Shown: positions 1-53,645 of the stretch, in pieces | How the letters are laid out: every line of letters starts with the position of its first letter | Numbering within the stretch: the stretch's first letter is position 1 | Source: a virus | IMG/VR virus record: IMGVR_UViG_3300048033_000859 | Coordinates: 1 to 53,645 of that record | Reading direction: 5' to 3' (one strand) | Length of the DNA: 53,645 nucleotides | Position numbers and translations under genes: made by a program | The notes under the pieces: generated by a model | The model's database searches: none | The model's input: the letters and a program-made list of their open reading frames with translations, nothing else | Told to the model about the DNA's origin: nothing

Positions 1-181
1 GCTCACCACTGTCATTCTTGCAACGGAACGGGCATGATCCGTAAAGTTAAAAAGGACGGGACCCCTTGGAAAAACCTTACAACCTGCCTCAACTGCGAGG
101 ACAGAGCGGGGGTTATCTACGAAAATACAAAGACCGTCTGTGGCTTTAAGCTTGTACCGATGGGTAGGCAAAATTCATCGT
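1..181. repeat. Terminal overlap repeat, left copy
   Basis: This segment is repeated at the other end of the window with only two differences (position 33 C versus A, position 54 G versus A). It lies inside the DNA polymerase coding sequence, and both differences fall at third codon positions without changing the amino acid. It most likely marks circular closure of the contig rather than a physical terminal repeat. Confidence 0.95.
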
Positions 182-1215
182 CAGTAAATGGGTTTAAAAC
201 TGACAAGAAAACTTTGCAGCTACTGATTAAACAGGCACAAGCAAAAGGCAAAGTTGATGCGGAGTTGTTTCTAACGAAGTTGATCCGCAAGAATGCTGTT
301 GATGTCTACCTGAATACATTTGTTAAGGGCCTCAACATATACACCAGATCAAGCGATCTAATACATCCTAACTTTAATCAGACTACAACAGCCACGGGTA
401 GGCTATCTAGTAGTGGTCCTAATTGGCAAAATATGCCCAAGGGTAATAAGTTTCCTGTTCGCCGTGCAGTTGTTTCTAGGTTTGAAGGCGGTGAAATCTG
501 GGAAGCGGATTATGCGCAATTAGAATTCACTGGGGCTGGAGAGCTATCTAGGGACCCTGTGATCATACAACAAGTTCTAGATGGGTTTGATGTTCATAGG
601 CAGACTGCATCTATTATAAACAAATGCACCCCAGAAGAAGTAACCAAAGAACAGAGGTCCCAGGCGAAGGCAACAACTTTTAGTCCCCTTTTCGGGGGCC
701 GAGGGTCATTTGAGAAGGAGCACATCAAAGAATATTATGATCAGTATTTTGTGATCTACAAACGTCTAGGTGAGTGGCACCAAGAGCTATTTACACAAGC
801 CCTTGAGGAAGGTTTTATCTCGACCCCCACGGGAAGACAGTTTGCTTTCGATGATGTCAAACGTACTGCAGGAGGGCGGGTAACCAATGCAACAAACATA
901 TGCAACTACCCCGTGCAAAGTTTCAGTACTGCAGACTGTGTGCCAAGAGCCTGTGTGAATGTTCTAAGGTTGTTTAGAGAGGCTGACCTAAAGTCAAAAC
1001 TGATCATTACTGTCCATGATAGTTTGGTGTGTGATGTTCACCCATCTGAAAAGAAACAGGTAATGCAGTTCCTGAAAGAAGGAATGCTGAGTGTTACCGA
1101 GGACTCTAAAACTTTGTGGGATTTTGAGATGAAATTGCCGCTGAAAATAGAGATTGCTACAGGCAAAAACTGGATGGAAATTAATGAAATACCCCTTGAT
1201 AGGGACCCTACTTAA
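1..1215 (+). CDS. polA: DNA polymerase I family A, C-terminal part (gene continues from the right end of the window)
   Basis: Replicative DNA polymerase. Joining 52487-53464 to 1-1215 gives one open frame of 730 codons. This part starts in a DnaJ-type zinc finger (CHSCNGTG at residues 330-337, second pair CLNC at 355-358), followed by the polymerase domain. Visible motifs are TGRLSSSGPNWQNMP, motif A DYAQLEF (Asp about residue 496), and motif B R-x3-K-x7-FG with Phe at the position equivalent to E. coli 762. Motif C is HDS where almost all family A enzymes have HDE. The last residues overlap an inverted repeat that may terminate transcription. A partial DnaJ domain inside Pol A is, from memory, the signature of HMO-2011-type phages. 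The insert's function is unknown. Very sure of the family. Confidence 0.96.
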   Translation, partial: AHHCHSCNGTGMIRKVKKDGTPWKNLTTCLNCEDRAGVIYENTKTVCGFKLVPMGRQNSSSVNGFKTDKKTLQLLIKQAQAKGKVDAELFLTKLIRKNAVDVYLNTFVKGLNIYTRSSDLIHPNFNQTTTATGRLSSSGPNWQNMPKGNKFPVRRAVVSRFEGGEIWEADYAQLEFTGAGELSRDPVIIQQVLDGFDVHRQTASIINKCTPEEVTKEQRSQAKATTFSPLFGGRGSFEKEHIKEYYDQYFVIYKRLGEWHQELFTQALEEGFISTPTGRQFAFDDVKRTAGGRVTNATNICNYPVQSFSTADCVPRACVNVLRLFREADLKSKLIITVHDSLVCDVHPSEKKQVMQFLKEGMLSVTEDSKTLWDFEMKLPLKIEIATGKNWMEINEIPLDRDPT

Positions 1216-1231
1216 TCGTATAGTAGGGGTC
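1204..1231 (+). terminator. Imperfect inverted repeat over the polA stop codon
   Basis: GACCCTACT and AGTAGGGGTC face each other across a 9-base loop that includes the stop codon. There is no clear run of T afterwards, so this could be an attenuator or mRNA-stabilising hairpin rather than a full terminator. Its arms also resemble the CCCTA/TAGGG dyads found in promoters of this genome. Confidence 0.35.
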
Positions 1232-1256
1232 TAACTTAAAGAGAAGAGGTTCACAA

Positions 1257-2093
1257 ATGAATCAAGTAGCAGTAACAACAGGCTCCAGTGAAGCAGACCG
1301 ACTTTTGGCAATGGTGAATGGAACGCAATCCGCGCCCCCAGAAACAATAAAAATACCCTTTTTGGGAGTCAACTATCGTCCAGTGGACAAACTTGGGCGA
1401 GAGGTTCGGGCGGGGCGTTTCCGAATAACCGACACAGATGGCGAATATGTATATATGAAGAACCCAAAGCTTCGCATATTGGCTGAATATTTTCAGTTCC
1501 GAGCCCAAGACGAAACTGGTTCTTTACTTAACAAGACTATTCTAATGCCTACTCCTTACGATAAAAATCCACGCGATATGGCTGGCACTCTGCGTTGCGG
1601 AAGACCTGACTCTAAATCCTTAAAGCTTCTGTCAGAGGAAGATCAACAAGCTTGGCGTAAGAAATCTACCTTTACACGCATACTTCGCGGTGTTCTTTCA
1701 GGTGTTGGTGAGGATGCAAACGAAAAAAAGCGAGAGCTACAAAACTATCCTTTTCAGTTGCACTGTAAGGGCCTCAACTACATGCCCTTTGATAAACAGG
1801 TCACTAGGGGCCTACCTCCTAGTAAGAGCGTAGCCACAGTTTGGCTTGACCTATCGACGCGGCTGGATGGTGCAGTTTGGATGGTAGACTTTGCAGTTGA
1901 TCATAATACAGACGCTCCAGTAGATGAAAATATCATTGAGACCGTGAAAGTTTTTGGTCAGATGATGGAGCAAGAGAACGCTGCAATCGAACAGAGCTAC
2001 GTTAAAGCCTTTACCGAGAATAAGGGCATGGACGATGCATTGGAAGCTACTGCCGACTACATGGATGAAGACCCCTCCTTACACATCGGCTGA
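1257..2093 (+). CDS. Replication-module protein, possibly ssDNA-binding
   Basis: A 278-residue protein of no family I can name with certainty. It begins with an ATG 8 bases after a GAAGAGG Shine-Dalgarno. It is soluble, has no membrane segment, and ends in an acidic tail (DYMDEDPSLHIG). It lies between polA and a RecB/Cas4-like nuclease, where T7-like phages keep their ssDNA-binding protein, and the acidic tail fits such a protein. The role is inferred from position and tail only; no OB-fold motif can be read directly. A GC-rich hairpin follows the gene. Confidence 0.7.
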   Translation: MNQVAVTTGSSEADRLLAMVNGTQSAPPETIKIPFLGVNYRPVDKLGREVRAGRFRITDTDGEYVYMKNPKLRILAEYFQFRAQDETGSLLNKTILMPTPYDKNPRDMAGTLRCGRPDSKSLKLLSEEDQQAWRKKSTFTRILRGVLSGVGEDANEKKRELQNYPFQLHCKGLNYMPFDKQVTRGLPPSKSVATVWLDLSTRLDGAVWMVDFAVDHNTDAPVDENIIETVKVFGQMMEQENAAIEQSYVKAFTENKGMDDALEATADYMDEDPSLHIG

Positions 2094-2109
2094 CCTTTCC
2101 TACTTCATT

Positions 2110-2126
2110 GGGGGGCTACGGCCCCC
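2110..2126 (+). terminator. GC-rich hairpin between genes
   Basis: GGGGGC and GCCCCC flank a TACG tetraloop and are followed by a T-rich but broken tract. This is probably a partial terminator or attenuator that lowers expression of the downstream nuclease relative to the gene before it. Confidence 0.5.
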
Positions 2127-2158
2127 TCATTCTTTAACCTTCTTTTTAGGGGGACTGT

Positions 2159-3037
2159 ATGAATTTGTCTTTTATAGAAGTAGCTCTGCGCGGCGTGATG
2201 GAAAAGGTATCCAATTCCGAGCCCATCGATGTAACCAGTAAAATCAAAGAAGAATTTCTGGCAGATATGTCAGAGGCATTTGATAAACAATTCAACAGGG
2301 ACCCTAGTGATCCCTTCCGTATCCGTATGTCCAACATGGGCAAACACTCCTGCCAGCTTCAAATGAATAAAGCAGGGGCTAAGAAGATACGAAAGCCATA
2401 CAATTTCATAATGAGAATGCTCATAGGTGATGCTGTCGAGGCGTGGACCATGGTGTTCCTAAAGCTTGCCAAAGCAGACATTACAGGCGGCAAAGACATA
2501 GTCAGTCTTGATATAGCAGATACAACTATCAAGGGTGAAAGTGACGTAGACATCGAAGGTAAGGTGTTCGACATTAAATCTTCCGCTCCTTGGGCCTTCA
2601 AGAATAAATGGCAGAAGGGTTTTGATGCAGTTAAGCGCACCGATGATTTTGGATATGTCGGACAGCTTTACGGGTACTCAGAGGGCCAGAAAAAGCCTAT
2701 GGGCGGCTGGATTGTTGTAGATAAGAGTAGTGGCGAAACTGTAGTTGTCGAAGCTGACTTGTCAGATGCTGAAAAGCAAGAAATCCGTGGAAACATCGAA
2801 ACCACTATTAACAAAGTAAACTCCGACAGCGAGTTTGAGAGGTGCTTTGAGCCAGAAGATGAGTTCTTCAATCGTAAGCCTACAGGCAACAAGAGGCTAG
2901 GTATAACCTGTACCTTCTGTGATTACAGATCAACATGCTGGCCCGATGCTCAGTACAAACCTCAGACAGGCTCCCAAGCAAAAGAGCCACGGCACTTCTG
3001 GTACTCAGACTACACTCCATGGGAGCCTGTAGAATGA
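2159..3037 (+). CDS. PD-(D/E)XK nuclease, Cas4/RecB-like exonuclease
   Basis: 292 residues. The centre reads GESDVDIEGKVFDIKSS, which fits the D...(D/E)xK active site of PD-(D/E)XK nucleases. Near the C terminus CTFCDYRSTCWP gives the closely spaced cysteines typical of Cas4/AddB-type iron-sulphur nucleases. It likely degrades or resects DNA during phage replication and recombination, working beside Pol A and endonuclease I. The next gene's ATG overlaps its stop codon (ATGA), so the two are translationally coupled. Family assignment is good; the presence of a cluster is inferred from the cysteine spacing only. Confidence 0.8.
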   Translation: MNLSFIEVALRGVMEKVSNSEPIDVTSKIKEEFLADMSEAFDKQFNRDPSDPFRIRMSNMGKHSCQLQMNKAGAKKIRKPYNFIMRMLIGDAVEAWTMVFLKLAKADITGGKDIVSLDIADTTIKGESDVDIEGKVFDIKSSAPWAFKNKWQKGFDAVKRTDDFGYVGQLYGYSEGQKKPMGGWIVVDKSSGETVVVEADLSDAEKQEIRGNIETTINKVNSDSEFERCFEPEDEFFNRKPTGNKRLGITCTFCDYRSTCWPDAQYKPQTGSQAKEPRHFWYSDYTPWEPVE

Positions 3038-3582
3038 AAGTAGTAGACAACTTCATCGGGCGTGATGCCGTAATTAATAAAATTAATAGTGCTACCGAGT
3101 GGGCCACCCTACCTCAGAATACTTCATGGTGGTCTGGTTGGTGGGGTGATCTAGGGTCTGTTGGTATAGACGATCCTTGGAAGCACTTGATCTACGAAAT
3201 ATGGAAAGATTTCCCAGAGATTGAAAAGGCCAAGGGATTTGAATATTGGGGTAACACCCTGAATGGATCAACCAATAAAGAGCTTGGAATCCACAAAGAT
3301 AAAGACGAAGCAATCTTTGAGCGCACTGGAGAAATAGTAACTCCAGACTTTGGTGCAGTCTATTATCCATCCCCCCAGACTTATGATGGTGGGTATTTGG
3401 AAATCTACAACGACGATGATTTTGAGAAGACCGAAAGGTTATCTCCCTGTCGTGACCGCCTCGTAATGTTCAACCCTCACTTTTACCATCGGGTCACCCC
3501 TGTGTACGGAGGGGTACGGCGAACCTTTGTTGTAAATTTATGGATGAACGACTTCCCAGAGGTAGCTAGCAAGAATGCGTAA
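3034..3582 (+). CDS. 2OG-Fe(II) oxygenase, prolyl-4-hydroxylase-like
   Basis: 182 residues, with the start chosen at the ATG that overlaps the upstream stop (ATGA). A longer frame runs upstream inside the nuclease gene but is an overlap artefact. The Fe(II)/2-oxoglutarate site is readable: HxD in GIHKDKDE, the distal His in FYHRVTPV, and the 2OG-binding Arg in VRRTFVVNLW. Family members hydroxylate proteins or other substrates; the target here is unknown. It is the first of three different 2OG-oxygenase-like genes in this genome. It sits in the replication module and its end overlaps endonuclease I by 8 bases. Confidence 0.82.
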   Translation: MKVVDNFIGRDAVINKINSATEWATLPQNTSWWSGWWGDLGSVGIDDPWKHLIYEIWKDFPEIEKAKGFEYWGNTLNGSTNKELGIHKDKDEAIFERTGEIVTPDFGAVYYPSPQTYDGGYLEIYNDDDFEKTERLSPCRDRLVMFNPHFYHRVTPVYGGVRRTFVVNLWMNDFPEVASKNA

Positions 3583-4048
3583 GTACGGCGCAATGCGTAA
3601 TTATCCTGCTCGACAAAGAGCAATACAGGCAGGGTATCGTAGTGGTCTGGAAGAGAGAGTTCAGGAGCAGTTGAGGCTTCTGAAGTGTGATGCGAAATTT
3701 GAGCCATTTAAAATACCATATCTGGTTCCAGCATCAAAACACACTTACCTGCCCGATTTCGTACTGCCCAACGGAATTGTAATTGAAACTAAAGGACGAT
3801 GGGATTTGGCTTCAAGAAAGAAGCATAAATTACTTAAAGAGCAGTACCCAGATTTGGAACTTCGCATGGTATTTTCCAACAGTCGGGCAAAAATTAGCAA
3901 AGGGGCTAAGAGTAGATATTCCGATATCTGTGAGCGTCTTGGCATCCCCTACGCAGACAAAGAAGTTCCCGTAAATTGGGTCAATGAACCCCCAAACAAA
4001 AAGTCTCTTAAAGCCATCAAACTTATACAAAAAGAAAAAGTGAAATGA
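3575..4048 (+). CDS. Endonuclease I, T7 gp3-like Holliday junction resolvase
   Basis: 157 residues, very close in layout to phage T7 endonuclease I. GYRSGLEE carries the first catalytic Glu, YLPDFVLPNG the catalytic Asp, and IVIETKG the Glu and Lys of the E-x-K. The enzyme cleaves branched DNA and can help break down host DNA and process replication intermediates. Two in-frame ATGs exist (3575 and 3593). The first slightly overlaps the oxygenase gene, and the second would better match the length of T7 gp3. The following gene starts in an ATGA overlap. Confidence 0.9.
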   Translation: MRKYGAMRNYPARQRAIQAGYRSGLEERVQEQLRLLKCDAKFEPFKIPYLVPASKHTYLPDFVLPNGIVIETKGRWDLASRKKHKLLKEQYPDLELRMVFSNSRAKISKGAKSRYSDICERLGIPYADKEVPVNWVNEPPNKKSLKAIKLIQKEKVK

Positions 4049-4335
4049 GCGAAAGAAAAGACGAGATTTTAGTGCCAGAAAATAGTATAATGGTAGGTCT
4101 AGCCCTAGTGGAAGACGATCAATTAGCTATCGTTAGGCTAGAACACCTTTCGGATAATATTACCCCAGAACAAGAGGACATTATTCAATCTGTCACTCTG
4201 GGCGTTCTATTTTTGATGCGCCACGGCTTGGGAGCATTAAAGAAGATTGGTGAGCAAGACATGGCACTCGACGCTTTACTGCGAGACTCCGATTTTGATG
4301 AAACCGTAGTCCCGTTTGATACCACTAAGCACTGA
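4045..4335 (+). CDS. Conserved small protein of unknown function
   Basis: 96 residues, acidic at both ends, with a more hydrophobic middle (VTLGVLFLMRHGLGAL). It starts in an ATGA overlap with endonuclease I and is followed 10 bases later by a DUF3310 gene, so it belongs to the same operon. I do not recognise the family. The middle segment is too short and polar to be a confident membrane helix. Confidence 0.7.
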   Translation: MSERKDEILVPENSIMVGLALVEDDQLAIVRLEHLSDNITPEQEDIIQSVTLGVLFLMRHGLGALKKIGEQDMALDALLRDSDFDETVVPFDTTKH

Positions 4336-4345
4336 GGAATATCCC

Positions 4346-4612
4346 ATGAAAGCACATATGCCACCCTTCACAACCGTCGATGAACAACAGGACATGGTCA
4401 ACTCGCCCCCACACTACACGCAGGGCGACATTGAGTGCATCGACGCTATAAAAGAAATGCTGAATGAAGATCAGTACCGAGGTTACCTCCGAGGCACAGT
4501 AATAAAATATCTGTGGCGTCTGGACTACAAGAAAAAGCCCCGACAGGACTCCGAGAAAGCCCAATATTACCTCAACAAATTAGTAGAACAACTCCAAGAA
4601 AGTAACGAATAA
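4346..4612 (+). CDS. DUF3310 protein, T7 gp1.7-related
   Basis: 88 residues. The DUF3310 signature is clear: NSPPHYTQGDIECIDAI, then GYLRGTVIKYLWRLDYK, then a helix ending YYLNKLVEQL. The family includes T7 gp1.7, a nucleotide kinase-like protein, so a role in nucleotide supply is likely. The start follows a GAGGA Shine-Dalgarno; a frame extending upstream would overlap the previous gene. Its stop overlaps the ATG of the MazG-like gene (TAATG). Confidence 0.85.
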   Translation: MKAHMPPFTTVDEQQDMVNSPPHYTQGDIECIDAIKEMLNEDQYRGYLRGTVIKYLWRLDYKKKPRQDSEKAQYYLNKLVEQLQESNE

Positions 4613-4947
4613 TGTCTCTAGATTTTGCAGATTACCAAGCGCAAGCTTCACGAACCCAAATTTATGACGATGCAGATGTTGTCGTGTATCCCTCCATGGG
4701 CCTCTTCTCAGAGGCGGGAGAAGTAAGTGGCCTAATAAAAAAAATAATGCGGGATCAAGGGGGGCAATATTTTCTACCTGAAAACCGCGTTGAGATTGGC
4801 AAAGAGCTAGGTGATGTACTTTGGTATATCTCTGCTTTGTGTACGGACCTAAACCTTAACCTAAGTGATGTAGCAAGCGACAACCTTACTAAACTAAACA
4901 GCCGATTGGCGCGTGGAGTTCTAGGTGGTTCTGGCGACAACAGGTGA
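4612..4947 (+). CDS. mazG: MazG-like nucleotide pyrophosphohydrolase
   Basis: 111 residues in the all-alpha NTP pyrophosphatase family. GLFSEAGEVSGLIKK supplies the first metal-binding Glu residues and ELGDVLWYISAL the second E-x-x-D set. The family hydrolyses NTPs or dNTPs to monophosphates. Phage MazG proteins have been proposed to act on host alarmone or dNTP pools, though the true substrate is uncertain. It is coupled to DUF3310 upstream (TAATG) and to a GTG-started Cys protein downstream (GTGA). Confidence 0.88.
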   Translation: MSLDFADYQAQASRTQIYDDADVVVYPSMGLFSEAGEVSGLIKKIMRDQGGQYFLPENRVEIGKELGDVLWYISALCTDLNLNLSDVASDNLTKLNSRLARGVLGGSGDNR

Positions 4948-5114
4948 CCTCCGACAATGACAGGGTGTTCTGCAAATCAGACTGCGTGAACATGGAGTGT
5001 CGGCAATATTTCGATTCAGGGGTGGAAGTAGACTTAAAAAAGGACGGGGTGACCTTCGTCCTGCAAAACCTGTCTAAATCTTGCCCCAAATATTTAACAA
5101 AAAACGACCAATAA
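4944..5114 (+). CDS. Small cysteine-containing protein (56 aa, GTG start)
   Basis: A short gene that is easy to miss because it starts with GTG overlapping the MazG stop codon (GTGA). It has 56 residues with a Cys group FCKSDCVNMEC near the N terminus and a further Cys (SKSCPKYL) near the C terminus, consistent with a small metal-binding protein. It fills the gap between the MazG-like gene and the ribonucleotide reductase and ends in tandem stops. I recall similar small Cys proteins beside nucleotide genes of marine phages, but give no family name. Confidence 0.65.
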   Translation: MTSDNDRVFCKSDCVNMECRQYFDSGVEVDLKKDGVTFVLQNLSKSCPKYLTKNDQ

Positions 5115-5133
5115 TAAGAGCAAGGATAGCAAA

Positions 5134-6879
5134 ATGAGCAAAGAAGACTACGGACCCACTCTACCTATTTCCCAAAAAATTCACTCCGACAAATACCGTG
5201 GAAAAGGTGAGTGTTTCTATGATGCAATGAGCCGTGTATCAGGCGCACTTAAAGACGATGAATATCACTACAATAACTTTAAAAACATTTTATTAGAGCA
5301 GCGTTTTCTACCTGCAGGGCGCGTTCAATCAGCCATGGGGGCTCCCCGCACCGTCACACCATACAACTGTTTCGTGAGTGACACTATCCAAGATGGCCTA
5401 GAAGAAATCATGGAGTCGGCTAAACGGGCGGCACAGACCATGAAGCTTGGTGGAGGTATCGGGTATGACTTTAGTACTCTTCGCCCCTCTGGCAGTCATA
5501 TTACATCACTAGATAGCTCTTCCAGCGGTCCCATCTCGTTTATGGGAATTTTTGATGCAACATGCAAAACAATTGCTTCGGCAGGAAACCGCAGAGGAGC
5601 CCAAATGGGCGTATTGCGCGTCGATCACCCCGATATCGAAGAGTTTGTTCGTGCAAAGACCAATAGTGACCACCTCACACAGTTTAATATCTCTGTGGGC
5701 GTTACTGATGAATTCATGGAAGCGGTAAAAGCAGATACGGACTTTGAACTGCGCTTTGAAGGAAAGGTTTATAAGGTAGTAAACGCCCGTGCGCTGTGGG
5801 ATGAAATTATGAGATGCACATGGGATTGGGCAGAGCCTGGGATTCTGTTTATTGACCGCATCAACTCAAAAAATAACCTGCATTACTGTGAAACTATCGC
5901 GGCTACAAATCCATGTGGGGAGCAGCCCTTGCCGCCTAATGGTGCATGCTTGCTAGGGTCATTTAACCTTGTGAAGTATATGGTGGAGCATGACGGTAAG
6001 TATGTGTTCAATATGAACCAACTCCGCAATGATATTCCTCATGTTGTACGGGCTATGGATAATGTGGTGGATCGTGCAACGTACCCACTCCCTGAACAAC
6101 AGGAAGAAGCGGTAAGTAAGCGCCGTATGGGCCTTGGTATCACGGGTTTGGCTAATGCCATCGAAGGATTAGGGTTTCCCTACGGAACCGATGACTTTGT
6201 GCGGGTAATGAAAGAGATCATGGGTACTATCAGGGATGGTGCCTATCGTGCATCTATAGCACTAGCGGTTGAAAAGGGTCCTTTTCCTCTATTCCAAAAA
6301 GAGTACCTTGATAGTGGTTTCGCCAAGACGCTTCCCGATGATATCCGTTCCGATATTGCAAAGTACGGAATTCGCAATAGCCATTTATTAAGTGTTGCGC
6401 CAACTGGAACTATTTCTCTTTCTGCAGACAATGTTTCCTCTGGCATTGAACCTGTATTCAGTGTAAAATATGATCGTACAATCCAAGAAATAGACGGTCC
6501 TCATGTTTACGAAGTTGTAGACTATGGATACTCAAAATTTGGAGTGGAACCAAACACTGCAGACGAACTTTCTGTATTTGATCATGTTAAAGTTCTCAAT
6601 GTAGCTTCCTACTATGTAGACTCCGCTTGCTCCAAAACATGCAATGTTGGCGACAATGTTTCGTGGGAGGATTTCAAGAAAATATACTTGGACGCTTATG
6701 AAGGCGGGGCCTCTGGGGCAACTACCTTTAGGGCGTCAGGAAAGCGTTATGGAATTTTAAACGCAACTAATACTGAAAAGGTCACTGAAGACCCTGTAGT
6801 AGAGCAAAACCAAGACTTCGTTGAGGAGGGTGGTGCATGCTATTTCGACACATCCACGGGTCTCCGTAAGTGTGAGTAG
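5134..6879 (+). CDS. nrdJ: Ribonucleotide reductase, class II (adenosylcobalamin-dependent)
   Basis: 581 residues. It makes deoxyribonucleotides from ribonucleotides using a B12-derived radical and needs no separate radical-generating subunit. Readable marks are PYNCF (first redox Cys), GGGIGYDFSTLRPSGS, GNRRGAQMGVL, the active-site loop NPCGEQPLPPNGACLLGSFN, and APTGTIS. A partner Cys lies in YYVDSACSKTCNV. The C terminus ends ACYFDTSTGLRKCE with two Cys that may accept electrons. It is shorter than many cellular NrdJ proteins, as is usual for phages. A B12-dependent enzyme suggests the host makes or imports cobalamin. Confidence 0.93.
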   Translation: MSKEDYGPTLPISQKIHSDKYRGKGECFYDAMSRVSGALKDDEYHYNNFKNILLEQRFLPAGRVQSAMGAPRTVTPYNCFVSDTIQDGLEEIMESAKRAAQTMKLGGGIGYDFSTLRPSGSHITSLDSSSSGPISFMGIFDATCKTIASAGNRRGAQMGVLRVDHPDIEEFVRAKTNSDHLTQFNISVGVTDEFMEAVKADTDFELRFEGKVYKVVNARALWDEIMRCTWDWAEPGILFIDRINSKNNLHYCETIAATNPCGEQPLPPNGACLLGSFNLVKYMVEHDGKYVFNMNQLRNDIPHVVRAMDNVVDRATYPLPEQQEEAVSKRRMGLGITGLANAIEGLGFPYGTDDFVRVMKEIMGTIRDGAYRASIALAVEKGPFPLFQKEYLDSGFAKTLPDDIRSDIAKYGIRNSHLLSVAPTGTISLSADNVSSGIEPVFSVKYDRTIQEIDGPHVYEVVDYGYSKFGVEPNTADELSVFDHVKVLNVASYYVDSACSKTCNVGDNVSWEDFKKIYLDAYEGGASGATTFRASGKRYGILNATNTEKVTEDPVVEQNQDFVEEGGACYFDTSTGLRKCE

Positions 6880-7057
6880 CATCGTCCAAGTAGCCTCACC
6901 CTGCATAAAACAATGCAAACTAGATAGCAGCGGAATGTGTGCAGGGTGCAGTCGAACAGCCAATGAAATTCGTGAGTGGAGGACTATGTCTGCTCACGAA
7001 CAAACTACGCTTCTAAATGAGCTAAAATATAGAGCCCAGAATGAGCAAAAATGCTAG
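6872..7057 (+). CDS. DUF1289 small Cys protein
   Basis: 61 residues from a GTG at 6872 that overlaps the reductase stop by 8 bases. The DUF1289 pattern is clear: SPCIKQCKLDSSGMCAGCSR, then EIREWRTMSAHEQ. Four Cys residues probably bind a metal or cluster. DUF1289 proteins are common in proteobacteria and their function is not established. A longer frame to 6821 would overlap the reductase further and is less likely. The end overlaps phoH by 17 bases. Confidence 0.75.
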   Translation: MSSIVQVASPCIKQCKLDSSGMCAGCSRTANEIREWRTMSAHEQTTLLNELKYRAQNEQKC

Positions 7058-7766
7058 ACGATTTACCCGTAGAAAAAAACAAACTCAGGACGATCTGGGA
7101 AACAAGACTACCAGAAAGCCCCACATAGAACTAAAGGCCCTCACAGCAACTCAGTCTGTCTACATAGCGGCTCTCAATAGAGACCCCGTTATCCTAGTTA
7201 CAGGGTGCGCTGGCACAGGCAAGACCTTCATGGCGGCAACGCAAGCTGCCAAGATGTATAGTAACAGAAGTGTTACTACTATTGTTATAACAAGGCCCAA
7301 TATTGCGGCAGGGGGTAAGGGCATAGGCTTCTTTCCTGGCTCCTTAGAGCAGAAAATGAGTCCTTGGGTAGCGCCTATCGTAGACGTATTAAAGAAGCAT
7401 CTTGGCAGTGCTGCAGTCGAAATAATGATCAAGCATGGCGATCTAAAGATAGAGCCGTTTGAGACACTACGGGGCAAGTCATTTGAGAATGCATTCATTA
7501 TTCTAGATGAAGCCCAAAACTGCACCTACGAAGAGCTAAAGCTTTTCTTGACTAGGTTGGGCGAGAATACCAAAGCGGTTATTAATGGGGATGTAGCACA
7601 AACAGACTTGGCTGAGAGAAGCGGTCTCAGAAAGGTCATTGGGATAGTTAAGGACCAACTACTGCCATTCCCCGTAATAGAATTTACAGAGAGGGATATT
7701 GTCCGTAGTGATGTTTGCGCGACATGGATACGAGCCTTCTCAAAATATGAAAAGCGAAGGAAATAG
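7041..7766 (+). CDS. phoH: PhoH-like ATPase
   Basis: 241 residues. Walker A is GCAGTGKT, Walker B is IILDEAQN, and the TRP/GD motifs (VITRPNIAAGGKGIGFFPG and NGDVAQTDL) match the PhoH family. PhoH is an ATP-binding protein widespread in marine phages. Proposed roles include RNA metabolism and phosphate response, but it is not settled. The N terminus is basic (RRFTRRKKQ). A two-helix membrane protein follows after 2 bases. Confidence 0.92.
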   Translation: MSKNARRFTRRKKQTQDDLGNKTTRKPHIELKALTATQSVYIAALNRDPVILVTGCAGTGKTFMAATQAAKMYSNRSVTTIVITRPNIAAGGKGIGFFPGSLEQKMSPWVAPIVDVLKKHLGSAAVEIMIKHGDLKIEPFETLRGKSFENAFIILDEAQNCTYEELKLFLTRLGENTKAVINGDVAQTDLAERSGLRKVIGIVKDQLLPFPVIEFTERDIVRSDVCATWIRAFSKYEKRRK

Positions 7767-7768
7767 CT

Positions 7769-7951
7769 ATGATACCGATAGAGTGGATGTTCGCCATAAT
7801 TCTTTGGCTTCTAGGGTCTATATTCATCATACTGGTTTTTGAACCTGCAGAGGGTACTCCCCCAGCAAACCTAGTGCTCTTAGCTCTGTTTTGGCCCTTC
7901 TATACTGTCTTTATCATATTACATGAAATATTCACACCTTACCGAGATTAG
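7769..7951 (+). CDS. Small two-helix membrane protein
   Basis: 60 residues with two hydrophobic stretches (FAIILWLLGSIFIILVF and ANLVLLALFWPFYTVFIIL) separated by a short acidic loop. It is the last gene of the rightward block and lies just after phoH. It could be a holin-like or membrane-modifying protein. A lysis role is less likely because endolysin and spanins are in the opposite, late block. Confidence 0.7.
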   Translation: MIPIEWMFAIILWLLGSIFIILVFEPAEGTPPANLVLLALFWPFYTVFIILHEIFTPYRD

Positions 7952-7953
7952 GG

Positions 7954-8078
7954 GTTGACCTATAATCCCTAAGTGATCTACCATTAAAGAGCATAGTAAG
8001 TTGCTACTCGTTGGTCTGAATGGCAACTCCTTTCGTTAGATACACAACAAGAAAGCGCCCCCTTTTGGGGGCGTTTTT
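7954..8078 (+). ncRNA. Candidate small RNA or 3' UTR ending at the main terminator
   Basis: About 125 bases without a readable gene. A TTGACC box at about 7954 could be a -35, but the matching -10 (TACCAT) is poor. The segment contains a stem GTTGC...GCAAC (about 8001-8027) before the strong terminator. It may simply be the 3' UTR of the rightward operon. Low confidence as a separate RNA. Confidence 0.2.
8056..8078 (+). terminator. Strong rho-independent terminator ending the rightward genes
   Basis: CGCCCCC, loop TTTT, GGGGGCG, then TTTTT. It stands about 100 bases after the last rightward gene and faces the leftward late operon, so it prevents collision of the two transcription units. Confidence 0.9.
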
Positions 8079-8147
8079 ACATAAAAGGCCCATAGTCTTA
8101 TTGACTACAGGCCCTTAAAATTATATAATTTGTGTAACCAGTGGAGA

Positions 8148-8173
8148 GTGGTATCCCCACGGGTTAGTGAAAG
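8148..8173 (-). repeat. Orphan copy of the accessory-island leader motif
   Basis: On the + strand, GTGGTATCC-N5-GGTTAGTGAA matches the leader found before genes of the 43-47 kb island with identical spacing. Here no start codon follows on the leftward strand, and the AAAGGAT ribosome site has become GGGGAT. It lies just beyond the last late gene, so it may be the remnant of a lost cassette or a site with a non-translational role. Confidence 0.5.
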
Positions 8174-8176
8174 CGG

Positions 8177-8202
8177 CCCCTCTTAGAGAAATCTAAGGGG
8201 GG
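8177..8202. terminator. Bidirectional hairpin after the late operon
   Basis: CCCC-T-CTTAGA, loop GAAA, TCTAAG-GGGG forms a stem with one bulge, 12 bases after the stop of the last leftward gene. The leftward side lacks a strong U-tract, so it may stabilise mRNA ends or terminate weakly from both directions. Confidence 0.5.
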
Positions 8203-8213
8203 TTTAGCTTTAT

Positions 8214-11200
8214 CTACTGCAGGAATGTTTCTGAGAAGGCATCCTTAGTTTGATCCCAGATGTTTCCCATAAAGGTTTTACCGTCACGGGTGTACTGTCT
8301 GACATTGGCTTCAGCTTCTGCCGAGGCAGCAATAATCTCAAAATTCATCTGACGGGCCTCTTCTGCATCCTCTGGGCCAAACATACCTGCGTAGACTAGG
8401 GCGTCTATAGTTGAGGCTACAACCCGCGAAGTGATTGATGGGTTAAATTCTTCCTTGAGAATTATCTCAGTCAACCTCTTAGCAGTTTGCGGGTTAGACA
8501 AGATATCATCCGACATTTGATCCCACGCTGACGCATTAAATTTTTTGTTTATTACTGCAGTACCTGCCCTACGAAGCCTTGCACCAGTACGGTTTAAGTT
8601 ACCGTACACAAAGGTGATAATGTTACCTAGTTGCTCTAGTTGCTGCGCCTTAGTACGGGCTGTGACACTATTTCCACGGTCAGGACGGGCTACTCTGAAC
8701 CCCTGCTCCTGGGCCGCTTTGTTGTACAGATTGATAATCAAATCTGCCGCATCTGGGCGATCCGCAAAGACAATCTTTAGACCATCAATCCACTTACCAG
8801 TTTCCGTACCAAGCTCTTTGGAGATTTGCGCTTGGCTTAGTCCACCAGACTTAGTTGCACCATCTGAAGTGGTCTTTAGAGCAGCACCAAATCTTTTCAT
8901 GTAGGCAGCTTGAAGACCCTCTAAAAGTAAGGGTCTGCCGTTTTCGGCCTCTTCCATGAATTGTTTCGTAAGCGTGTTTAAACGCCCTACGTTTCTTCGC
9001 CCACCTGTCACATAATTGTTAATCAGACCATCAAAAGCATCCATCCCAACTTTCACTGGAATACCTTGGCTAGTAAAGAAATCCTGAATCTCGCTTTCGC
9101 GCAATCTTTCAAGGGTCTTAGTATTGTTGGTCTGAGCCCGATCTAGAGCTTTTAACAAGTCATCTTTGTTGTATGCACCGTTGTATATACTGGTTCCCAA
9201 TTGATCTAGTTCATCTGCCAGTTGGGGGTTAGACTTGCGTAGTACTGTTTCGTACACAGCAAGGTTGTTTAAGGCGTCCATTATCTCTGCCTGTTTAGGG
9301 GCCGCACCCCCTGCCCGTAAGCGGGACATAATTGGCCCAAGGCTCTCAAACAAGACAAAGTCTACTAGTTCGTCAGTACCACCCGCCTCTGGCCTCTGTA
9401 GTAAGGTGACGATAGCTGTGGCATTAGACCTAGTCCTACGACTAAGGTTGTCCGTAATTGTTGAACGGGCTACATCCTGAAATGATGTGTTACGGGACAC
9501 GCCTGTTAGACCGCCACTTGTAGGGTCAATCTTCTCATCATACAACTTAGCGACCTGCCCTAGAGCAGTATCCTGATCTTTAAAATATGGGATGAAGTTG
9601 GCTTGGTCCCAATCAATGGCTCTCGACACGTTCTCTAGTAGTTCTACGTCCCCAGTACTATCTAGCAGTTCACCATCGATGTACTTGATCAGATCGTTTA
9701 TTGAGCGTCCCGCTGACTTTTGTGCATTACCACCTGAGTCAAACAGATCAGATTTTGTACGGGCTAGGTCTGCGCGTAGGTTCTGAAACAGAGAGCCGTA
9801 ATCCACGATGTCAGCATCAGCTAGGGCTCCCTGAAATTCTAAGAATATCTCATCATCAGACATCTCAACAGATTGCTTGCCAGCGGGTACAGGATCAAAA
9901 TTATCTAGGCCACTTACAGTGTCCGTTGAAACTGTCCTGTTTCTACTGGATACGGACTCTAGTAGTTTCTTGAGCCGTGGAGCATAGCCTAACGTGGTTG
10001 CTGCCTCAGATAAATCTGCAGGGTCCATCTCTTTTAGGAATTCAAACAGTCCACGATCATCTAGAGCCCCGCCGTTTACTTTTCCGTACTGCGCGACACG
10101 CTGGCCCTTTAGGTTCCTGTAGGCTGCACTCACGCGGGTAACTACCGTGTCTATGGCGTTGTCAGCATTTCTGTTTAAGTTTATTCCTGTAAGCTGGCTT
10201 AGTCGATTTAAGGTAGCGGATATAGTTCCCCCCGTGTTAATCTCCTCAGTCAGCCGATCATCTAGAGTGTCCAGTGCAGACTCTAATTCTTGTATTTCAG
10301 AACTTGTTCTGCCCACAGTTGCAGCATCTTCCGATCCATCTTGGACCATTTTGGCAGAACGATTGACCGCTGCCATACCACCTAGGTTAGTGTCTGCCGT
10401 TTTCACTGCGTCTGAGAAAGTTTCCTGTGCCGCTTCTGCTTTAATTGCAGTGTTGGTCATTGCAGGGTTATTGATTGCGCCCTGTTGAATTCCCTGCGCT
10501 CTATTCATAACCTGATTGGGGTTCTGCAAGCGATAGGCTATCTGCCCCGCCTGTCCATAGTCACCCGATTCAACCGCCATTAAGAATGCATTCATCGTAC
10601 TCCTGTTAGTTTCTGCGCCTTGGAGTACACTGTCATTTATCGTATTAATTTCTACTGCGTACTTATCCAGAGAGGCTGCAAAAGCTTCCATGAATTGTTT
10701 TCTTTGTTCGGGGGAATTCGCACCCTCTGCGCGGATTAGCTTTTGTAATATGTCGCCCATCGCAGCTTTTTCTTGAGCAGACTTTTTGAATGACCCAAAT
10801 AGTCCACCAATGGTAAATGCGTTAAGGGCTCTGACGCCAGAAATGGCACCCTGAATCGTTGAACTAAACAGTTTACTAATAGCGGCACCTTCGATAATCA
10901 TATTTCTACGATTTTCTAGGCGTTGTTTCCATTCTGCATCTGTGGCGTTGGGGTCTAGCCCCTCAAGAATGGGCATGTAATCTGAAGCTTTAACGAAGGC
11001 ATCTTCACCCAAGAAAAGACCACTAGATTCTCCATCAATAGGCGCTGTAAAGGCTATCGCCTCACCAGTAGCGCCCATAAGACCTCCAACAGCTTTACGG
11101 AGTTTTCCTACTTCCTTTGTAGATTTAAATAGCCCACCGAGCCATTTAGCACCCTTCACAATAGGTCCACCTACACCAATTACCCCAGAGGCTTCTCCTC

Positions 11201-12170
11201 CAAGACCACGCAAGCCCTGACCCTCTTCGCTATATTCAGAGGTGTTGTCTCTTATAAACTGTCCCCAGCTTTCTTCGTCATTGATACCATCATCGCTAAT
11301 TTTATCACGAATGAAATCACCGATATCTGCTACAAATTCTACCGTACTTTTAAAGCCATCTTCTACACCCTCAACCGCCCAACTATCCATGATGTATGGC
11401 GTATTCGACATCTTATCCCACATGATTTTAGGGACACGGTATTGGTCACCTTTTGCATCTGTATATATATGTCTACCGTCCCACCGTTGCTCAGTCCTAG
11501 GGTGATTAATGTACTCGTTCAGGGTGTTAACTACGATATCATAGTTTTGGTCTGGGCTTGTGATGTTATCCATCAGGGAGTCAAACATCCCAGATGAAGG
11601 CGCAGGTAAGTCCTTGGCGTTAGCTGTGGCAGTAGCGACAGAAACACTAGGTTCAGGCTCTGCAGGGGGAATATTCACTGGGGCCTGTGAAGCTACCTCG
11701 CTGTCTGGTTCAGAAACAAGAGCAGTGGGGCTATCTACGGTTGGTACTGTAGGCTGTACTGGAGCGACAGTATTCTCTTTAGCTTGTGGTTCAGGCCCTA
11801 GAACCTCCTCTGTAGGTGCAGAGAACCCGCTCTTAGTATCCGCTAGGGATGGATTAGACATGGCCTCTGGGGACATAGTAGATGGCTGTGCATCAGGTTG
11901 TGTAGCTACGGGGTAAGGTTCTGGGGTTGAATCCGCTCCACTGTAAGGGTTCTCATTATTGAAGAAATAAGAAGTCCTATTATTCTCAAAAAAGCTATCC
12001 TTTGCTTGGGGCGCAGGATTTGGAGCGTTTGCGTTGGGGTCTTCCGCTGCAGGGTTTGTCTTAGCCATAATACTAAGAAAACGGCGCATCTCTTCAGGAG
12101 AGGCTGAGTCACCCTCAATGCCAAATGTCTGAGGTGTACCATCGGGTGCTTGTAGTGTAATATTTCCCAT
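8214..12170 (-). CDS. Giant internal virion (ejection) protein
   Basis: 1318 residues, the largest protein of the genome and the last of the leftward late operon. The N terminus (MGNITLQAPDGTPQTFGIEG) leads into a proline-rich, low-complexity stretch (residues about 40-190), then a long mostly helical region rich in Ala, Gln and charged residues. A Gly-rich hydrophobic segment (GLGGEASGVIGVGGPIVKGA) lies near residue 325. Size and position at the end of the ejection cluster match the gp16-type proteins that podoviruses inject to span the cell envelope. No lytic transglycosylase motif is evident. The function is by analogy. Confidence 0.75.
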   Translation of the reverse strand: MGNITLQAPDGTPQTFGIEGDSASPEEMRRFLSIMAKTNPAAEDPNANAPNPAPQAKDSFFENNRTSYFFNNENPYSGADSTPEPYPVATQPDAQPSTMSPEAMSNPSLADTKSGFSAPTEEVLGPEPQAKENTVAPVQPTVPTVDSPTALVSEPDSEVASQAPVNIPPAEPEPSVSVATATANAKDLPAPSSGMFDSLMDNITSPDQNYDIVVNTLNEYINHPRTEQRWDGRHIYTDAKGDQYRVPKIMWDKMSNTPYIMDSWAVEGVEDGFKSTVEFVADIGDFIRDKISDDGINDEESWGQFIRDNTSEYSEEGQGLRGLGGEASGVIGVGGPIVKGAKWLGGLFKSTKEVGKLRKAVGGLMGATGEAIAFTAPIDGESSGLFLGEDAFVKASDYMPILEGLDPNATDAEWKQRLENRRNMIIEGAAISKLFSSTIQGAISGVRALNAFTIGGLFGSFKKSAQEKAAMGDILQKLIRAEGANSPEQRKQFMEAFAASLDKYAVEINTINDSVLQGAETNRSTMNAFLMAVESGDYGQAGQIAYRLQNPNQVMNRAQGIQQGAINNPAMTNTAIKAEAAQETFSDAVKTADTNLGGMAAVNRSAKMVQDGSEDAATVGRTSSEIQELESALDTLDDRLTEEINTGGTISATLNRLSQLTGINLNRNADNAIDTVVTRVSAAYRNLKGQRVAQYGKVNGGALDDRGLFEFLKEMDPADLSEAATTLGYAPRLKKLLESVSSRNRTVSTDTVSGLDNFDPVPAGKQSVEMSDDEIFLEFQGALADADIVDYGSLFQNLRADLARTKSDLFDSGGNAQKSAGRSINDLIKYIDGELLDSTGDVELLENVSRAIDWDQANFIPYFKDQDTALGQVAKLYDEKIDPTSGGLTGVSRNTSFQDVARSTITDNLSRRTRSNATAIVTLLQRPEAGGTDELVDFVLFESLGPIMSRLRAGGAAPKQAEIMDALNNLAVYETVLRKSNPQLADELDQLGTSIYNGAYNKDDLLKALDRAQTNNTKTLERLRESEIQDFFTSQGIPVKVGMDAFDGLINNYVTGGRRNVGRLNTLTKQFMEEAENGRPLLLEGLQAAYMKRFGAALKTTSDGATKSGGLSQAQISKELGTETGKWIDGLKIVFADRPDAADLIINLYNKAAQEQGFRVARPDRGNSVTARTKAQQLEQLGNIITFVYGNLNRTGARLRRAGTAVINKKFNASAWDQMSDDILSNPQTAKRLTEIILKEEFNPSITSRVVASTIDALVYAGMFGPEDAEEARQMNFEIIAASAEAEANVRQYTRDGKTFMGNIWDQTKDAFSETFLQ

Positions 12171-12184
12171 CTGTGCCTCTACTG

Positions 12185-15127
12185 TTATGGCGTCAAGAAT
12201 TGTTTTACAGGCGAACCTTCAAAGTCGTAGACGATGAAACCCTCTCCGACTTCTAGTATATTACCTAGACCCATGTAGTTTTCCCCTACAGTGAACTTTG
12301 GAGTGGTGGAGGTGCCTTCAGGAGCAACCACTGTAGGGCTACTAGCGGCGTCCACAGTTCCAGAACCTGTGAAGAATTCGTACCCACGTTTTTGATTAGC
12401 ATTGAAGGTGTTTTCATACAGGTCCTTGAGGGGAATAAAGCCACTTTTCTGCCCAAAGAATGAGCCTTCACCGAGGCCCGAGGACGCTTCCCAATCTACG
12501 ATCTTTGAATTGTTCTGCAGTTGGAACAACTGAGTATCAAATCCAGCAATCTTACCGTTAAAGTAGTCGTACAAGTTTTCTACAACGACCCTTGGATCAG
12601 AGCTTGTCATAGATACTTTTAGGCGATCAAAGTCCTTGTTGGACATCGCTGTACCCGACTGACCCTCAAGTGAACCCACACGATAGATCAAGAGCAACTG
12701 ACGGGCCTGTAGAAGCTTAAACTCAGTAAGCTGATCTGATACTCCAGAGGCTTCTAGTTCCCGAATAGCAGCGTCAATACTATTCAACTTGCGCTCAATT
12801 GCAGGGTTACCGTTTAGTTCTACTACCGCATCAGGGCCTTTAGTGGAAAAAATATCCTCAGTAAGCTGTAGTACCGCACTAATTTCGTTGCCGAGGCGTT
12901 TCGCACCAGAAGCAAGCGCAAATGTAGTCGGAGCTTTAATAACCTGATTAAGGTTAACGTCCCTTGCTACATCAATGATCTGTATGGCAAGGCCCATAGA
13001 GTCTTGGAGTGCTAGCCCAGCTTTATTGTACGCACGTTCATCGGTTGTAATGGTAGACAGAATTGCGCTTCGATCTTTAATCATCTCTTCAGTTAGAGGT
13101 AGAATAGACGTAGGATCGATAACGTCCCCTGTGATAGCATTCGTAAATACCTTATCTCCAGTTGTATTCATACCAGTTTCAGCGTTTACTTTCTCAAAGC
13201 CTGTCGGGGTGCCATCAGTATCAAAAGTCTTGACGTAGAATACCTCTGAGCCTGAAGCGGCGCTTGTTGCGTTGTTTATCACCTTCTCGTTTCTAATGGC
13301 GTTCTGTATTTGAACCGTCAATTTTGCATATTCGTCCGAGTCGGGAGCATACTGTTCTCGCTGGTCTAGAAGATAGCCTAGTTTCTTCACAGGGTCAGAA
13401 TCTGGATTATTCAGAATTTCGTTCTTTATAATAATTGGTAAGTCGTTTTGACTATATGCCTTGAAGGCATCTTGTGCGGCTGTGTCAGTAGTGCCGTTTT
13501 GCTTATTAAGTTGTATTTCTCTATCTGCCGCTAATTGAAGTTTAGTAAGTTCGTTCACAACTGGATTTTCCGAGTACTCCTTACCTCTGGCTTCGTTAGC
13601 AGCTTGAAGACTTTGGACAGTATTCCAGTACTGTGCAGGAATATTTGCCTTACGCTCCTCTTCCGACATGGTATTGATAATATCATAAGCATCCTGAACT
13701 TTATCTGGATTACCAACAATATCAGTGAGATTTCTCTCTAGCCCAAACTGGCTAAGAGCGTTTATTTTTACTCCGAGGGCATTGAACCCTGCTTGCCATT
13801 CAGCTTTGGGATTAATCACTCCTGATGTAATCAAAGCGTTAACGTTTTCCCACCCACTAGCGTCTTTAATATCAAACAAGCTGGGCAAGTCCTGCCGCAT
13901 AGTGTTCTGATCAATAGTTAGAGGACTAACACTAGAGATTGGTTTAAATGTTTTAGTACCATTCTGGAATTCTTGATACAGGGCTAACTCGCCACTCTCT
14001 TCAAGATATGAGCGGAACCTGCGTTGGGCCGTAGTGATGTAGTAGTTATCATCTTGACCAAATAGCCAGTTAGTTCCCTCTGACATTTTCTGACCTAGGC
14101 CTACCTCATCGGCATCGCCAGTGAAGCTAGGCAAACCAGACGCGGAGAACCGTGTTCCTGTACGGGCTGTTGGTGATCCACTTGGGTTAGAGTTACGGGC
14201 TGTTCCGCTATAACCTTCTTCGCGGGTTCCCTTGGCTTCGGCATGCCATGCCTCGTTACCTAGTGGGAAATGAATACCCGTACCTGAAGAGGCCCCGTGT
14301 ACCAATTGGATAATATCTGCAGGGGCTTTATCTAGACGTTGACCATTATAGTACAGGTCCACTGCATTACCGTGCGTATGCCGTGATCCCTTTGCAGAGC
14401 CTACCCACTTACCAGCCTCTTTGGATATCTCCGCTGCGCTCCAATCTGGATGTAGTGCTTTAAGTTGACTTTCTTTGTCTGCTCTAAGGGTAGCTTGCAA
14501 CTCAGATGAACGATACCCAGAACCTATTGTCACTTTAGTCCGAATGTCTTCTGGGAGAGCATTGTAGAATGAGTTTAACTGTCCTGTGAAGTCTTCTGTA
14601 AGGCCTGTTAGAGCATCGGGCCGTGCGCCCCCAGTGTTTTCCTGTCCAGCAAAAAACAAAGAAACCGTTTCACGTTCTGCTGCGTTAGGAGCATCTGTCT
14701 CAACAGGAGGTTTGTTAGCGGCTAGGCTATCAATATTCTTGCGAGTACTTTCGTTTAGTTGACTGCGAGTACGCAGCGCCCCATTCCAGACCTGATCACC
14801 AACTTGCGTAAGGGTTTTATCAACATCTCCACGAAGAAGAAGATCAGAAAGAACGTGAGCTTGAAAGTCTTCGCGGGTGTACCCGTTGTTATCAGTGTAT
14901 AGTTGATTTGTAATGGCCTCTGCCTGTCGGATTGTTGCGGCATTTGCTGTTTTGCTAGTTGTCCAATCGTCTTTAAGCTTCGCCCACTGGCCTCTCCAAG
15001 TGTTAAACTGATTTTCCTCTTTTTCACCAAACTTATTGACAGAAGCGGTAATATACGGAGTAACCGTGTTAGCAAAAGAGGTAGCAAATGCCTCACCTGG
15101 ACTTGGTACTGAATATCTGTCTGCCAT
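12185..15127 (-). CDS. Large internal virion protein with M15 peptidase domain
   Basis: 980 residues. A zinc peptidase domain of the VanY/M15 type is readable at about residues 180-300: SRHTHGNAVDL (S-x-H-x-x-G-x-A-x-D, residues 248-257) and WHAE (294-297). It is preceded by GSGYRSSELQ. Such enzymes cut peptide cross-links of peptidoglycan. The rest is helical and resembles ejection proteins, so this is likely a virion-borne wall-degrading protein used during entry. Its start follows an AGAGGT site, and its neighbours are two other ejection-type proteins. Confidence 0.82.
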   Translation of the reverse strand: MADRYSVPSPGEAFATSFANTVTPYITASVNKFGEKEENQFNTWRGQWAKLKDDWTTSKTANAATIRQAEAITNQLYTDNNGYTREDFQAHVLSDLLLRGDVDKTLTQVGDQVWNGALRTRSQLNESTRKNIDSLAANKPPVETDAPNAAERETVSLFFAGQENTGGARPDALTGLTEDFTGQLNSFYNALPEDIRTKVTIGSGYRSSELQATLRADKESQLKALHPDWSAAEISKEAGKWVGSAKGSRHTHGNAVDLYYNGQRLDKAPADIIQLVHGASSGTGIHFPLGNEAWHAEAKGTREEGYSGTARNSNPSGSPTARTGTRFSASGLPSFTGDADEVGLGQKMSEGTNWLFGQDDNYYITTAQRRFRSYLEESGELALYQEFQNGTKTFKPISSVSPLTIDQNTMRQDLPSLFDIKDASGWENVNALITSGVINPKAEWQAGFNALGVKINALSQFGLERNLTDIVGNPDKVQDAYDIINTMSEEERKANIPAQYWNTVQSLQAANEARGKEYSENPVVNELTKLQLAADREIQLNKQNGTTDTAAQDAFKAYSQNDLPIIIKNEILNNPDSDPVKKLGYLLDQREQYAPDSDEYAKLTVQIQNAIRNEKVINNATSAASGSEVFYVKTFDTDGTPTGFEKVNAETGMNTTGDKVFTNAITGDVIDPTSILPLTEEMIKDRSAILSTITTDERAYNKAGLALQDSMGLAIQIIDVARDVNLNQVIKAPTTFALASGAKRLGNEISAVLQLTEDIFSTKGPDAVVELNGNPAIERKLNSIDAAIRELEASGVSDQLTEFKLLQARQLLLIYRVGSLEGQSGTAMSNKDFDRLKVSMTSSDPRVVVENLYDYFNGKIAGFDTQLFQLQNNSKIVDWEASSGLGEGSFFGQKSGFIPLKDLYENTFNANQKRGYEFFTGSGTVDAASSPTVVAPEGTSTTPKFTVGENYMGLGNILEVGEGFIVYDFEGSPVKQFLTP

Positions 15128-15128
15128 T

Positions 15129-15716
15129 TTATACCTCTATATTTTCGTTAGAAGCATCGCCAAGCATAGTTGCCTGTTCTTGGTCAGATGCAGGTCCTGT
15201 GGGGGACATCATAAATCCAGTTTGTGCAGGTAGCTCTGAGTCACTAGAAACGCTTTGTGCAGCTAGTTCATCCTGCTCTCCAGTTGGACGTAGAGGCTCC
15301 TTTAGGGGGCCTAGTACGTCACCTCCAGATAGGGTACGAACAATGTCAGGGGTCATTGAGAAGTTTTCATCCTCAAGCCCCATCTCAACGGAGATTCCCG
15401 CATCTTTAGCTAAAATGTCTAAAAATCGAGCGTAGGGTCCAGCGGCTAGGATACCCATATCTAATGAAAACTTTCCCTGAGACATCAGAGCCAAAACTTT
15501 AAAGTCTACGATGGATGATAGAGTCATCTCATTACTGAGCATAGACAGTATTCGGCTCATTTCTTTAGGCTTCATGGAGTCCTTAATAAGAGCTTCTACT
15601 ACCTCATCGTAGTCTTGTACGTCAGGGGGCCGATGCCATGGGTAGTTACGAGTATCTGAGGTGAGGTTTTCCCCCGCAATAGGACCTGAGATGACTTTTT
15701 TCTCTGTGTTAACCAT
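15129..15716 (-). CDS. Putative virion protein in the ejection cluster
   Basis: 195 residues, acidic, with a mostly helical centre (KPKEMSRILSMLSNEMTL) and a disordered Ser/Glu/Gln-rich C terminus. It sits directly upstream of the M15 ejection protein with one base between them and directly downstream of a 60-residue gene. No family is recognised. Co-location with ejection proteins suggests a virion or assembly role. Confidence 0.65.
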   Translation of the reverse strand: MVNTEKKVISGPIAGENLTSDTRNYPWHRPPDVQDYDEVVEALIKDSMKPKEMSRILSMLSNEMTLSSIVDFKVLALMSQGKFSLDMGILAAGPYARFLDILAKDAGISVEMGLEDENFSMTPDIVRTLSGGDVLGPLKEPLRPTGEQDELAAQSVSSDSELPAQTGFMMSPTGPASDQEQATMLGDASNENIEV

Positions 15717-15898
15717 TATTCGTCAGCCTCATCTACTGCATCATCTACGGAGTCCCCGTCTGCGATACTTTTTTCAAACTTATTGAACCACTCAGGGGTA
15801 TATTTGATACCCCCTTCGCTGGCCTCATTCAAAGATTCAGGGATATTTCCCTCATAGAAATTTTGGATAGATTTCTGAATTGCTTGCTCAAATTTCAT
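15716..15898 (-). CDS. Small acidic protein
   Basis: 60 residues with an acidic tail (SVDDAVDEADE). Its ATG overlaps the end of the PAPS-reductase-like gene and its stop touches the next start, so all are co-translated. Not recognised. It could be a small virion or assembly cofactor. Confidence 0.6.
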   Translation of the reverse strand: MKFEQAIQKSIQNFYEGNIPESLNEASEGGIKYTPEWFNKFEKSIADGDSVDDAVDEADE

Positions 15899-16604
15899 TA
15901 GTAACCCCGTGTACAGCGTCTTTGATTAAGGACCATCTCCGATCAACTTCTGCATGCTGTTCTGGATGGTGTGTTTTTATGTATTCAGTACGAGTTTTAT
16001 ATTGTGGGTATCCCGTACAGTTGCGACAATCTATGGAGGTATCATCAGTGTAAAATCTGGGATCAGTTAGGCCTACATGATCCTTTAAGTAGGCCCGTAC
16101 TTGATCGTCTGTCCAATCGTCTATCGGGTAGAAATACTGAGCCCCCTTTATCCAAGCTCCAGAGGGCCGAGGGTCCTTAGAATGGTCCTGTTTTCTCTGC
16201 CCCGTTAGTACGGCAGTGGCCCCTATTTCCTGTATTAAGACAGGGATCATGTCCCAGATATTAGCCTTGCAACAATCTAAGTAAGAGGAGATCGTTATAG
16301 GAGTCTTGCCGTTAACTTTCTGCCCAAGGGGGGTGTAATCCATTGGGACTACGGGGTAAGGCCAGCCGTTCTCTATCTGCCACTTTTTTGAGTCTGAATA
16401 TACAGTCGTAAAAGACTTAGCTTTTATTGCTGTGGATCGAACAAACTCTTCTATTTCAGGGCAAAAATCATTGGTATGAATCCAGCCTACGTCTAGGCGA
16501 TCCCAATGCTCCTCTAGGTGGTAGAAAGCGGCTACGCTATCTTTACCGCCGTTAAGTAAAAACAGGATTTTTTCGTGGCTATCTAATACATCTTGTATTT
16601 GCAT
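15888..16604 (-). CDS. PAPS reductase-like (PP-loop) protein
   Basis: 238 residues of the phosphoadenosine phosphosulphate reductase / DndC-like superfamily. The PP-loop is LLNGGKDSVAAFYHL near residue 18, where cellular enzymes usually have SGGKDS. Cys pairs occur at YLDCCKA and DCRNCTGYP, suggesting a cluster or metal. WTDDQVRAYLKDH is a conserved family helix. The reaction could be sulphur transfer or reduction; phage members are common and not well characterised. It lies unexpectedly between virion ejection genes. Links to sulphur metabolism or to DNA sulphur modification are both possible and unproven. Confidence 0.82.
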   Translation of the reverse strand: MQIQDVLDSHEKILFLLNGGKDSVAAFYHLEEHWDRLDVGWIHTNDFCPEIEEFVRSTAIKAKSFTTVYSDSKKWQIENGWPYPVVPMDYTPLGQKVNGKTPITISSYLDCCKANIWDMIPVLIQEIGATAVLTGQRKQDHSKDPRPSGAWIKGAQYFYPIDDWTDDQVRAYLKDHVGLTDPRFYTDDTSIDCRNCTGYPQYKTRTEYIKTHHPEQHAEVDRRWSLIKDAVHGVTNEI

Positions 16605-16630
16605 ACATACCTCTAGGACCCACCCAGAGA

Positions 16631-18310
16631 TTACATAATTACTGCACCAATTACTGCGCCAGCAATGGAACCAGCGGCACTTGCCCGACCTGCAGATCGT
16701 GTTGCTGCCCCAGTAATGCGAGCTTCTGCCAAACGATACTCGCGGTCTACACCAGTTTCAGAGGACTTCCAAATATAATCTAGAATTGCGTCTGCACGGT
16801 CCCACAGTTGGTTCTGTGCCTCAACAGACATATCAAACATATTCTGTACGTCACGGGATGCTGCCTCAAAGTTCATTCGAGACTCTTCAAGTGTTATCTC
16901 TCTGCGCCAAGTGGTGTTACTGTTGTCAATTGTATACTGCATATCAGCATACCACTTTTCGCGGCTGTCTTCTAGCTCTGCGTTAAATTGATTTGTGGCG
17001 TTAATCTCACCGCTATTGTGTCGCTCCATGGCGTTAAGCTCTGTGGAGTTCTGCATGATAATTTGTGCTGAGATATTGTCGTAGTATTTTTCCATATCCA
17101 TGATGGACTTGGCTGCAAATTGCCGTGCTAAATTTTCTTGCTTGGAGTCCTCTAGAATACTTTGAACGCGGGACTGCATGTCTATCACAGCCATTTGTTG
17201 TTCGCCATCTAGGTTCTTCAGATCAAGGCTCATAAAGTTCTTAGCTGTCTCTACGTTTGCTGTTATCTGAGCACTCTGGTTAGACATCTCAATATTAGAC
17301 AGGACGTTGGCACGGTTGATAGTCATCTCTTGCCTGTTGGACAGATTATCTCGTACCAGTGTTTGAAATAGTGTAGCCTCATCTTGTGCTATAGGTAATG
17401 TAGCTTCCATTATAGCTGTAGACATTACCGCTGTAGCCGCCGTACCCGTTAAGCCACTCAGATTCACACTACGTTTTGTTGATCTTGCAATGCTCTGAGC
17501 CCATGAGGGTATCTTAGGCTGACCATCGGGTCCCACGAAGGACTGCGAGATGATATCCATCTGCCCCATAACAGTTGCTTTACTGTCTAGGTAATTACCT
17601 TCGCCTAGCTCTTGGGCAAGCATCTTACCAGCTACAGTGCTAGTATCAATAATCGTAGAGATGTTCTGAGAGGCAAACTTAGAGGCCGCTTTACCTGTAT
17701 AATTTACCGTCCCATCTGCATTGTAGCCCGTAGCTACACCCTTCATGTCGATTAGAGGGGCTTCTACAACTCCCTCTTCCTTAAACTCACCTTGAGGGGC
17801 TTCACTCTTATCAATAGCCTCGTCAATAGCCTTAGAGCTTGTGGCAGCATCATAGATAGTTGCACCTGGGTTTGATACTACGTTGGGGGATACAGTAGTT
17901 GCCGTTCCAGTGGCTACATCTACATTAAGTCCACCACTACCTGATTCTAGCGCATAATTAGGATTAGAGGCATCCATCATACCTGAACTACCGTCTATTG
18001 TAGTGTCGATGCTGGAGTTAGAAGTTTCAGGAGTTAAAAAACCACTTGGGTTATCTATCAGGTTCTGTGCAGATGCTACGGATGATATGCTCTGTCCTGT
18101 TAGGTCATTAAACTGACTATCGACAGCGTTAATCACGCCTGTAGCTTGGTCAACCCCTGTCTGAGATGTAGCAGTGAGTGGGGAGGGAGCCTCTGTTGTT
18201 ACTACCCCCTCAGATGCCACTACCGCATCGGACGATCCCACTGAAGTACCACCCGTAGCGGGGTTGTTATAAACTACGATACCATTAGATGTAGTAGTGG
18301 TGTTAGCCAT
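16631..18310 (-). CDS. Internal virion protein, T7 gp14-like position
   Basis: 559 residues. The N-terminal half is Ser/Thr/Val-rich and repetitive (about residues 1-190). The C-terminal half is a long helical region rich in Asn, Gln, Met and Ala, ending in a small-residue hydrophobic segment (GSIAGAVIGAVIM). The layout suits an ejection protein that inserts in a membrane. Its start overlaps the Rz1-like gene by 8 bases. It is upstream of the PAPS-reductase-like gene in the late operon. Confidence 0.65.
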   Translation of the reverse strand: MANTTTTSNGIVVYNNPATGGTSVGSSDAVVASEGVVTTEAPSPLTATSQTGVDQATGVINAVDSQFNDLTGQSISSVASAQNLIDNPSGFLTPETSNSSIDTTIDGSSGMMDASNPNYALESGSGGLNVDVATGTATTVSPNVVSNPGATIYDAATSSKAIDEAIDKSEAPQGEFKEEGVVEAPLIDMKGVATGYNADGTVNYTGKAASKFASQNISTIIDTSTVAGKMLAQELGEGNYLDSKATVMGQMDIISQSFVGPDGQPKIPSWAQSIARSTKRSVNLSGLTGTAATAVMSTAIMEATLPIAQDEATLFQTLVRDNLSNRQEMTINRANVLSNIEMSNQSAQITANVETAKNFMSLDLKNLDGEQQMAVIDMQSRVQSILEDSKQENLARQFAAKSIMDMEKYYDNISAQIIMQNSTELNAMERHNSGEINATNQFNAELEDSREKWYADMQYTIDNSNTTWRREITLEESRMNFEAASRDVQNMFDMSVEAQNQLWDRADAILDYIWKSSETGVDREYRLAEARITGAATRSAGRASAAGSIAGAVIGAVIM

Positions 18311-18560
18311 CCCGTTTTTCCTGTTCTTTATGGCAAGCAGATAATTTGTCTCGTAGTACCATGTAGTCTGTCACAACAGTCTCTATGGCTGATCCCTGAT
18401 TGGGAATTACGTCAATTTCATCGGCTAGCTTATTATTAAACTCTGGAGCGTATTGCCTGATAGGTGGGCAATATATTTCCAGATCAGTTTTATAGACCGT
18501 TGTCCCGCAACCGTTCAGTAAGGCTACGGCGATCCCTAGGAGCATCATTTTCAATTTCAT
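18303..18560 (-). CDS. o-spanin (Rz1-like lipoprotein)
   Basis: 85 residues from the ATG at 18560. A lipoprotein signal is clear: MKLKMMLLGIAVALLNGC with lipobox LLNGC. The mature part is a short periplasmic domain. The gene begins inside the i-spanin gene in another frame, the classic nested Rz/Rz1 arrangement. It would sit in the outer membrane and pair with the i-spanin to break the outer membrane at lysis. A longer frame upstream lacks the lipoprotein signal at its start. Confidence 0.82.
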   Translation of the reverse strand: MKLKMMLLGIAVALLNGCGTTVYKTDLEIYCPPIRQYAPEFNNKLADEIDVIPNQGSAIETVVTDYMVLRDKLSACHKEQEKRDG

Positions 18561-18747
18561 GGTTGTTTTTATCCATTGAACGGTAAAATTGAGATTTGTC
18601 CTGCTCATTCTCTAGAGCGTCTTTTAGAACTTTAGATTTCTCTAGATTTTTACCGTCTTTGCGCCCAAGAACATACAATACAGGTAGTAGAACAGCTAAC
18701 GCGGCTACGAGGTAAGTCTTGATCTTACCCGTAAGTAGTCCAAACAT
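18490..18747 (-). CDS. i-spanin (Rz-like)
   Basis: 85 residues: one N-terminal membrane helix (IKTYLVAALAVLLPVLYVLG) followed by a charged, helical periplasmic region (GKNLEKSKVLKDALENEQDK). It directly follows the endolysin and contains the start of the Rz1-like gene. Topology and neighbourhood identify it as the inner-membrane spanin. Confidence 0.8.
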   Translation of the reverse strand: MFGLLTGKIKTYLVAALAVLLPVLYVLGRKDGKNLEKSKVLKDALENEQDKSQFYRSMDKNNHEIENDAPRDRRSLTERLRDNGL

Positions 18748-19475
18748 TAGTGGTCACCGTTCTTATGATCGTTGTACCTCGCCCATGCTGCCAAAGCGAT
18801 ACCGCCTATCGCACAGATTAAGAAGAGAGTTTTTAAGCTAGATGAGTAAGGCATTAGCCCCTCAAGCTGTGAGGACACTTCGTTCATTGCAGTTGCGGCC
18901 CCTGCTATACCAGCGCCAGCCATGGTCTTCGACTTAGTTAAAGGCTTCGTGGCTTTCTGCTCAACCTTCTGTGGCATCAAGTCCCCACCTCTAGCGGGTA
19001 ATGTAGCGTCCATAGAAAACAGCGCAGCCTCTGCAGTACGTCTACGAACTAGTCCTCTTATAACTTTAAGTTCCCCTCCAACTCGCGCTTTATTCCAGCG
19101 TAAAATTTGTTCAGGGACTTCGTCATACAGGCCCTTGTTAATTTTGCGCACAAGGGAAGACTTAGAGAAGTTAGCACCGCCAATGTTGAATACGAGTGAT
19201 ACCAAGGAATCAAATTGATTTTGGGTTAAGGGGACCTGTACATAACGCTTTACGTCATTCTCAAAGGTCTTCAAGTCTTCTGCTAGACGCTCTTCAGCCT
19301 CTTGCTCTGTGATACGCATTCCGCTGCGCACACCCTTCGTACTCCCAAATCCTATCGTCCACCGTCCAGCGATACAACGATATGAGTGGATTAGACCGTC
19401 TTCACCTTTTTTGGCTAGGCCCTCGAATGACTTGATTAAGTTCAGTCCTGTTTCTGAAATATGTTCAGGATGCAT
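18747..19475 (-). CDS. Endolysin, GH24 lysozyme with C-terminal membrane segment
   Basis: 242 residues. The phage lysozyme signature is SFEG (catalytic Glu 18), then YRCIAGRWTIGFGS with Cys 34 and Thr 40. Cys replaces the Asp of T4 lysozyme, a known variant in this family. A 7-residue insertion (about KGEDGLI) separates Glu from Cys. The conserved LVSLVFNIG and RR(T)AEAALF blocks follow. The C terminus carries a hydrophobic helix (LKTLFLICAIGGIALAAW), unusual for a T4-type endolysin. It may tether the enzyme or act as a holin-like part. Rz/Rz1-like genes follow immediately. Confidence 0.88.
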   Translation of the reverse strand: MHPEHISETGLNLIKSFEGLAKKGEDGLIHSYRCIAGRWTIGFGSTKGVRSGMRITEQEAEERLAEDLKTFENDVKRYVQVPLTQNQFDSLVSLVFNIGGANFSKSSLVRKINKGLYDEVPEQILRWNKARVGGELKVIRGLVRRRTAEAALFSMDATLPARGGDLMPQKVEQKATKPLTKSKTMAGAGIAGAATAMNEVSSQLEGLMPYSSSLKTLFLICAIGGIALAAWARYNDHKNGDH

Positions 19476-19518
19476 TTTTTTCCTCTTAGGCCCACCCAGA
19501 GATTAATTACCTACCACG

Positions 19519-20907
19519 TTAGCGACGATATTGTGACCTAGAGTACGGAGACATAATACCACGACGCCCACGGTTGTACGCAGGAGATAGGTTGCCCATG
19601 TTATAATTACCGCCGCCTTGGAATTGCATCAAAGTTGCATTCATTTGCTGCAGCATTTGGTTAATATTGTAATTTTCTTGATTGCGGAGTGCTCCACCAG
19701 CATCAAATTGTGCAATCAGTAGGTTGCCCTGCTCATCAATTGCACGGGCTGTGCGAGTACCCTGATCATCAACAGTATCTGAGATAAGCTCACCACTCTG
19801 ATTGAATGCGTTGGATAGCTGACCATAACTGTAGCGCATTTCTTGGCTCATGTTTGAACCCTGAGTCTGGATTAAAGTACGAATTGAGTTAAGCTGATAT
19901 GCCCACTCTTCTGCATTTTGAGGGCCACGTTCAACTTGCGTACTTACTCCAGTGGATACCTCTTTAGCAATTCGTGCATAGTCGATTTGACCTGCAGCCG
20001 CTGCAGGGTTAGCGTTCTGGACTGCCCGTTGAACTGCCGCCTCTACTTGCTCTAGGGTTAGCTGCCCATTAGCGCCAGAAGCTGCAGCCTGTGATGCAAC
20101 ATCATTATTACGAGCTAGATTTTGTTCAGTAGTCTCAAATCCAGCATTCATGTTGTTAGAGATATCGCCTAAGAAGTTTGACGTTACTGCGTAGTCTGTA
20201 CTGTACTGATCTTGGAATTCTGTGAGGCCTGTTTGCAGTCCTGCTTGCCCCTCTGAGAGGTCCTGTTGACCTGTAACCAGAGAGGAGAGTTGGGTGTTAG
20301 CACTATCCTGAAAGGTGGTTAGGGCGTCATTGATAGTTGTCTGGCCCCCTAAAATAGCTTCCTGCATAGCGGCACGATTGGTTTCTGCACTATCAAATCC
20401 AGTGTCCATAGACTCAAATCCAGTGGTGATGTCAGAACCCATAGTACCTAAAGTAGTTCCTACACCATCTAACTGCGTCCCCAGACCAGTAACACCTGTG
20501 TTAATATCGGCTATCGAACCGTCTAGAGTATCAAATCGTCCACCCATGGTATTAAAGCCTGAAGAGGTAGTACCCTCTAAGGTCCCAATCCGATTTTCGA
20601 TTCCCGATGTATCTACAGTTTGATTTACAACCTGTGTTTGAGGTATTGAAGCAATCTGTGCAGCTATATTTGACTGCCCAGTAGTCAGAGCCGCTTGGTT
20701 GCCAATAATCGTACCTTGATTGTCAGTCATGGTTTGCTGATTATCGGTAATAACACCCTGACCCGTTGTAAGGTTAGCGCCTACCTTTGCAGCCTCGTCA
20801 AATCCTGTATTAACTGCATTTGAGATAGTGGCTTGGTTATTCGTAATTGTAGCGGCCTGTTCATCGCCCAAGCCTGTCTGTTGTACAACTGTTTTTTTCT
20901 TAGACAT
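19519..20907 (-). CDS. Repetitive coiled-coil/fibre-like virion protein
   Basis: 462 residues. The first 270 residues are short imperfect repeats (patterns such as TDNQ-T-T-NQ and GFDTM-GRFDTLDGSI), typical of extended trimeric fibres. The last 70 are Asn/Gln/Met/Gly/Arg-rich (MLQQMNATLMQFQGGGNYN) and end basic. It lies between the HlyC-like gene and the endolysin. It is likely a tail fibre or structural rod. Similar proteins occur in other marine podoviruses as I recall. Confidence 0.65.
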   Translation of the reverse strand: MSKKKTVVQQTGLGDEQAATITNNQATISNAVNTGFDEAAKVGANLTTGQGVITDNQQTMTDNQGTIIGNQAALTTGQSNIAAQIASIPQTQVVNQTVDTSGIENRIGTLEGTTSSGFNTMGGRFDTLDGSIADINTGVTGLGTQLDGVGTTLGTMGSDITTGFESMDTGFDSAETNRAAMQEAILGGQTTINDALTTFQDSANTQLSSLVTGQQDLSEGQAGLQTGLTEFQDQYSTDYAVTSNFLGDISNNMNAGFETTEQNLARNNDVASQAAASGANGQLTLEQVEAAVQRAVQNANPAAAAGQIDYARIAKEVSTGVSTQVERGPQNAEEWAYQLNSIRTLIQTQGSNMSQEMRYSYGQLSNAFNQSGELISDTVDDQGTRTARAIDEQGNLLIAQFDAGGALRNQENYNINQMLQQMNATLMQFQGGGNYNMGNLSPAYNRGRRGIMSPYSRSQYRR

Positions 20908-21335
20908 TACATCCTGCCTCTGTGAATTTTTTCGGGGGTTTCTTTATTTACGCGAAGCCAATGAACTTTTTGTGGTCCATACAGTTTTTTGCAATGGTCA
21001 CTCATCTGTCGCCATACGGGGCGTAAATGCCCAAACGGAGCCAGCATCCATATCCCCCAAAGTTGATCCCCGCTTTCTTTGCGGTAATCCTCTAACGAAG
21101 GGTTAAACTCGCCGTTCTCAAATGCTTCAGCTTGTTCATTAGTAAACCAACACCAAGTCGTTAGACCTGCAGGACCAAGTATCCCATTTGGTTTCTCCGC
21201 GTAGTACAGTTTTGCATGTCCTGTGGTCAGCGGATTGATATAATCAGTGCAAAACTCTGCTACTGATACTTCGTTGGCAAAATCTGTGTGAGAGAACAGG
21301 TAAATGCCATCAAATACTTCCTGTGTAGAAGCCAT
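20907..21335 (-). CDS. HlyC-like toxin-activating lysine acyltransferase family protein
   Basis: 142 residues resembling HlyC, which transfers a fatty acyl group from acyl-ACP to internal lysines of RTX toxins. Readable marks are the N-terminal His (about residue 16), GLTTWCWFTNEQAEAF (compare the SWA-LS-E block), LWGIWMLAPFGHLRPV (the W-x-x-D-x-x-APFG block), and VHWLRVNKET. The position of the catalytic Asp in HlyC appears to be Trp 96 here, so activity is uncertain. It has its own promoter just upstream and follows the tail-fibre genes, suggesting that a fibre protein may be its partner. Confidence 0.62.
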   Translation of the reverse strand: MASTQEVFDGIYLFSHTDFANEVSVAEFCTDYINPLTTGHAKLYYAEKPNGILGPAGLTTWCWFTNEQAEAFENGEFNPSLEDYRKESGDQLWGIWMLAPFGHLRPVWRQMSDHCKKLYGPQKVHWLRVNKETPEKIHRGRM

Positions 21336-21356
21336 GAGGTCCCCTTGTACATACTT

Positions 21357-21386
21357 ATTATAACCCCTTATACAGGGTCCTTACAA
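21357..21386 (-). promoter_or_regulatory. Promoter with CCCT-N5-AGGG dyad (HlyC-like gene)
   Basis: On the leftward strand TTGTAA, an 18-base spacer, TATAAT. The spacer is GGACCCTGTATAAGGGGT, a dyad of the same kind as in the capsid, integrase and accessory promoters. The -10 ends about 20 bases before the ATG at 21335. Confidence 0.75.
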
Positions 21387-21416
21387 GGAAATACATACCT
21401 CTACACAGGTTTTTTA

Positions 21417-21815
21417 TTACGGAGCCGTAGGCCAATCACTATCCTCAAGGAGAGGCCAGTTGGCATGCTCAGTAATGTCCCGCAAAAAAGCACGATAGGT
21501 AACGTACTCAGCCGTTTCCTCATTAGTCAGTGCTACATCTGCAACCTGAGTCCAATCAGTTTCAGACAAGAGCATATTACGCTTGTGACGATTCATCGGT
21601 TCTGCGGCTGCTATGCGCAACTCTAAGAATTCCTCTTGTTGCTCTTCGTCTGTCATTGCACGGGCGTCATCCCCGTCGAGCATATAGCGTCCACCACACC
21701 CACCTTCAGGTGCGTCTACTAGACGTTGGTTTGTTTCTATTGTTTCAGGCTCTTCCATCAAAAGAGAGACTGATTTTGAGCGATTATCGTCGCCAAAGGT
21801 AATTAAAAGGTGCAT
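21417..21815 (-). CDS. Tail fibre assembly chaperone-like protein
   Basis: 132 residues from the ATG at 21815, chosen because TTGGAG lies 6 bases upstream; another Met lies at 21827. The C-terminal half reads NMLLSETDWTQVADVALTNE, then YRAFLRDIT, then NWPLLEDSDWPTAP, the pattern of phage tail-fibre assembly proteins (XkdW/DUF4376-like). It lies directly after the three tandem tail paralogues, where a chaperone is expected. Confidence 0.72.
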   Translation of the reverse strand: MHLLITFGDDNRSKSVSLLMEEPETIETNQRLVDAPEGGCGGRYMLDGDDARAMTDEEQQEEFLELRIAAAEPMNRHKRNMLLSETDWTQVADVALTNEETAEYVTYRAFLRDITEHANWPLLEDSDWPTAP

Positions 21816-21837
21816 TATTTTCTCCAAGAATTAATAA

Positions 21838-22752
21838 TTATGCGGGGGTACGATCACCAAAAACCTTGGCGCAATCGTTGTACATTCTATAAATGCTGTT
21901 CTGAACGCCGTTGTTGTACATATTAGTTGTGTAAGAATTGTTCATGTACTGCGAGTACACTTGGGACATTTGCTGGTCACAGTGTAGTCCGGCATTAGTG
22001 AAGTTTTGCAGACTATGGAAATGGTTTACGTTGTGAGTTAGTCCACCGTTAGAAGATGAGGTCCACCACTGCGAATTTGCCATAACCATAATTGCCACAG
22101 TTTTGTTTGCAGGGAATGTCACATTCTGAATAGTGTCATTATACCAACTGTTATTGCCCGTCTGTCCCCAAATTTTTAGGTGCTGAACTTCGCTCACTTC
22201 ACTGTTGTTTATGCTGTCAGGAACAAACTGATGCAGGCTGGCACCTTCATATCCATTGTGCCACTTATTTGTGAAAATCATACCCACACCGATAGTAATA
22301 TTACTGGCTGTTGGGTTTCGTATCCACATAACATTGCTGGACCACGGAGTGTAGTCTTCGCCACTATACATAGTCTGGGTGTGTACTGAATGGCCCACCG
22401 TGCCGTGTACCGCTTGGCATTCAGTCCTGTGGGACATCTGTTCGCCAGTGTCAGGCTGGTTGCTACCTCTGGTCTGGCCTGTAGGGTTCCAAAAACCAAG
22501 CAAAGCATCTTGAGTATTATTACCGTAAACATAGAAATTGCCGTACTCAGGAAAACTATTATCCCACCGCCGAGCATCAGAATGATACCGCCTATTTTCA
22601 GAATAAAATGAGACAAAACTTGAAAGGGCTGGATACTGCGGATCAGGAGAGGTTTCTATACCATATTGACCTACAGCCGCTCCTACAGAGGCAGATGAGG
22701 AAGAACCCCCACCTTTAAGTTTGTTAATTTCGTTTAAAATATACAGATCCAT
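21838..22752 (-). CDS. Tail adhesin-like protein, tandem paralogue 3
   Basis: 304 residues from the ATG at 22752, which overlaps the upstream stop (TAATG). The N-terminal tag MDLYILNEINKLKGGGSSSS is shared with the two upstream genes and is followed by a flexible Gly/Ser stretch. The rest is Asn/Trp/His/Tyr-rich and aligns with its paralogues around IRNPTASNITIGVG, KWHNGYEGASLHQFVPD and FPANKTVAIMVMA. It is probably a fibre-tip or receptor-binding component anchored by the short tag. The family is not recognised. Confidence 0.68.
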   Translation of the reverse strand: MDLYILNEINKLKGGGSSSSASVGAAVGQYGIETSPDPQYPALSSFVSFYSENRRYHSDARRWDNSFPEYGNFYVYGNNTQDALLGFWNPTGQTRGSNQPDTGEQMSHRTECQAVHGTVGHSVHTQTMYSGEDYTPWSSNVMWIRNPTASNITIGVGMIFTNKWHNGYEGASLHQFVPDSINNSEVSEVQHLKIWGQTGNNSWYNDTIQNVTFPANKTVAIMVMANSQWWTSSSNGGLTHNVNHFHSLQNFTNAGLHCDQQMSQVYSQYMNNSYTTNMYNNGVQNSIYRMYNDCAKVFGDRTPA

Positions 22753-23675
22753 TATGTGTACTCCCAATTACCGTACATTCGGCCTATGTTGTTAAAGCAC
22801 TTTATAATGTTTGCGTTCCCACTTGGATTCTGTACGAAGGACGAATCGCACATTTTAGCATAGGCCTCTGTGGCCTTCATGTCGCACTCTACACCGTTAG
22901 TAATAGTTTGTGTTAGGTTGTAAAATCCATTAAAGTTGTAGGTCCATTCACCATTGCTGTAACCCGTCCAATTCTGACAGGAGTTACACAATACAACGGC
23001 AACTGTCCGTTTAGCAGGTATTGCTATACTCTGACCTTGGCTGTCTATCCAACTGCTGCCTGTTTTATCCCACTGAACCGATGAGGTTACACTAGTAACA
23101 TCTGTAAAATTTTCGGCATTCGGGGTATATAGAATAAGCGCAGCGCCATCGTGACCCGACTGCCATTTTATAGAAAAGTAAGAGTTAACATCAACACTTC
23201 TGGCTTGAGGGGTAGTGTTCCGCAAAAACATAATTCTAGAGATAAAAGGCGAGTAACTACCATCGTAGTTTTGGTTGCCGCCCATTATGGGAGACCCTAC
23301 AAATCGGTCACCCGCGAACTCAATCCCGTTAGGTGAGCCATTATTATTAGTGTGAGCCGTTACGTTTCTATATGCCCCGTTTTGGTTTTTTTGCATATCC
23401 ACCTTGGCGCGGGGAGCAAAGAATATCGCTTGCGCACTTTCAGCGTTATTCCCTCTACAGTAAAAAGAACCAATAGGAAGGCTTGATGTCCAGTTATAGC
23501 CTGGACCCGACCCCCGTTGGTTTTGTGCAACTACAGTGGCAACAGGCTTCAGCCTGTCAGTCGAGACAACGGCATCTGTATTATCTATAAATGCTGATCC
23601 TGAACCGCCACTAGAAGAAGATGGGCCATCTTTTAGTTGGCTAAGTTTATTCAGGAGAAATAAGTCCATATCCAT
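22752..23675 (-). CDS. Tail adhesin-like protein, tandem paralogue 2
   Basis: 307 residues, start after an AAGGAG site. It begins MDMDLFLLNKLSQLKDGPSS, a diverged form of the same N-terminal tag. Shared blocks include FLRNTTPQARSVDVN, KWQSGHDGAALILYTPN and IPAKRTVAVVL. It differs strongly from its neighbours elsewhere, so the three copies are old duplicates rather than recent ones. Two Cys (SCQN) sit in the region where its paralogues have SQWW or TNHY. Confidence 0.68.
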   Translation of the reverse strand: MDMDLFLLNKLSQLKDGPSSSSGGSGSAFIDNTDAVVSTDRLKPVATVVAQNQRGSGPGYNWTSSLPIGSFYCRGNNAESAQAIFFAPRAKVDMQKNQNGAYRNVTAHTNNNGSPNGIEFAGDRFVGSPIMGGNQNYDGSYSPFISRIMFLRNTTPQARSVDVNSYFSIKWQSGHDGAALILYTPNAENFTDVTSVTSSVQWDKTGSSWIDSQGQSIAIPAKRTVAVVLCNSCQNWTGYSNGEWTYNFNGFYNLTQTITNGVECDMKATEAYAKMCDSSFVQNPSGNANIIKCFNNIGRMYGNWEYT

Positions 23676-23687
23676 ATTTTATTCTCC

Positions 23688-24569
23688 TTATGGGGTTTCT
23701 TGTGGGAAGTGCTCTGCGCAGCGGTTCCAGTACTGGAAAAAATTGTTGGTTTGACTTTGGTATTGAATACGCCCCTGATGTACTGTTTGGTACATATCAA
23801 GGTCAAACTCCAACCCCGCTCCTGCGAAAGTCTGCATGTTAAAGAACGTAGCAAGATCATTATACCAAGACTGTTGTGAGGTTCCTGACCAATAGTGGTT
23901 AGTGGATGCCATAAGTATTATAGAGGTTTTGTTTGCTGGTAGGTTTACGTTGGTGGCGTGGGTGTCATAATAGATAGACTGACCTGTGCGTTGCTCCACA
24001 CGGGACCAATTTAGGCCCGAAACCTGCGCTTTGTCTGTATCATTAGGAGTACCTATAGCAAGCCCCATTCCATCATGCCCAGAACCCCAATGGTTACTGT
24101 GTGCGTAGCGAAAGGTATGATTAATGTTATTGTTAGTAGGGTTCTTAATAAACAATGCTGTAACCCGAAAAGGGTTATAACTAGCGCCCCTGTCTAGACC
24201 TATGGTGTTATTCCACTCTCCTGCATGAGACATCTTCGCGTATCGTATTTCTGCCGGTCCACCTGGAGTAAAATTGTTTTGGGTAGAATCGTTATAAGCC
24301 ACGTTTCCTGTTAGGGCGTGGGCGTTAAACTCACAGTCATAATCATTTTCCATATAGGTGTAGAAGGATGTCGCTGGACCACTAGAAGACCAATTCCAGT
24401 TATCATAGTCCTGCCGTGCAACCCAGCGGGTAAGTGCGGGGGCCACAAAGGTTCTGTTTGACGTTCCATCCTGTCTGTCAGGAAGAAACATTCCTGCGAA
24501 GCCAGTTGGCCCAGAACTAGCCCCTCCCGATTCTAATTTATTAAGTTCGTTAAGGAGATAAAGGTCCAT
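23688..24569 (-). CDS. Tail adhesin-like protein, tandem paralogue 1
   Basis: 293 residues. N-terminal tag MDLYLLNELNKLESGGASSG, then a Gly/Ser linker. Shared blocks include FIKNPTNNNINHTF, HWGSGHDGMGLAIGTPNDTD and LPANKTSIILMAS. It is the first of three consecutive paralogues after the cupredoxin-like tail gene. A common tag with variable remainder suggests all three dock on the same tail part. Confidence 0.68.
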   Translation of the reverse strand: MDLYLLNELNKLESGGASSGPTGFAGMFLPDRQDGTSNRTFVAPALTRWVARQDYDNWNWSSSGPATSFYTYMENDYDCEFNAHALTGNVAYNDSTQNNFTPGGPAEIRYAKMSHAGEWNNTIGLDRGASYNPFRVTALFIKNPTNNNINHTFRYAHSNHWGSGHDGMGLAIGTPNDTDKAQVSGLNWSRVEQRTGQSIYYDTHATNVNLPANKTSIILMASTNHYWSGTSQQSWYNDLATFFNMQTFAGAGLEFDLDMYQTVHQGRIQYQSQTNNFFQYWNRCAEHFPQETP

Positions 24570-24586
24570 AACATGGTACTCCTATT

Positions 24587-25573
24587 TTATGAAATATCTT
24601 CAATTGCTTCGACCAAACCGTCTGCGTCTGTAATGACGTTATATACTTTAGTGACGGGCAACCCTCCGATCTCCACACTTTCGCGGAAACCTTCTAGGAA
24701 ACCATCTGCGTCATATGTGATGTTCCAAACCAGTTTTCCATTCGCTTTGATGGAAGAGAGGCGACCATCGGAATCATGTGAAATGTTTGTGGAAGAGATA
24801 GCACCTGTAAACAAAGTGGTGTCGATTTGTGCTTTTGTGTAAGAGGCTTCATCGCCTACATAAGTGGACAGACCATCTTCAAGACCTTGAAAACGCGCTT
24901 CAAATCCACCTTCAAATTCAGTCTGCTCTTTAGCAATGTCGCCAGCGAACTTAGTTCCATCAGTACGAATTGACTCTATGGCGGTGTTGATAGCCGCTAC
25001 CACAGTGCCATTGAGGTATGTCTCAAGACCGTCGATGAAGGCATTGACATCGCCCACAACAACATCAGCGAAATTATCATTGATATGGGTTTTAAAGTCG
25101 CTTGCGATAGAGTCTAGCTTTGTTGGAATCTCACGGGCTAGTGTATTGGTAAAGATGCCAACATTAGCAGAAAAGTCTGTTACAGTGATGTCTGCAACGG
25201 CTGACTTATCGGAGATAGGTGTAATTTCCACGCCAGATACGAAGATTGCAGCATTAGCTGCCATGGCAGAGTGCGCGGTACAGTAGTAGTACATTGTTTC
25301 TGGTGCATCAGAAGGTATTACAAAGGTAACTGTGGCCCCTGCAGAACCTACAGTACCAGAAGTTGTTACCCCTGTTGTATAGGCTGTTGAACCCGCTGCG
25401 TCAGCGGCAGTGGCAAAGCCCAGAGTGTGTGTTGCGTTTGAAGCGTCAGACACATCAAAAATGTATGTGTTTCCGCGAACTAGAAATAAATTGGGGGTCT
25501 TAGCACCGTCAACTTGGTAACGGTTACCTTCAGCATACGCCCCAACAGTGACATTATAATTAACCGTCGCCAT
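24587..25573 (-). CDS. Tail protein with cupredoxin-like domain
   Basis: 328 residues. The first 110 residues match a cupredoxin-like fold seen in marine phage structural proteins: NLFLVRGNTYIFDVSD, then NATHTLGF, then TMYYYCTAHSAM. His 49, Cys 98, His 101 and Met 104 are arranged like a type 1 copper site. A helical middle (about residues 130-250) and a beta-rich C terminus with repeated DADG turns follow. It is probably a tail fibre or tail-tip component. Whether copper is bound is unknown. Confidence 0.72.
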   Translation of the reverse strand: MATVNYNVTVGAYAEGNRYQVDGAKTPNLFLVRGNTYIFDVSDASNATHTLGFATAADAAGSTAYTTGVTTSGTVGSAGATVTFVIPSDAPETMYYYCTAHSAMAANAAIFVSGVEITPISDKSAVADITVTDFSANVGIFTNTLAREIPTKLDSIASDFKTHINDNFADVVVGDVNAFIDGLETYLNGTVVAAINTAIESIRTDGTKFAGDIAKEQTEFEGGFEARFQGLEDGLSTYVGDEASYTKAQIDTTLFTGAISSTNISHDSDGRLSSIKANGKLVWNITYDADGFLEGFRESVEIGGLPVTKVYNVITDADGLVEAIEDIS

Positions 25574-25989
25574 TATGTAGTTTCCTCTGCATAGAATGTT
25601 TCTAAAATTGTGTCCCCGAATGTCTCTAGGGAACGCTCACCAATCTGCACCTGACCGTGCCAATCGATGTTCTCTGAGTCCTTGTGGCGAATTTTCCACC
25701 AGCTTTCGGAACCAAAGGGGATTCTCCCGTAGGAGATAGCCCGTGTGACGTACATCATGTCATCATCTGTAGAGACAACGTCCATAACGTCATTGGCTGC
25801 TTGTGTTAGTTTTTCAACTAACTCATCGTATCCTGTAACTCGCGCTTCATCGTCCATAATTTCTAACGACTTAACGACTACGATTACTTCGCGAACTGAA
25901 GGTGTATCCAGCATTGAAGATAGCTTTGTGATAGCCTTTTCTGCAGTTGCTGTTTTTAAATTCCAGTAGGCTAATGTTTTCTCTGCCAT
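25573..25989 (-). CDS. Unknown tail-module protein
   Basis: 138 residues, acidic. Helical N-terminal half, then YVTRAISYGRIPFGSESWWKIRHKD and an acidic end. It overlaps the next gene by one base and follows the collagen/GTHTGP-type fibre gene. The family is not recognised. It could be a fibre assembly factor or a small tail component. Confidence 0.6.
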   Translation of the reverse strand: MAEKTLAYWNLKTATAEKAITKLSSMLDTPSVREVIVVVKSLEIMDDEARVTGYDELVEKLTQAANDVMDVVSTDDDMMYVTRAISYGRIPFGSESWWKIRHKDSENIDWHGQVQIGERSLETFGDTILETFYAEETT

Positions 25990-25990
25990 C

Positions 25991-27250
25991 TTAAATTAAA
26001 CTCCCAATTAGACGCTGTGAGTACTGAGAAGAATCATACAAAATAGAGACTTGAGCCGCCTTAGTTACTGCAATGTCTCTTGCTAGGTTCGACTGATCCC
26101 GTGCAGCGAATGTTTCATCACGAAAGCCCTCTGTTTCGTTCCGAAAGTATAAGGTCTCATCACGGTAAGTGAGGGCGTTATCTCTTGCTGCCTCTGCCTG
26201 TGCTAGACTTGATGCAATTCCATCTTCTGATGAACTGAGGACTTGGTTAAAGTAGGCAAGACTAAGGGCGTCTGCCAAATCGACGGGATCAGCAACATTC
26301 GAGATACGAGTGTTTTGGGCGTCTACAGGACCTGTGTGGGTGCCTGTTGAATTGCCTGACAGGTTACCTGAAACATCACCTTGATGAGAACCAATAGTTG
26401 GCCCTGTGTGTGTTCCCTGAGTATCGCCTAGTAAATCGCCTGTAAAAGTTGCTGTGACACTTACAGCGGTGATATCTGTGGCAGTAATATCGCCAAATAC
26501 AGAATCCCCAGTAGATGTAATATTCCCAGTTACGTTGCCTGTTACTGAGCCTATGAAGCTAGCATCGGTGCCATCTGTTCCGTTGTTAAGGATGAGAGTA
26601 TCATCAGGGGAGTATATATCACCTTTAAAATTACCAGTAGCATTACCAAGCAAGTTACCAAAGATGGAATGCCCATTATCTACTGGCGTAGCTGTTACAG
26701 TATCAGCCGTAATATCGGTAGCTGTAATCGCGGCTGGGGTATTAGCCCCTAACTCTCCGTCTAATGTACCAGCAACAAAGGACCCTGACAAGTATAAATT
26801 TCTAAATGGGGAACTAGATGATCCGATATCTGAGGCGGCACCGTCTGGGATTATATGTCCCTGTGGGGTGAACGCGGCAAATTCGTGCCATTGGGCAGAG
26901 CCCACAGTGTTGTCTGTGCAGATGAATACCCGACGAGTAGTCACGTTTATCCACATACTACCAACTGCATACCCATCATCTGTATCATCTAGACCATTAG
27001 GATTTTCAGTGGCAGTGGCATTATTGAGGCCACCAGAACCGCCATGTGTCGCAGGTAGGTATCCATCTACGGACCCTACAAGATTGATCTTTGGTGCATT
27101 ACCCAGAGTGCCATCGTGAGAATGACCATCAGAACCGTCAAACGCTGTTTGTATTGCGTTAAGTTCAGCATTAATTGGGGGAGCGGTAATATTCTCCCCG
27201 TTAACAATGTCGGCAATGGAACGCCGTGTATACCCAGACCCTGCAGCCAT
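25991..27250 (-). CDS. Tail fibre protein with beta-helix-like repeats
   Basis: 419 residues. The N terminus (SIADIVNGENITAPPINAELNAI then a GNAPKINL-type segment) resembles phage tail-fibre attachment regions. Residues about 170-310 are short Thr/Gly/Asp repeats (VTGNVTGNITSTGDSVFGDI, GTHTGPTIGSHQGDVSGNLS) typical of trimeric beta-helical shafts. The C-terminal 100 residues form a helical rod (AARDNALTYRDETLYFRN). It is translated from an ATG overlapping the nozzle gene's end. Confidence 0.75.
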   Translation of the reverse strand: MAAGSGYTRRSIADIVNGENITAPPINAELNAIQTAFDGSDGHSHDGTLGNAPKINLVGSVDGYLPATHGGSGGLNNATATENPNGLDDTDDGYAVGSMWINVTTRRVFICTDNTVGSAQWHEFAAFTPQGHIIPDGAASDIGSSSSPFRNLYLSGSFVAGTLDGELGANTPAAITATDITADTVTATPVDNGHSIFGNLLGNATGNFKGDIYSPDDTLILNNGTDGTDASFIGSVTGNVTGNITSTGDSVFGDITATDITAVSVTATFTGDLLGDTQGTHTGPTIGSHQGDVSGNLSGNSTGTHTGPVDAQNTRISNVADPVDLADALSLAYFNQVLSSSEDGIASSLAQAEAARDNALTYRDETLYFRNETEGFRDETFAARDQSNLARDIAVTKAAQVSILYDSSQYSQRLIGSLI

Positions 27251-28920
27251 TATCTTCTCCCTGCCACGCTGAACTCAAACACCATGCCCTGAATAGAATG
27301 AGGGGCGTTGATGCCTAGAGTAACGTATGTGATTTTTGTTGCGTAACCGCTGCCCTGAATGTCAGTAGTCATAATAGGCTTTTCACTGCCCCCATAGATA
27401 ACTGCAGCGTTACCGTAGGTAATATTTCGTCCGTTATAGACAACAGGAGCACCCTTGGATTCTTCTGCGTAGGACCCAGGCTTTGCTGTATCGGTATCGT
27501 CCCAATCATAAGAGACTGAGATGTTAATTCCGATAGGTCCCTCTGCACGAATAAATGTGTTTAACTTTCTAAGGATTTTTCTGACTTCAGTATCACCGAA
27601 ATCGAAGTAAGGGGTGCTATAGACCCCTAGAATACCCTCTCCGTTGAAGGAGTTTCCCTGCTCTTGGCGATAGACGCCACCGTTATAATCGCCGTGCAAA
27701 ACGAACTCAGTGCGCCCAATATAACCTGACGCTGCACAGGATGCCCGTATACCTAGTAGTTCACCAAATTCCCATCCTAGGGTCTGGTCAGAGGTTCTAA
27801 GCCCTCCTATGATCCCTACGGAGTCCTGTGGCTGTCTTACATCGTCACCAACAAAATATCGAAGCTGAGACTTAGTCCGTATGACGCATCCCGTAAGAAG
27901 GTTGTCTAGGTCAAAATCTGTAGGCAAATCAACGAGAAGAGATTGGATAGACTTGGAAATTGTTTCCAGTTCCACATCTCCTATTCGGGAGGTTCCAGCC
28001 ACAGGACGTATGCCATCTGGGGCAAGAAATACCAAGTCACCACCGATTTCTAGGACGCTATCCTGCGCGATACACCCCACATTGGTAGTAACATTTTCAA
28101 CAGTGAATTCTTGGCTCGACCCAATGTTAAGTAGCAGAATTTTCTTAATGGCGTTTCTGCCAAATACAAACAGGTTTTCACGAAATGGTTTAAACTGTAC
28201 CGCGTCGAAGCCTACGCTTATCTGTCCTGCGTCACCGCCACCTGAGAAATTCCAGTTATAAACATCCTTAGAGTTACTGTGACACATAGTACCTAAGTTT
28301 GCCTCATCCCCTCCAAGAAACACAAAGTTTTGAAATACGTCTACGAGTGAAGGTTGTGGAAGAAGTTGGTCACCCCCAGCGTCTGCCTTTGTACCAGCTA
28401 CGCTAGTTGATGCAGTGGAGGCGGTTAGTTCTGTCCAATCTACTCCATCAAACACAATTGGCTTATTAACGCCATCCACAAAGATGATAGTGTTACCTTC
28501 ACCAAAGTTGAACGATGCATGCCTAATGCGCTCTACACTGCGTAGATTGTCAGTCATGTCACGGGTGTACCCCGTGCTTATTTGCTGCCAGCCTAGGGGG
28601 CCTGTGTTCTTATAGAACGAGTAGGTATCTGCACCCTGATCTTTTCTAGCGCAGATGGGGTAGGTAGTACCAAATTGATCATCCTTAAAGATAGCGATAC
28701 AGAGAATTTTACCCTCTGCTCCATCAGGATTGACTATTTCGTTATCTGTATCATACGGAGCAAACCCATTAATCCTACGATAGCCCCCATATAATGAAGT
28801 CTCGTAGTTAACTAATCGAGTTGCACTCCCTGGAGCGTTTTCAGCTAAATCAAGGTGGTTCTCGTTAGAATTAAGTCCACCAGCCGCAATGACTTTATAT
28901 GACTGAATTCTGTCTGCCAT
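27250..28920 (-). CDS. Tail nozzle / tail tubular protein B-like
   Basis: 556 residues, beta-rich, beginning MADRIQSYKVIAAGGLNSNE with blocks such as RLVNYETSLYGGYRRINGF and FVDGVNKPIVFDG. This pattern and the position directly after the tubular protein A-like gene match podoviral tail nozzle proteins. No enzymatic motif is seen. Start and stop overlap both neighbours by one base, so the tail genes are tightly coupled. Confidence 0.75.
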   Translation of the reverse strand: MADRIQSYKVIAAGGLNSNENHLDLAENAPGSATRLVNYETSLYGGYRRINGFAPYDTDNEIVNPDGAEGKILCIAIFKDDQFGTTYPICARKDQGADTYSFYKNTGPLGWQQISTGYTRDMTDNLRSVERIRHASFNFGEGNTIIFVDGVNKPIVFDGVDWTELTASTASTSVAGTKADAGGDQLLPQPSLVDVFQNFVFLGGDEANLGTMCHSNSKDVYNWNFSGGGDAGQISVGFDAVQFKPFRENLFVFGRNAIKKILLLNIGSSQEFTVENVTTNVGCIAQDSVLEIGGDLVFLAPDGIRPVAGTSRIGDVELETISKSIQSLLVDLPTDFDLDNLLTGCVIRTKSQLRYFVGDDVRQPQDSVGIIGGLRTSDQTLGWEFGELLGIRASCAASGYIGRTEFVLHGDYNGGVYRQEQGNSFNGEGILGVYSTPYFDFGDTEVRKILRKLNTFIRAEGPIGINISVSYDWDDTDTAKPGSYAEESKGAPVVYNGRNITYGNAAVIYGGSEKPIMTTDIQGSGYATKITYVTLGINAPHSIQGMVFEFSVAGRR

Positions 28921-29618
28921 TAGAAGGCAACTCTGCGGTCTGTGACGTATTCGTAGTTATTTATGTATAGTGTCTGCAGGTTTTTAAGCCCCTGTTCAAA
29001 AACGAGTTTTGCAACTTGAGCAGCTTCGACGTTGTCCTTAAACATATAAAGATGCATCAAGGCACCATCGACAACAACACTGGAGAACGACTGTGGGACC
29101 CTAGTCTCATCGTCAAATAATTGAAGGTCTGCGTAGTTAAGGTAAAAGTTGAAGCGTATGGTGTATGCTTTGTCGGGAGAGGGAGAGACAATATACCCGT
29201 TACCATGCGAAGGTGCTATGTAACGTGGGCGCTCAATCCCATCATAATGTGAGTTGTTATCCCTATCTCTGTAGAGATTTATATAGGTATCGCGGTCAAT
29301 ATATTTTAACTTGTAGAACTGACCTGAAGTTAGGTCCTCTTGGTAACTGTCGATAACCTGAAAGGAGTTGTAATCAACAACCTTAAAGAATTCAGGCCAA
29401 TTGTATTCTGTACGACCAATTACCAGAGTTTCTGTGTGCTGTGCTGCGTTGAAGGGCCAACCGAATTCGCTCTGATTGATAGATGCAACGGCAGACCGTA
29501 TAGAGTCCTTCACAAGTGCTTGGACGCCACGGGCGGTAGCGAATTCTGAAGGGGGTATTTCTACCTCGTTCAACCTACGCAGTACTTGGTTACAAAGATC
29601 AATGTAGGTATCAGGCAT
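28920..29618 (-). CDS. Tail tubular protein A-like (adaptor)
   Basis: 232 residues with a helical N terminus (YIDLCNQVLRRLNEVEIPPS) and a C-terminal helical segment (LVFEQGLKNLQTLYINNYEY). Such proteins connect the portal to the nozzle in short-tailed phages. The order capsid, this gene, nozzle, fibres matches T7-like tail modules. Confidence 0.75.
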   Translation of the reverse strand: MPDTYIDLCNQVLRRLNEVEIPPSEFATARGVQALVKDSIRSAVASINQSEFGWPFNAAQHTETLVIGRTEYNWPEFFKVVDYNSFQVIDSYQEDLTSGQFYKLKYIDRDTYINLYRDRDNNSHYDGIERPRYIAPSHGNGYIVSPSPDKAYTIRFNFYLNYADLQLFDDETRVPQSFSSVVVDGALMHLYMFKDNVEAAQVAKLVFEQGLKNLQTLYINNYEYVTDRRVAF

Positions 29619-29673
29619 TCAGTTAACTCCAACAAGATATGGGGGCCAGTTAAGACCAGCCCCCAAAGTAGTG

Positions 29674-30723
29674 TTACGCTAAGTTATAATTTGCTGTGAA
29701 CAGCGCCTCTGGGCGAAGAATCTTGCGACCAAAGAGGTTGAGGCCGCGAACAACGTCAGCGAATGTCTCAGGAGAACGGAAGCTCTCTGTTTTTGAGATT
29801 TGCTGGGCTGTTGCAACTGCACCCATATGACCCGCACAGACAACTCCAAAATTAGTCGTTGAGCCGCTTGCCGCTGCAGTTCCAGCACCAGTGCCTTTGT
29901 AAGGCAAGTTGTTGGATTTATACAGTTTAAAGCCACGGATCAGGCCAGATACCACACGACCATTACGGAGCATGTCACCTGCGTCTTGACCACCAGCGAA
30001 GTCATTATTGATGAGCTTGCTGTTTTCGTCTTGAAGAAGCTCGTAAAACACGGGGTCAGCGATCAAATAACGATCTTCTGTAGGCACGTTTGCTTGGTCC
30101 ATCTTACGGGCAATACGGTTAAGTACTGCGAGTGGAGATGTAACTGCGCCAGAGCCACCATTTGCAGCAAGTGGGATAGAGTTACCCGCTGTGCCGCCGA
30201 ACTCACCCGCTTTAATTTTATTGTTAGCCAGTAGTTCATCATTACCCGCCGCTGCGTCTGCTTTATCGCCTGCAGATGCTGTACGAGCGGCCCATGCGGA
30301 ACCATTCCAATCGTAGCCCATCATGTAACCCAATACGTTTTTATCAAACGCATCTTTCAGGTTATAAGCGGCGTTGTCGGACGCTAAAGATAAGAAATTA
30401 TGGTGGGATTGCTGAGTTTCAATGTCATCGACCTGGAACTGAAACGCATTGGCTTGGTCTATAACCAAGGAAAAGTCTGCATCGGTCAATTCCTGAGAAC
30501 TCATCTCAGTGCCGCGTTTGTAGTCCACGATATCAACACTAGGTTCTTTAAGAATGCGAACTGAATCGCCCATGTTGCTGATTTCACCAAAATAATCGGT
30601 GTTCGTGCATGCTTCTACAATAGACTCCTTCCTTAGAGCTAATTGTACTTTTTTGCTGTAAATTACTGGGCTGAAGGCACCTGCCGACAGTTGGTTGTAC
30701 CCATTTGCGCGTGGAAATGCCAT
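29674..30723 (-). CDS. Major capsid protein
   Basis: 349 residues. Located directly after the scaffold and before the tail adaptor. The sequence (VQLALRKESIVEACTNTDYF, then GDSVRILKEPSVDIVDYKRG, then DPVFYELLQDENSKLINND) is characteristic of HK97-fold capsid proteins of marine podoviruses. The start follows an AAGGAG site. Expression is likely high: a near-consensus promoter lies about 260 bases upstream with a structured leader between. Confidence 0.85.
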   Translation of the reverse strand: MAFPRANGYNQLSAGAFSPVIYSKKVQLALRKESIVEACTNTDYFGEISNMGDSVRILKEPSVDIVDYKRGTEMSSQELTDADFSLVIDQANAFQFQVDDIETQQSHHNFLSLASDNAAYNLKDAFDKNVLGYMMGYDWNGSAWAARTASAGDKADAAAGNDELLANNKIKAGEFGGTAGNSIPLAANGGSGAVTSPLAVLNRIARKMDQANVPTEDRYLIADPVFYELLQDENSKLINNDFAGGQDAGDMLRNGRVVSGLIRGFKLYKSNNLPYKGTGAGTAAASGSTTNFGVVCAGHMGAVATAQQISKTESFRSPETFADVVRGLNLFGRKILRPEALFTANYNLA

Positions 30724-30753
30724 GATTAAATCTCCTTCGATGGCAATTAGAGG

Positions 30754-30769
30754 AACCCCTAAATAGGGG
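30754..30769 (-). promoter_or_regulatory. Hairpin in the capsid leader
   Basis: CCCCTAAATAGGGG is a perfect 14-base dyad about 30 bases before the capsid start codon. It matches the CCCTA/TAGGG arms of other regulatory sites in this genome but here is in transcribed leader sequence. It could affect translation or be a protein-binding site. Confidence 0.4.
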
Positions 30770-30790
30770 CGCTAAAAACCAGAAGTGGAT

Positions 30791-30895
30791 TCAAAGGGCA
30801 GAGAACGAGTAGGGTGCGGGTACGTCTAGTGTGTGAAAGCTAAATACACGCTCTAGAGTAATCGGGCCTAGCGCCTCTGGTAGACTTCTTGCCAT
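30791..30895 (-). CDS. Possible leader peptide upstream of the capsid gene
   Basis: A 34-codon frame starting ATG at 30895 (MARSLPEALGPITLERVF...) lies inside the long capsid leader. The ribosome site (AGAAGAT) is weak and no family is known. It could be a real microprotein, a regulatory leader peptide or chance. Confidence 0.25.
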   Translation of the reverse strand: MARSLPEALGPITLERVFSFHTLDVPAPYSFSAL

Positions 30896-30952
30896 ATCTT
30901 CTGAATATAAATGAGAAATAGAGGGTGGGCTAATGCGGCCTCAGTTTCCAAT

Positions 30953-30966
30953 CCCCCAACTGGGGG
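30953..30966 (-). promoter_or_regulatory. Second hairpin in the capsid leader
   Basis: CCCCC and GGGGG separated by four bases form a strong short stem about 20 bases after the expected transcription start. No U-tract follows, so it looks like a 5' stabilising hairpin rather than a terminator. Confidence 0.4.
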
Positions 30967-30986
30967 AGAAACCCTTTATAACTGGT

Positions 30987-31016
30987 ATTATACCATCCTT
31001 TAAAGGGTCCCTGCAA
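30987..31016 (-). promoter_or_regulatory. Major capsid promoter
   Basis: Leftward TTGCAG, an 18-base spacer, TATAAT, with TGG before the -10 giving an extended -10. The spacer GGACCCTTTAAAGGATGG contains a palindrome (CCTTTAAAGG) in the same place as the dyads of other promoters here. Together with the next 260 bases it forms the gap between scaffold and capsid. Confidence 0.8.
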
Positions 31017-31022
31017 GACATA

Positions 31023-31802
31023 TTATCTAGCTGCACCTGAGAGGTCATAATCGAACTGCCCCTTGCGCATAGACTCCATAATAGCTGTCTCGTTCTTTTC
31101 GTACTCTGATTCAGACATCTTAGATACTTGGCTCTCTGAGAACCGCGCTGATCCCCCTGTAGGGGCAGATGCTGAAGTACGCCCTACGGATTGGGCTGCG
31201 CCAGTACTGGCTTTTCCAGACCGCCGCTTCATTCCCGTATCGCCTTTGTATAAATCAATGGCACGGGCCGCTGCACGGGCATCCGTAGAATTCTTGTATA
31301 GAGCGTCTTGTACCCACGATGGTTGTACTGCAACCCAATCATGGAAGCTTTTAGAAGCCCTAATGTTATCAAAATCGGGATGGATGGAGCGTAACTCTTG
31401 CTCTGCCTTTTCCCGTTTAATGTTTACTTCCATTTGCTCAAGATTGTGAATTCGCTTTTCGCCAATCTCTAGGGCTTCGTTTGCACGTTTTTGAGCAATG
31501 GTGTCGATAATTTTAGCAACCTCTGGATACCGCTCACTCCAAGCATCAACTTCCTCGTCTGACTTGGGAAACTTGATTTGTGAACGAGTAGCATCACTTA
31601 GCTGCTCTTTGAGTGCATCAATCTCTTGATCTTTATTAGATTGCACACTTTGTAGGTGTCTACGCAGGTCCCCATACCGCTTTTTAAAGGAGGATTCTTC
31701 TGGGTCCTGCGTAGGAAGTTGCTGTTCTTGAACAGGCGTGGGTTCATAACCTGCTAGTTCTTTTTCTAAGTCTTCGGTGTGTGTACCACGATACTTTGCC
31801 AT
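31023..31802 (-). CDS. Capsid scaffolding protein
   Basis: 259 residues, highly charged and helical, with coiled-coil character (KKRYGDLRRHLQSVQSNKDQ, EIDALKEQLSDA) and a disordered basic/Ser-rich C-terminal part. The position immediately before the capsid gene and the composition are typical of podoviral scaffolds. It starts 53 bases after the SleB-like gene. Confidence 0.78.
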   Translation of the reverse strand: MAKYRGTHTEDLEKELAGYEPTPVQEQQLPTQDPEESSFKKRYGDLRRHLQSVQSNKDQEIDALKEQLSDATRSQIKFPKSDEEVDAWSERYPEVAKIIDTIAQKRANEALEIGEKRIHNLEQMEVNIKREKAEQELRSIHPDFDNIRASKSFHDWVAVQPSWVQDALYKNSTDARAAARAIDLYKGDTGMKRRSGKASTGAAQSVGRTSASAPTGGSARFSESQVSKMSESEYEKNETAIMESMRKGQFDYDLSGAAR

Positions 31803-31855
31803 ATAATTTATGTCTCAAATAATTGGGGGCCGTTCAGGGTAGCCCAAGACGCCGA

Positions 31856-33337
31856 TCACATTCCGTAAGGTTTGGATGGCGTATTGAAAACAAGCAAAAC
31901 CTGCTCATCCCCGACAGTGAATGATTGACCTACCTCTTCACTCGGATATGCTTTTATTCCCTCGGAGTCCTCTTTCATGGGGTACTCCTCTTCTACAACG
32001 GTTACTTCGGCAGTTTCATAACCTTCGCCCAAGTCTCCATCATCTGAGTATTCGTCTTCGCTGTGGTGTCCACCCATTCCATTGCAAGCTTCGCATTCGC
32101 CTTCATAGCCGCCGCAAATTGGGCAGGTAGATTCTCCATAATTTCCATCTTCTTCTAATCCTTTTATTTGTCCTATAGATGCCATTGCCATAAGGCCCAT
32201 CTTGGCTTCTTGTTGCATTTCAACGTAAGTTTTTAATCCATGCCAACGAACAACATCGGCTGGGGCGACATACTCTCCCTCGGACAGAGCGGCAGGGATG
32301 TCATCACGAACATTTTCTGCAGTTGATCCTAGGGGAATGGGGTTTCCAGAAACGGGATCAAACCCAGTGACTACATCGGGTGCCATAATACCCATTGCAA
32401 GGCCACCATGGTTCATACTGATGGCTTCTGGTAATTTTTGTGATTTTGCTAGCTGTATATCCTGTTGGGCAGGGGTCTTAGGGTTTTGCGCTGGAATAGC
32501 ATCTTCCATGGCGGGGAGCTTATTAGTCTGTACCCTACGGCGATCTGATAGCTCTTTTGGTGTCTGAATAATTTCGTCGGTTTGCTTTAGGGCAGCTTCA
32601 GATACAGGTTTGCGGGTTTGCTTGTCCTTAATGCCCAGAGTATCATCAACGGCAACGTCTTTACGTTTGTCTTCTACAGACCTAGAGACCTCTTCTACAG
32701 ATTGGTCCTGCTCAGAAATCGCTTCGTTTTTTTCGTCCTCTACGCGATCAGAGTAGCCCTGAATTGACCGCAGAAACTCTTTGCGTCTACCTTTGCGGCC
32801 TCGCTCATCGGGCTGGCCCCCTCTACGGAAGTTTTGTACTACCATGGTTTCCTCGTCTGGATAAGTTACTGAAATGTTATGCGAAAAACTTGTATCTATG
32901 ACAGGCTCCTGATCCTCATACCCGCGTGTGAAGGTATGTCTCCCAATTACCAAAGGGTCTGGACCTGAAAAGTCGGTTCCACGGGATTCAGTCGTGGCTA
33001 CGTTTTGAAAAAAAGTACGCCCACCGACAGCATCATTGCCTATTTGATAGTAGTCAGCAAATTCGTTATGGCCCTGTTGAAGCTCCTCATCGGTGATAGG
33101 AATGGAGAGTGCGTCCCCATATGTTCTAACGGGCTCAAACTCCCGCCCTAGGACGCCATCTACATCATTTGGAAATCTAGAGGAGCCAAGTCGGTTAAAG
33201 ATAACACCTCTAACAGCATCCCGACCCTCTACACCTTCTCCACGCGCTTCTGCCCACACCACCCGTTCTATCTTTTCAACGTCATCGGCTGAAATTTCTA
33301 CTGTTGGGCGCTCTCTGGGGCGAATTGACGAATCCAT
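31856..33337 (-). CDS. Virion protein with SleB-like hydrolase domain and DnaJ-type Cys motif
   Basis: 493 residues with several parts. Residues about 15-170 match the cell-wall hydrolase SleB/CwlJ family (VVWAEARGEGVEGRDAVRGV, VIFNRLGSSRFPNDV, then IGRHTF). A charged linker follows (about 185-310). Then comes a phage-specific block, NVRDDIPAALSEGEYVAPAD and GLMAMASIGQIKGLEEDG. The last part contains CPICGGYEGECEACNGMGG, a DnaJ-like pair of CxxCxG motifs, then an acidic tail. It lies between scaffold and an oxygenase in the head operon, so a virion or assembly role with wall-cutting ability is likely. Confidence 0.75.
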   Translation of the reverse strand: MDSSIRPRERPTVEISADDVEKIERVVWAEARGEGVEGRDAVRGVIFNRLGSSRFPNDVDGVLGREFEPVRTYGDALSIPITDEELQQGHNEFADYYQIGNDAVGGRTFFQNVATTESRGTDFSGPDPLVIGRHTFTRGYEDQEPVIDTSFSHNISVTYPDEETMVVQNFRRGGQPDERGRKGRRKEFLRSIQGYSDRVEDEKNEAISEQDQSVEEVSRSVEDKRKDVAVDDTLGIKDKQTRKPVSEAALKQTDEIIQTPKELSDRRRVQTNKLPAMEDAIPAQNPKTPAQQDIQLAKSQKLPEAISMNHGGLAMGIMAPDVVTGFDPVSGNPIPLGSTAENVRDDIPAALSEGEYVAPADVVRWHGLKTYVEMQQEAKMGLMAMASIGQIKGLEEDGNYGESTCPICGGYEGECEACNGMGGHHSEDEYSDDGDLGEGYETAEVTVVEEEYPMKEDSEGIKAYPSEEVGQSFTVGDEQVLLVFNTPSKPYGM

Positions 33338-34024
33338 TTAGGACTTTCTCCAAGTGTGTAGGGGAGGTAAACCTATCTCCCAATCGCTAGCATTCTTCAG
33401 GACGCACATAAGGTCTGTTGCGATAGAGTACCGTGACTCTGTGCTTTGACTTTTCCCTGTGCGGTGTGCTGTTTTGGACGGGAATATAATTAGTAAATCG
33501 TCCTCTACCCTCAAAGGTAGTTCAGCGGTACTGTGGTGCATGCCAGCCTTAACCGCACCCTTTTCATAGTATTCTGGTCTAAACAGACCCTTTATGATCT
33601 CGTTCTGGTGATCATCTGTAGCAATGTAAAAGTCACCTGATCCTTCTGGAACCCTAGGGTAATACACTGCGCTAATATGGGACTGATCATGCCTGTGATG
33701 AGCAATCATTCGGTCTTGAATTTGTTTAGTGGCCCAAGATCGTGTGTAGTAATAATCGAAGGCTTCGGTAGCAATATTAAGTCCTGTGACGTACTCTTTG
33801 ATTTGCTCACCAATGAGACCAAACAAACGTAAATAAGCAGGATTATTGTGAAGCTCATGGAAGCCGTGTACGTCCCCTGTCCAAGTGCTTTCAGAATTAC
33901 TCTCATCGTTTTGGTTCTGAGAAGCGTCAATATGCTCTATAATCCTCTGACGCTCTACGTCCGATAGGCCTAACTTCACCGCGTAAACAGACACGGGTAG
34001 ATAGTGAAAAAACTTACCTGTCAT
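33338..34024 (-). CDS. Putative 2OG-Fe(II) oxygenase (PF13759-like)
   Basis: 228 residues. The iron site is suggested by MIAHHRHDQSHISAVYYPR, followed by GSGDFYIATDD, and distally by FPSKTAHRTGKSQSTESRYS with a His and an Arg. This order is typical of phage 2OG-Fe(II) oxygenases. The substrate is unknown; capsid, scaffold or host proteins are possible because the gene lies inside the head-morphogenesis operon, coupled to its neighbours by an ATGA overlap. It is the second of three oxygenases. Confidence 0.72.
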   Translation of the reverse strand: MTGKFFHYLPVSVYAVKLGLSDVERQRIIEHIDASQNQNDESNSESTWTGDVHGFHELHNNPAYLRLFGLIGEQIKEYVTGLNIATEAFDYYYTRSWATKQIQDRMIAHHRHDQSHISAVYYPRVPEGSGDFYIATDDHQNEIIKGLFRPEYYEKGAVKAGMHHSTAELPLRVEDDLLIIFPSKTAHRTGKSQSTESRYSIATDLMCVLKNASDWEIGLPPLHTWRKS

Positions 34025-34236
34025 TCTGCAGCCGCCCGTACTTCATCCTGTACAAACTTCAATCTACGCAACTCAGCGATAGCTCCCTGTAACTCGCTAA
34101 CACGTTCTATCGTTTTGGCAGACTCTAGTGAGAGTCTATGATTTTCAATCTTGCTATCAATTAGGGCCTGTAGCCTATCTAGCATTTCTTTGTCGTTAAC
34201 GAGCAGGAGTAGATAACGTGCTAACTCTCGTTTCAT
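34021..34236 (-). CDS. Small helical protein after the portal
   Basis: 71 residues, almost entirely charged helix (KEMLDRLQALIDSKIENHRL, then ELQGAIAELRRLKFVQDEV), likely a coiled coil. It is 3 bases downstream of the portal gene and overlaps the oxygenase start. It could be a small head-assembly factor. The family is not known. Confidence 0.65.
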   Translation of the reverse strand: MKRELARYLLLLVNDKEMLDRLQALIDSKIENHRLSLESAKTIERVSELQGAIAELRRLKFVQDEVRAAAE

Positions 34237-34239
34237 ATA

Positions 34240-36351
34240 TTATCCTTGGGGTGGTTGTTGGGGAGGTGCCTGTTGTGGCTGTGGTTGCCCCCCATTATCT
34301 CCCCCACCCGTTCCAGTGAAACCTTGTTCATCTGGTACTGGCGCTGTTCCCCCTTGTGGTGGCCCCATAGGACCTTGCCCTTCTGGCTGTTGCTGTTGGG
34401 CAGCTTCAGGCTCGACACCCATAGCTTTCTGCAATTCAGCAATCATTTTAGCCTGTAATTGTGCTTCCCGTGCGTCATTCAAAATTAGGTCTTCGTCTAA
34501 ATCCATGGACGCTGCTAACTCCCGTAGGATGTAATCATAGCGCACAAACGGTGCCATCATCTGGTTAGACGATAGTTGCATGAACTGCAGGAGCCGCTGG
34601 GAGCGCACTTCGTTGCGCATAAGGCTCTCTGTACCCTTCGATACAACCTCTAGGTCACCTAATAGGTCCTGCGAAAAGTTGAATTGCATGTTAAAAGCGA
34701 ACATGGATTTGCCAAGAGGACCTAAGAGATAGTCATCGATGTTTTTAACAACAGCTTTGATGTTTTGAGCGGCAGCACCCATCAACATCGACATTCCAGA
34801 AGCGGTACGCCCCGTACTCATAATCCCAGTTGACCCGTGAGCGTAAGAGGGCATCCCTGTAGATTCATCTGCAAGTTGACGCGCCTTGTCGAACATCATC
34901 ATAAGCTCGTTAGATACGTTGGGGAACTTGGTTCCAAACACGGCCTGTCCTGGGGACCCGCTCTGTCTCCGAAACACACGGCCTGGGTAAATATCCATTG
35001 ATTGGCCTGGAACCAAATTGGTTTCATCGATCTCAATAAGGAGGTTTCCACTCAACGCAGAGTTGTCCACAGCCATCCGCATAAAACCGTTCATTAACAA
35101 CTGTGTATCAGCCATATTCTCTGCAATACCTACGCCAAAGAAGCTGTAAGGATTGGCTTCATATGGGGCAGCGTGATATGGAATACGGGCAGGTACGAAG
35201 GGGTTTACTACAAGTCGAAGGGTCTGTCCGTTGCAAACCCAAGAATTGACCTGAACCTGATCTTGATCTGAGAATTCCTCTGGTAATTCGATACCTGCCT
35301 GTTCAGCAATATCGGCATCCATCATACCCCAGAACTCTAATACCTCGTAGCGTTCAGTTTCACCTGAATTTACAGTACCATCCTCAAGAACAGTTTCCCA
35401 ATGTTCAGGGGTGTAATCTGGACCAAGTGAGACCGCCTCTTCAATGCTTTCTTCACGAAACATGGGGCGTTTTTTAAGTGCGCGTAGTTGGCTTCGACTC
35501 ATACGATGACGATGCACAACATAGTCTGCTTCAGACATGGAACGGGCTTCAGGGTCTGGATAGAAGTCCCAGACGCTGCAGTGTTCTACCTTTGCGATAG
35601 TCTCAAAAATAGGATCGTATTCACCCTCTGGATTCCAGCGAGGATACTCTTTTTCTTGAGCAAAGGGACCCTTACAAACACCCGTTCCAAAGAGGGCCAT
35701 CTCAAAAGCGATAGCTCGGAGGTGTTTGCTAGCTTCGGACTCTTCCAACTGATCGTGGATGAGCTTTTCCATCTTCTTCGCGGAAGCCTTTGCAGGTTCC
35801 CACACAAGCGCCCCTACAGCACCTGAAGCCCCGTCTTGGATATCTTCCTCTACTTCTTTTAAGATGTCAGCATAAGGGCCTGTTTCTATCAACTCAGGAC
35901 GTTTTGCAGTTGAGGTGGACTTCTTTGGTGACTTCTCTTCAGGTTTATCGTCCATACGCATGTGGACTGCGTCCTTGGCACCTGTAGATACTGAGGTTGG
36001 CTGTATGCCAATGGGAAATTTGCCCCCTGCAAAAAGAACGTCTGAAATCTGCGCGTATGCAGCTAAAGTCTTAGTCTTTGTAATCTTAATAAACGCTTTA
36101 GACTTCTCGTTGTCTGTGAAGGCTACATCAGGGCCGTAGAGGCCACGGTAGTTTCGGTAGTTTGAAAGCCACCGCTCTTCATCGTCACTACGCGAGTCTT
36201 TAGCGCGATTGTAACGCTGGGTAACCCAAGCAACAAGGTCCGATAACTCTCGATTCTCTTGCTGTACGTCAGAACCTTCTGCAGCAAACGACATAGGTGT
36301 CTCTGCATCGATATCTAAGTTCAAGTTTTCTGGGGGTGTTAATAGGGCCAT
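34240..36351 (-). CDS. Portal protein
   Basis: 703 residues. It follows TerL by 3 bases and precedes the scaffold and capsid region. The N-terminal region (SDLVAWVTQRYNRAKDSRSD, then WLSNYRNYRGLYGPDV) and the mid-region (FGVGIAENMADTQLLMNGFM) are typical of portals of marine podoviruses. The C-terminal 70 residues are Gln/Pro/Gly-rich and probably disordered. It forms the dodecameric DNA entry ring. Confidence 0.85.
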   Translation of the reverse strand: MALLTPPENLNLDIDAETPMSFAAEGSDVQQENRELSDLVAWVTQRYNRAKDSRSDDEERWLSNYRNYRGLYGPDVAFTDNEKSKAFIKITKTKTLAAYAQISDVLFAGGKFPIGIQPTSVSTGAKDAVHMRMDDKPEEKSPKKSTSTAKRPELIETGPYADILKEVEEDIQDGASGAVGALVWEPAKASAKKMEKLIHDQLEESEASKHLRAIAFEMALFGTGVCKGPFAQEKEYPRWNPEGEYDPIFETIAKVEHCSVWDFYPDPEARSMSEADYVVHRHRMSRSQLRALKKRPMFREESIEEAVSLGPDYTPEHWETVLEDGTVNSGETERYEVLEFWGMMDADIAEQAGIELPEEFSDQDQVQVNSWVCNGQTLRLVVNPFVPARIPYHAAPYEANPYSFFGVGIAENMADTQLLMNGFMRMAVDNSALSGNLLIEIDETNLVPGQSMDIYPGRVFRRQSGSPGQAVFGTKFPNVSNELMMMFDKARQLADESTGMPSYAHGSTGIMSTGRTASGMSMLMGAAAQNIKAVVKNIDDYLLGPLGKSMFAFNMQFNFSQDLLGDLEVVSKGTESLMRNEVRSQRLLQFMQLSSNQMMAPFVRYDYILRELAASMDLDEDLILNDAREAQLQAKMIAELQKAMGVEPEAAQQQQPEGQGPMGPPQGGTAPVPDEQGFTGTGGGDNGGQPQPQQAPPQQPPQG

Positions 36352-36354
36352 GTA

Positions 36355-38223
36355 TTAGTATCCAAATATTGAGTCACTAGGAGTGTACCCTTTATTAAAA
36401 TCTGTACCCATTTCTTCAAATATGGACTTAGACCTTGGGCGAGACATAATAGCGTACCTTACGGAGTCATACGCATGGTCACTCTTGTATCGGCTGTCGA
36501 TATCATCGCTTCCTTTTGGGTCACTAGGAATTGTAGGCAAATCAGATATAATTTGTCGGCAGGTATCAAAAAATACTATCCCAGACAGTTCTGTAGTCTG
36601 ATCCACTTTTAACAATTCATGTAAGCGGTTTTTACCTGCAATTCGTGATCCAGCCGACCTATCGGAGGGCTTCCACCGACAACCTTGTGAGATCATTTCT
36701 TCTGCGATTGAGGGTCCCAATTGACCCCGTACATGCCAACAAGAAGAGTCCAGTATTCCGTAGGAAATATTCTCACCTTGTTCCGCGTCAAGTACAGCTT
36801 TAGCTAAATCCCGACCTGTATGCTTGCTGACGTATAACTCTCTGTAACATATCAGAGTTTCATAGGCGGGGTCAATAGCAAACCAATGAACTGCACTAAA
36901 ACTAGAGTACCCGTAATCGCACGATCTAAACCTCCTCCAATCAGGGGGGATAGTAAAGGGCTCCACAACATGATCTTTTAGTCTAAACTCAGAAAATGCG
37001 GCCCCATCGGCAACATTCCAATCACCTTCTAATAACTGCCGCCGTTGTGTTTCAGGGAGTGCTAGGAGGTTGGCTTCATACTGCCCATCTGCGTTAAGGT
37101 ATGGGTTATCTTTAAGTGAGGCAGGTATGAATTTTCGGTAGAATAGGGGTTGCCCTGCTTTTTCATGCCCCTCTGGGTATACTAAAGTTTCACCAGTTTC
37201 TAGGTCTGTGGCGGGGAACGCCTTGTTAGGCGGTGAGGGGTCAATATAGAGCTTGCGAACCCATTGATGGCCTGGCCCACCAGGATTTGTAGTGGCACGA
37301 ATAAAAATAGGAAGCGTAGGATCAGTGGTTCTCAAGCGACTGCGCATGTAGGATAACGCGAAGCTTGTGGGGTGTTGAGTCAGTTCATCGAAGCCTATGT
37401 AGCTAAAGGCTTGTCCTTGATACCTGAGTACATCTTCATCGCGTTCTAGGTAGGTTAACCATAGACGCGCACCCGATGGAAATACCCACTGAGACTTGCG
37501 TTCTTGCCACTTAGCGCCCTTGAAAGCTTTTGGGTAAAGCTCTTGGCACTTCCAGATGATTTCACGAAGTTCATCGGTGGTACGCCGTAGTATTAACCCA
37601 TTGAAATTAGGGTTAGAAAAGTACCTCATGGGGTCTGCGATCAGGGCCATAGTTTTTCCACCGCCCGCGCTCCCGCCATATAGGACTTCACGCTCTGATG
37701 CGGCGAGAAAATCTGTTTGTGGCCCTTGATTGGGTTTAAACAGAACCTCTTCATTGTCGGCGTCATTGGCGGCAGAGAAGTCGAGGGTATCTGAGAAGCT
37801 AGACTCTGGCTCTTCTTTTATTTTTTCTTTTACTTTATTTTCTGCCATGGTCAGTCTGCGTCTTGCTTGTGACAACCGCTGGCGAAGAGCCGCTTCTTCT
37901 TTTTCTTCTTTAGTCTTAGGTTTCCGCTTTCGCTTATCCTTATCTAGCTTCTTAATTCGATCTGTTTTGTTGGCACCCTGACGATGCTCTTTCCAAATCT
38001 TAGACAGACCTTGATGGGATATTTTGCGTCCCACCTTATCAGTTACCCACTCTGCAGTTTGGCGAAGGGAATGCCCTCCATCCAAATAGGTAAAGGCTTC
38101 CTCCATGAAAGGAGTTACCTGATCGTCTGGTACGAGAACTAAAGGATCGTCCTCGCAGGGCTTGTACCCATACGCTACTCTTGCAGTGGCGTTGGGCCGT
38201 ACCTTATTCTTCCATTGTGTCAT
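36355..38223 (-). CDS. terL: Terminase large subunit with N-terminal recombinase-like extension
   Basis: 622 residues. The ATPase is clear: Walker A GGSAGGGKT (residues 183-191), Walker B SYIGFDEL, coupling motif ATTNPGGPGHQW. The nuclease domain has CDYGYSSFSAVHWF and later acidic residues. About 150 residues precede the ATPase. Residues 14-80 (RVAYGYKPCEDDPLVLVPDD, then GGHSLRQTAEWVTDK, then SHQGLSKIWKEH) resemble the DNA-binding 'recombinase' domain of serine integrases, followed by a very basic segment (KKLDKDKRKRKPKTKEEKEE). The extension may bind DNA at the packaging site; this is inference. Confidence 0.92.
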   Translation of the reverse strand: MTQWKNKVRPNATARVAYGYKPCEDDPLVLVPDDQVTPFMEEAFTYLDGGHSLRQTAEWVTDKVGRKISHQGLSKIWKEHRQGANKTDRIKKLDKDKRKRKPKTKEEKEEAALRQRLSQARRRLTMAENKVKEKIKEEPESSFSDTLDFSAANDADNEEVLFKPNQGPQTDFLAASEREVLYGGSAGGGKTMALIADPMRYFSNPNFNGLILRRTTDELREIIWKCQELYPKAFKGAKWQERKSQWVFPSGARLWLTYLERDEDVLRYQGQAFSYIGFDELTQHPTSFALSYMRSRLRTTDPTLPIFIRATTNPGGPGHQWVRKLYIDPSPPNKAFPATDLETGETLVYPEGHEKAGQPLFYRKFIPASLKDNPYLNADGQYEANLLALPETQRRQLLEGDWNVADGAAFSEFRLKDHVVEPFTIPPDWRRFRSCDYGYSSFSAVHWFAIDPAYETLICYRELYVSKHTGRDLAKAVLDAEQGENISYGILDSSCWHVRGQLGPSIAEEMISQGCRWKPSDRSAGSRIAGKNRLHELLKVDQTTELSGIVFFDTCRQIISDLPTIPSDPKGSDDIDSRYKSDHAYDSVRYAIMSRPRSKSIFEEMGTDFNKGYTPSDSIFGY

Positions 38224-38590
38224 CGGCTACCTGCTTGGGTGGCATTATGAAAATACCCCCTTCTGGACCCTTGACTTCAATTTGTTCTTTCTTGACCAGC
38301 CCTGTACGGTCAAGGATTTCTTTTGCTGCCGAAACAGCGTTCCTAGCCCCCATAGCGGAGGGATCATCTAGGACGTTAAGCATGCCAAACGCAGCCTTTG
38401 GAGCGTTCATAGCCAGTAACATCTGGCTGCGCTCAATAATCTCACCTTTTAGGGGGTCTACGACTTCGCTGGTACGGGTATTATCTGAATATCCAGCTTC
38501 CCGCATAGCTTCTCGAATGTTTCCCCGTGCGGAGCCCACTAGAGCATCCAAAAAGGCAACCTGCTTGTCTGTGTAAGTCTTATTTTCCAT
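38204..38590 (-). CDS. terS: Terminase small subunit
   Basis: 128 residues from the ATG at 38590; a longer frame overlaps the upstream gene. Helix-turn-helix type N terminus (YTDKQVAFLDALVGSARGNI, then REAMREAGYSDNTRTSEVV) is typical of phage TerS. It overlaps the TerL start by 20 bases. It recognises the packaging site on the phage DNA. Confidence 0.85.
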   Translation of the reverse strand: MENKTYTDKQVAFLDALVGSARGNIREAMREAGYSDNTRTSEVVDPLKGEIIERSQMLLAMNAPKAAFGMLNVLDDPSAMGARNAVSAAKEILDRTGLVKKEQIEVKGPEGGIFIMPPKQVADDTMEE

Positions 38591-38592
38591 GA

Positions 38593-38859
38593 CTACCTCA
38601 TGTAGATAAATGCGAGGCCGACTGCGCCAGACAGGAGCATCCAAAATAACCGCTCTGCAAAGGCGATCTTCTGTTCCCGCTGTATTCCCGCCTTTTCCAT
38701 ATCATCTAGTCGCTCATCAAAACGCTTCAGAGAATTATCTAGGTGATCCATACGTTTGAATGCAGAAATTTGACGTTCTTCCATACGAGCCATAATTATT
38801 ATAGCTTCTGAAACCCTGTCTATTTTCTCTTCCAATCGGTCCAACCGTTCTTCTACCAT
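38593..38859 (-). CDS. Coiled coil protein with C-terminal membrane helix (XhlA/holin-like)
   Basis: 88 residues: MVEERLDRLEEKIDRVSEAI and following heptads, then one membrane helix (ERLFWMLLSGAVGLAFIYM). This layout resembles hemolysin XhlA family proteins, some of which act in phage lysis. No other clear holin is found near the endolysin, so this or the 155-residue neighbour could serve. Its start lies just after the upstream stop (TAAGATG). Confidence 0.65.
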   Translation of the reverse strand: MVEERLDRLEEKIDRVSEAIIIMARMEERQISAFKRMDHLDNSLKRFDERLDDMEKAGIQREQKIAFAERLFWMLLSGAVGLAFIYMR

Positions 38860-38860
38860 C

Positions 38861-39328
38861 TTACCACTTGCCCTGACCTTTTCCGATGTAATATATGATG
38901 GTTCCAAATAGTCCTGCCGCCACAAGGGTAGCTAAGAGCCCACCTACAAGTTCTAAGGTCTTGCGCATAAATTCAGCTTTGGCGTATTCGGTCTTTTTTT
39001 TATGCTCCCGCATGCTACGGAGAGTGTTTTTGTATTCTTTCAAGCCTGATGGTCCATATATAAACTGAATTGCATCTTCCAATTCTTTTTTTAATTCCAT
39101 AGACTTGCGCTTTGAAGAGAACGCTAATGCTGCGCGTTCCTCAAAACTGCCGCTGAATCTATCGGTTATAGTGGGGTTGTTAGCCCTACGCTCGGCTTCG
39201 TTAATATCAGCCCATGCCCCACTGAATTTTGTTAATGCTTCTGTCGTATCTCTACCTGCGTTTACCAGACTTTTAAACTGGGATACGGCTGTTGTAGCCA
39301 CAGATAAAGCAGTTAACGGATCAATCAT
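38861..39328 (-). CDS. Membrane-anchored protein of unknown function near terminase
   Basis: 155 residues: helical, charged body (AWADINEAERRANNPTITDR, then SSKRKSMELKKELEDAIQFI) and one C-terminal membrane helix (LVGGLLATLVAAGLFGTIIYYIG). It precedes the XhlA-like gene by one base. A pair of adjacent single-helix proteins next to terminase could be a lysis or superinfection pair; the role is unproven. Confidence 0.62.
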   Translation of the reverse strand: MIDPLTALSVATTAVSQFKSLVNAGRDTTEALTKFSGAWADINEAERRANNPTITDRFSGSFEERAALAFSSKRKSMELKKELEDAIQFIYGPSGLKEYKNTLRSMREHKKKTEYAKAEFMRKTLELVGGLLATLVAAGLFGTIIYYIGKGQGKW

Positions 39329-39479
39329 ACTTAAAGTCCCCTGATCAATATGCGTGATGGGGGACGTAAAATATGCAGCCAGAAAGCTGACCGTCTATGT
39401 CTCTATTATGAGACCAACCGTTATATGCCGCTTGGTTAGTACCATCATATCCTTACCTCCCCAGTAGGATACGACTGAC
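39329..39479. other. Short gap with a possible broken small gene
   Basis: On the leftward strand a strong GGGGAGG site precedes ATGATGG, but that frame ends after 17 codons. Another frame nearby is open for about 35 codons and reads like protein (YDGTNQAAYNGWSHNRDIDG...) but has no start codon. This may be a small gene with a frameshift, a sequencing indel, or chance. Confidence 0.3.
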
Positions 39480-39764
39480 CTAAGATTTCTTGGTAGTTTT
39501 CTTCTTCTTTTTAGGCCAACCTGCTTTCATGTCAGCGTAGGCTTTGTCACTAACTGTGCTCTTTTTCTTAGAGCGACTAGTTCCATTCTTTTTCCGCGCA
39601 TTCATGTTGTTTACTAGGGACATTTTAAAGCTTTCATAAATTCTCTTGTCGGATGTAATTAGAAGTAATTGCCCAGTGTCAGAATATACTCTGTACTTAC
39701 CAATCTCTGCACGACCAATGCTTTGCTGAGAGTTTGTTTTTAGCAGCATCAGTGTCACACCCAT
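39480..39764 (-). CDS. Small Lys/Ser-rich basic protein
   Basis: About 94 residues if started at ATG 39764; the start is uncertain because all candidate starts lie inside the upstream gene in another frame. The middle is IGRAEIGKYRVYSDTGQLLL, and the last 30 residues are strongly basic (RKKNGTSRSKKKSTVSD... ending KKKKKTTKKS). Likely nucleic-acid binding. Not recognised. Confidence 0.5.
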   Translation of the reverse strand: MGVTLMLLKTNSQQSIGRAEIGKYRVYSDTGQLLLITSDKRIYESFKMSLVNNMNARKKNGTSRSKKKSTVSDKAYADMKAGWPKKKKKTTKKS

Positions 39765-39987
39765 GACGCGCCCTGAAAGACTTACGAGCCGCCGCATTAT
39801 TCGGGCGGTTCTTCATGTCTGGGTCCCCAAAGCGAACAAGTTTAATTTCATCACCTTGTTTGGCTAGCACTGCCTTAGCTTTCGCACTCCCAGGAGTCCG
39901 TTTAGGCTTATTATATCCTGCAAAGGTTTCGCCGCGATATTTAATACGCCCACTAGGCAGACGTTCAACGTCCTTCGTACTCGCCAT
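39697..39987 (-). CDS. DUF6321-like small basic phage protein
   Basis: 96 residues. Characteristic text is SGRIKYRGETFAGYNKPKRT, then KLVRFGDPDMKNRPNN, then SFRARHGCDTDAAKNKLSA and SCRDW. I recall this as a widespread small family in marine phages (DUF6321). The two Cys and basic character suggest a structural or DNA-binding role. The start at 39987 has AGAGAAG upstream; its beginning overlaps the DUF1127 gene by 23 bases. Confidence 0.75.
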   Translation of the reverse strand: MASTKDVERLPSGRIKYRGETFAGYNKPKRTPGSAKAKAVLAKQGDEIKLVRFGDPDMKNRPNNAAARKSFRARHGCDTDAAKNKLSAKHWSCRDW

Positions 39988-40129
39988 AGGTAACTTCTCT
40001 GATTTGACTGCGACCAATCCCTATGTCTCTTAGCTCTCTATCTGAAAGCGTTTGTAACAAGATGTAGTCTGCGCGTTTTTGTTGATACGCTTCAAAGCTT
40101 TTCCAAGCTCGGTGTAGTAATGATACCAT
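39965..40129 (-). CDS. DUF1127 microprotein
   Basis: 54 residues starting 5 bases after a perfect AGGAGG. The sequence AWKSFEAYQQKRADYILLQT, then LSDRELRDIGIGRSQIREVT is a textbook DUF1127 protein, a family of about 50-residue proteins common in alphaproteobacteria. One cellular member (CcaF1 of Rhodobacter) has been reported to bind RNA and affect RNA maturation and turnover. In this phage it has its own extended -10 promoter. A role in redirecting host RNA metabolism is an attractive inference, not shown. Confidence 0.85.
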   Translation of the reverse strand: MVSLLHRAWKSFEAYQQKRADYILLQTLSDRELRDIGIGRSQIREVTYGEYEGR

Positions 40130-40162
40130 TATAACCTCCTGTAAGTGGTATGTACAGAGGAT

Positions 40163-40171
40163 ATTATACCA
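40163..40171 (-). promoter_or_regulatory. Extended -10 promoter of the DUF1127 gene
   Basis: Leftward TGG-TATAAT, with a weak -35 (AACAAC or GAACAA) 17-18 bases upstream. The preceding bases (ACCCTTTAA...GATGG) resemble the capsid promoter spacer. The expected start of transcription gives a leader of about 25 bases with a perfect Shine-Dalgarno. Confidence 0.65.
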
Positions 40172-40212
40172 TCACTGATTAAAGGGTTGTTCCCATTAAA
40201 TGGGCATACCCG

Positions 40213-40887
40213 CTAGTCCCTAGCCGAAAGCCTCGCAACAGTCCTGTTGAGTAGCCACACGACAAACTTTGAATGCCAAGTCTTCATCTTTCGCTCGACA
40301 TCCAGAAATAAAATAGAGCGCGGATAGAAAGTGCCATTTACGACGTAGTGCTCGTAGGTATCATCGAATGCTAATACCTGCCCGTCACGCCAAAATTGCA
40401 GTTGCTCATCGACCATAATAAAGCAGTTTTTACTGTTGGGTGTCTGTAGCCCGATATGGACTCTTACACTCCCTCGCCATGGCCCACTGTGAGCTTCTAT
40501 CCGCGCCTTTGGTTCCAAATGTGAAACCATAGCTAATCTAATATCTTTGTGGCGACCCAAAATTTCTAACGTCCTAGGGCATTGAACACGGGCGTTAGGG
40601 GTAGGCTTTGAGTACCACTTTAAAATAAACTTATGCCACTTCCCATCTTTGGTTATGTCCTCATCAAAGAACAGGTCACCTTGGATTGGAGTGGCATACT
40701 GTGCAGCTTGCAATAATTCTTGCTGCACCTCTTCAAAATTATCTAACAGGTCTGTTACGCAAGCTCGTTTTGCGAAGGTCTCTGTTAGATTGGCATGCAC
40801 AGGATCAAAAGAATTGTTGGCTATATAATCGTTGATACGATCAAGCCCTTTATAAAATATGTCTGTGCTAAAAATTCTGGATAACAT
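40213..40887 (-). CDS. Aspartyl/asparaginyl beta-hydroxylase-like 2OG oxygenase
   Basis: 224 residues from ATG 40887; a longer frame runs into the previous gene. Pattern of PF05118 (Asp/Asn hydroxylase): ARIEAHSGPWRGSVRVHIGL with the first His and an Arg, then FWRDGQVLAFDDTYEHYVVN with the distal His, then RSILFLDV with the Arg. It hydroxylates Asp/Asn side chains in known members. The target here is unknown. It is the third 2OG oxygenase family in this genome and lies in a block of small accessory genes upstream of terminase. Confidence 0.82.
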   Translation of the reverse strand: MLSRIFSTDIFYKGLDRINDYIANNSFDPVHANLTETFAKRACVTDLLDNFEEVQQELLQAAQYATPIQGDLFFDEDITKDGKWHKFILKWYSKPTPNARVQCPRTLEILGRHKDIRLAMVSHLEPKARIEAHSGPWRGSVRVHIGLQTPNSKNCFIMVDEQLQFWRDGQVLAFDDTYEHYVVNGTFYPRSILFLDVERKMKTWHSKFVVWLLNRTVARLSARD

Positions 40888-40891
40888 GATA

Positions 40892-41092
40892 TTAAACAGG
40901 GATACCTTTTGGAATACGGATACAGAACGGGACGTAGCTATAAACGTCCCCAAACCGCTTCTTAAAGCCAAGGGCAGCAGATGTTGATTTGTCTCTGCAG
41001 GTGATCTGATCAGTAAAGATGCGCGGGGAAGATGAGTAAAAACACTGACTTTCCACAGCCATCGAACACATAACGACCAGACCGATAAACAT
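40892..41092 (-). CDS. Small protein with signal-like N terminus
   Basis: 66 residues. The N terminus MFIGLVVMCSMAVESQC is hydrophobic with Cys residues and could be a signal peptide or membrane tag. The rest is hydrophilic and contains one CRDK and a Pro-rich end. The start overlaps the upstream stop (TAATG), and the oxygenase ATG lies 4 bases after its stop. The family is unknown. Confidence 0.5.
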   Translation of the reverse strand: MFIGLVVMCSMAVESQCFYSSSPRIFTDQITCRDKSTSAALGFKKRFGDVYSYVPFCIRIPKGIPV

Positions 41093-41271
41093 TAGTATTC
41101 CATCTTTTTCTTGGGCTTTTTAGCGTATCCACCTTTTGAGTAACCAGCCTTGGGTTTCTTTAGGTTAGTGATATCGATACCATTACCCTCAACCGCCATA
41201 TACCCACCGCCAGCGGCCTGTACGGAGGCACCGCAATTGGACTCTTTAACTTTTGCAACTTTATAACGCAT
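41092..41271 (-). CDS. Small Gly/Lys-rich protein (59 aa)
   Basis: 59 residues: MRYKVAKVKESNCGASVQAA, GGGYMAVEG, then a basic tail KKPKAGYSKGGYAKKPKKKM. It starts 9 bases after the stop of the upstream gene and ends in a TAATG overlap. The Lys/Gly/Tyr-rich tail suggests a nucleic-acid or capsid-associated protein. Not recognised. It is shorter than usual gene-calling cut-offs. Confidence 0.65.
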   Translation of the reverse strand: MRYKVAKVKESNCGASVQAAGGGYMAVEGNGIDITNLKKPKAGYSKGGYAKKPKKKMEY

Positions 41272-41280
41272 AGCTATGTT

Positions 41281-41559
41281 CTACCTGTCTTCATGGAGTT
41301 TCTTTGCAATCCTCGCCGCATCCCTAGTAGCTTTAGGGGGCGAAGAGCTTATTTCTGTGTCGAAGAAATCTGCATACCCTGTGAAGGGCTGGGCGTTCCT
41401 ACGAGCTTGATCTTGGGTGATTAGGCCCTCTTCTACTAATAACTCCCTCGTCCTAGCTAGGGACAGCCTGACGCCTGTGTTGGCCTCAATAGCTGCGCGA
41501 ATGTAGTGGAGATTAATTGTGTACTTGTCGGAGCCTGTACTAGATGGTGCTCTAGTCAT
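41281..41559 (-). CDS. Unknown small protein
   Basis: 92 residues, mostly helical (YTINLHYIRAAIEANTGVRL, then SLARTRELLVEEGLITQDQA, then ATRDAARIAKKLHED). It has a good promoter upstream (TTGACT-18-TATAAC). The helix-rich N-terminal half could be a small DNA-binding domain, but no family is recognised. Confidence 0.65.
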   Translation of the reverse strand: MTRAPSSTGSDKYTINLHYIRAAIEANTGVRLSLARTRELLVEEGLITQDQARRNAQPFTGYADFFDTEISSSPPKATRDAARIAKKLHEDR

Positions 41560-41578
41560 ATATTTCCATCTTCTAATC

Positions 41579-41608
41579 GTTATAACATGGAGATTATCTG
41601 TTAGTCAA
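41579..41608 (-). promoter_or_regulatory. Promoter upstream of the 41.5 kb gene
   Basis: Leftward TTGACT, 18-base spacer, TATAAC. A CCCT-N4-AGGG dyad (41619-41630) sits just upstream of the -35 box rather than within the spacer. Confidence 0.65.
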
Positions 41609-41671
41609 CTAAAAGAACCCCTAGACAGGGACCCTTTTATATGGTAAAATCAGATTGTCCTCTGGGGGTTA

Positions 41672-42082
41672 CTATATATACAGAGACAGTCTTTCCTTTA
41701 CCTCGCCATACGGAACATCAAGTCGATAGGCGAGTAGCCTGATAGCATCAGATACCGTTGCATCTTGTTTAAGACGATTAGCCCTCTGAGAGATCACCCG
41801 AACATTTCCCTTAATATAACCTTTGGTAGGATTAATCCTGTCAAGGGATGGACTATTATTGCTCCCACCCTGCCCCTTCTTGAAGTAATCAATTGGGGTA
41901 TTCATCACAGGGCAGTTTAAGGGGAAGGGGGATAGGTCATCGACTTCAAGATCGAATTCTATCCCCTCCTGTTTTGATTTGTTCTGGACTACCGATAGGG
42001 TCTGTCTGAACTTTAATCTGCAATACGCATCAAATAGTTCAGGTACGTTAAGGTGAGTGAGTTCATCTGGATCATACTGCAT
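41672..42082 (-). CDS. HNH-like endonuclease
   Basis: 136 residues from ATG 42082, chosen because GAGGGTG lies 6 bases upstream; two further in-frame ATGs lie up to 42097. The C-terminal half carries SPSLDRINPTKGYIKGNVRV and ISQRANRLKQDAT, the LDRI...GY..GNV...S.RAN pattern of a phage HNH-type nuclease family. FPLNCPVMNTPIDYF precedes it. The role could be DNA processing or homing. It overlaps the upstream gene by 11 bases. Confidence 0.68.
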   Translation of the reverse strand: MQYDPDELTHLNVPELFDAYCRLKFRQTLSVVQNKSKQEGIEFDLEVDDLSPFPLNCPVMNTPIDYFKKGQGGSNNSPSLDRINPTKGYIKGNVRVISQRANRLKQDATVSDAIRLLAYRLDVPYGEVKERLSLYI

Positions 42083-42416
42083 CGCCATCACCCTCAAAGA
42101 AGCGCATCAGGTGGTCTTTACCGTTGACGTAGTCTTCTTGGAGTTCTGCAGCCTTTAATACACGCTTAGAAGCTTCTGAAAGGGCATGCCCCATAGTGTA
42201 CAGAGAGCTATATCCCTCGTACCCTAAGTCATCACGGCAAGTCTCTATTGCGGAATCTAGTAATTCCCCAAAAGGTACTGCCACGACATTAGCATCGTCC
42301 TCATCTATGGGAGTATAAGTGAAACAAGAGATGGTTAGGATACCATCCTGGTCTACTTCTAGTTCATGTTCGATGTCCAACTCAAAGTCGAACCGTATTG
42401 TTTCTGTGTTCGTCAT
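42072..42416 (-). CDS. Unknown acidic protein, first gene of the late/leftward main block
   Basis: 114 residues from ATG 42416; a TTG start at 42449 is also possible. Acidic, with a beta-rich N terminus (IRFDFELDIEHELEVDQDG, then ILTISCFTYTPIDEDDANVV) and a helical C terminus. It lies about 60-90 bases downstream of a consensus -35 promoter. No family is known. Confidence 0.62.
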   Translation of the reverse strand: MTNTETIRFDFELDIEHELEVDQDGILTISCFTYTPIDEDDANVVAVPFGELLDSAIETCRDDLGYEGYSSLYTMGHALSEASKRVLKAAELQEDYVNGKDHLMRFFEGDGDAV

Positions 42417-42476
42417 ATCACCACTGCTCTTATAGGTGACCCTACCCAATCAGCCGTTATTATTATTATTGGGAGT

Positions 42477-42505
42477 ACCCTACAGCACCATATCTGGTAT
42501 GTCAA
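42477..42505 (-). promoter_or_regulatory. Promoter of the leftward main block
   Basis: Leftward TTGACA (consensus -35), 17-base spacer, TAGGGT (poor -10). It borders the large gene-free region and precedes the first gene of the block that leads to terminase. Confidence 0.55.
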
Positions 42506-43102
42506 CTCTTAGGGGTACTATTACAACCCCTATTACGTTTACAATCTCCACGGGACCCCTATTCTAGCCATACTACGGAGTTTACATACTAATTAATTCT
42601 GGTCCGTATCCCCCCATGCTAACCCTAGGCGGTTTACTGTCCAATTTTCCTTATTTTGTGCATAGACTGTATACGATATCGTACCCCACCCCCCATGGCG
42701 CTTGGCCCCCCCGATTTCTTTCGAGCATTGCTAACCTTCTGATTTTATTAGGGTAATTATCTTAGGAAAGATACGAGAGAGGGAAAATCTTCAGGGAATT
42801 TATAGAGAAAAGAAATGAAAGAGAATTTCTGCAGGTTTATCAAAGAATTAACCCTGTGAAACTCATAACTTTTTGGTAACAGAATAAGAAAAAAGGGCAG
42901 AGATTTTGCGTGTGACAGAAAATTTAAGTCGTGTGGTGCCGCATGGCGATGCACTCTATTAAACCTGAGATATCTCTAGGACTAATCTACAGGGATAACT
43001 AGGGGGGGTTTAACTCTTTAGGCCACTACCCTAGCCAAACTACAGGGGCTAGCTTGTGTGGCCCTCTCTCTGGTCTATCGGCGCGGGATATAACAGGGCA
43101 AT
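42506..43102. other. Gene-free region (about 600 bp)
   Basis: No convincing gene on either strand. It contains a 10-base palindrome (ACGATATCGT, about 42672-42681), several long C runs (about 42612-42718), and a purine-rich, A-rich + strand segment (about 42770-42840). It lies between the accessory cassettes and the late block. Candidates are a replication origin, a packaging site or a control region; I cannot decide between them. Confidence 0.6.
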
Positions 43103-43117
43103 AAAAAAGACCCCCAA
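43087..43117 (-). promoter_or_regulatory. Possible promoter overlapping the 43.1 kb terminator
   Basis: Leftward TTGGGG, 19-base spacer, TATATC. The -35 is part of the terminator stem, as in two other places of the island. Downstream lies only the gene-free region, so function is uncertain. Confidence 0.35.
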
Positions 43118-43128
43118 GAGAGGGGGCC
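43103..43128 (-). terminator. Terminator ending the accessory island
   Basis: Leftward CCCCC-loop-GGGGG followed by TCTTTTTTAT. It is almost the same sequence as the terminators at 44.76 and 46.31 kb. Confidence 0.85.
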
Positions 43129-43151
43129 TAGATATTGTTAAGGGGGAGAGT

Positions 43152-43352
43152 TTAGAAGGGACCGTATGCAAGCCACAGGGCTTTATCAGGGTAATGGTCA
43201 CAGTCTCCAATTGCGTATTCGTAATAGATGTTAGGGTGTCTCTCTGAGATTGCTTTTCTAGCTGCATCATTACAATTAAACACCCTGTTATCTACTACGG
43301 TCCAAGGGTAGCTTGTATCGAATGACGCTCTAAATTTTAAGAAATAAGACAT
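43152..43352 (-). CDS. Unknown small protein, accessory island
   Basis: 66 residues, aromatic-rich (YFLKFRASFDTSYPWTVVDN, then YYEYAIGDCDHYPDKALWLA). Its ATG overlaps the upstream stop (TAATG) and a terminator follows. Family unknown. The many aromatic and acidic residues are in keeping with small anti-defence proteins, but that is only a suggestion. Confidence 0.6.
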   Translation of the reverse strand: MSYFLKFRASFDTSYPWTVVDNRVFNCNDAARKAISERHPNIYYEYAIGDCDHYPDKALWLAYGPF

Positions 43353-43636
43353 TAGGCCACCTCTGCAGTCGAGAGCTTTTTAATTAGCTCTATGGTCTCT
43401 CTGGCCCGTCCTAATCTGTAACGGGAAGTTGATATCTCACTTGTTAGCCTATCCCTTTCCTTTTTTAATTCGTGGACGGTGTTTAGCTCTTGTTTGAGGC
43501 ATGCAATAAGAATGTGAATATCTTTGCATGTTTCTACCATCCCATCCTTGTGCAGATCAGCGGCAATCAAATGCATCAATTCTATTTGAGCCCAAGGGTC
43601 TAGTTCTTGGGCGGTGTTTTGATTTTCGGTATTCAT
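43352..43636 (-). CDS. Coiled coil protein, accessory island
   Basis: 94 residues. N-terminal DPWAQIELMHLIAADLHKDG, then a long helix ELNTVHELKKERDRLTSEIS likely to form a coiled coil. It has the shared island leader immediately upstream of the ATG. Unknown function. Confidence 0.65.
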   Translation of the reverse strand: MNTENQNTAQELDPWAQIELMHLIAADLHKDGMVETCKDIHILIACLKQELNTVHELKKERDRLTSEISTSRYRLGRARETIELIKKLSTAEVA

Positions 43637-43665
43637 TTTGTGGTATCCTTTTAAGTTAGTGAAGG
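43637..43665 (-). repeat. Island leader, copy 1
   Basis: Leftward TTCACTAACTTAAAAGGATACCACAAA directly before the ATG at 43636. It contains the Shine-Dalgarno AAAGGAT. The same block precedes four other genes of the island. Confidence 0.85.
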
Positions 43666-43687
43666 GGGACCGTAGCCCCCCGATTGA

Positions 43688-43978
43688 TTATTTGCCTAGT
43701 CTCCAATCATGCTGGACTGCCATGATTTTAGGGGAACTGTGGTCCTCTACGTTAACGAAAACGAATCCCCTATCAGTTGCCCCCATTCGCCACATTCCAA
43801 GCCAATCTAGACGGTCTAAGAGCTTTTGGGCTGCATAGGTATGGTTACCCTCTACGTTTAAACTATCGTCCCAAGTTGTGGTATAAGTTGACCCCTTGTG
43901 ACCGCTGGAAGTCATGGCCTTGACCCTTGGGCCTTTTGTATCTGTAGGGCCTAGATATTTTGTGAGGATAGTTTGCAT
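43688..43978 (-). CDS. Small protein of a family common on phages and plasmids
   Basis: 96 residues. N terminus MQTILTKYLGPTDTKGPRVK matches a frequently seen pattern (T-x-Y-L-x-x-T-[DN]-x-x-G-x-R-[IV]-K) on plasmids and phages, followed by TWDDSLNVEGNHTYAAQKLL with a pairing of His and Ala-rich helix. The function is unknown; such genes often lie in anti-restriction regions as I recall. It follows the 82-residue gene with no gap. Confidence 0.65.
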   Translation of the reverse strand: MQTILTKYLGPTDTKGPRVKAMTSSGHKGSTYTTTWDDSLNVEGNHTYAAQKLLDRLDWLGMWRMGATDRGFVFVNVEDHSSPKIMAVQHDWRLGK

Positions 43979-44227
43979 CTATTTGCCCCCCGATGTTTTC
44001 ACAGATTGATAATTCTTGTCCCAAATTTTATCCAAATAAAAATGATAGTGGGCACGGGAAACTGTGATTGTGCGATGCTTCATAGTTCTTTGATAGGGGG
44101 TCCCATCACTCTTATATGTTTGAGGGTATTCAGGGCGGGGAGCTTCTAGCGTCAAAGTATATTTGCCGCTGTCAGTTTTACCTACGGCAGAGACTGCCCA
44201 GATATTAGGGTTGAAAAGTTTCTGCAT
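43979..44227 (-). CDS. Unknown small protein, accessory island
   Basis: 82 residues, beta-rich and basic (IWAVSAVGKTDSGKYTLTLE, then MKHRTITVSRAHYHFYLDKI). The ATG directly abuts the upstream stop (TAAATG), so it is co-translated with the 59-residue membrane protein. Not recognised. Confidence 0.6.
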   Translation of the reverse strand: MQKLFNPNIWAVSAVGKTDSGKYTLTLEAPRPEYPQTYKSDGTPYQRTMKHRTITVSRAHYHFYLDKIWDKNYQSVKTSGGK

Positions 44228-44407
44228 TTATACACCCCCCGCCAAAAAATCACCGAGCTTGCACGATAACCATGGGCCAAAGAATAGCCCTAGGACAAGC
44301 CCAGAGGCCCCGAGAGCAGAGTTGATAGACCAGAAGGCCCAACAGATTAGAAAGGGGCTCGATACTGTTAGCAGAGCAGAAAATATGGAAATGATTAAAA
44401 GTTTCAT
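44228..44407 (-). CDS. Two-helix membrane microprotein (59 aa)
   Basis: 59 residues, hydrophobic: MKLLIISIFSALLTVSSPFL, then ICWAFWSINSALGASGLVLG and LFFGPWLSCKLGDFLAGGV. It has the shared island leader immediately upstream and is coupled to the next gene, which makes it a real gene despite its size. The function could be membrane-associated defence evasion or superinfection exclusion; unproven. Confidence 0.7.
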   Translation of the reverse strand: MKLLIISIFSALLTVSSPFLICWAFWSINSALGASGLVLGLFFGPWLSCKLGDFLAGGV

Positions 44408-44436
44408 AGTGTGGTATCCTTTTAAGGTTAGTGAAG
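44408..44436 (-). repeat. Island leader, copy 2
   Basis: Leftward CTTCACTAACCTTAAAAGG then ATACCACACT, directly before the ATG at 44407. Confidence 0.85.
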
Positions 44437-44460
44437 CCCCCCTTGCGGGGGGCCTAGGGT

Positions 44461-44679
44461 TTAAAATCCGTTAGAGGTCTTTTCTTCTAGTTCCAGTGCA
44501 TCAGATAACCAATCTATCACACGCTCCCACTGTCTAGGGAGGTCAGTTAAAGAGATATCAAAACCAGCGGCAAGAATTTCACCCTCTAAGAATATCATCT
44601 TATCTGCGCCAATTTGAGCGTACTGGTCTGCTAGTGATTTAGTTGCTAGTTTTTCAATTTCTGATTTAGTAATTTTCAT
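44461..44679 (-). CDS. Unknown small acidic protein, accessory island
   Basis: 72 residues from ATG 44679, chosen because the island leader sits just upstream; a longer frame reads through the leader. Helical, acidic (KITKSEIEKLATKSLADQYA, then RVIDWLSDALELEEKTSNGF). Unknown function. Confidence 0.65.
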   Translation of the reverse strand: MKITKSEIEKLATKSLADQYAQIGADKMIFLEGEILAAGFDISLTDLPRQWERVIDWLSDALELEEKTSNGF

Positions 44680-44708
44680 AGTGTGGTATCCTTTCGGGGT
44701 TATAGTGT
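44680..44708 (-). repeat. Island leader, copy 3 (diverged)
   Basis: Leftward AACCCCGAAAGGATACCACACT before the ATG at 44679. The Shine-Dalgarno and ATACCACACT part is kept, and the upstream CACTAACC part has changed. Confidence 0.7.
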
Positions 44709-44728
44709 AGCCCCAAGCTAATAGGTTA

Positions 44729-44744
44729 CTTGTAAATTTACAAG
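44729..44744. promoter_or_regulatory. Perfect 16-base palindrome
   Basis: CTTGTAAATTTACAAG lies between a possible promoter and the copy 3 leader. It is a good candidate for an operator. Confidence 0.5.
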
Positions 44745-44746
44745 AG

Positions 44747-44776
44747 AAAATATTTAGCACAAAAAAAGACCCCCAA
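44747..44776 (-). promoter_or_regulatory. Promoter overlapping the 44.76 kb terminator
   Basis: Leftward TTGGGG, 18-base spacer, TATTTT. The -35 box is formed by the 3' side of the terminator loop and stem. Confidence 0.45.
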
Positions 44777-44785
44777 AAGGGGGCC
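44761..44785 (-). terminator. Island terminator 2
   Basis: Leftward GGCCCCC-TTTT-GGGGGTC followed by seven T. It ends the unit containing the DUF932 gene. Confidence 0.85.
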
Positions 44786-44807
44786 TAATATTTTAAATCT
44801 ACGGGGA

Positions 44808-45137
44808 TTATTCTTTTGTTTCTATACAGACCACAACGGGAATGGCCTCTTTGTCACCTTTAAAGAATAGCAGATAATCCCCTGCGCTTGCTTTTTCCTT
44901 TAGTCCAGAAATCCACATGCGCTTCTCTTTTTTACTCTTGGGCCTGTACAGTTTCAAAGTTGTGGTGGTGGCATGCTTGCCTAGCTCCAGAATGCACTTG
45001 AATTCAACCCCATGCTTTCCACCTTGGGGGATATCTGCAAAATTCACATTTAAGAATTCCCCGAAAGTTTTTTCAAAGGCCCCAGCGTTTAGGGTGGAAT
45101 GCGAAAGGTGGGTTTTTGTAAGTTTAATTTTTAGCAT
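44808..45137 (-). CDS. Accessory island protein, possibly EcoRII-N-like DNA-binding fold
   Basis: 109 residues from ATG 45137. The central part LKLYRPKSKKEKRMWISGL and ASAGDYLLFFKGDKEAIPVV is reminiscent of the EcoRII N-terminal (B3-like) DNA-recognition domain, but the likeness is weak. It lies downstream of DUF932 and the 35-residue membrane protein in one unit and is followed by a terminator. It could be an anti-restriction or DNA-binding factor. Confidence 0.55.
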   Translation of the reverse strand: MLKIKLTKTHLSHSTLNAGAFEKTFGEFLNVNFADIPQGGKHGVEFKCILELGKHATTTTLKLYRPKSKKEKRMWISGLKEKASAGDYLLFFKGDKEAIPVVVCIETKE

Positions 45138-45138
45138 T

Positions 45139-45246
45139 TTAGTACCCCATTCCATAACCGATAAACAAGAAAATCCATCCCGCTGCAAAAAGGGAGAGCG
45201 CGCCAAGCGCATCCCCCAGTATCTCCACAATTTTGCGCCAATCCAT
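45139..45246 (-). CDS. Single-helix membrane microprotein (35 aa)
   Basis: MDWRKIVEILGDALGALSLF then AAGWIFLFIGYGMGY. It starts in a TAATG overlap with the DUF932 gene and ends one base before the next ATG. I recall similar small 'DW(K/R)' membrane proteins ending in GYG(L/M)G in mobile elements. Coupling on both sides argues it is real. Confidence 0.65.
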   Translation of the reverse strand: MDWRKIVEILGDALGALSLFAAGWIFLFIGYGMGY

Positions 45247-46223
45247 TACGCTGCAATCCCTGTTAGGGAAGCCCAAGCGGGGCTTGCTAGCCAATCGCTA
45301 ACTTGATTTTGGCGGCGGTCCAGAGTTTGGGCCACATTGTCTTTCTGCTCACCTCTGGCATGCACGGGAAATAGCTCGCTGTCATGACTTGAAAAGTGGG
45401 TGAGACAGCTATGCAAGCCCCAAACTGTGAACCCTCTGCTCTGGGCCTCTATATCCAGTTGCTCCATAAATTTTGCAGTGAGGCGGCTAGCAATTCCCAT
45501 GCCCTCCAGAGTTTCTTGGGCTTGGGCTGGGGTTATCTTGGCTTGAGCCCATGCATTCCACACTTCGATTTTGCTTTCATATTTTTTCACCTGCTCTTTA
45601 ATGAAAGGAATGAAATACTCTGGGGTGTAACCTGAAGTATGGCGGCGCGATGATTTACCCCCAAGGATATCTAGGACCATGCCATTGTCACAAGCTAAGT
45701 CTGTCACAAGTGAACGGATAATCACAGGGGACTTGCCGCCGAAAGAGTTAGTGACCCCAAAGCCTAGATTTAAGAGGGTGTTTTCTCCCCCGTTCCACAA
45801 CTTGGAATAGCCTGTATTCTTTACAAGCTGACGGATTTCCTTGCCGCTATCGGCAAAGCGAACGGAAAAGCTTGTGAAAGCTCCCCCGTGGGATTGTTTT
45901 TCGTCCAGCTTTATTTCTGCCAAATATTCTTTGGGAAGGGCGCTTTCGCATGCCTCTTGCAATACATCCCGCAAGTCTGAATTTTGTGCGATTGCATAGC
46001 CAGCCCCACAATCCCCTAGCCATTCTTGGGTATCATCCCGAAAGATAGGACGTTTTTGCCATGGCTTAATGAGCGTGGGGGTATTTTCTGGAGTGGTCAA
46101 CATTGCATACTGTCCAAACTTAGCTTGCCAGTTTAAAGCATCCAACTGGGGGAAGCTCTGGGCCTCTGGGGCGGTAGTTTCTGGAGTAGTTGCAAAAGCA
46201 TTCGGGAAAGTAACGATATTCAT
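45246..46223 (-). CDS. DUF932 family protein
   Basis: 325 residues. The pattern (RPIFRDDTQEWLGDCGAGYA, then KNTGYSKLWNGGENTLLNLG, then VTDLACDNGMVL) matches the DUF932 phage/plasmid family, cellular examples of which (for instance YfjQ) lie beside anti-restriction genes in prophage regions. The biochemical function is unknown. It has the island leader and a likely promoter upstream and heads a unit of three coupled genes. Confidence 0.75.
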   Translation of the reverse strand: MNIVTFPNAFATTPETTAPEAQSFPQLDALNWQAKFGQYAMLTTPENTPTLIKPWQKRPIFRDDTQEWLGDCGAGYAIAQNSDLRDVLQEACESALPKEYLAEIKLDEKQSHGGAFTSFSVRFADSGKEIRQLVKNTGYSKLWNGGENTLLNLGFGVTNSFGGKSPVIIRSLVTDLACDNGMVLDILGGKSSRRHTSGYTPEYFIPFIKEQVKKYESKIEVWNAWAQAKITPAQAQETLEGMGIASRLTAKFMEQLDIEAQSRGFTVWGLHSCLTHFSSHDSELFPVHARGEQKDNVAQTLDRRQNQVSDWLASPAWASLTGIAA

Positions 46224-46250
46224 AATTGGTATCCTTTTGAGTTAGTGAAA
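46224..46250 (-). repeat. Island leader, copy 4
   Basis: Leftward TTTCACTAACTCAAAAGG then ATACCAATT, directly before the ATG at 46223. Confidence 0.85.
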
Positions 46251-46296
46251 AGAGCTAGACCACCTAGCTAGTGGTTATGATGTTACCCCTTGTGAA

Positions 46297-46326
46297 ATTA
46301 TAACGCAAGAAAAAAAAGACCCCCAA
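46297..46326 (-). promoter_or_regulatory. Promoter overlapping island terminator 3
   Basis: Leftward TTGGGG, 18-base spacer, TATAAT. The -10 is consensus. The -35 is built from the terminator loop/stem. Confidence 0.55.
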
Positions 46327-46337
46327 CAAAGGGGGCC
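46310..46337 (-). terminator. Island terminator 3
   Basis: Leftward GGCCCCC-TTTGTT-GGGGGTC followed by eight T. It ends the DUF7227-like unit. Confidence 0.85.
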
Positions 46338-46343
46338 TAATAT

Positions 46344-46424
46344 TTATGTAGTATATTTGAGAACTAGCCACATCACACCGAGCCAAAATGTGAAGTAACC
46401 ACAGAAAAGATAAATTATTTTCAT
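46344..46424 (-). CDS. Membrane microprotein (26 aa)
   Basis: MKIIYLFCGYFTFWLGVMWL then VLKYTT: one hydrophobic helix. The start overlaps the upstream stop (ATGA) and a terminator follows 7 bases after its stop. Translational coupling and the tight fit between gene and terminator suggest a real product. Confidence 0.5.
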   Translation of the reverse strand: MKIIYLFCGYFTFWLGVMWLVLKYTT

Positions 46425-47227
46425 CGGGGAGCACTCGCCACGGCGTCAGCTTTTTTGACGCTAATCCCATGGGCGGGAAAACCCACAATAGTCTCTCTCT
46501 TATATATGCTGCATAAACCACAGTCCTTGCAATTTGTGTCCATATAAGTTGCGGGGCAAATTGTCAGCTTGTGGCCCATCGGGGTTACAGTTGGTTTTCT
46601 CTTTTTATAATCTGCCAAGCTTTCCCCGTCCTGAATTCCCATTTTTTCAGGCAATACAGTTGCAAGAGGAATGCTAGGAAACTTACTTTTTGCGGGGCTG
46701 GCCTCCCAATTATAATATACAATCTCTGCCAATTCATCGGCATGGTCTAACCCGTTACATGAGGCGTTAATAGTTAGGCCATTCAAGTTTGCATCCATTA
46801 CAGCGTTAAAATTGTGTGTGTCTTCTATACTATAATGCGTGAACCCAAAGCCCCGCTTTCCTTTGTTAGCCTCTACTAATTCAGAGAGGGCCACAGGGTC
46901 TATTTGTTCATCATTACATTCTGCAATATTTGGCGGTAAATCCCCAACTTGATTTAATCGCCACAACTGGCCCTCTTTAATTGATAAGACAGCCCCTAGA
47001 AATGCAAGCCAAGTCCCCCCAGCTTTCCCTGCAGAAACTTTATCCCAAAATCTACGGATGTGGCCCCCGTCCCCGTAGCATCCATTTTTTTTAAATAGGC
47101 AACTATTGGGACAAGTCCCATTGTGGGAAGTTGACACAGGTATAGGCCCTGTCTTTCTGTTTCTACTTTTCATAGTCAAAGCGAAAAAACCTGTGACATT
47201 AGCGACAAAATTAATTTCATGTTTCAT
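46421..47227 (-). CDS. Cys-rich phage protein (DUF7227/GP88-like)
   Basis: 268 residues. The N-terminal part carries KTGPIPVSTSHNGTCPNSCL and KKNGCYGDGGH, the three-Cys pattern of the GP88/DUF7227 phage family. More Cys occur at the C terminus: ICPATYMDTNCKDCGLCSIY, suggesting a metal or iron-sulphur site. The function is not known. It is the first gene of the accessory island with the shared leader and its own promoter, and is followed by a coupled 26-residue membrane protein. Confidence 0.72.
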   Translation of the reverse strand: MKHEINFVANVTGFFALTMKSRNRKTGPIPVSTSHNGTCPNSCLFKKNGCYGDGGHIRRFWDKVSAGKAGGTWLAFLGAVLSIKEGQLWRLNQVGDLPPNIAECNDEQIDPVALSELVEANKGKRGFGFTHYSIEDTHNFNAVMDANLNGLTINASCNGLDHADELAEIVYYNWEASPAKSKFPSIPLATVLPEKMGIQDGESLADYKKRKPTVTPMGHKLTICPATYMDTNCKDCGLCSIYKRETIVGFPAHGISVKKADAVASAPR

Positions 47228-47254
47228 TGTGTGGTATCCTTTTAGGTTAGTGAA
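47228..47254 (-). repeat. Island leader, copy 5
   Basis: Leftward TTCACTAACCTAAAAGG then ATACCACACA, directly before the ATG at 47227. Confidence 0.85.
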
Positions 47255-47269
47255 TAAGAGCGTCTGGCC

Positions 47270-47298
47270 CCTATAACCCCTAGCATAGGGTCAATTAA
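47270..47298 (-). promoter_or_regulatory. Island promoter with CCCTA-N3-TAGGG operator
   Basis: Leftward TTAATT, 17-base spacer, TATAGG. The spacer holds CCCTATGCTAGGG (47278-47290). The same dyad (different centre) fills the integrase promoter spacer. The -35 is weak, so an activator could be needed. Confidence 0.55.
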
Positions 47299-47342
47299 CT
47301 ACCCCTTGCAAGATACTTTTTTTCTGAAATTTTTTTAGATTT

Positions 47343-47371
47343 TTGCTTGCGCCAACAAGAGTCAGTATATA
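47343..47371 (+). promoter_or_regulatory. Rightward early promoter
   Basis: TTGCTT, 17-base spacer, TATATA. It is divergent from the island promoter; the transcribed leader includes a GACGCGCCAGTA repeat before the small regulator-like gene. Confidence 0.65.
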
Positions 47372-47407
47372 AGGTCCCTTCCATTGACCCCGCCAAAGCA
47401 AGTCTAA

Positions 47408-47440
47408 GTTATATATTACTCTTGACGCGCCAGTAGCTAA
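47408..47440. repeat. Direct repeat flanking the 67-residue gene, left copy
   Basis: GTTATAT, then CTTGACGCGCCAGTA at 47421-47435. The core ACGCGCCAGTA also occurs after the gene. Confidence 0.75.
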
Positions 47441-47461
47441 AAATTGAAGGGACTATCAAAA

Positions 47462-47665
47462 TTGAACTATAAAAGAACAAGAGCAGAAGTACACCAATGG
47501 ATAGAGGGCCTTCAAGAGCTACTGGAGTACGAAGATGGGACCCAACAACTAATTCTTCTAAAGTCAGGCGAACTAGTGGTCATTCCTTGTGGCGAAGAAG
47601 AGGCTGACGGGTTGAGCGTTACTATCGCTACCCACAGTGCTGACATTATTAAGCTTACAGGGTAA
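47462..47665 (+). CDS. Small regulator-like protein at the divergent promoter region
   Basis: 67 residues from TTG 47462 (preceded by GAAGGG); an in-frame TTG at 47444 adds six residues. Basic helix at the N terminus (NYKRTRAEVHQWIEGLQELL), then YEDGTQQLILLKSGELVVIP. It lies at the point where leftward and rightward units diverge, between two direct repeats, followed by a strong terminator. The position suits a regulator, but no helix-turn-helix is certain. Confidence 0.55.
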   Translation: MNYKRTRAEVHQWIEGLQELLEYEDGTQQLILLKSGELVVIPCGEEEADGLSVTIATHSADIIKLTG

Positions 47666-47672
47666 AGGTTAC

Positions 47673-47699
47673 GTTATATCTTAACGCGCCAGTAATTAG
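47673..47699. repeat. Direct repeat flanking the 67-residue gene, right copy
   Basis: GTTATAT followed by CTTAACGCGCCAGTA. The core is identical over 11 bases to the copy 259 bases to the left. Confidence 0.75.
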
Positions 47700-47707
47700 A
47701 ATAAAAG

Positions 47708-47740
47708 AACCCCCCAAGGATTGCTCCGAGGGGGGTTTTT
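47708..47740 (+). terminator. Terminator after the small regulator-like gene
   Basis: AACCCCCC, 14-base loop containing a small inner stem, GGGGGGTT then TTT. It separates the regulator unit from the integrase. Confidence 0.85.
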
Positions 47741-47872
47741 GCTGGCTAAGACAGGGAGGAAATTCACCAGCAGCATTAACAGAAGTCGGGGTGGGTCATT
47801 AGCAACCTCTGTTATACATATCTTACACAAGGTCTACACAGTGGTCAACTACTAATTGTGTATCAAAAGGTC

Positions 47873-47901
47873 TTGCTTATACCCCTAACATAGGGTATTT
47901 A
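47873..47901 (+). promoter_or_regulatory. Integrase promoter with CCCTA-N3-TAGGG operator
   Basis: TTGCTT, 17-base spacer, TATTTA. The dyad CCCTAACATAGGG (47883-47895) lies exactly between the boxes and ends at the -10. About 130 bases upstream of the promoter, back to the preceding terminator, carry no gene. Confidence 0.7.
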
Positions 47902-47933
47902 CTCTGATACTGATAACCTTGGAGGATATAAGA

Positions 47934-49046
47934 ATGGGAAATATGTTAGCACCGTACATTCAAGTGTACAAAAAGAAGGGGAAATCTGAGTACAGGTTTC
48001 AACCAAAGAAAGACATGCGGATAGCCTTGGGAGTGCATGGATTTACAATGCATGATGAACAAGAGGCTCTAGCGTATAGCGCAACCGTTCAACAACTGTA
48101 TTACGACTACAGTCGCAAGAAAAAGAACGCTATTGCGATCAACGAAAGGACTTTGTCTGGCCTTGTTCATTGGTTTTATCAGACCAGTGAGTTCAAAGAG
48201 CGTAAGCCTAACACGCAGAAGAGCTATAAGGAGCAGCTAGGTCTGATATGTAAGGTCACCCTGCCGCGCAGTAAGACCCCTCTAGGTGCTTTGATGGTAT
48301 CCACGATGGATCGGGAGAGGGCTGACGCTTTAAAACAGTTCTTGACAGAGCACTACTCATATCACCGAGCTTATATGTGCATAAAGACAATTCGTCGGTT
48401 GTTCTACGTTGGCAGCGTTTATGGGAAGGGCATCAAGTTTAACCCGTTTGCAAAGATGGACCTGAAAACACCCGCTAGTCGCAAGGAACGCTGGGAGCAG
48501 GGCGACATCTATCGTTTTATAGATAAGTCTGACGAACTAGGGTTTCACGGTTTAGGTACACTAGCTCTAGCTTGTTATGATTTAGCTCAGAGGCCTGGAG
48601 ATATACGCCAACTGACTTGGGAAAATGTTGTAGGCAATCGATTGATCTTCACCCAAGAGAAGACCGAGCAGCCTATGAATGTTGTTATGAGCGACGAACT
48701 AGTAAAACGCTTATCAACAATCAAACGTGTCAACAGTACCAACAGGATTGTGTACCATGTAGACCCACGAAATAAAAAAATCTGTGAGTATGATAACAGA
48801 AATTACAATTGCCACCGCAAGTTAGTTTTAGAGGCACTGAACCTCCCAGAGAAATTACAACTACGGGACCTTCGTAGAACTGCAGCGTCCGAGATGGCTA
48901 ACGCTTCTTGCACCGATGATGAAATCCGAGAGGTCACTGGACACAAGACCCGTGACGTTCTGTCTATCTACCTAGTTCAAGATGGAACTGCAGGGGACAA
49001 CGCCCAAGATAAACGGAGGCAGAAGTATGGACAAAAAGGTGCCTAG
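47934..49046 (+). CDS. int: Tyrosine integrase
   Basis: 370 residues from ATG 47934, 6 bases after GGAGGA. Catalytic marks are CYDLAQRPGDIRQLTW (first Arg), LRDLRRTAASEMANA (second Arg; the usual His of HxxR is Arg here), VTGHKT (His) and SIYLV (Tyr nucleophile). It recombines the phage attachment site with a host tRNA gene. The attP core lies about 0.85 kb downstream, after thyX. It is transcribed from an operator-bearing promoter. Confidence 0.9.
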   Translation: MGNMLAPYIQVYKKKGKSEYRFQPKKDMRIALGVHGFTMHDEQEALAYSATVQQLYYDYSRKKKNAIAINERTLSGLVHWFYQTSEFKERKPNTQKSYKEQLGLICKVTLPRSKTPLGALMVSTMDRERADALKQFLTEHYSYHRAYMCIKTIRRLFYVGSVYGKGIKFNPFAKMDLKTPASRKERWEQGDIYRFIDKSDELGFHGLGTLALACYDLAQRPGDIRQLTWENVVGNRLIFTQEKTEQPMNVVMSDELVKRLSTIKRVNSTNRIVYHVDPRNKKICEYDNRNYNCHRKLVLEALNLPEKLQLRDLRRTAASEMANASCTDDEIREVTGHKTRDVLSIYLVQDGTAGDNAQDKRRQKYGQKGA

Positions 49047-49176
49047 TCCCGCTCTTGATAGCTTCATTCGAGAAATGTTCGGGCCAGATAAGGACCCTAT
49101 AGATACCCCTAAAATGGAAATCTATAAGCATGTTGGGTGGAAACCCGCCTACCCTAACCAAGAACCCCCCTTCTAG
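49027..49176 (+). CDS. Small protein between integrase and thyX
   Basis: 49 residues from ATG 49027 (GGAGG 8 bases upstream), overlapping the integrase end by 20 bases. Contains PALDSFIREMFGPDKDPIDT and a Pro-rich end. It might be a small recombination or regulatory cofactor; not recognised. Confidence 0.6.
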   Translation: MDKKVPSPALDSFIREMFGPDKDPIDTPKMEIYKHVGWKPAYPNQEPPF

Positions 49177-49184
49177 GAGAAAAT

Positions 49185-49859
49185 ATGGATTACTCAGCTA
49201 AAATCGTAGGCAAGACTATGCCCTTCAATATTGATGCAGACAACATGGAGGAGCTAATTGCATATGCAGCGAGGGTGTCTAACCCATCAAACCAATCTAA
49301 CCATGATACTGCACAGAAGCTTCTAGCCTACTGCGTCAAACATAAACATTGGAGTGTGTTTGAGACTGCTAACTTCGTAGTCGAAATTAAGGCACCTAGA
49401 GATATTACGCGCCAGTTGTTGAGACACAGAAGTTTTACGTTTCAGGAATTCTCTCAGAGGTACTCAGACGAAATACAGTGGACCGAAAGGGAGTTCCGTA
49501 GGCAGGACACTAAGAACCGTCAAAACAGTCTAGATAACTTCGATAAGGAGACACAAGAGTACCTACAGAGGTTGTGCAGAAATCACATTGAGAACAGCCA
49601 AAGACTGTACAAAAAGCTCAGGTCCTTGGGGGTTGCAAAAGAGTGCTGCAGAGGGGTCCTACCAGAGGGCTATGCCATGTCCACCATGTATGTGAATGGT
49701 ACAGTAAGATCGTGGCTACACTACCTAGACGTTAGGGATGATGAAGGGGTGACCCAGTTAGAGCACGTTCAGCTAGCCCGTGCGATAAAAGATTCGCTAG
49801 CTGCAGAGCTACCCCAAATCATGCAAGTTTGGGAAACTAACAGAAACGAAATGAAATGA
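49185..49859 (+). CDS. thyX: Flavin-dependent thymidylate synthase
   Basis: 224 residues. The ThyX motif is RHRSFTFQEFSQRY, which binds dUMP and FAD; a supporting block is VLPEGYAMSTMYVNGTVRSW. It makes dTMP using methylenetetrahydrofolate and FADH2. It lies between the integrase and the attP core, so in a prophage it would lie near one end. Confidence 0.93.
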   Translation: MDYSAKIVGKTMPFNIDADNMEELIAYAARVSNPSNQSNHDTAQKLLAYCVKHKHWSVFETANFVVEIKAPRDITRQLLRHRSFTFQEFSQRYSDEIQWTEREFRRQDTKNRQNSLDNFDKETQEYLQRLCRNHIENSQRLYKKLRSLGVAKECCRGVLPEGYAMSTMYVNGTVRSWLHYLDVRDDEGVTQLEHVQLARAIKDSLAAELPQIMQVWETNRNEMK

Positions 49860-49890
49860 GTATTGCTAACCCATTGATTTACTTAGATTT

Positions 49891-49930
49891 TGGTTGCGGG
49901 AGTAGGATTTGAACCTACGACCTTCAGGGT
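49891..49930 (-). other. attP core: 3' end of an initiator tRNA-Met gene
   Basis: On the leftward strand this 40-nt segment reads as the 3' part of a tRNA. It contains the end of the anticodon stem (CCCTG), variable loop AAGGTCG, T arm TAGGTTCAAATCCTA and acceptor end TCCCGCAACCA. A72 before the discriminator and the CCC of the anticodon stem point to initiator tRNA-fMet. No 5' half follows, so it is not a functional tRNA gene but the site where the phage DNA restores the host tRNA upon integration. Confidence 0.88.
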
Positions 49931-49965
49931 CTAAGTAGCACTTTATAAAACAACAACGTATGGTG

Positions 49966-49998
49966 GGGGTATTTCTGATACCCCTACCTTTTTTTTAT
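49966..49998 (+). terminator. Terminator after thyX/attP
   Basis: GGGGTAT, loop TTCTG, ATACCCC, then TACC and nine T. It ends the integrase-thyX unit. Confidence 0.85.
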
Positions 49999-50001
49999 TT
50001 A

Positions 50002-50063
50002 GGGGCTAGACAGATGCCCCATCAATATGTACCCTAAACCCTGTTGTGACAGGGGTTATATAT
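50002..50063 (+). promoter_or_regulatory. Dyads and possible promoter before primase
   Basis: Two inverted repeats: GGGGC...GCCCC (50002-50020) and CCCTGT-tgtg-ACAGGG (50039-50054). The latter is directly followed by TTATATATATG. It resembles the operator-bearing promoters, but the TATATA is so close to the ATG that a standard transcription start would fall inside the gene. It may be an operator or a leaderless start. Confidence 0.4.
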
Positions 50064-50846
50064 ATGAGTTACTATCAGGATCAGTTAAGTACTATCAGTA
50101 ACTATAGGGTCAACTCAGGAGAAACTATAAGGGTTAACTGTCCGTTCTGTGGTGGTAACAAAACCATGAGTATTACCCAGATCGATGGTAACCTTAAATG
50201 GAACTGCTATAAAGCTTCATGTGGCTCCCGTGGAATAAATAATGTGGGTAGAAATATTCTTGAAATACGGAATGCTCTAAACGGCATTAAAAACGTACAG
50301 AAACGTAAAACTTCAGACATTCCAGAAATATTATCATCGCCGCTACTGCGTGAGGATACCTACAATTACCTTCTAGAAAATAATTGCCTTCAAGCATATC
50401 TAGATGGTGCTTGCAGAATAGAATACAGCCCCAAAGAACACAGAGTATTGTTCTTCAATTCTGATAGTAGTGGATGTGTCGGTAGATCACTAAAAACGAG
50501 ACTGAAACCTAAGTGGAAGGTTTACGGTGAGACTACAAACTTATTTACAGTGGGGCATTGTGATCCCGTAGTTTTAGTTGAAGATGCGGCATCCGCCTGT
50601 GCGGTTTATGCCACGAAGAAATACACTGGGGTGGCTTTGTTAGGAACAAATCTGTCGTACAAACAGAGAACATCCTTAAAACAGAGAGATAATATCACAA
50701 TCGCCCTTGACAAGGACGCCTCAAGGAAGGCACTACAAGTAGCGGCACAACTAAGAGGGGGAAGAAAGTGTGCTGTAAGGTTCCTTGCAAGGGACCTCAA
50801 GGAGTATCCCCCAGAAAGGTTATTAAGGGTGATTGAAGATGGGTAA
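50064..50846 (+). CDS. DNA primase (zinc finger and TOPRIM)
   Basis: 260 residues from ATG 50064. Zinc finger CPFCGGNKTMSITQ and NCYKASC at the N terminus. TOPRIM domain with VVLVEDAASACAVYAT (Glu) and ITIALDKDASRKAL (DxD). It makes RNA primers for replication. T7 fuses primase and helicase, but here the DnaB-like helicase is a separate gene 430 bases downstream. Confidence 0.85.
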   Translation: MSYYQDQLSTISNYRVNSGETIRVNCPFCGGNKTMSITQIDGNLKWNCYKASCGSRGINNVGRNILEIRNALNGIKNVQKRKTSDIPEILSSPLLREDTYNYLLENNCLQAYLDGACRIEYSPKEHRVLFFNSDSSGCVGRSLKTRLKPKWKVYGETTNLFTVGHCDPVVLVEDAASACAVYATKKYTGVALLGTNLSYKQRTSLKQRDNITIALDKDASRKALQVAAQLRGGRKCAVRFLARDLKEYPPERLLRVIEDG

Positions 50847-51045
50847 AAAACTCAGAGCAATTTGTTTGATTGATATTGATGTGGACAGCTTCCGTGAGGC
50901 TGGCGAAGAAGAAGCGAAGATAGAGACACTTCTGAACGGATATATGAAAAGTAACGATGCCGTAACAGAAGTAACTTTTGATGTTCGTGACCGTAGAGGA
51001 ACCCAAGTTCCAGACCTAAAGCAAATGAAATTAAAGAATGCGTAA
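50839..51045 (+). CDS. Unknown small protein between primase and helicase
   Basis: 68 residues from ATG 50839, overlapping the primase end by 8 bases. N-terminal KKLRAICLIDIDVDSFREAG, with acidic and basic segments and VTFDVRDRRG. Unknown; could be a replication cofactor. Confidence 0.65.
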   Translation: MGKKLRAICLIDIDVDSFREAGEEEAKIETLLNGYMKSNDAVTEVTFDVRDRRGTQVPDLKQMKLKNA

Positions 51046-51056
51046 GGACTGACAAT

Positions 51057-51161
51057 ATGTGGCACTTCAGGATTACCGATTGGCCTAACCCGCCCACTGG
51101 TTCACCGAGAAATGACAAGTACTTAGCTTGGAGCTTCTCAGGGATAGAACCCCCAAAGTAA
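51057..51161 (+). CDS. Microprotein (34 aa)
   Basis: MWHFRITDWPNPPTGSPRND then KYLAWSFSGIEPPK. AAGGA 8 bases upstream of the ATG and a terminator directly after the stop support a real gene. Trp- and Pro-rich; function unknown. Confidence 0.5.
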   Translation: MWHFRITDWPNPPTGSPRNDKYLAWSFSGIEPPK

Positions 51162-51162
51162 G

Positions 51163-51191
51163 ACCCGCTCTTTTTTGAAGCGGGTTTTTTT
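51163..51191 (+). terminator. Terminator before helicase
   Basis: ACCCGCT, loop CTTTTTTGA, AGCGGGT, then seven T. Confidence 0.85.
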
Positions 51192-51198
51192 ATGTATG

Positions 51199-51231
51199 GG
51201 GTCTCATAAAGACCCTTGGTTTTTATTTTAA
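51199..51231 (+). terminator. Second hairpin before helicase
   Basis: GGGTCT-cataa-AGACCC then TTGGTTTTTATTTT. It overlaps the possible helicase promoter that starts with TTGGTT. Confidence 0.55.
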
Positions 51232-51244
51232 GTCGTGGTACATT
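51216..51244 (+). promoter_or_regulatory. Promoter of helicase-polA
   Basis: TTGGTT directly after the hairpin stem, 17-base spacer, TACATT. As in the accessory island, a terminator end seems to donate the -35. Confidence 0.5.
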
Positions 51245-51276
51245 CGGACCCCTAAAGCTTTCGCATAGGGAAAACC

Positions 51277-52497
51277 ATGGATACCACAATATTAAAGAAG
51301 ATTCTGAACAACGAATTCTACGAGTCTAACAAGGCCAGACTCAATCCTAAACTTTTCGAGCATGAAGCGCGTGACGTTTTTCTTACAATCAAACAGGCGC
51401 AGGAGTCCTATGAAAAGGACTTAACAATCTCAGAAGTAGTATCTCTGTATGATGCAAACAATCCTACGAGCACTAGGTCTCAGAAGGATGAAGTAATTCA
51501 GTTTCTATCTGATGTAGCCGCCGAGTCTGAAATTTCAGATGATATCGCCAATGACATTATTGTTAAGTTAGACCAGCGTTATGTTGCGCAGGTCATAGCA
51601 GACAAAGCTGCCTCCATTTCACTTGGAGAGAGTGATGGATGGGAAGAGCTAGTTAATCTTGTAGACGAATATCGTGATGGGTTTGGTAAAGACGAACTAA
51701 TAGATTTTGAAACGGCAGACGTTTATCAGATAATTGAAACTCTTTCCGATAAACAACGCTTCAAGTTTAACCTGCCCACACTTAACAAGAAAGTGTATGG
51801 CATCGGGCGTCAGGAATTCGGTGCAGTATTTGCCAATACAAATGTTGGTAAGTCTGCATTTATGATCAGCCTATGTTTTGGGCCTGATGGATTTGTAGAT
51901 CAAGGTTTACGGGTTCTGTTCGTATGTAACGAAGAGCAAGCCATCCGCACCAGACAACGTGCAATGTCAGCCTTTTCAGGCATGTCCAAGGATGAAATGA
52001 TACTGGACCCTGAGAGTGCAGCTATACACTGGAACAAAGTTAATCATTTGGCTTTCTTCAAAGATTGCCAAGACCTGATGCTACCTGAGATTGAGAGTAT
52101 TATAAGTAAGGTTGGTTTCGATGTAGTCGTTTTTGACCAGCTCGACAAAGTTCACATTGCTGGAAAATTTAATGCTTCCCATGAGAAATTTGGGGAGCTG
52201 TACAGGCAAACCCGTGAGGTTGCCAAGAGAACCAACACAGCGGTCTTTGGTGTTACCCAAGCTAGTGCAGACGCCAGAGACAGTACTGTAGTAAGCCACT
52301 TCGATATGTCTGGTAGTAAGGTTCACAAGGCGGCTGAGTTAGATTTAGCAATCGGAATAGGCGCGAGGGAACAGAAAGATGCCCAAGCCGAGCCTGATTT
52401 CACACGCTGGATAAATATAAGCAAAAACAAACTTAACGGATGGCACGGGACAGTTGTGTGCATGCTCGACCAGAAGGCGAACCGCTATGTTGTATAA
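51277..52497 (+). CDS. DnaB-like replicative helicase
   Basis: 406 residues. RecA-fold core with an unusual Walker A (VFANTNVGKSAFMISL), Walker B VVVFDQLDKVH, and VFGVTQASADARDS near the sensor. The N-terminal 150 residues are helical, as in DnaB N-terminal domains. It unwinds DNA at the fork with Pol A and primase. It ends by overlapping the polA start by 11 bases. Confidence 0.85.
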   Translation: MDTTILKKILNNEFYESNKARLNPKLFEHEARDVFLTIKQAQESYEKDLTISEVVSLYDANNPTSTRSQKDEVIQFLSDVAAESEISDDIANDIIVKLDQRYVAQVIADKAASISLGESDGWEELVNLVDEYRDGFGKDELIDFETADVYQIIETLSDKQRFKFNLPTLNKKVYGIGRQEFGAVFANTNVGKSAFMISLCFGPDGFVDQGLRVLFVCNEEQAIRTRQRAMSAFSGMSKDEMILDPESAAIHWNKVNHLAFFKDCQDLMLPEIESIISKVGFDVVVFDQLDKVHIAGKFNASHEKFGELYRQTREVAKRTNTAVFGVTQASADARDSTVVSHFDMSGSKVHKAAELDLAIGIGAREQKDAQAEPDFTRWINISKNKLNGWHGTVVCMLDQKANRYVV

Positions 52498-53645
52498 TGA
52501 TGATGCCCTAATTTATGACTTTGAAGTTGGAACTAGCTGGGTTGCGGAGGGGGTCAGAGATAATACCCCACATAACCCAGACAACATGCTCGTAACCGCA
52601 CAATACTGTCACTTAACTAACCTTCAAGACAAAGAGCAGTGCCTGGAGGAGCTACGCACCAAGACCAAGACAATTGTAGTATATCATAACGAAATGGATA
52701 AGTCCGTTAAGCCTGATATTAGCCCTTTCGTTGAGCTTTATAATAAAGTTGGTGTGGTAGTTGCACACAATAACAAGTTTGATGAGATGTGGAGCCGTGC
52801 GCTAGGTATACCTTTACCTAATAACAGATTCTGCACCATGATATGTCAGTACTTGTTAAATAAAGGCCAGAGAAAGCCTTTGAGCCTCGCAGAGGTAGTC
52901 AAAGTGTACGGCCTCACAGAGAAGAAAACCGACCTTACCCACGATGAATTTAAAAACGGTAAAGAGTACTATGAAATAGCACTTGATAACGTGATTGAGT
53001 ATGGTGAAGGCGACATTCAAAGTGCTGGTGAGTTGTTCTTGGCACAGCTAGAGGAGCTAGAGAAGGACTCTAATAAATCCCTAAAGGCTGTGGTGCTAGG
53101 TACTAATGATATGACTGATGTAGTCATAGAAATGGAAATGAACGGCATCAAGATTGATCGTGAAGCTCTAGACGCTGTAGAGACTGAATTTCAACAGGAG
53201 TCAGATCAACTAGAACGCGACATTCAAAGAATGACTAGAGAGGTTATGGGGGATAGGCCCTATAAAATGTCTTCTGGGCAGGACTGCTCCGTAATTCTCT
53301 ACTCTAGAGACTTCATAAGCAAACCTCACAAGGCATCGTGGAAAAAGATAATGAACCTTGGTGTGGATGAATACACTAAGAAGCCCCGATATAGACCCAC
53401 CATGAAGGCCTCTCAATTCTCCCGCGAAGTTCAGGAACACTTTAGAGTTGTGAACAGAGAGGTAGCTCACCACTGTCATTCTTGCAACGGAACGGGAATG
53501 ATCCGTAAAGTTAAAAAAGACGGGACCCCTTGGAAAAACCTTACAACCTGCCTCAACTGCGAGGACAGAGCGGGGGTTATCTACGAAAATACAAAGACCG
53601 TCTGTGGCTTTAAGCTTGTACCGATGGGTAGGCAAAATTCATCGT
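52487..53645 (+). CDS. polA: DNA polymerase I family A, N-terminal part (gene continues at the left end of the window)
   Basis: Starts at ATG 52487 inside the helicase end. 3'-5' exonuclease motifs are readable: Exo I IYDFEVGT (Asp 11, Glu 13), Exo II AHNNKFDEM, Exo III EYGEGDIQSAG (Y-x3-D). A region of unknown role follows (about 200-325), ending at the first Cys of the DnaJ-type finger. It reads off the window end without a stop and continues at base 1 in the same frame. Confidence 0.95.
   Translation, partial: MLYNDDALIYDFEVGTSWVAEGVRDNTPHNPDNMLVTAQYCHLTNLQDKEQCLEELRTKTKTIVVYHNEMDKSVKPDISPFVELYNKVGVVVAHNNKFDEMWSRALGIPLPNNRFCTMICQYLLNKGQRKPLSLAEVVKVYGLTEKKTDLTHDEFKNGKEYYEIALDNVIEYGEGDIQSAGELFLAQLEELEKDSNKSLKAVVLGTNDMTDVVIEMEMNGIKIDREALDAVETEFQQESDQLERDIQRMTREVMGDRPYKMSSGQDCSVILYSRDFISKPHKASWKKIMNLGVDEYTKKPRYRPTMKASQFSREVQEHFRVVNREVAHHCHSCNGTGMIRKVKKDGTPWKNLTTCLNCEDRAGVIYENTKTVCGFKLVPMGRQNSS
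53465..53645. repeat. Terminal overlap repeat, right copy
   Basis: Same 181 bases as the left end with two synonymous differences (53497 A, 53518 A). Confidence 0.95.

Follow-up and report, generated by a model that had tools for sequence, protein, structure and literature searches.

In the 53,645-base marine phage record analysed here (IMG/VR IMGVR_UViG_3300048033_000859, hereafter the window), five leftward genes at 43.3–47.2 kb start with one common leader on the minus strand. Such leaders are repeated within an accessory island, are exclusive to it and evolve in concert, and in relatives they are accompanied by hammerhead ribozyme cores; the architecture is conserved while genes turn over. 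We consider it probable, judging from sequence comparison, that these repeats are start-associated translation leaders which, together with boundary RNA elements, would make each cassette a separate mRNA.

Matches of the terminase large subunit (best to CRP-235, CRP-738, CRP-212 and CRP-3), together with gene order, place the window phage in the CRP-3 subgroup of HMO-2011-type phages, near those same four roseophages. The landmarks and island genes are as follows:

36355..38223, minus strand: terminase large subunit (landmark, used for phage placement)
47934..49046, plus strand: tyrosine integrase (landmark), divergent from the island
46421..47227, minus strand: 268-aa DUF7227/GP88-like protein (Pfam PF23872, E 8e-69; PHROG 2554, E 1.9e-44)
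46344..46424, minus strand: 26-aa hydrophobic microprotein, its start overlapping the stop of the 268-aa gene (read by hand)
45246..46223, minus strand: 325-aa DUF932-like protein (homologues and fold)
45139..45246, minus strand: 35-aa hydrophobic microprotein (read from the sequence and translated)
44808..45137, minus strand: 109-aa protein, no family
44461..44679, minus strand: 72-aa protein, no family
44228..44407, minus strand: 59-aa hydrophobic protein
43979..44227, minus strand: 82-aa protein, without its own leader
43688..43978, minus strand: 96-aa protein, PHROG 3199, without a leader
43352..43636, minus strand: 94-aa protein, weak sub-cut-off matches only
43152..43352, minus strand: 66-aa protein, overlapping the end of the 94-aa gene

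Six of the eleven island genes (two microproteins counted) have no leader of their own, and each of these lies closely behind another gene. Pfam, PHROGs and NCBIfam gave no functional annotation for any island protein, and the roles in anti-defence or host takeover originally suggested for these genes are putative. The DUF932 call of the original prediction is weak in Pfam, where the window protein reaches 18.8 bits against PF06067, under the curated cut-off of 23, but its homologues and fold support the assignment, with all five members of its family matching PF06067 at E ≤ 0.01 (best E 1.2e-24) and the structure model (mean pLDDT 74) matching the folds of viral DUF932 proteins. Against the PDB, the same model had no match at E 0.001 (Z ≤ 4.5), and no function was assigned from it. 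The model of the GP88-like protein (mean pLDDT 38) was left unused, and no relatives of that protein were confirmed in viral_contigs. CRP-5 and CRP-13 carry homologues of the 96-aa protein at 75% identity; this protein had been described as plasmid-common, a description, and with it a plasmid origin, that we reject, as it matched 18 phage records and none of 72,556 plasmid records.

The leader has the layout TTCACTAAC, 1–3 nt, AAAAGGATACCACA and ATG, over ~27 nt, and occurs at five places:

47228..47254, minus strand: leader 1 (TTCACTAACCTAAAAGGATACCACACA), 5' of the DUF7227/GP88-like gene (sequence and pattern search)
46224..46249, minus strand: leader 2, 5' of the DUF932-like gene (sequence and pattern search)
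44680..44707, minus strand: leader 3, variant CACTATAACCCCGAAAGGATACCACACT, 5' of the 72-aa gene (sequence)
44408..44435, minus strand: leader 4, 5' of the 59-aa gene (sequence and pattern search)
43637..43663, minus strand: leader 5, 5' of the 94-aa gene (sequence and pattern search)

The 11-mer AAAGGATACCA is present in five copies in the whole record, each directly 5' of the ATG of an island gene (47227, 46223, 44679, 44407 and 43636), against a mean of 0.045 and a maximum of 2 in 200 order-2 Markov genomes, and a pattern search of the whole record found none before core genes. The five near-identical minus-strand leaders originally described are therefore real, and belong to a wider pattern than was then noted. 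A longer form, TTCACTAAC(n)AAAAGGATACCA, has four copies in the record, all within the island, while the leader of the 72-aa gene diverges in its upstream part (CACTATAACCCCG). Outside such phages, the 15 leader matches in bacterial genomes (genome_contigs) were single and scattered, none in a record titled Rhodobacterales, and were taken as chance without a shuffle control; a looser window-type pattern found at least 120 stretches in viral_contigs, mostly without the upstream block, which we likewise judged to be chance. The sole exact match in one leader search, contig L063, has no ATG behind the leader and was set aside.

Could the ribosome sites and terminators simply be of the usual host type and resemble one another by chance? 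Computed energies do pair the AAAGGA core with the 16S rRNA end, but the copy number far exceeds expectation, the leader is missing from core genes, and relatives show the same architecture with a different consensus, leaving this explanation very improbable. Shine-Dalgarno energies of the window leaders (−6.0, −6.0, −9.6, −6.0 and −6.0 kcal/mol) are no stronger than those of 39 other genes (−6.84 ± 2.37), so that the conserved flanks, which extend beyond the Shine-Dalgarno pairing, call for another reason; the corresponding set of all leaders comprises 91 rows, some of them repeated because one contig contributes two loci. The leader keeps a constant position relative to the ATG and is always in sense orientation, which favours recognition as RNA over recognition as DNA. 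A promoter role was judged unlikely, as the CTAAC block has no −35 partner (hairpins of changing sequence stand there) and sigma-70-like promoters are not in excess, with 7 sites matching the sigma-70 consensus vs 9.8 in shuffles.

The units of the window are separated by three near-copy terminators, found where the original prediction had them and sharing the pattern AGGCCCCC-loop-GGGGGTCTTTTTT at 46338–46317, 44786–44767 and 43129–43108, and by two plain hairpins; terminator-like sites in the region number 23 vs 6.5 in shuffles. The boundary features, including a further short hairpin, are:

46309..46338, minus strand: intrinsic terminator 1, 8-bp stem and T-run
44761..44786, minus strand: intrinsic terminator 2, near copy of terminator 1
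43103..43129, minus strand: intrinsic terminator 3, near copy of terminators 1 and 2
46253..46269, minus strand: short hairpin AGCTAGG-tgg-TCTAGCT, just 5' of leader 2 (P 0.09, weak)
44434..44455, minus strand: hairpin AGGCCCCCC-gcaa-GGGGGGCTT, touching leader 4 (59-aa gene), no T-run (z 2.6, P 0.05)
43664..43681, minus strand: hairpin GGGGGGC-tacg-GTCCCCC, directly 5' of leader 5 (94-aa gene), no T-run (z 2.3, P 0.04)

The plain hairpins at leaders 4 and 5 had previously been overlooked. Across phages, hairpins 5' of leaders had a mean z of 1.72 (87 of 88 leaders entered the test) vs 0.48 at 261 control ORF starts, with P ≤ 0.05 at 42 of the 87 and P > 0.05 at the other 45, so a hairpin does not precede every leader.

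Comparison of the locus among related phages bore out the expectation that leaders and terminators are retained while genes change. At the same position in relatives, each phage has its own version of the leader, which recurs 5' of island genes only: in CRP-3, CRP-212 and CRP-235 the words CTAACTTGGAGA, TCTAACTGGAG and AAAAGGAAATGACCA occur in three copies each, on the minus strand and restricted to the island. Leaders equally frequent at core genes, an outcome that would have spoken against the original prediction, were not seen in the whole genomes of the window phage, CRP-3, CRP-212 or CRP-235; CRP-738 is less specific, two of three leader words tried also being found once or twice elsewhere. 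A de novo scan recovered a 10-mer common upstream of at least three ATGs in 23 of 146 sources (one of which, CRP-13, is a coding repeat) and in none of 146 order-2 Markov controls. The nearest relative, contig L005, retains the leader, as AAAAGGATACCACGCT-ATG, and a pair of near-copy terminators, but the three genes that these surround have no homologue in the island of the window. Nor is gene content constant, though DUF932 is found in all five complete phages, the only island gene to be so; four families are common to CRP-3 and CRP-212 alone and the remainder are confined to single phages (phmmer, E 1e-3), with family HMMs additionally connecting the GP88-like gene of CRP-235 to that of the window. 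The leader collection left out CRP-3 coding rows >400 aa, rows of contig L127 with GGAGCAAGCTG, failures of the Shine-Dalgarno/upstream filter, near-duplicate starts and repeated proteins, and took in by eye three CRP-738 leaders missed by the scan; within-genome similarity from this collection is biased by row selection and was not counted as evidence.

Concerted evolution was instead measured on genes chosen by homology, in phages whose DUF932 proteins are <85% identical (13, or 12 without HMO-2011). In the 12 phages, leader similarity was 0.703 within a phage vs 0.584 and 0.555 between orthologues (permutation P 2e-5, the lowest value that 50,000 shuffles allow), and composition alone yields an excess of 0.007 ± 0.014 vs 0.136 observed. 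Leaders of non-homologous genes in one phage are more alike than those of orthologues in different phages, and the leaders therefore evolve in concert. The effect is weaker under a longest-ORF start rule (0.592 within; 9 of 13 phages exceed their own orthologue mean; P 1.8e-4) and under a median-length rule (0.559 within; P 5e-4), which misplaces several starts, the window's included. Concerted evolution fits equally well with leader recombination, with one trans-acting factor serving all leaders, or with selection acting on copied leaders.

Leaders and terminators might accordingly be recombination seams, where genes are exchanged by homologous recombination and gene conversion homogenises the leaders. 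Variable gene content between constant punctuation and homogeneous leaders within genomes agree with this, as do the 96-aa gene shared at 75% DNA identity with CRP-5, of another phage family, and the Cas4-type exonuclease and endonuclease/resolvase-like protein encoded in the window. We nevertheless find it unlikely: ~27 bases are short for recombination, the ten core proteins scanned include no recognised annealing recombinase, the 96-aa gene of the window has no leader, and recombination alone does not demand that leaders always stand at the same place relative to the ATG and point the same way. Alternatively, the leaders may be sites for an RNA- or DNA-binding phage regulator that switches the whole island and co-evolves with them, in keeping with the positions conserved outside the Shine-Dalgarno, the consensus specific to each phage and the concerted change; yet no candidate regulator was found, and leaders that are always sense and adjoin the ATG are unlike DNA operators, so we regard such a regulator as quite doubtful.

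Relatives supply a further kind of boundary. The element found in CRP-3, CRP-212 and several contigs is a predicted type II hammerhead ribozyme with a complete core, immediately 5' of the leader, matching Rfam RF02276 and retaining CUGANGA, GAAA and an NUH site, with two-sided changes in 22 cells vs 4.7 in shuffles. Another set of twelve contigs carries at the boundary an irregular stem that covaries and matches no Rfam family, in which stems A, B and C show compensatory changes and a downstream hairpin is mutually exclusive with stems A and B. Sub-threshold Rfam matches, such as those to RAGATH-8 and Phe_leader, were not accepted. The model search covered 100 sources; matches to its own training sequences are inevitable, and echoes on the plus strand at the positions of other matches were left out of the count. 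The window island has neither a hammerhead (no RF02276 match at E ≤ 10) nor the irregular stem (highest score 11 bits), and the case for mRNA processing therefore depends on the relatives and on the plain hairpins. We also entertain a broader and rather unlikely idea, in which boundaries in this phage group would be interchangeable RNA-cutting or RNA-ending devices feeding one leader type, and the irregular stem would be a novel RNA, self-cleaving or a switch, replacing the hammerhead at the same place.

Under the start-associated leader model that we favour, a cassette would consist of a boundary RNA element, a ~27-nt start-associated leader and one to three genes. The leader, a Shine-Dalgarno with two conserved flanks beyond what ribosome pairing explains, would act as an RNA-level translation-initiation element. 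The boundary element, here a terminator or hairpin and in relatives a hammerhead or irregular covarying stem, would split neighbouring cassette mRNAs and leave a hairpin at or near the mRNA 5' end, ahead of the leader. We infer this translation role, the mRNA processing and an early timing. A gene landing behind boundary and leader would be expressed independently with standard start signals, and such expression could explain the turnover of genes behind a constant punctuation. The model is a concrete account of how phages may maintain a slot for changeable accessory genes in which newly acquired genes would function at once, and it unites two known observations that have lacked an explanation, the start-associated sequences and the hammerhead arrays of prophages. 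Cultured members exist (CRP-3, CRP-212, CRP-235 and CRP-738), making RNA 5' ends and ribosome occupancy measurable, and the repeated leader offers a simple handle for spotting accessory genes in uncultured marine phages.

Tandem hammerheads around prophage genes were proposed to process transcripts into single-gene mRNAs, and they were seen to cleave both in the test tube and in E. coli cells (Perreault et al. 2011, PMC3088659). Several of our relatives similarly have up to three type II hammerheads among accessory genes next to an integrase, whereas the window has none; the portions of that paper considered here make no mention of a link between ribozyme and repeated start-associated leader, or of a site where a terminator or some other structured RNA takes the place of the ribozyme. 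Mycobacteriophages of Cluster K (PMC3203893) and Microbacterium phages of Cluster EF (PMC7302621) are described as carrying start-associated sequences (SAS) and an extended form of these (ESAS). As in those reports, the island leader is a repeated asymmetric motif at the ribosome-binding position, a few bases from the starts of many non-homologous gene families, in a single orientation, outside structural genes (stated for SAS in Cluster K), with bases conserved beyond Shine-Dalgarno pairing and often another element just upstream. The listed leaders contain neither the 13-bp Cluster K consensus GGGATAGGAGCCC nor the Cluster EF consensus GGGAAAGGACCCC. ESAS are described there as inverted repeats of 17 bp that are imperfect and have a consensus particular to each genome; in contrast, upstream hairpins in the island vary within one phage, although some phages repeat an upstream block, and sequence varies while the hairpin is kept, whereas Pope et al. 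report little support for an ESAS RNA hairpin. Unlike the SAS so described, with 13 bp common across Cluster K, the leader occurs in phages near alphaproteobacterial roseophages, differs by phage and changes in concert.

The PeSL elements (early promoter and stem-loop) of T4-type phages are mobile regulatory cassettes thought to aid shuffling and, like the island repeats, are regulatory units repeated between variable genes; PeSL, however, carries a promoter, whereas the island repeat is a start-codon leader, and sigma-70-like promoters are not in excess in the region. Morons, described with their own promoters and terminators, are likewise accessory genes with their own terminators at a variable site, but in the island many cassettes share one leader consensus.

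The leftward accessory island lies between the structural block and the integrase and rightward replication block of the window, a 53,645-base record whose last 40 bases are repeated at position 142.

36355-38223, terminase, inside the leftward structural block
43103-47254, leftward, accessory island
47934-49046, integrase
Replication block, rightward

The best terminase relatives are the cultured roseophages CRP-235, CRP-738, CRP-212 and CRP-3 (67-70% identity), and the gene order is that of their records. On the late-gene side, 41672-42097 encodes an endonuclease-like protein whose PHROG matches include the Srd anti-sigma factor (E 1.5e-6), ranked behind endonuclease families. A noncoding block (42592-42750) separates the island from the late genes; it gives a weak RAGATH-8 match (19.3 bits, cut-off 86.7) and, by eye, contains a stretch GTATACG ... 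GTACCCC found at the same place in all four roseophages and in the related contig L005. In the divergent region next to the integrase, TTGACGCGCCAGTA / TTAACGCGCCAGTA is repeated at 47422-47435 and 47681-47694, and CRP-3 and CRP-235 have similar words at their record ends (all by eye); these repeats may serve as promoter, arm or att sites.

Five window genes (268 aa, GP88-like; 325 aa, DUF932-like; 72, 59 and 94 aa) share one leader directly before the ATG, as the original prediction held, and its 11-mer core occurs five times in the window vs 0.045 times in Markov genomes. The predicted near-copy terminators were likewise confirmed, 3′ of the 26-, 109- and 66-aa genes, and two more boundaries are plain hairpins, each adjoining the next leader. 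Six of the 11 island genes, a count including two hydrophobic microproteins read by hand, have no leader and sit behind another gene. Hammerhead ribozymes and an irregular stem, boundary elements of related islands, were both looked for in the window and neither was found.

At the same locus in relatives, the punctuation is kept and gene content differs, as had been anticipated: DUF932 is the sole family in 5/5 complete phages, four further families are common to CRP-3 and CRP-212, and the remainder occur in one phage each (phmmer E 1e-3). Family HMMs join the window's GP88-like gene to that of CRP-235. Contig L005 is the nearest relative: its DNA is 73-74% identical through most of the structural block and 68% at the end facing the island. 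It has one window-type leader before an unrelated 101-aa gene, followed by 158- and 92-aa genes; the contig stops at this three-gene stretch, which is flanked by two terminators alike each other and the window's, and no homologue of any of the three genes turned up among the island proteins they were compared with. The 96-aa window gene (43688-43978) has a counterpart with 75% identity in both protein and DNA in Roseobacter phage CRP-5, which is assigned to a different family (Zobellviridae); a CRP-13 homologue is also 75% identical in protein. Judged from this gene, single-gene transfer between phages of roseobacters does occur; recombination at leaders is possible. The suggested anti-defence content found no support; the island proteins are without assigned function.

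All four cultured relatives carry the island at the same place, each with its own repeated leader.

Repeated island leaders of the cultured roseophages
CRP-3: CTAACTTGGAGA-(ACTGACCA)
CRP-212: TCTAACTGGAG-(TAATGACCA)
CRP-235: TAAACTT-AAAAGGAAATGACCAA
CRP-738: looser form, (A)AGGACCAATCA

A pattern-free scan for 10-mers common to at least three ATG upstream regions, 100 bases apart, found sets in 23 of 146 sources vs 0 of 146 Markov-simulated sources; CRP-13, one of the 23, proved a coding repeat, as did three rows each from CRP-3 and contig L127. With 9-mers, extra sets appeared in L099, L163 (one contig with L125), L166, L167, L168 and L174. The general form of a cassette start is hairpin - CTAA(A)C - Shine-Dalgarno (SD) - (TG)ACCA - ATG. 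CRP-1 and HMO-2011 (50,000 of 55,282 bases examined) have DUF932 homologues without this leader and in a different gene arrangement.

Within a phage, the leaders show concerted evolution. DUF932 and GP88-like genes were chosen by homology, which guards against selection bias, and their starts were set by an SD rule; the main test used 12 phages whose DUF932 proteins are <85% identical. The two leaders of one phage had a similarity of 0.703, compared with 0.584 for DUF932 leaders and 0.555 for GP88 leaders of different phages and 0.567 for crossed pairs (P 2e-5 by permutation, the lowest value this test can give); the within-phage value exceeded the phage's orthologue mean in 12/12. Adding HMO-2011 gave 0.685 within, and 0.568, 0.535 and 0.550, respectively. 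Under a longest-ORF start rule the values were 0.592 within vs 0.511 and 0.484 (9/13 phages, P 1.8e-4), and under a median-length rule, which misplaced several starts, 0.559 within (P 5e-4). Letter composition accounts for 0.007 ± 0.014 of the observed similarity excess of 0.136.

Best stems before 87 leaders had a mean z of 1.72 (P <= 0.05 in 42/87); the 261 control ORF starts, chance ORFs included, averaged 0.48. Immediately 5′ of leaders in CRP-212, CRP-3 and contigs L137, L098 and L148, Rfam identified type II hammerheads, four above the curated 37 bits (L098 39.7, L137 38.8, CRP-212 38.4, CRP-3 37.2) and four more copies below it (32.1-35.8). A complete-core search (CUGANGA, GAAA, NUH, stems I-III) added hammerheads in L124, L133 and L152 and extra copies in L098 and L148, all GUC with a stem II of at least three pairs; weaker HMO-2011 and L009 rows, with sites other than GUC and 0 or 1 stem II pair, were not counted. 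Across 14 copies, two-sided pair changes filled 22 cells vs 4.7 in shuffles, a signal that sliding removes. Streptomyces phages Celia, Urza, VieEnRose and Itza have an unannotated stretch with 78.5% identity to the CRP-212 hammerhead (L073:3090-3165).

An irregular stem occupies this position in another set of contigs, L080, L084, L087, L091, L092, L094, L127, L134, L150, L166, L167 and L168, several of them near copies. It comprises A (6 pairs; AAGAUU/AAUCUU, UAAUCU/AGAUUA or UAAUGU/ACAUUG), a 2x2 loop, B (4; AGCC/GGCU, AACC/GGUU or AGCU/AGCU), an internal loop and C (8). In 8/8 tabulated elements a downstream hairpin overlaps strands A′ and B′ and is mutually exclusive with the stem. The stem has no Rfam match at E 0.5 across five scanned loci, and a covariance model recovered copies beyond close relatives in L134 (47 bits) and L168 (27.5 bits). 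We consider this covarying stem a candidate new structured RNA.

The constant sense orientation and fixed distance to the ATG point to a leader acting as RNA. Its SD pairing strength is average, which suggests that CTAAC and ACCA serve another role, e.g. as an initiation enhancer or binding site. Boundary RNAs would terminate or cleave the transcript, giving one mRNA per cassette with a hairpin near its 5′ end; hammerhead cleavage would leave an upstream product ending in GUC and a downstream product that opens with the stem I hairpin and then the leader. Such an RNA-level cassette mechanism is the most likely reading. Early expression of the island is a guess, based on its position opposite the integrase. 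Passages of the CRP-3 paper (PMC6918029) contained neither 'ribozyme' nor 'hammerhead', and the abstract, outline and passages of the HMO-2011 paper (PMC9038755) none of 'ribozyme', 'hammerhead', 'intergenic', 'leader' or 'DUF932'; full-text search, with subscription literature mostly outside its reach, returned no joint report of hammerhead ribozymes and roseophages. For prophage hammerheads, Perreault et al. (PMC3088659) proposed such a processing role and demonstrated cleavage.

Follow-up and report, generated by a model that had tools for sequence, protein, structure and literature searches.

The 53,645 bases analysed here (hereafter the window) make up an IMG/VR virus record, and the gene order and proteins match those of HMO-2011-type podophages. 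Its first and last 181 bases (1-181 and 53465-53645) form a terminal overlap of 98.9% identity, so the window is probably a complete, circularly permuted genome in which the DNA polymerase gene is split by the ends. Judged by the coat protein, the nearest named relatives are the Roseobacter phages CRP-235, -212, -738, and -3 (58-61% identity). The window carries the features by which temperate HMO-2011-type phages are recognized, namely an integrase and an attP core that corresponds to the 3' end of a host tRNA (Table 1). Integration of CRP-3 into the host tRNA-Met has been shown by sequencing and PCR (PMC6918029), and since the window has the same attP core, a role in lysogeny, presumably through repression, is plausible for the dyad sites described below. 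No relatives of the window integrase were found in IMG/VR. A prophage search of genome contigs by terminase returned a single 11-kb contig (L134), which is assigned to a Rhodobacteraceae bin. Matches to window and CRP proteins cover most of what follows its first 3.6 kb, and no identity was obtained for those first 3.6 kb, so that the contig provides no evidence of integration.

Table 1. Positions of the sites, promoters, and genes considered in the window.
Feature	Position	Strand	Description
Post-DNA-polymerase promoter	1196-1230 (promoter 1196-1224)	+	TTGATA-GGGACCCTACTTAATCG-TATAGT; inverted half-site downstream
HlyC-like (tail/lysis operon) promoter	21357-21386	-	TTGTAA-ggACCCTgtataAGGGGt-TATAAT; N18 spacer holding a dyad
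Capsid promoter	30987-31016	-	TTGCAG-GGACCCTTTAAAGGATGG-TATAAT; N18; spacer kept as GGACCCTTTNNNNGGTGG in closest relatives
DUF1127 gene promoter	40163-40187	-	ACCCTTTAATCAGTGATGG-TATAAT
92-aa gene (candidate regulator)	41281-41559	-	pI 9.2; weak winged-helix similarity (HTH_33)
92-aa gene promoter	41579-41608	-	TTGACT-N18-TATAAC; near-consensus; no dyad in spacer
Operator-like site	41617-41630	+	ACCCCTAGACAGGG; between back-to-back promoters
Half-sites before acidic 125-aa gene (42072-42449)	42500-42561 (half-sites 42510-42561)	-	three half-sites around a TTGACA -35 element
Island promoter dyad	47278-47290	-	CCCTATGCTAGGG; half-site ACCCCTA at 47276-47282 on + strand; in spacer of leftward promoter
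67-aa acidic ORF	47462-47665	+	positional counterpart of CRP gp01
Integrase promoter dyad	47883-47895	+	CCCTAACATAGGG; half-site ACCCCTA at 47881-47887; in spacer
Tyrosine integrase gene	47934-49046	+	phrog_1, E 2.3e-26
attP core	49890-49932	+	43 bp, tRNA-3'-end-like; identical to CRP-235; 41 bp identical to CRP-3
Primase upstream dyad	50039-50054	+	CCCTGTTGTGACAGGG; CCCTGT-N4-ACAGGG
Helicase upstream half-sites	51248-51270	+	ACCCCTA...TAGGG, inverted

An initial annotation had described a shared operator, CCCTA-N3-TAGGG and its relatives, inside several promoters. The exact dyad occurs solely at the two positions named there, in the island and integrase promoters, against 0.09 copies expected, and none of 100 shuffled sequences reached two; the first copy reads CCCTAGCATAGGG on the + strand, the earlier text having given the leftward strand. 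The form CCCT-N5-AGGG was found only at 21365, 47278, and 47883, all three noncoding. With looser gaps (N2-N5), CCCT/AGGG gave nine sites, five of them noncoding by gene boundaries in a genome whose noncoding fraction is 0.088 (p 5e-4); of the four counted as coding, one (at 1193) is situated where the 3' end of the polymerase gene meets the post-polymerase promoter, which it overlaps. ACCCCTA ranked first among all 7-mers for noncoding enrichment, with 12 noncoding copies versus 1.3 expected (p 8e-11, uncorrected for the testing of some 8000 7-mers) and three coding copies. Equal density inside genes, which would speak against shared operators, was looked for in this way and was not seen; ACCCCTA is a recurring site enriched between genes genome-wide, as dispersed immunity operators are. 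It recurs at or close to the promoters of the island, integrase, post-polymerase, helicase, and acidic 125-aa genes and between the divergent 41.6 kb promoters; the copies away from promoters comprise the three inside genes and one at 30755, which is part of what looks like an RNA hairpin in the capsid leader. Looser forms (ACCCT...) are present in the HlyC-like, capsid, and DUF1127 promoters. When dyads of 5-bp half-sites with gaps of 0-8 were enumerated blindly, ACCCC-N6-GGGGT ranked first in the window; the signal of the relatives was swamped by terminators and A/T-rich repeats.

The sites were located between the -35 and -10, or next to the core, of eight promoters (island, integrase, HlyC-like, capsid, DUF1127, post-polymerase, primase, and helicase) and upstream of the -35 at two more, and the spacers are mostly 17-18 bp, as is normal for sigma-70. 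Dyads do fill the spacers of the island and integrase promoters as described, and both promoters are weak consensus matches (TTAATT-N17-TATAGG and TTGCTT-N17-TATTTA). The proposed spacer dyad of the HlyC-like promoter fits the geometry TTGTAA-N18-TATAAT; its ACCCTGTATAAGGGGT sequence is also found in the close relative G005, and the CRP-212 counterpart reads TTGCTA-ACACTTAGTTAGGTGTC-TATAAT. For the capsid promoter the geometry (TTGCAG-N18-TATAAT) was borne out, but the palindrome CCTTTAAAGG itself is not conserved, the relatives L003 and L004 keeping GGACCCTTTNNNNGGTGG. In many relatives an inverted copy of the left part of this spacer lies some 50 bp downstream (TAGAAACCATTAG...CTAATGGTTTCTA in L018; also in L006), possibly as a second site or a read-through hairpin. 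The primase dyad lies before its gene as stated, but is a looser relative of the motif. The site said to stand beside the 41.6 kb promoter was found upstream of the -35 of the leftward 92-aa gene promoter, where it shares bases with the -35 of a divergent promoter that reads rightward. The latter (41622-41650, + strand, of the form TTGCCA-N17-TAAAAT) is conserved in several relatives and is directed antisense into an HNH endonuclease gene, and its transcript would begin with a small hairpin.

Sites absent from the initial annotation were located at the post-polymerase, DUF1127, 125-aa gene, and helicase promoters. The post-polymerase promoter has an own-spelled site in the same place in CRP-212, CRP-3, CRP-738, and G003; the DUF1127 promoter has the counterparts ACCTAATTAGGTGTGG-TATAAT (CRP-212) and GCACTTAACTAGGTGCGA-TATAAT (CRP-3); the half-site adjoining TTGAC before the 125-aa gene is also found in CRP-212, CRP-3, G003, and G005; and CRP-3 has GCACTTAGTTAAGCAC in the place of the helicase half-sites.

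Orthologous promoters in CRP-212, CRP-3, CRP-235, and CRP-738 were located by gene context. Conservation in related phages, on which the initial proposal was to be judged, was found in the placement of the sites at the same promoters and not in their sequence, each phage having its own spelling. The half-site is ACCCCTA in the window, ACACYTA in CRP-212, and GCACYTA in CRP-3, with a shared core TA-N2/3-TA; the outer bases vary among phages and the inner TA...TA is kept. The integrase promoters of CRP-212, CRP-3, and CRP-235 each show their own version. CRP-212 has ACACTTAGTTAGGTGT upstream of the integrase gene and an identical dyad in its HlyC promoter, with related sites in the DUF1127, post-polymerase, primase, and capsid promoters; its 50 kb hold three CACYTA-N2-TARGTG dyads versus 0.03 expected (in the integrase, HlyC, and DUF1127 promoter regions), and the window holds none. 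In CRP-3, GCACTTA or GCACCTA is present at the integrase, capsid, DUF1127, helicase, and post-polymerase promoters. Among 18 hand-aligned core promoters from four phages, the phage's own half-site beat the best foreign one in 16 and tied in two, a comparison that is descriptive, since those very promoters had served in part to define the half-sites.

The phage-specific spelling was evaluated by counting 7-mers common to different promoters within one genome, with genome labels shuffled within each promoter class, for nine orthologous promoter classes and up to ten genomes. The genomes shared 1295 7-mers internally versus 957 +/- 38 after shuffling (0 of 1000 shuffles; z 8.8), and gene-interior windows under the same test gave z values of -0.1 to 2.4. 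Four of the nine classes had been added after half-sites had turned up in them; with only the promoters named in the initial annotation and the window excluded, z was 2.1 for 6-mers, 2.6 for 7-mers (p 0.007), and 3.5 for 8-mers (p 0.002). Per-genome 7-mer sharing was strong in the window, CRP-212, CRP-3, G003, and G005 (a CRP-3 relative among them) and not significant in CRP-235, CRP-738, and contigs G002, G004, and G009; without the five standout lineages the pooled signal fell to a z of only 1.2-2.2. A phage-specific consensus is clear in some lineages and weak in five. In CRP-1, CRP-345, HMO-2011, CRP-207, and CRP-13, the capsid and post-polymerase promoters are without such dyads, and most are near-consensus; for these five relatives, in which no 92-aa gene was found, the label-shuffle z was 1.8 on fewer and partly different windows.

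The candidate regulator, a basic protein of 92 aa, has three predicted helices in residues 17-55 and no predicted wing. Its match to HTH_33 scored 13.8 bits, below the Pfam cut-off of 25, and weak matches to this family were obtained for six of 17 members of the 92-aa family (best E 0.018); fold searches with a model of the protein gave nothing significant. An ortholog is present in all tested phages of the group that carry the sites, and no match was found in CRP-1, CRP-345, HMO-2011, CRP-207, or CRP-13 (first 50 kb). It is the only family found that combines a DNA-binding hint with presence in all tested site-bearing phages and with no match in the five relatives whose promoters are without the dyads. 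Its core is strongly conserved although the operators differ, and only exposed helix positions vary by lineage. That the 92-aa protein binds the dyad sites is possible, and we put this forward tentatively. The architecture of its promoter could suit a repressor's own promoter, and an early lytic gene would look alike. A link between helix residues and half-site spelling, sought by eye, was unsupported, G002 pairing a window-like half-site with residues that differ. The sites co-occur also with further genes specific to the group, namely those for a 70-aa protein (50842-51045) and the acidic 125-aa protein, and the 67-aa ORF; no relatives of the 70-aa protein were found in an IMG/VR search.

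The 67-residue protein, which the initial annotation had offered as the nearest repressor candidate, was set aside as a regulator. It is acidic like its CRP gp01 counterparts (pI 4.1-4.9), the window protein has no helix-turn-helix match and no match to DNA-binding families, and a role as DNA-binding repressor is unlikely. A direct repeat, GACGCGCCAGTA / AACGCGCCAGTA, brackets this ORF at 47424-47435 and 47683-47694, and gp01 of CRP-3 and CRP-235 is bracketed in like manner (L083/L087, L085/L089). CRP-212 gp55 and CRP-3 gp56 (L088:1713-2378, L089:46-603) are homologous proteins with a helix-turn-helix and a coiled coil; they were rejected as the regulator, searches of the window, CRP-235, and CRP-738 having yielded no counterpart. 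No CI/Cro-type match was found among about 35 window genes scanned outside the large structural genes, some of them against one library only.

The initial proposal of one regulator with sites in the promoters of both arms and of the late genes is supported by the intergenic enrichment, the rarity inside genes, and the orthologous placement. We consider it reasonably probable that the dyads are operators of a phage-specific, phage-encoded dimeric regulator, most likely a lysogeny repressor, with the 92-aa gene as its likeliest source. Such a regulator would bind the inverted half-sites (ACCCCTA here), which at the integrase, island, DNA-replication, capsid, and tail/lysis promoters are placed between the -35 and -10 or next to the core; by covering the spacer it would block RNA polymerase, shut these promoters, and keep the prophage silent. 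Untwisting of the MerR type would not be needed because the spacers are mostly 17-18 bp, which is normal for sigma-70. The 92-aa gene, a candidate winged helix, would be the most likely regulator gene, and its near-consensus promoter, with no dyad in the spacer and the operator upstream of the -35, would stay on in the lysogen. The divergent promoter and the placement of the operator upstream of the -35 would, however, be compatible with an activator acting there as well. In related phages the promoters and the central TA/TA are kept and the outer operator bases have changed, which would make each phage respond solely or preferentially to its own regulator (heteroimmunity).

A phage-encoded regulator of another kind, a repressor or activator that times the lytic cycle through an early/late switch, would account for the sites at replication, capsid, and tail promoters besides that of the integrase, and for the place of the 92-aa gene at the head of leftward genes leading into the structural block; the operator upstream of that gene would suit an activator. 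However, the integrase and island promoters carry sites too, the group member CRP-3 integrates, and sites within normally spaced core promoters favour repression, so lytic timing in place of lysogeny appears unlikely. The dyads might instead be promoter parts read by a phage-modified RNA polymerase carrying a sigma-like or sigma-appropriating factor, as the similar distance to the -10 across many promoters and the coincidence of the right half-site with an extended -10 TG in several of them would suggest. Against this, the -35 and -10 remain mostly sigma-70-like, and the sites are symmetric, occur in both orientations, and lie also upstream of the -35 or past the -10; we regard it as improbable.

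Chance, terminators, or CCC/GGG-rich RNA hairpins are a still poorer account of the sites: some CCC/GGG inverted repeats are indeed terminators or leader hairpins (near 30756 and at 47710-47740), but shuffle expectations were 0.02-0.09, the half-sites lie in spacers upstream of the expected transcription start, and the same promoters of CRP-212 and CRP-3 carry differently spelled sites. Binding by a host transcription factor, which the infection of related roseobacters by these phages and the TA/TA core common to the phages might recommend, is hardly credible, because CRP-3, CRP-212, and CRP-235 all grow on host strain FZCC0040 yet differ in half-site; the contrast between CRP-3 and CRP-212 is clear and carries this argument, that of CRP-235 being weak. 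The dyad-free capsid and post-polymerase promoters of CRP-207, which also infects FZCC0040, speak against a host factor as well.

The operators of a phage-encoded regulator proposed here appear to be a variant of a known principle, that of dispersed phage-specific operators, because Cluster A mycobacteriophages and lambda/434 share its logic but differ in the form and spread of the sites. Cluster A phages (L5/Bxb1) have many sites per genome, a similar but non-identical consensus in each phage, and heteroimmunity, and the likeness lies in one regulator, dispersed sites, and host-sharing relatives that differ in specificity (PMC6550527). Sites of the L5 type are asymmetric, mostly in one orientation, and mostly outside promoters, where they block elongation, whereas the window sites are symmetric dyads on both strands, mostly in or beside core promoters, and do not have the form of stoperators; the candidate protein here is also only 92 aa long. 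With the CI-Cro systems of lambda and 434 the window shares symmetric operators within promoters, homologous circuits with different spelling, and, at 41.58-41.65 kb, a candidate pair of promoters that flank an operator. The operators of lambda are confined to two early promoters, whereas those here are spread across many operons including the late genes. C1 of phage P1 likewise has many operators at promoters over the whole genome, and its sites are asymmetric 17-mers; no homolog of C1 came up in the window. A dyad that fills the -35/-10 spacer is also typical of the MerR family, whose promoters need spacers of 19-20 bp and not the 17-18 bp that prevail here.

HMO-2011-type phages are reported to be dominant in the ocean and widespread there (PMC9038755). 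The main papers on the group make no mention of a repressor or promoter, and the other papers found to name HMO-2011 together with a repressor concern, judging by title, other phages. The sites offer a ready readout, with promoters and bases specified, together with a candidate gene, and they predict which of the phages growing on one host strain would exclude one another, which makes both lysogeny and immunity testable in a marine group of phages that is abundant. If confirmed, the 92-aa protein would represent a new repressor family. A fuller proposal, which we hold to be rather doubtful, is that phages of the HMO-2011 subgroup have a hitherto undescribed family of small (about 90 aa) repressors that set the operator spelling through a few exposed helix residues, that one repressor represses most operons including the structural ones, and that relatives on the same strain are heteroimmune through small half-site changes.

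The capsid leader contains the palindrome CCCCTAAATAGGGG near 30756, which looks like an RNA hairpin of this leader because relatives have unrelated hairpins in its place. The leader, about 250 nt long (30723-30985, - strand), is strongly conserved upstream of the capsid gene in L003-L039, with the conserved blocks ACCAG..GGCCC..GCACCC..CTGCC..CTTCTGG. It had no match in Rfam; covariation, with double changes in seven of ten predicted pairs, was seen together with a weak overall energy (-1.1 kcal/mol), and it is possibly a structured RNA. The best sigma-70-like match in the window, TTGACT-N17-TATAAT at 8101-8129 (+ strand), points rightward in the gap between converging gene blocks, antisense to the end of the leftward operon.
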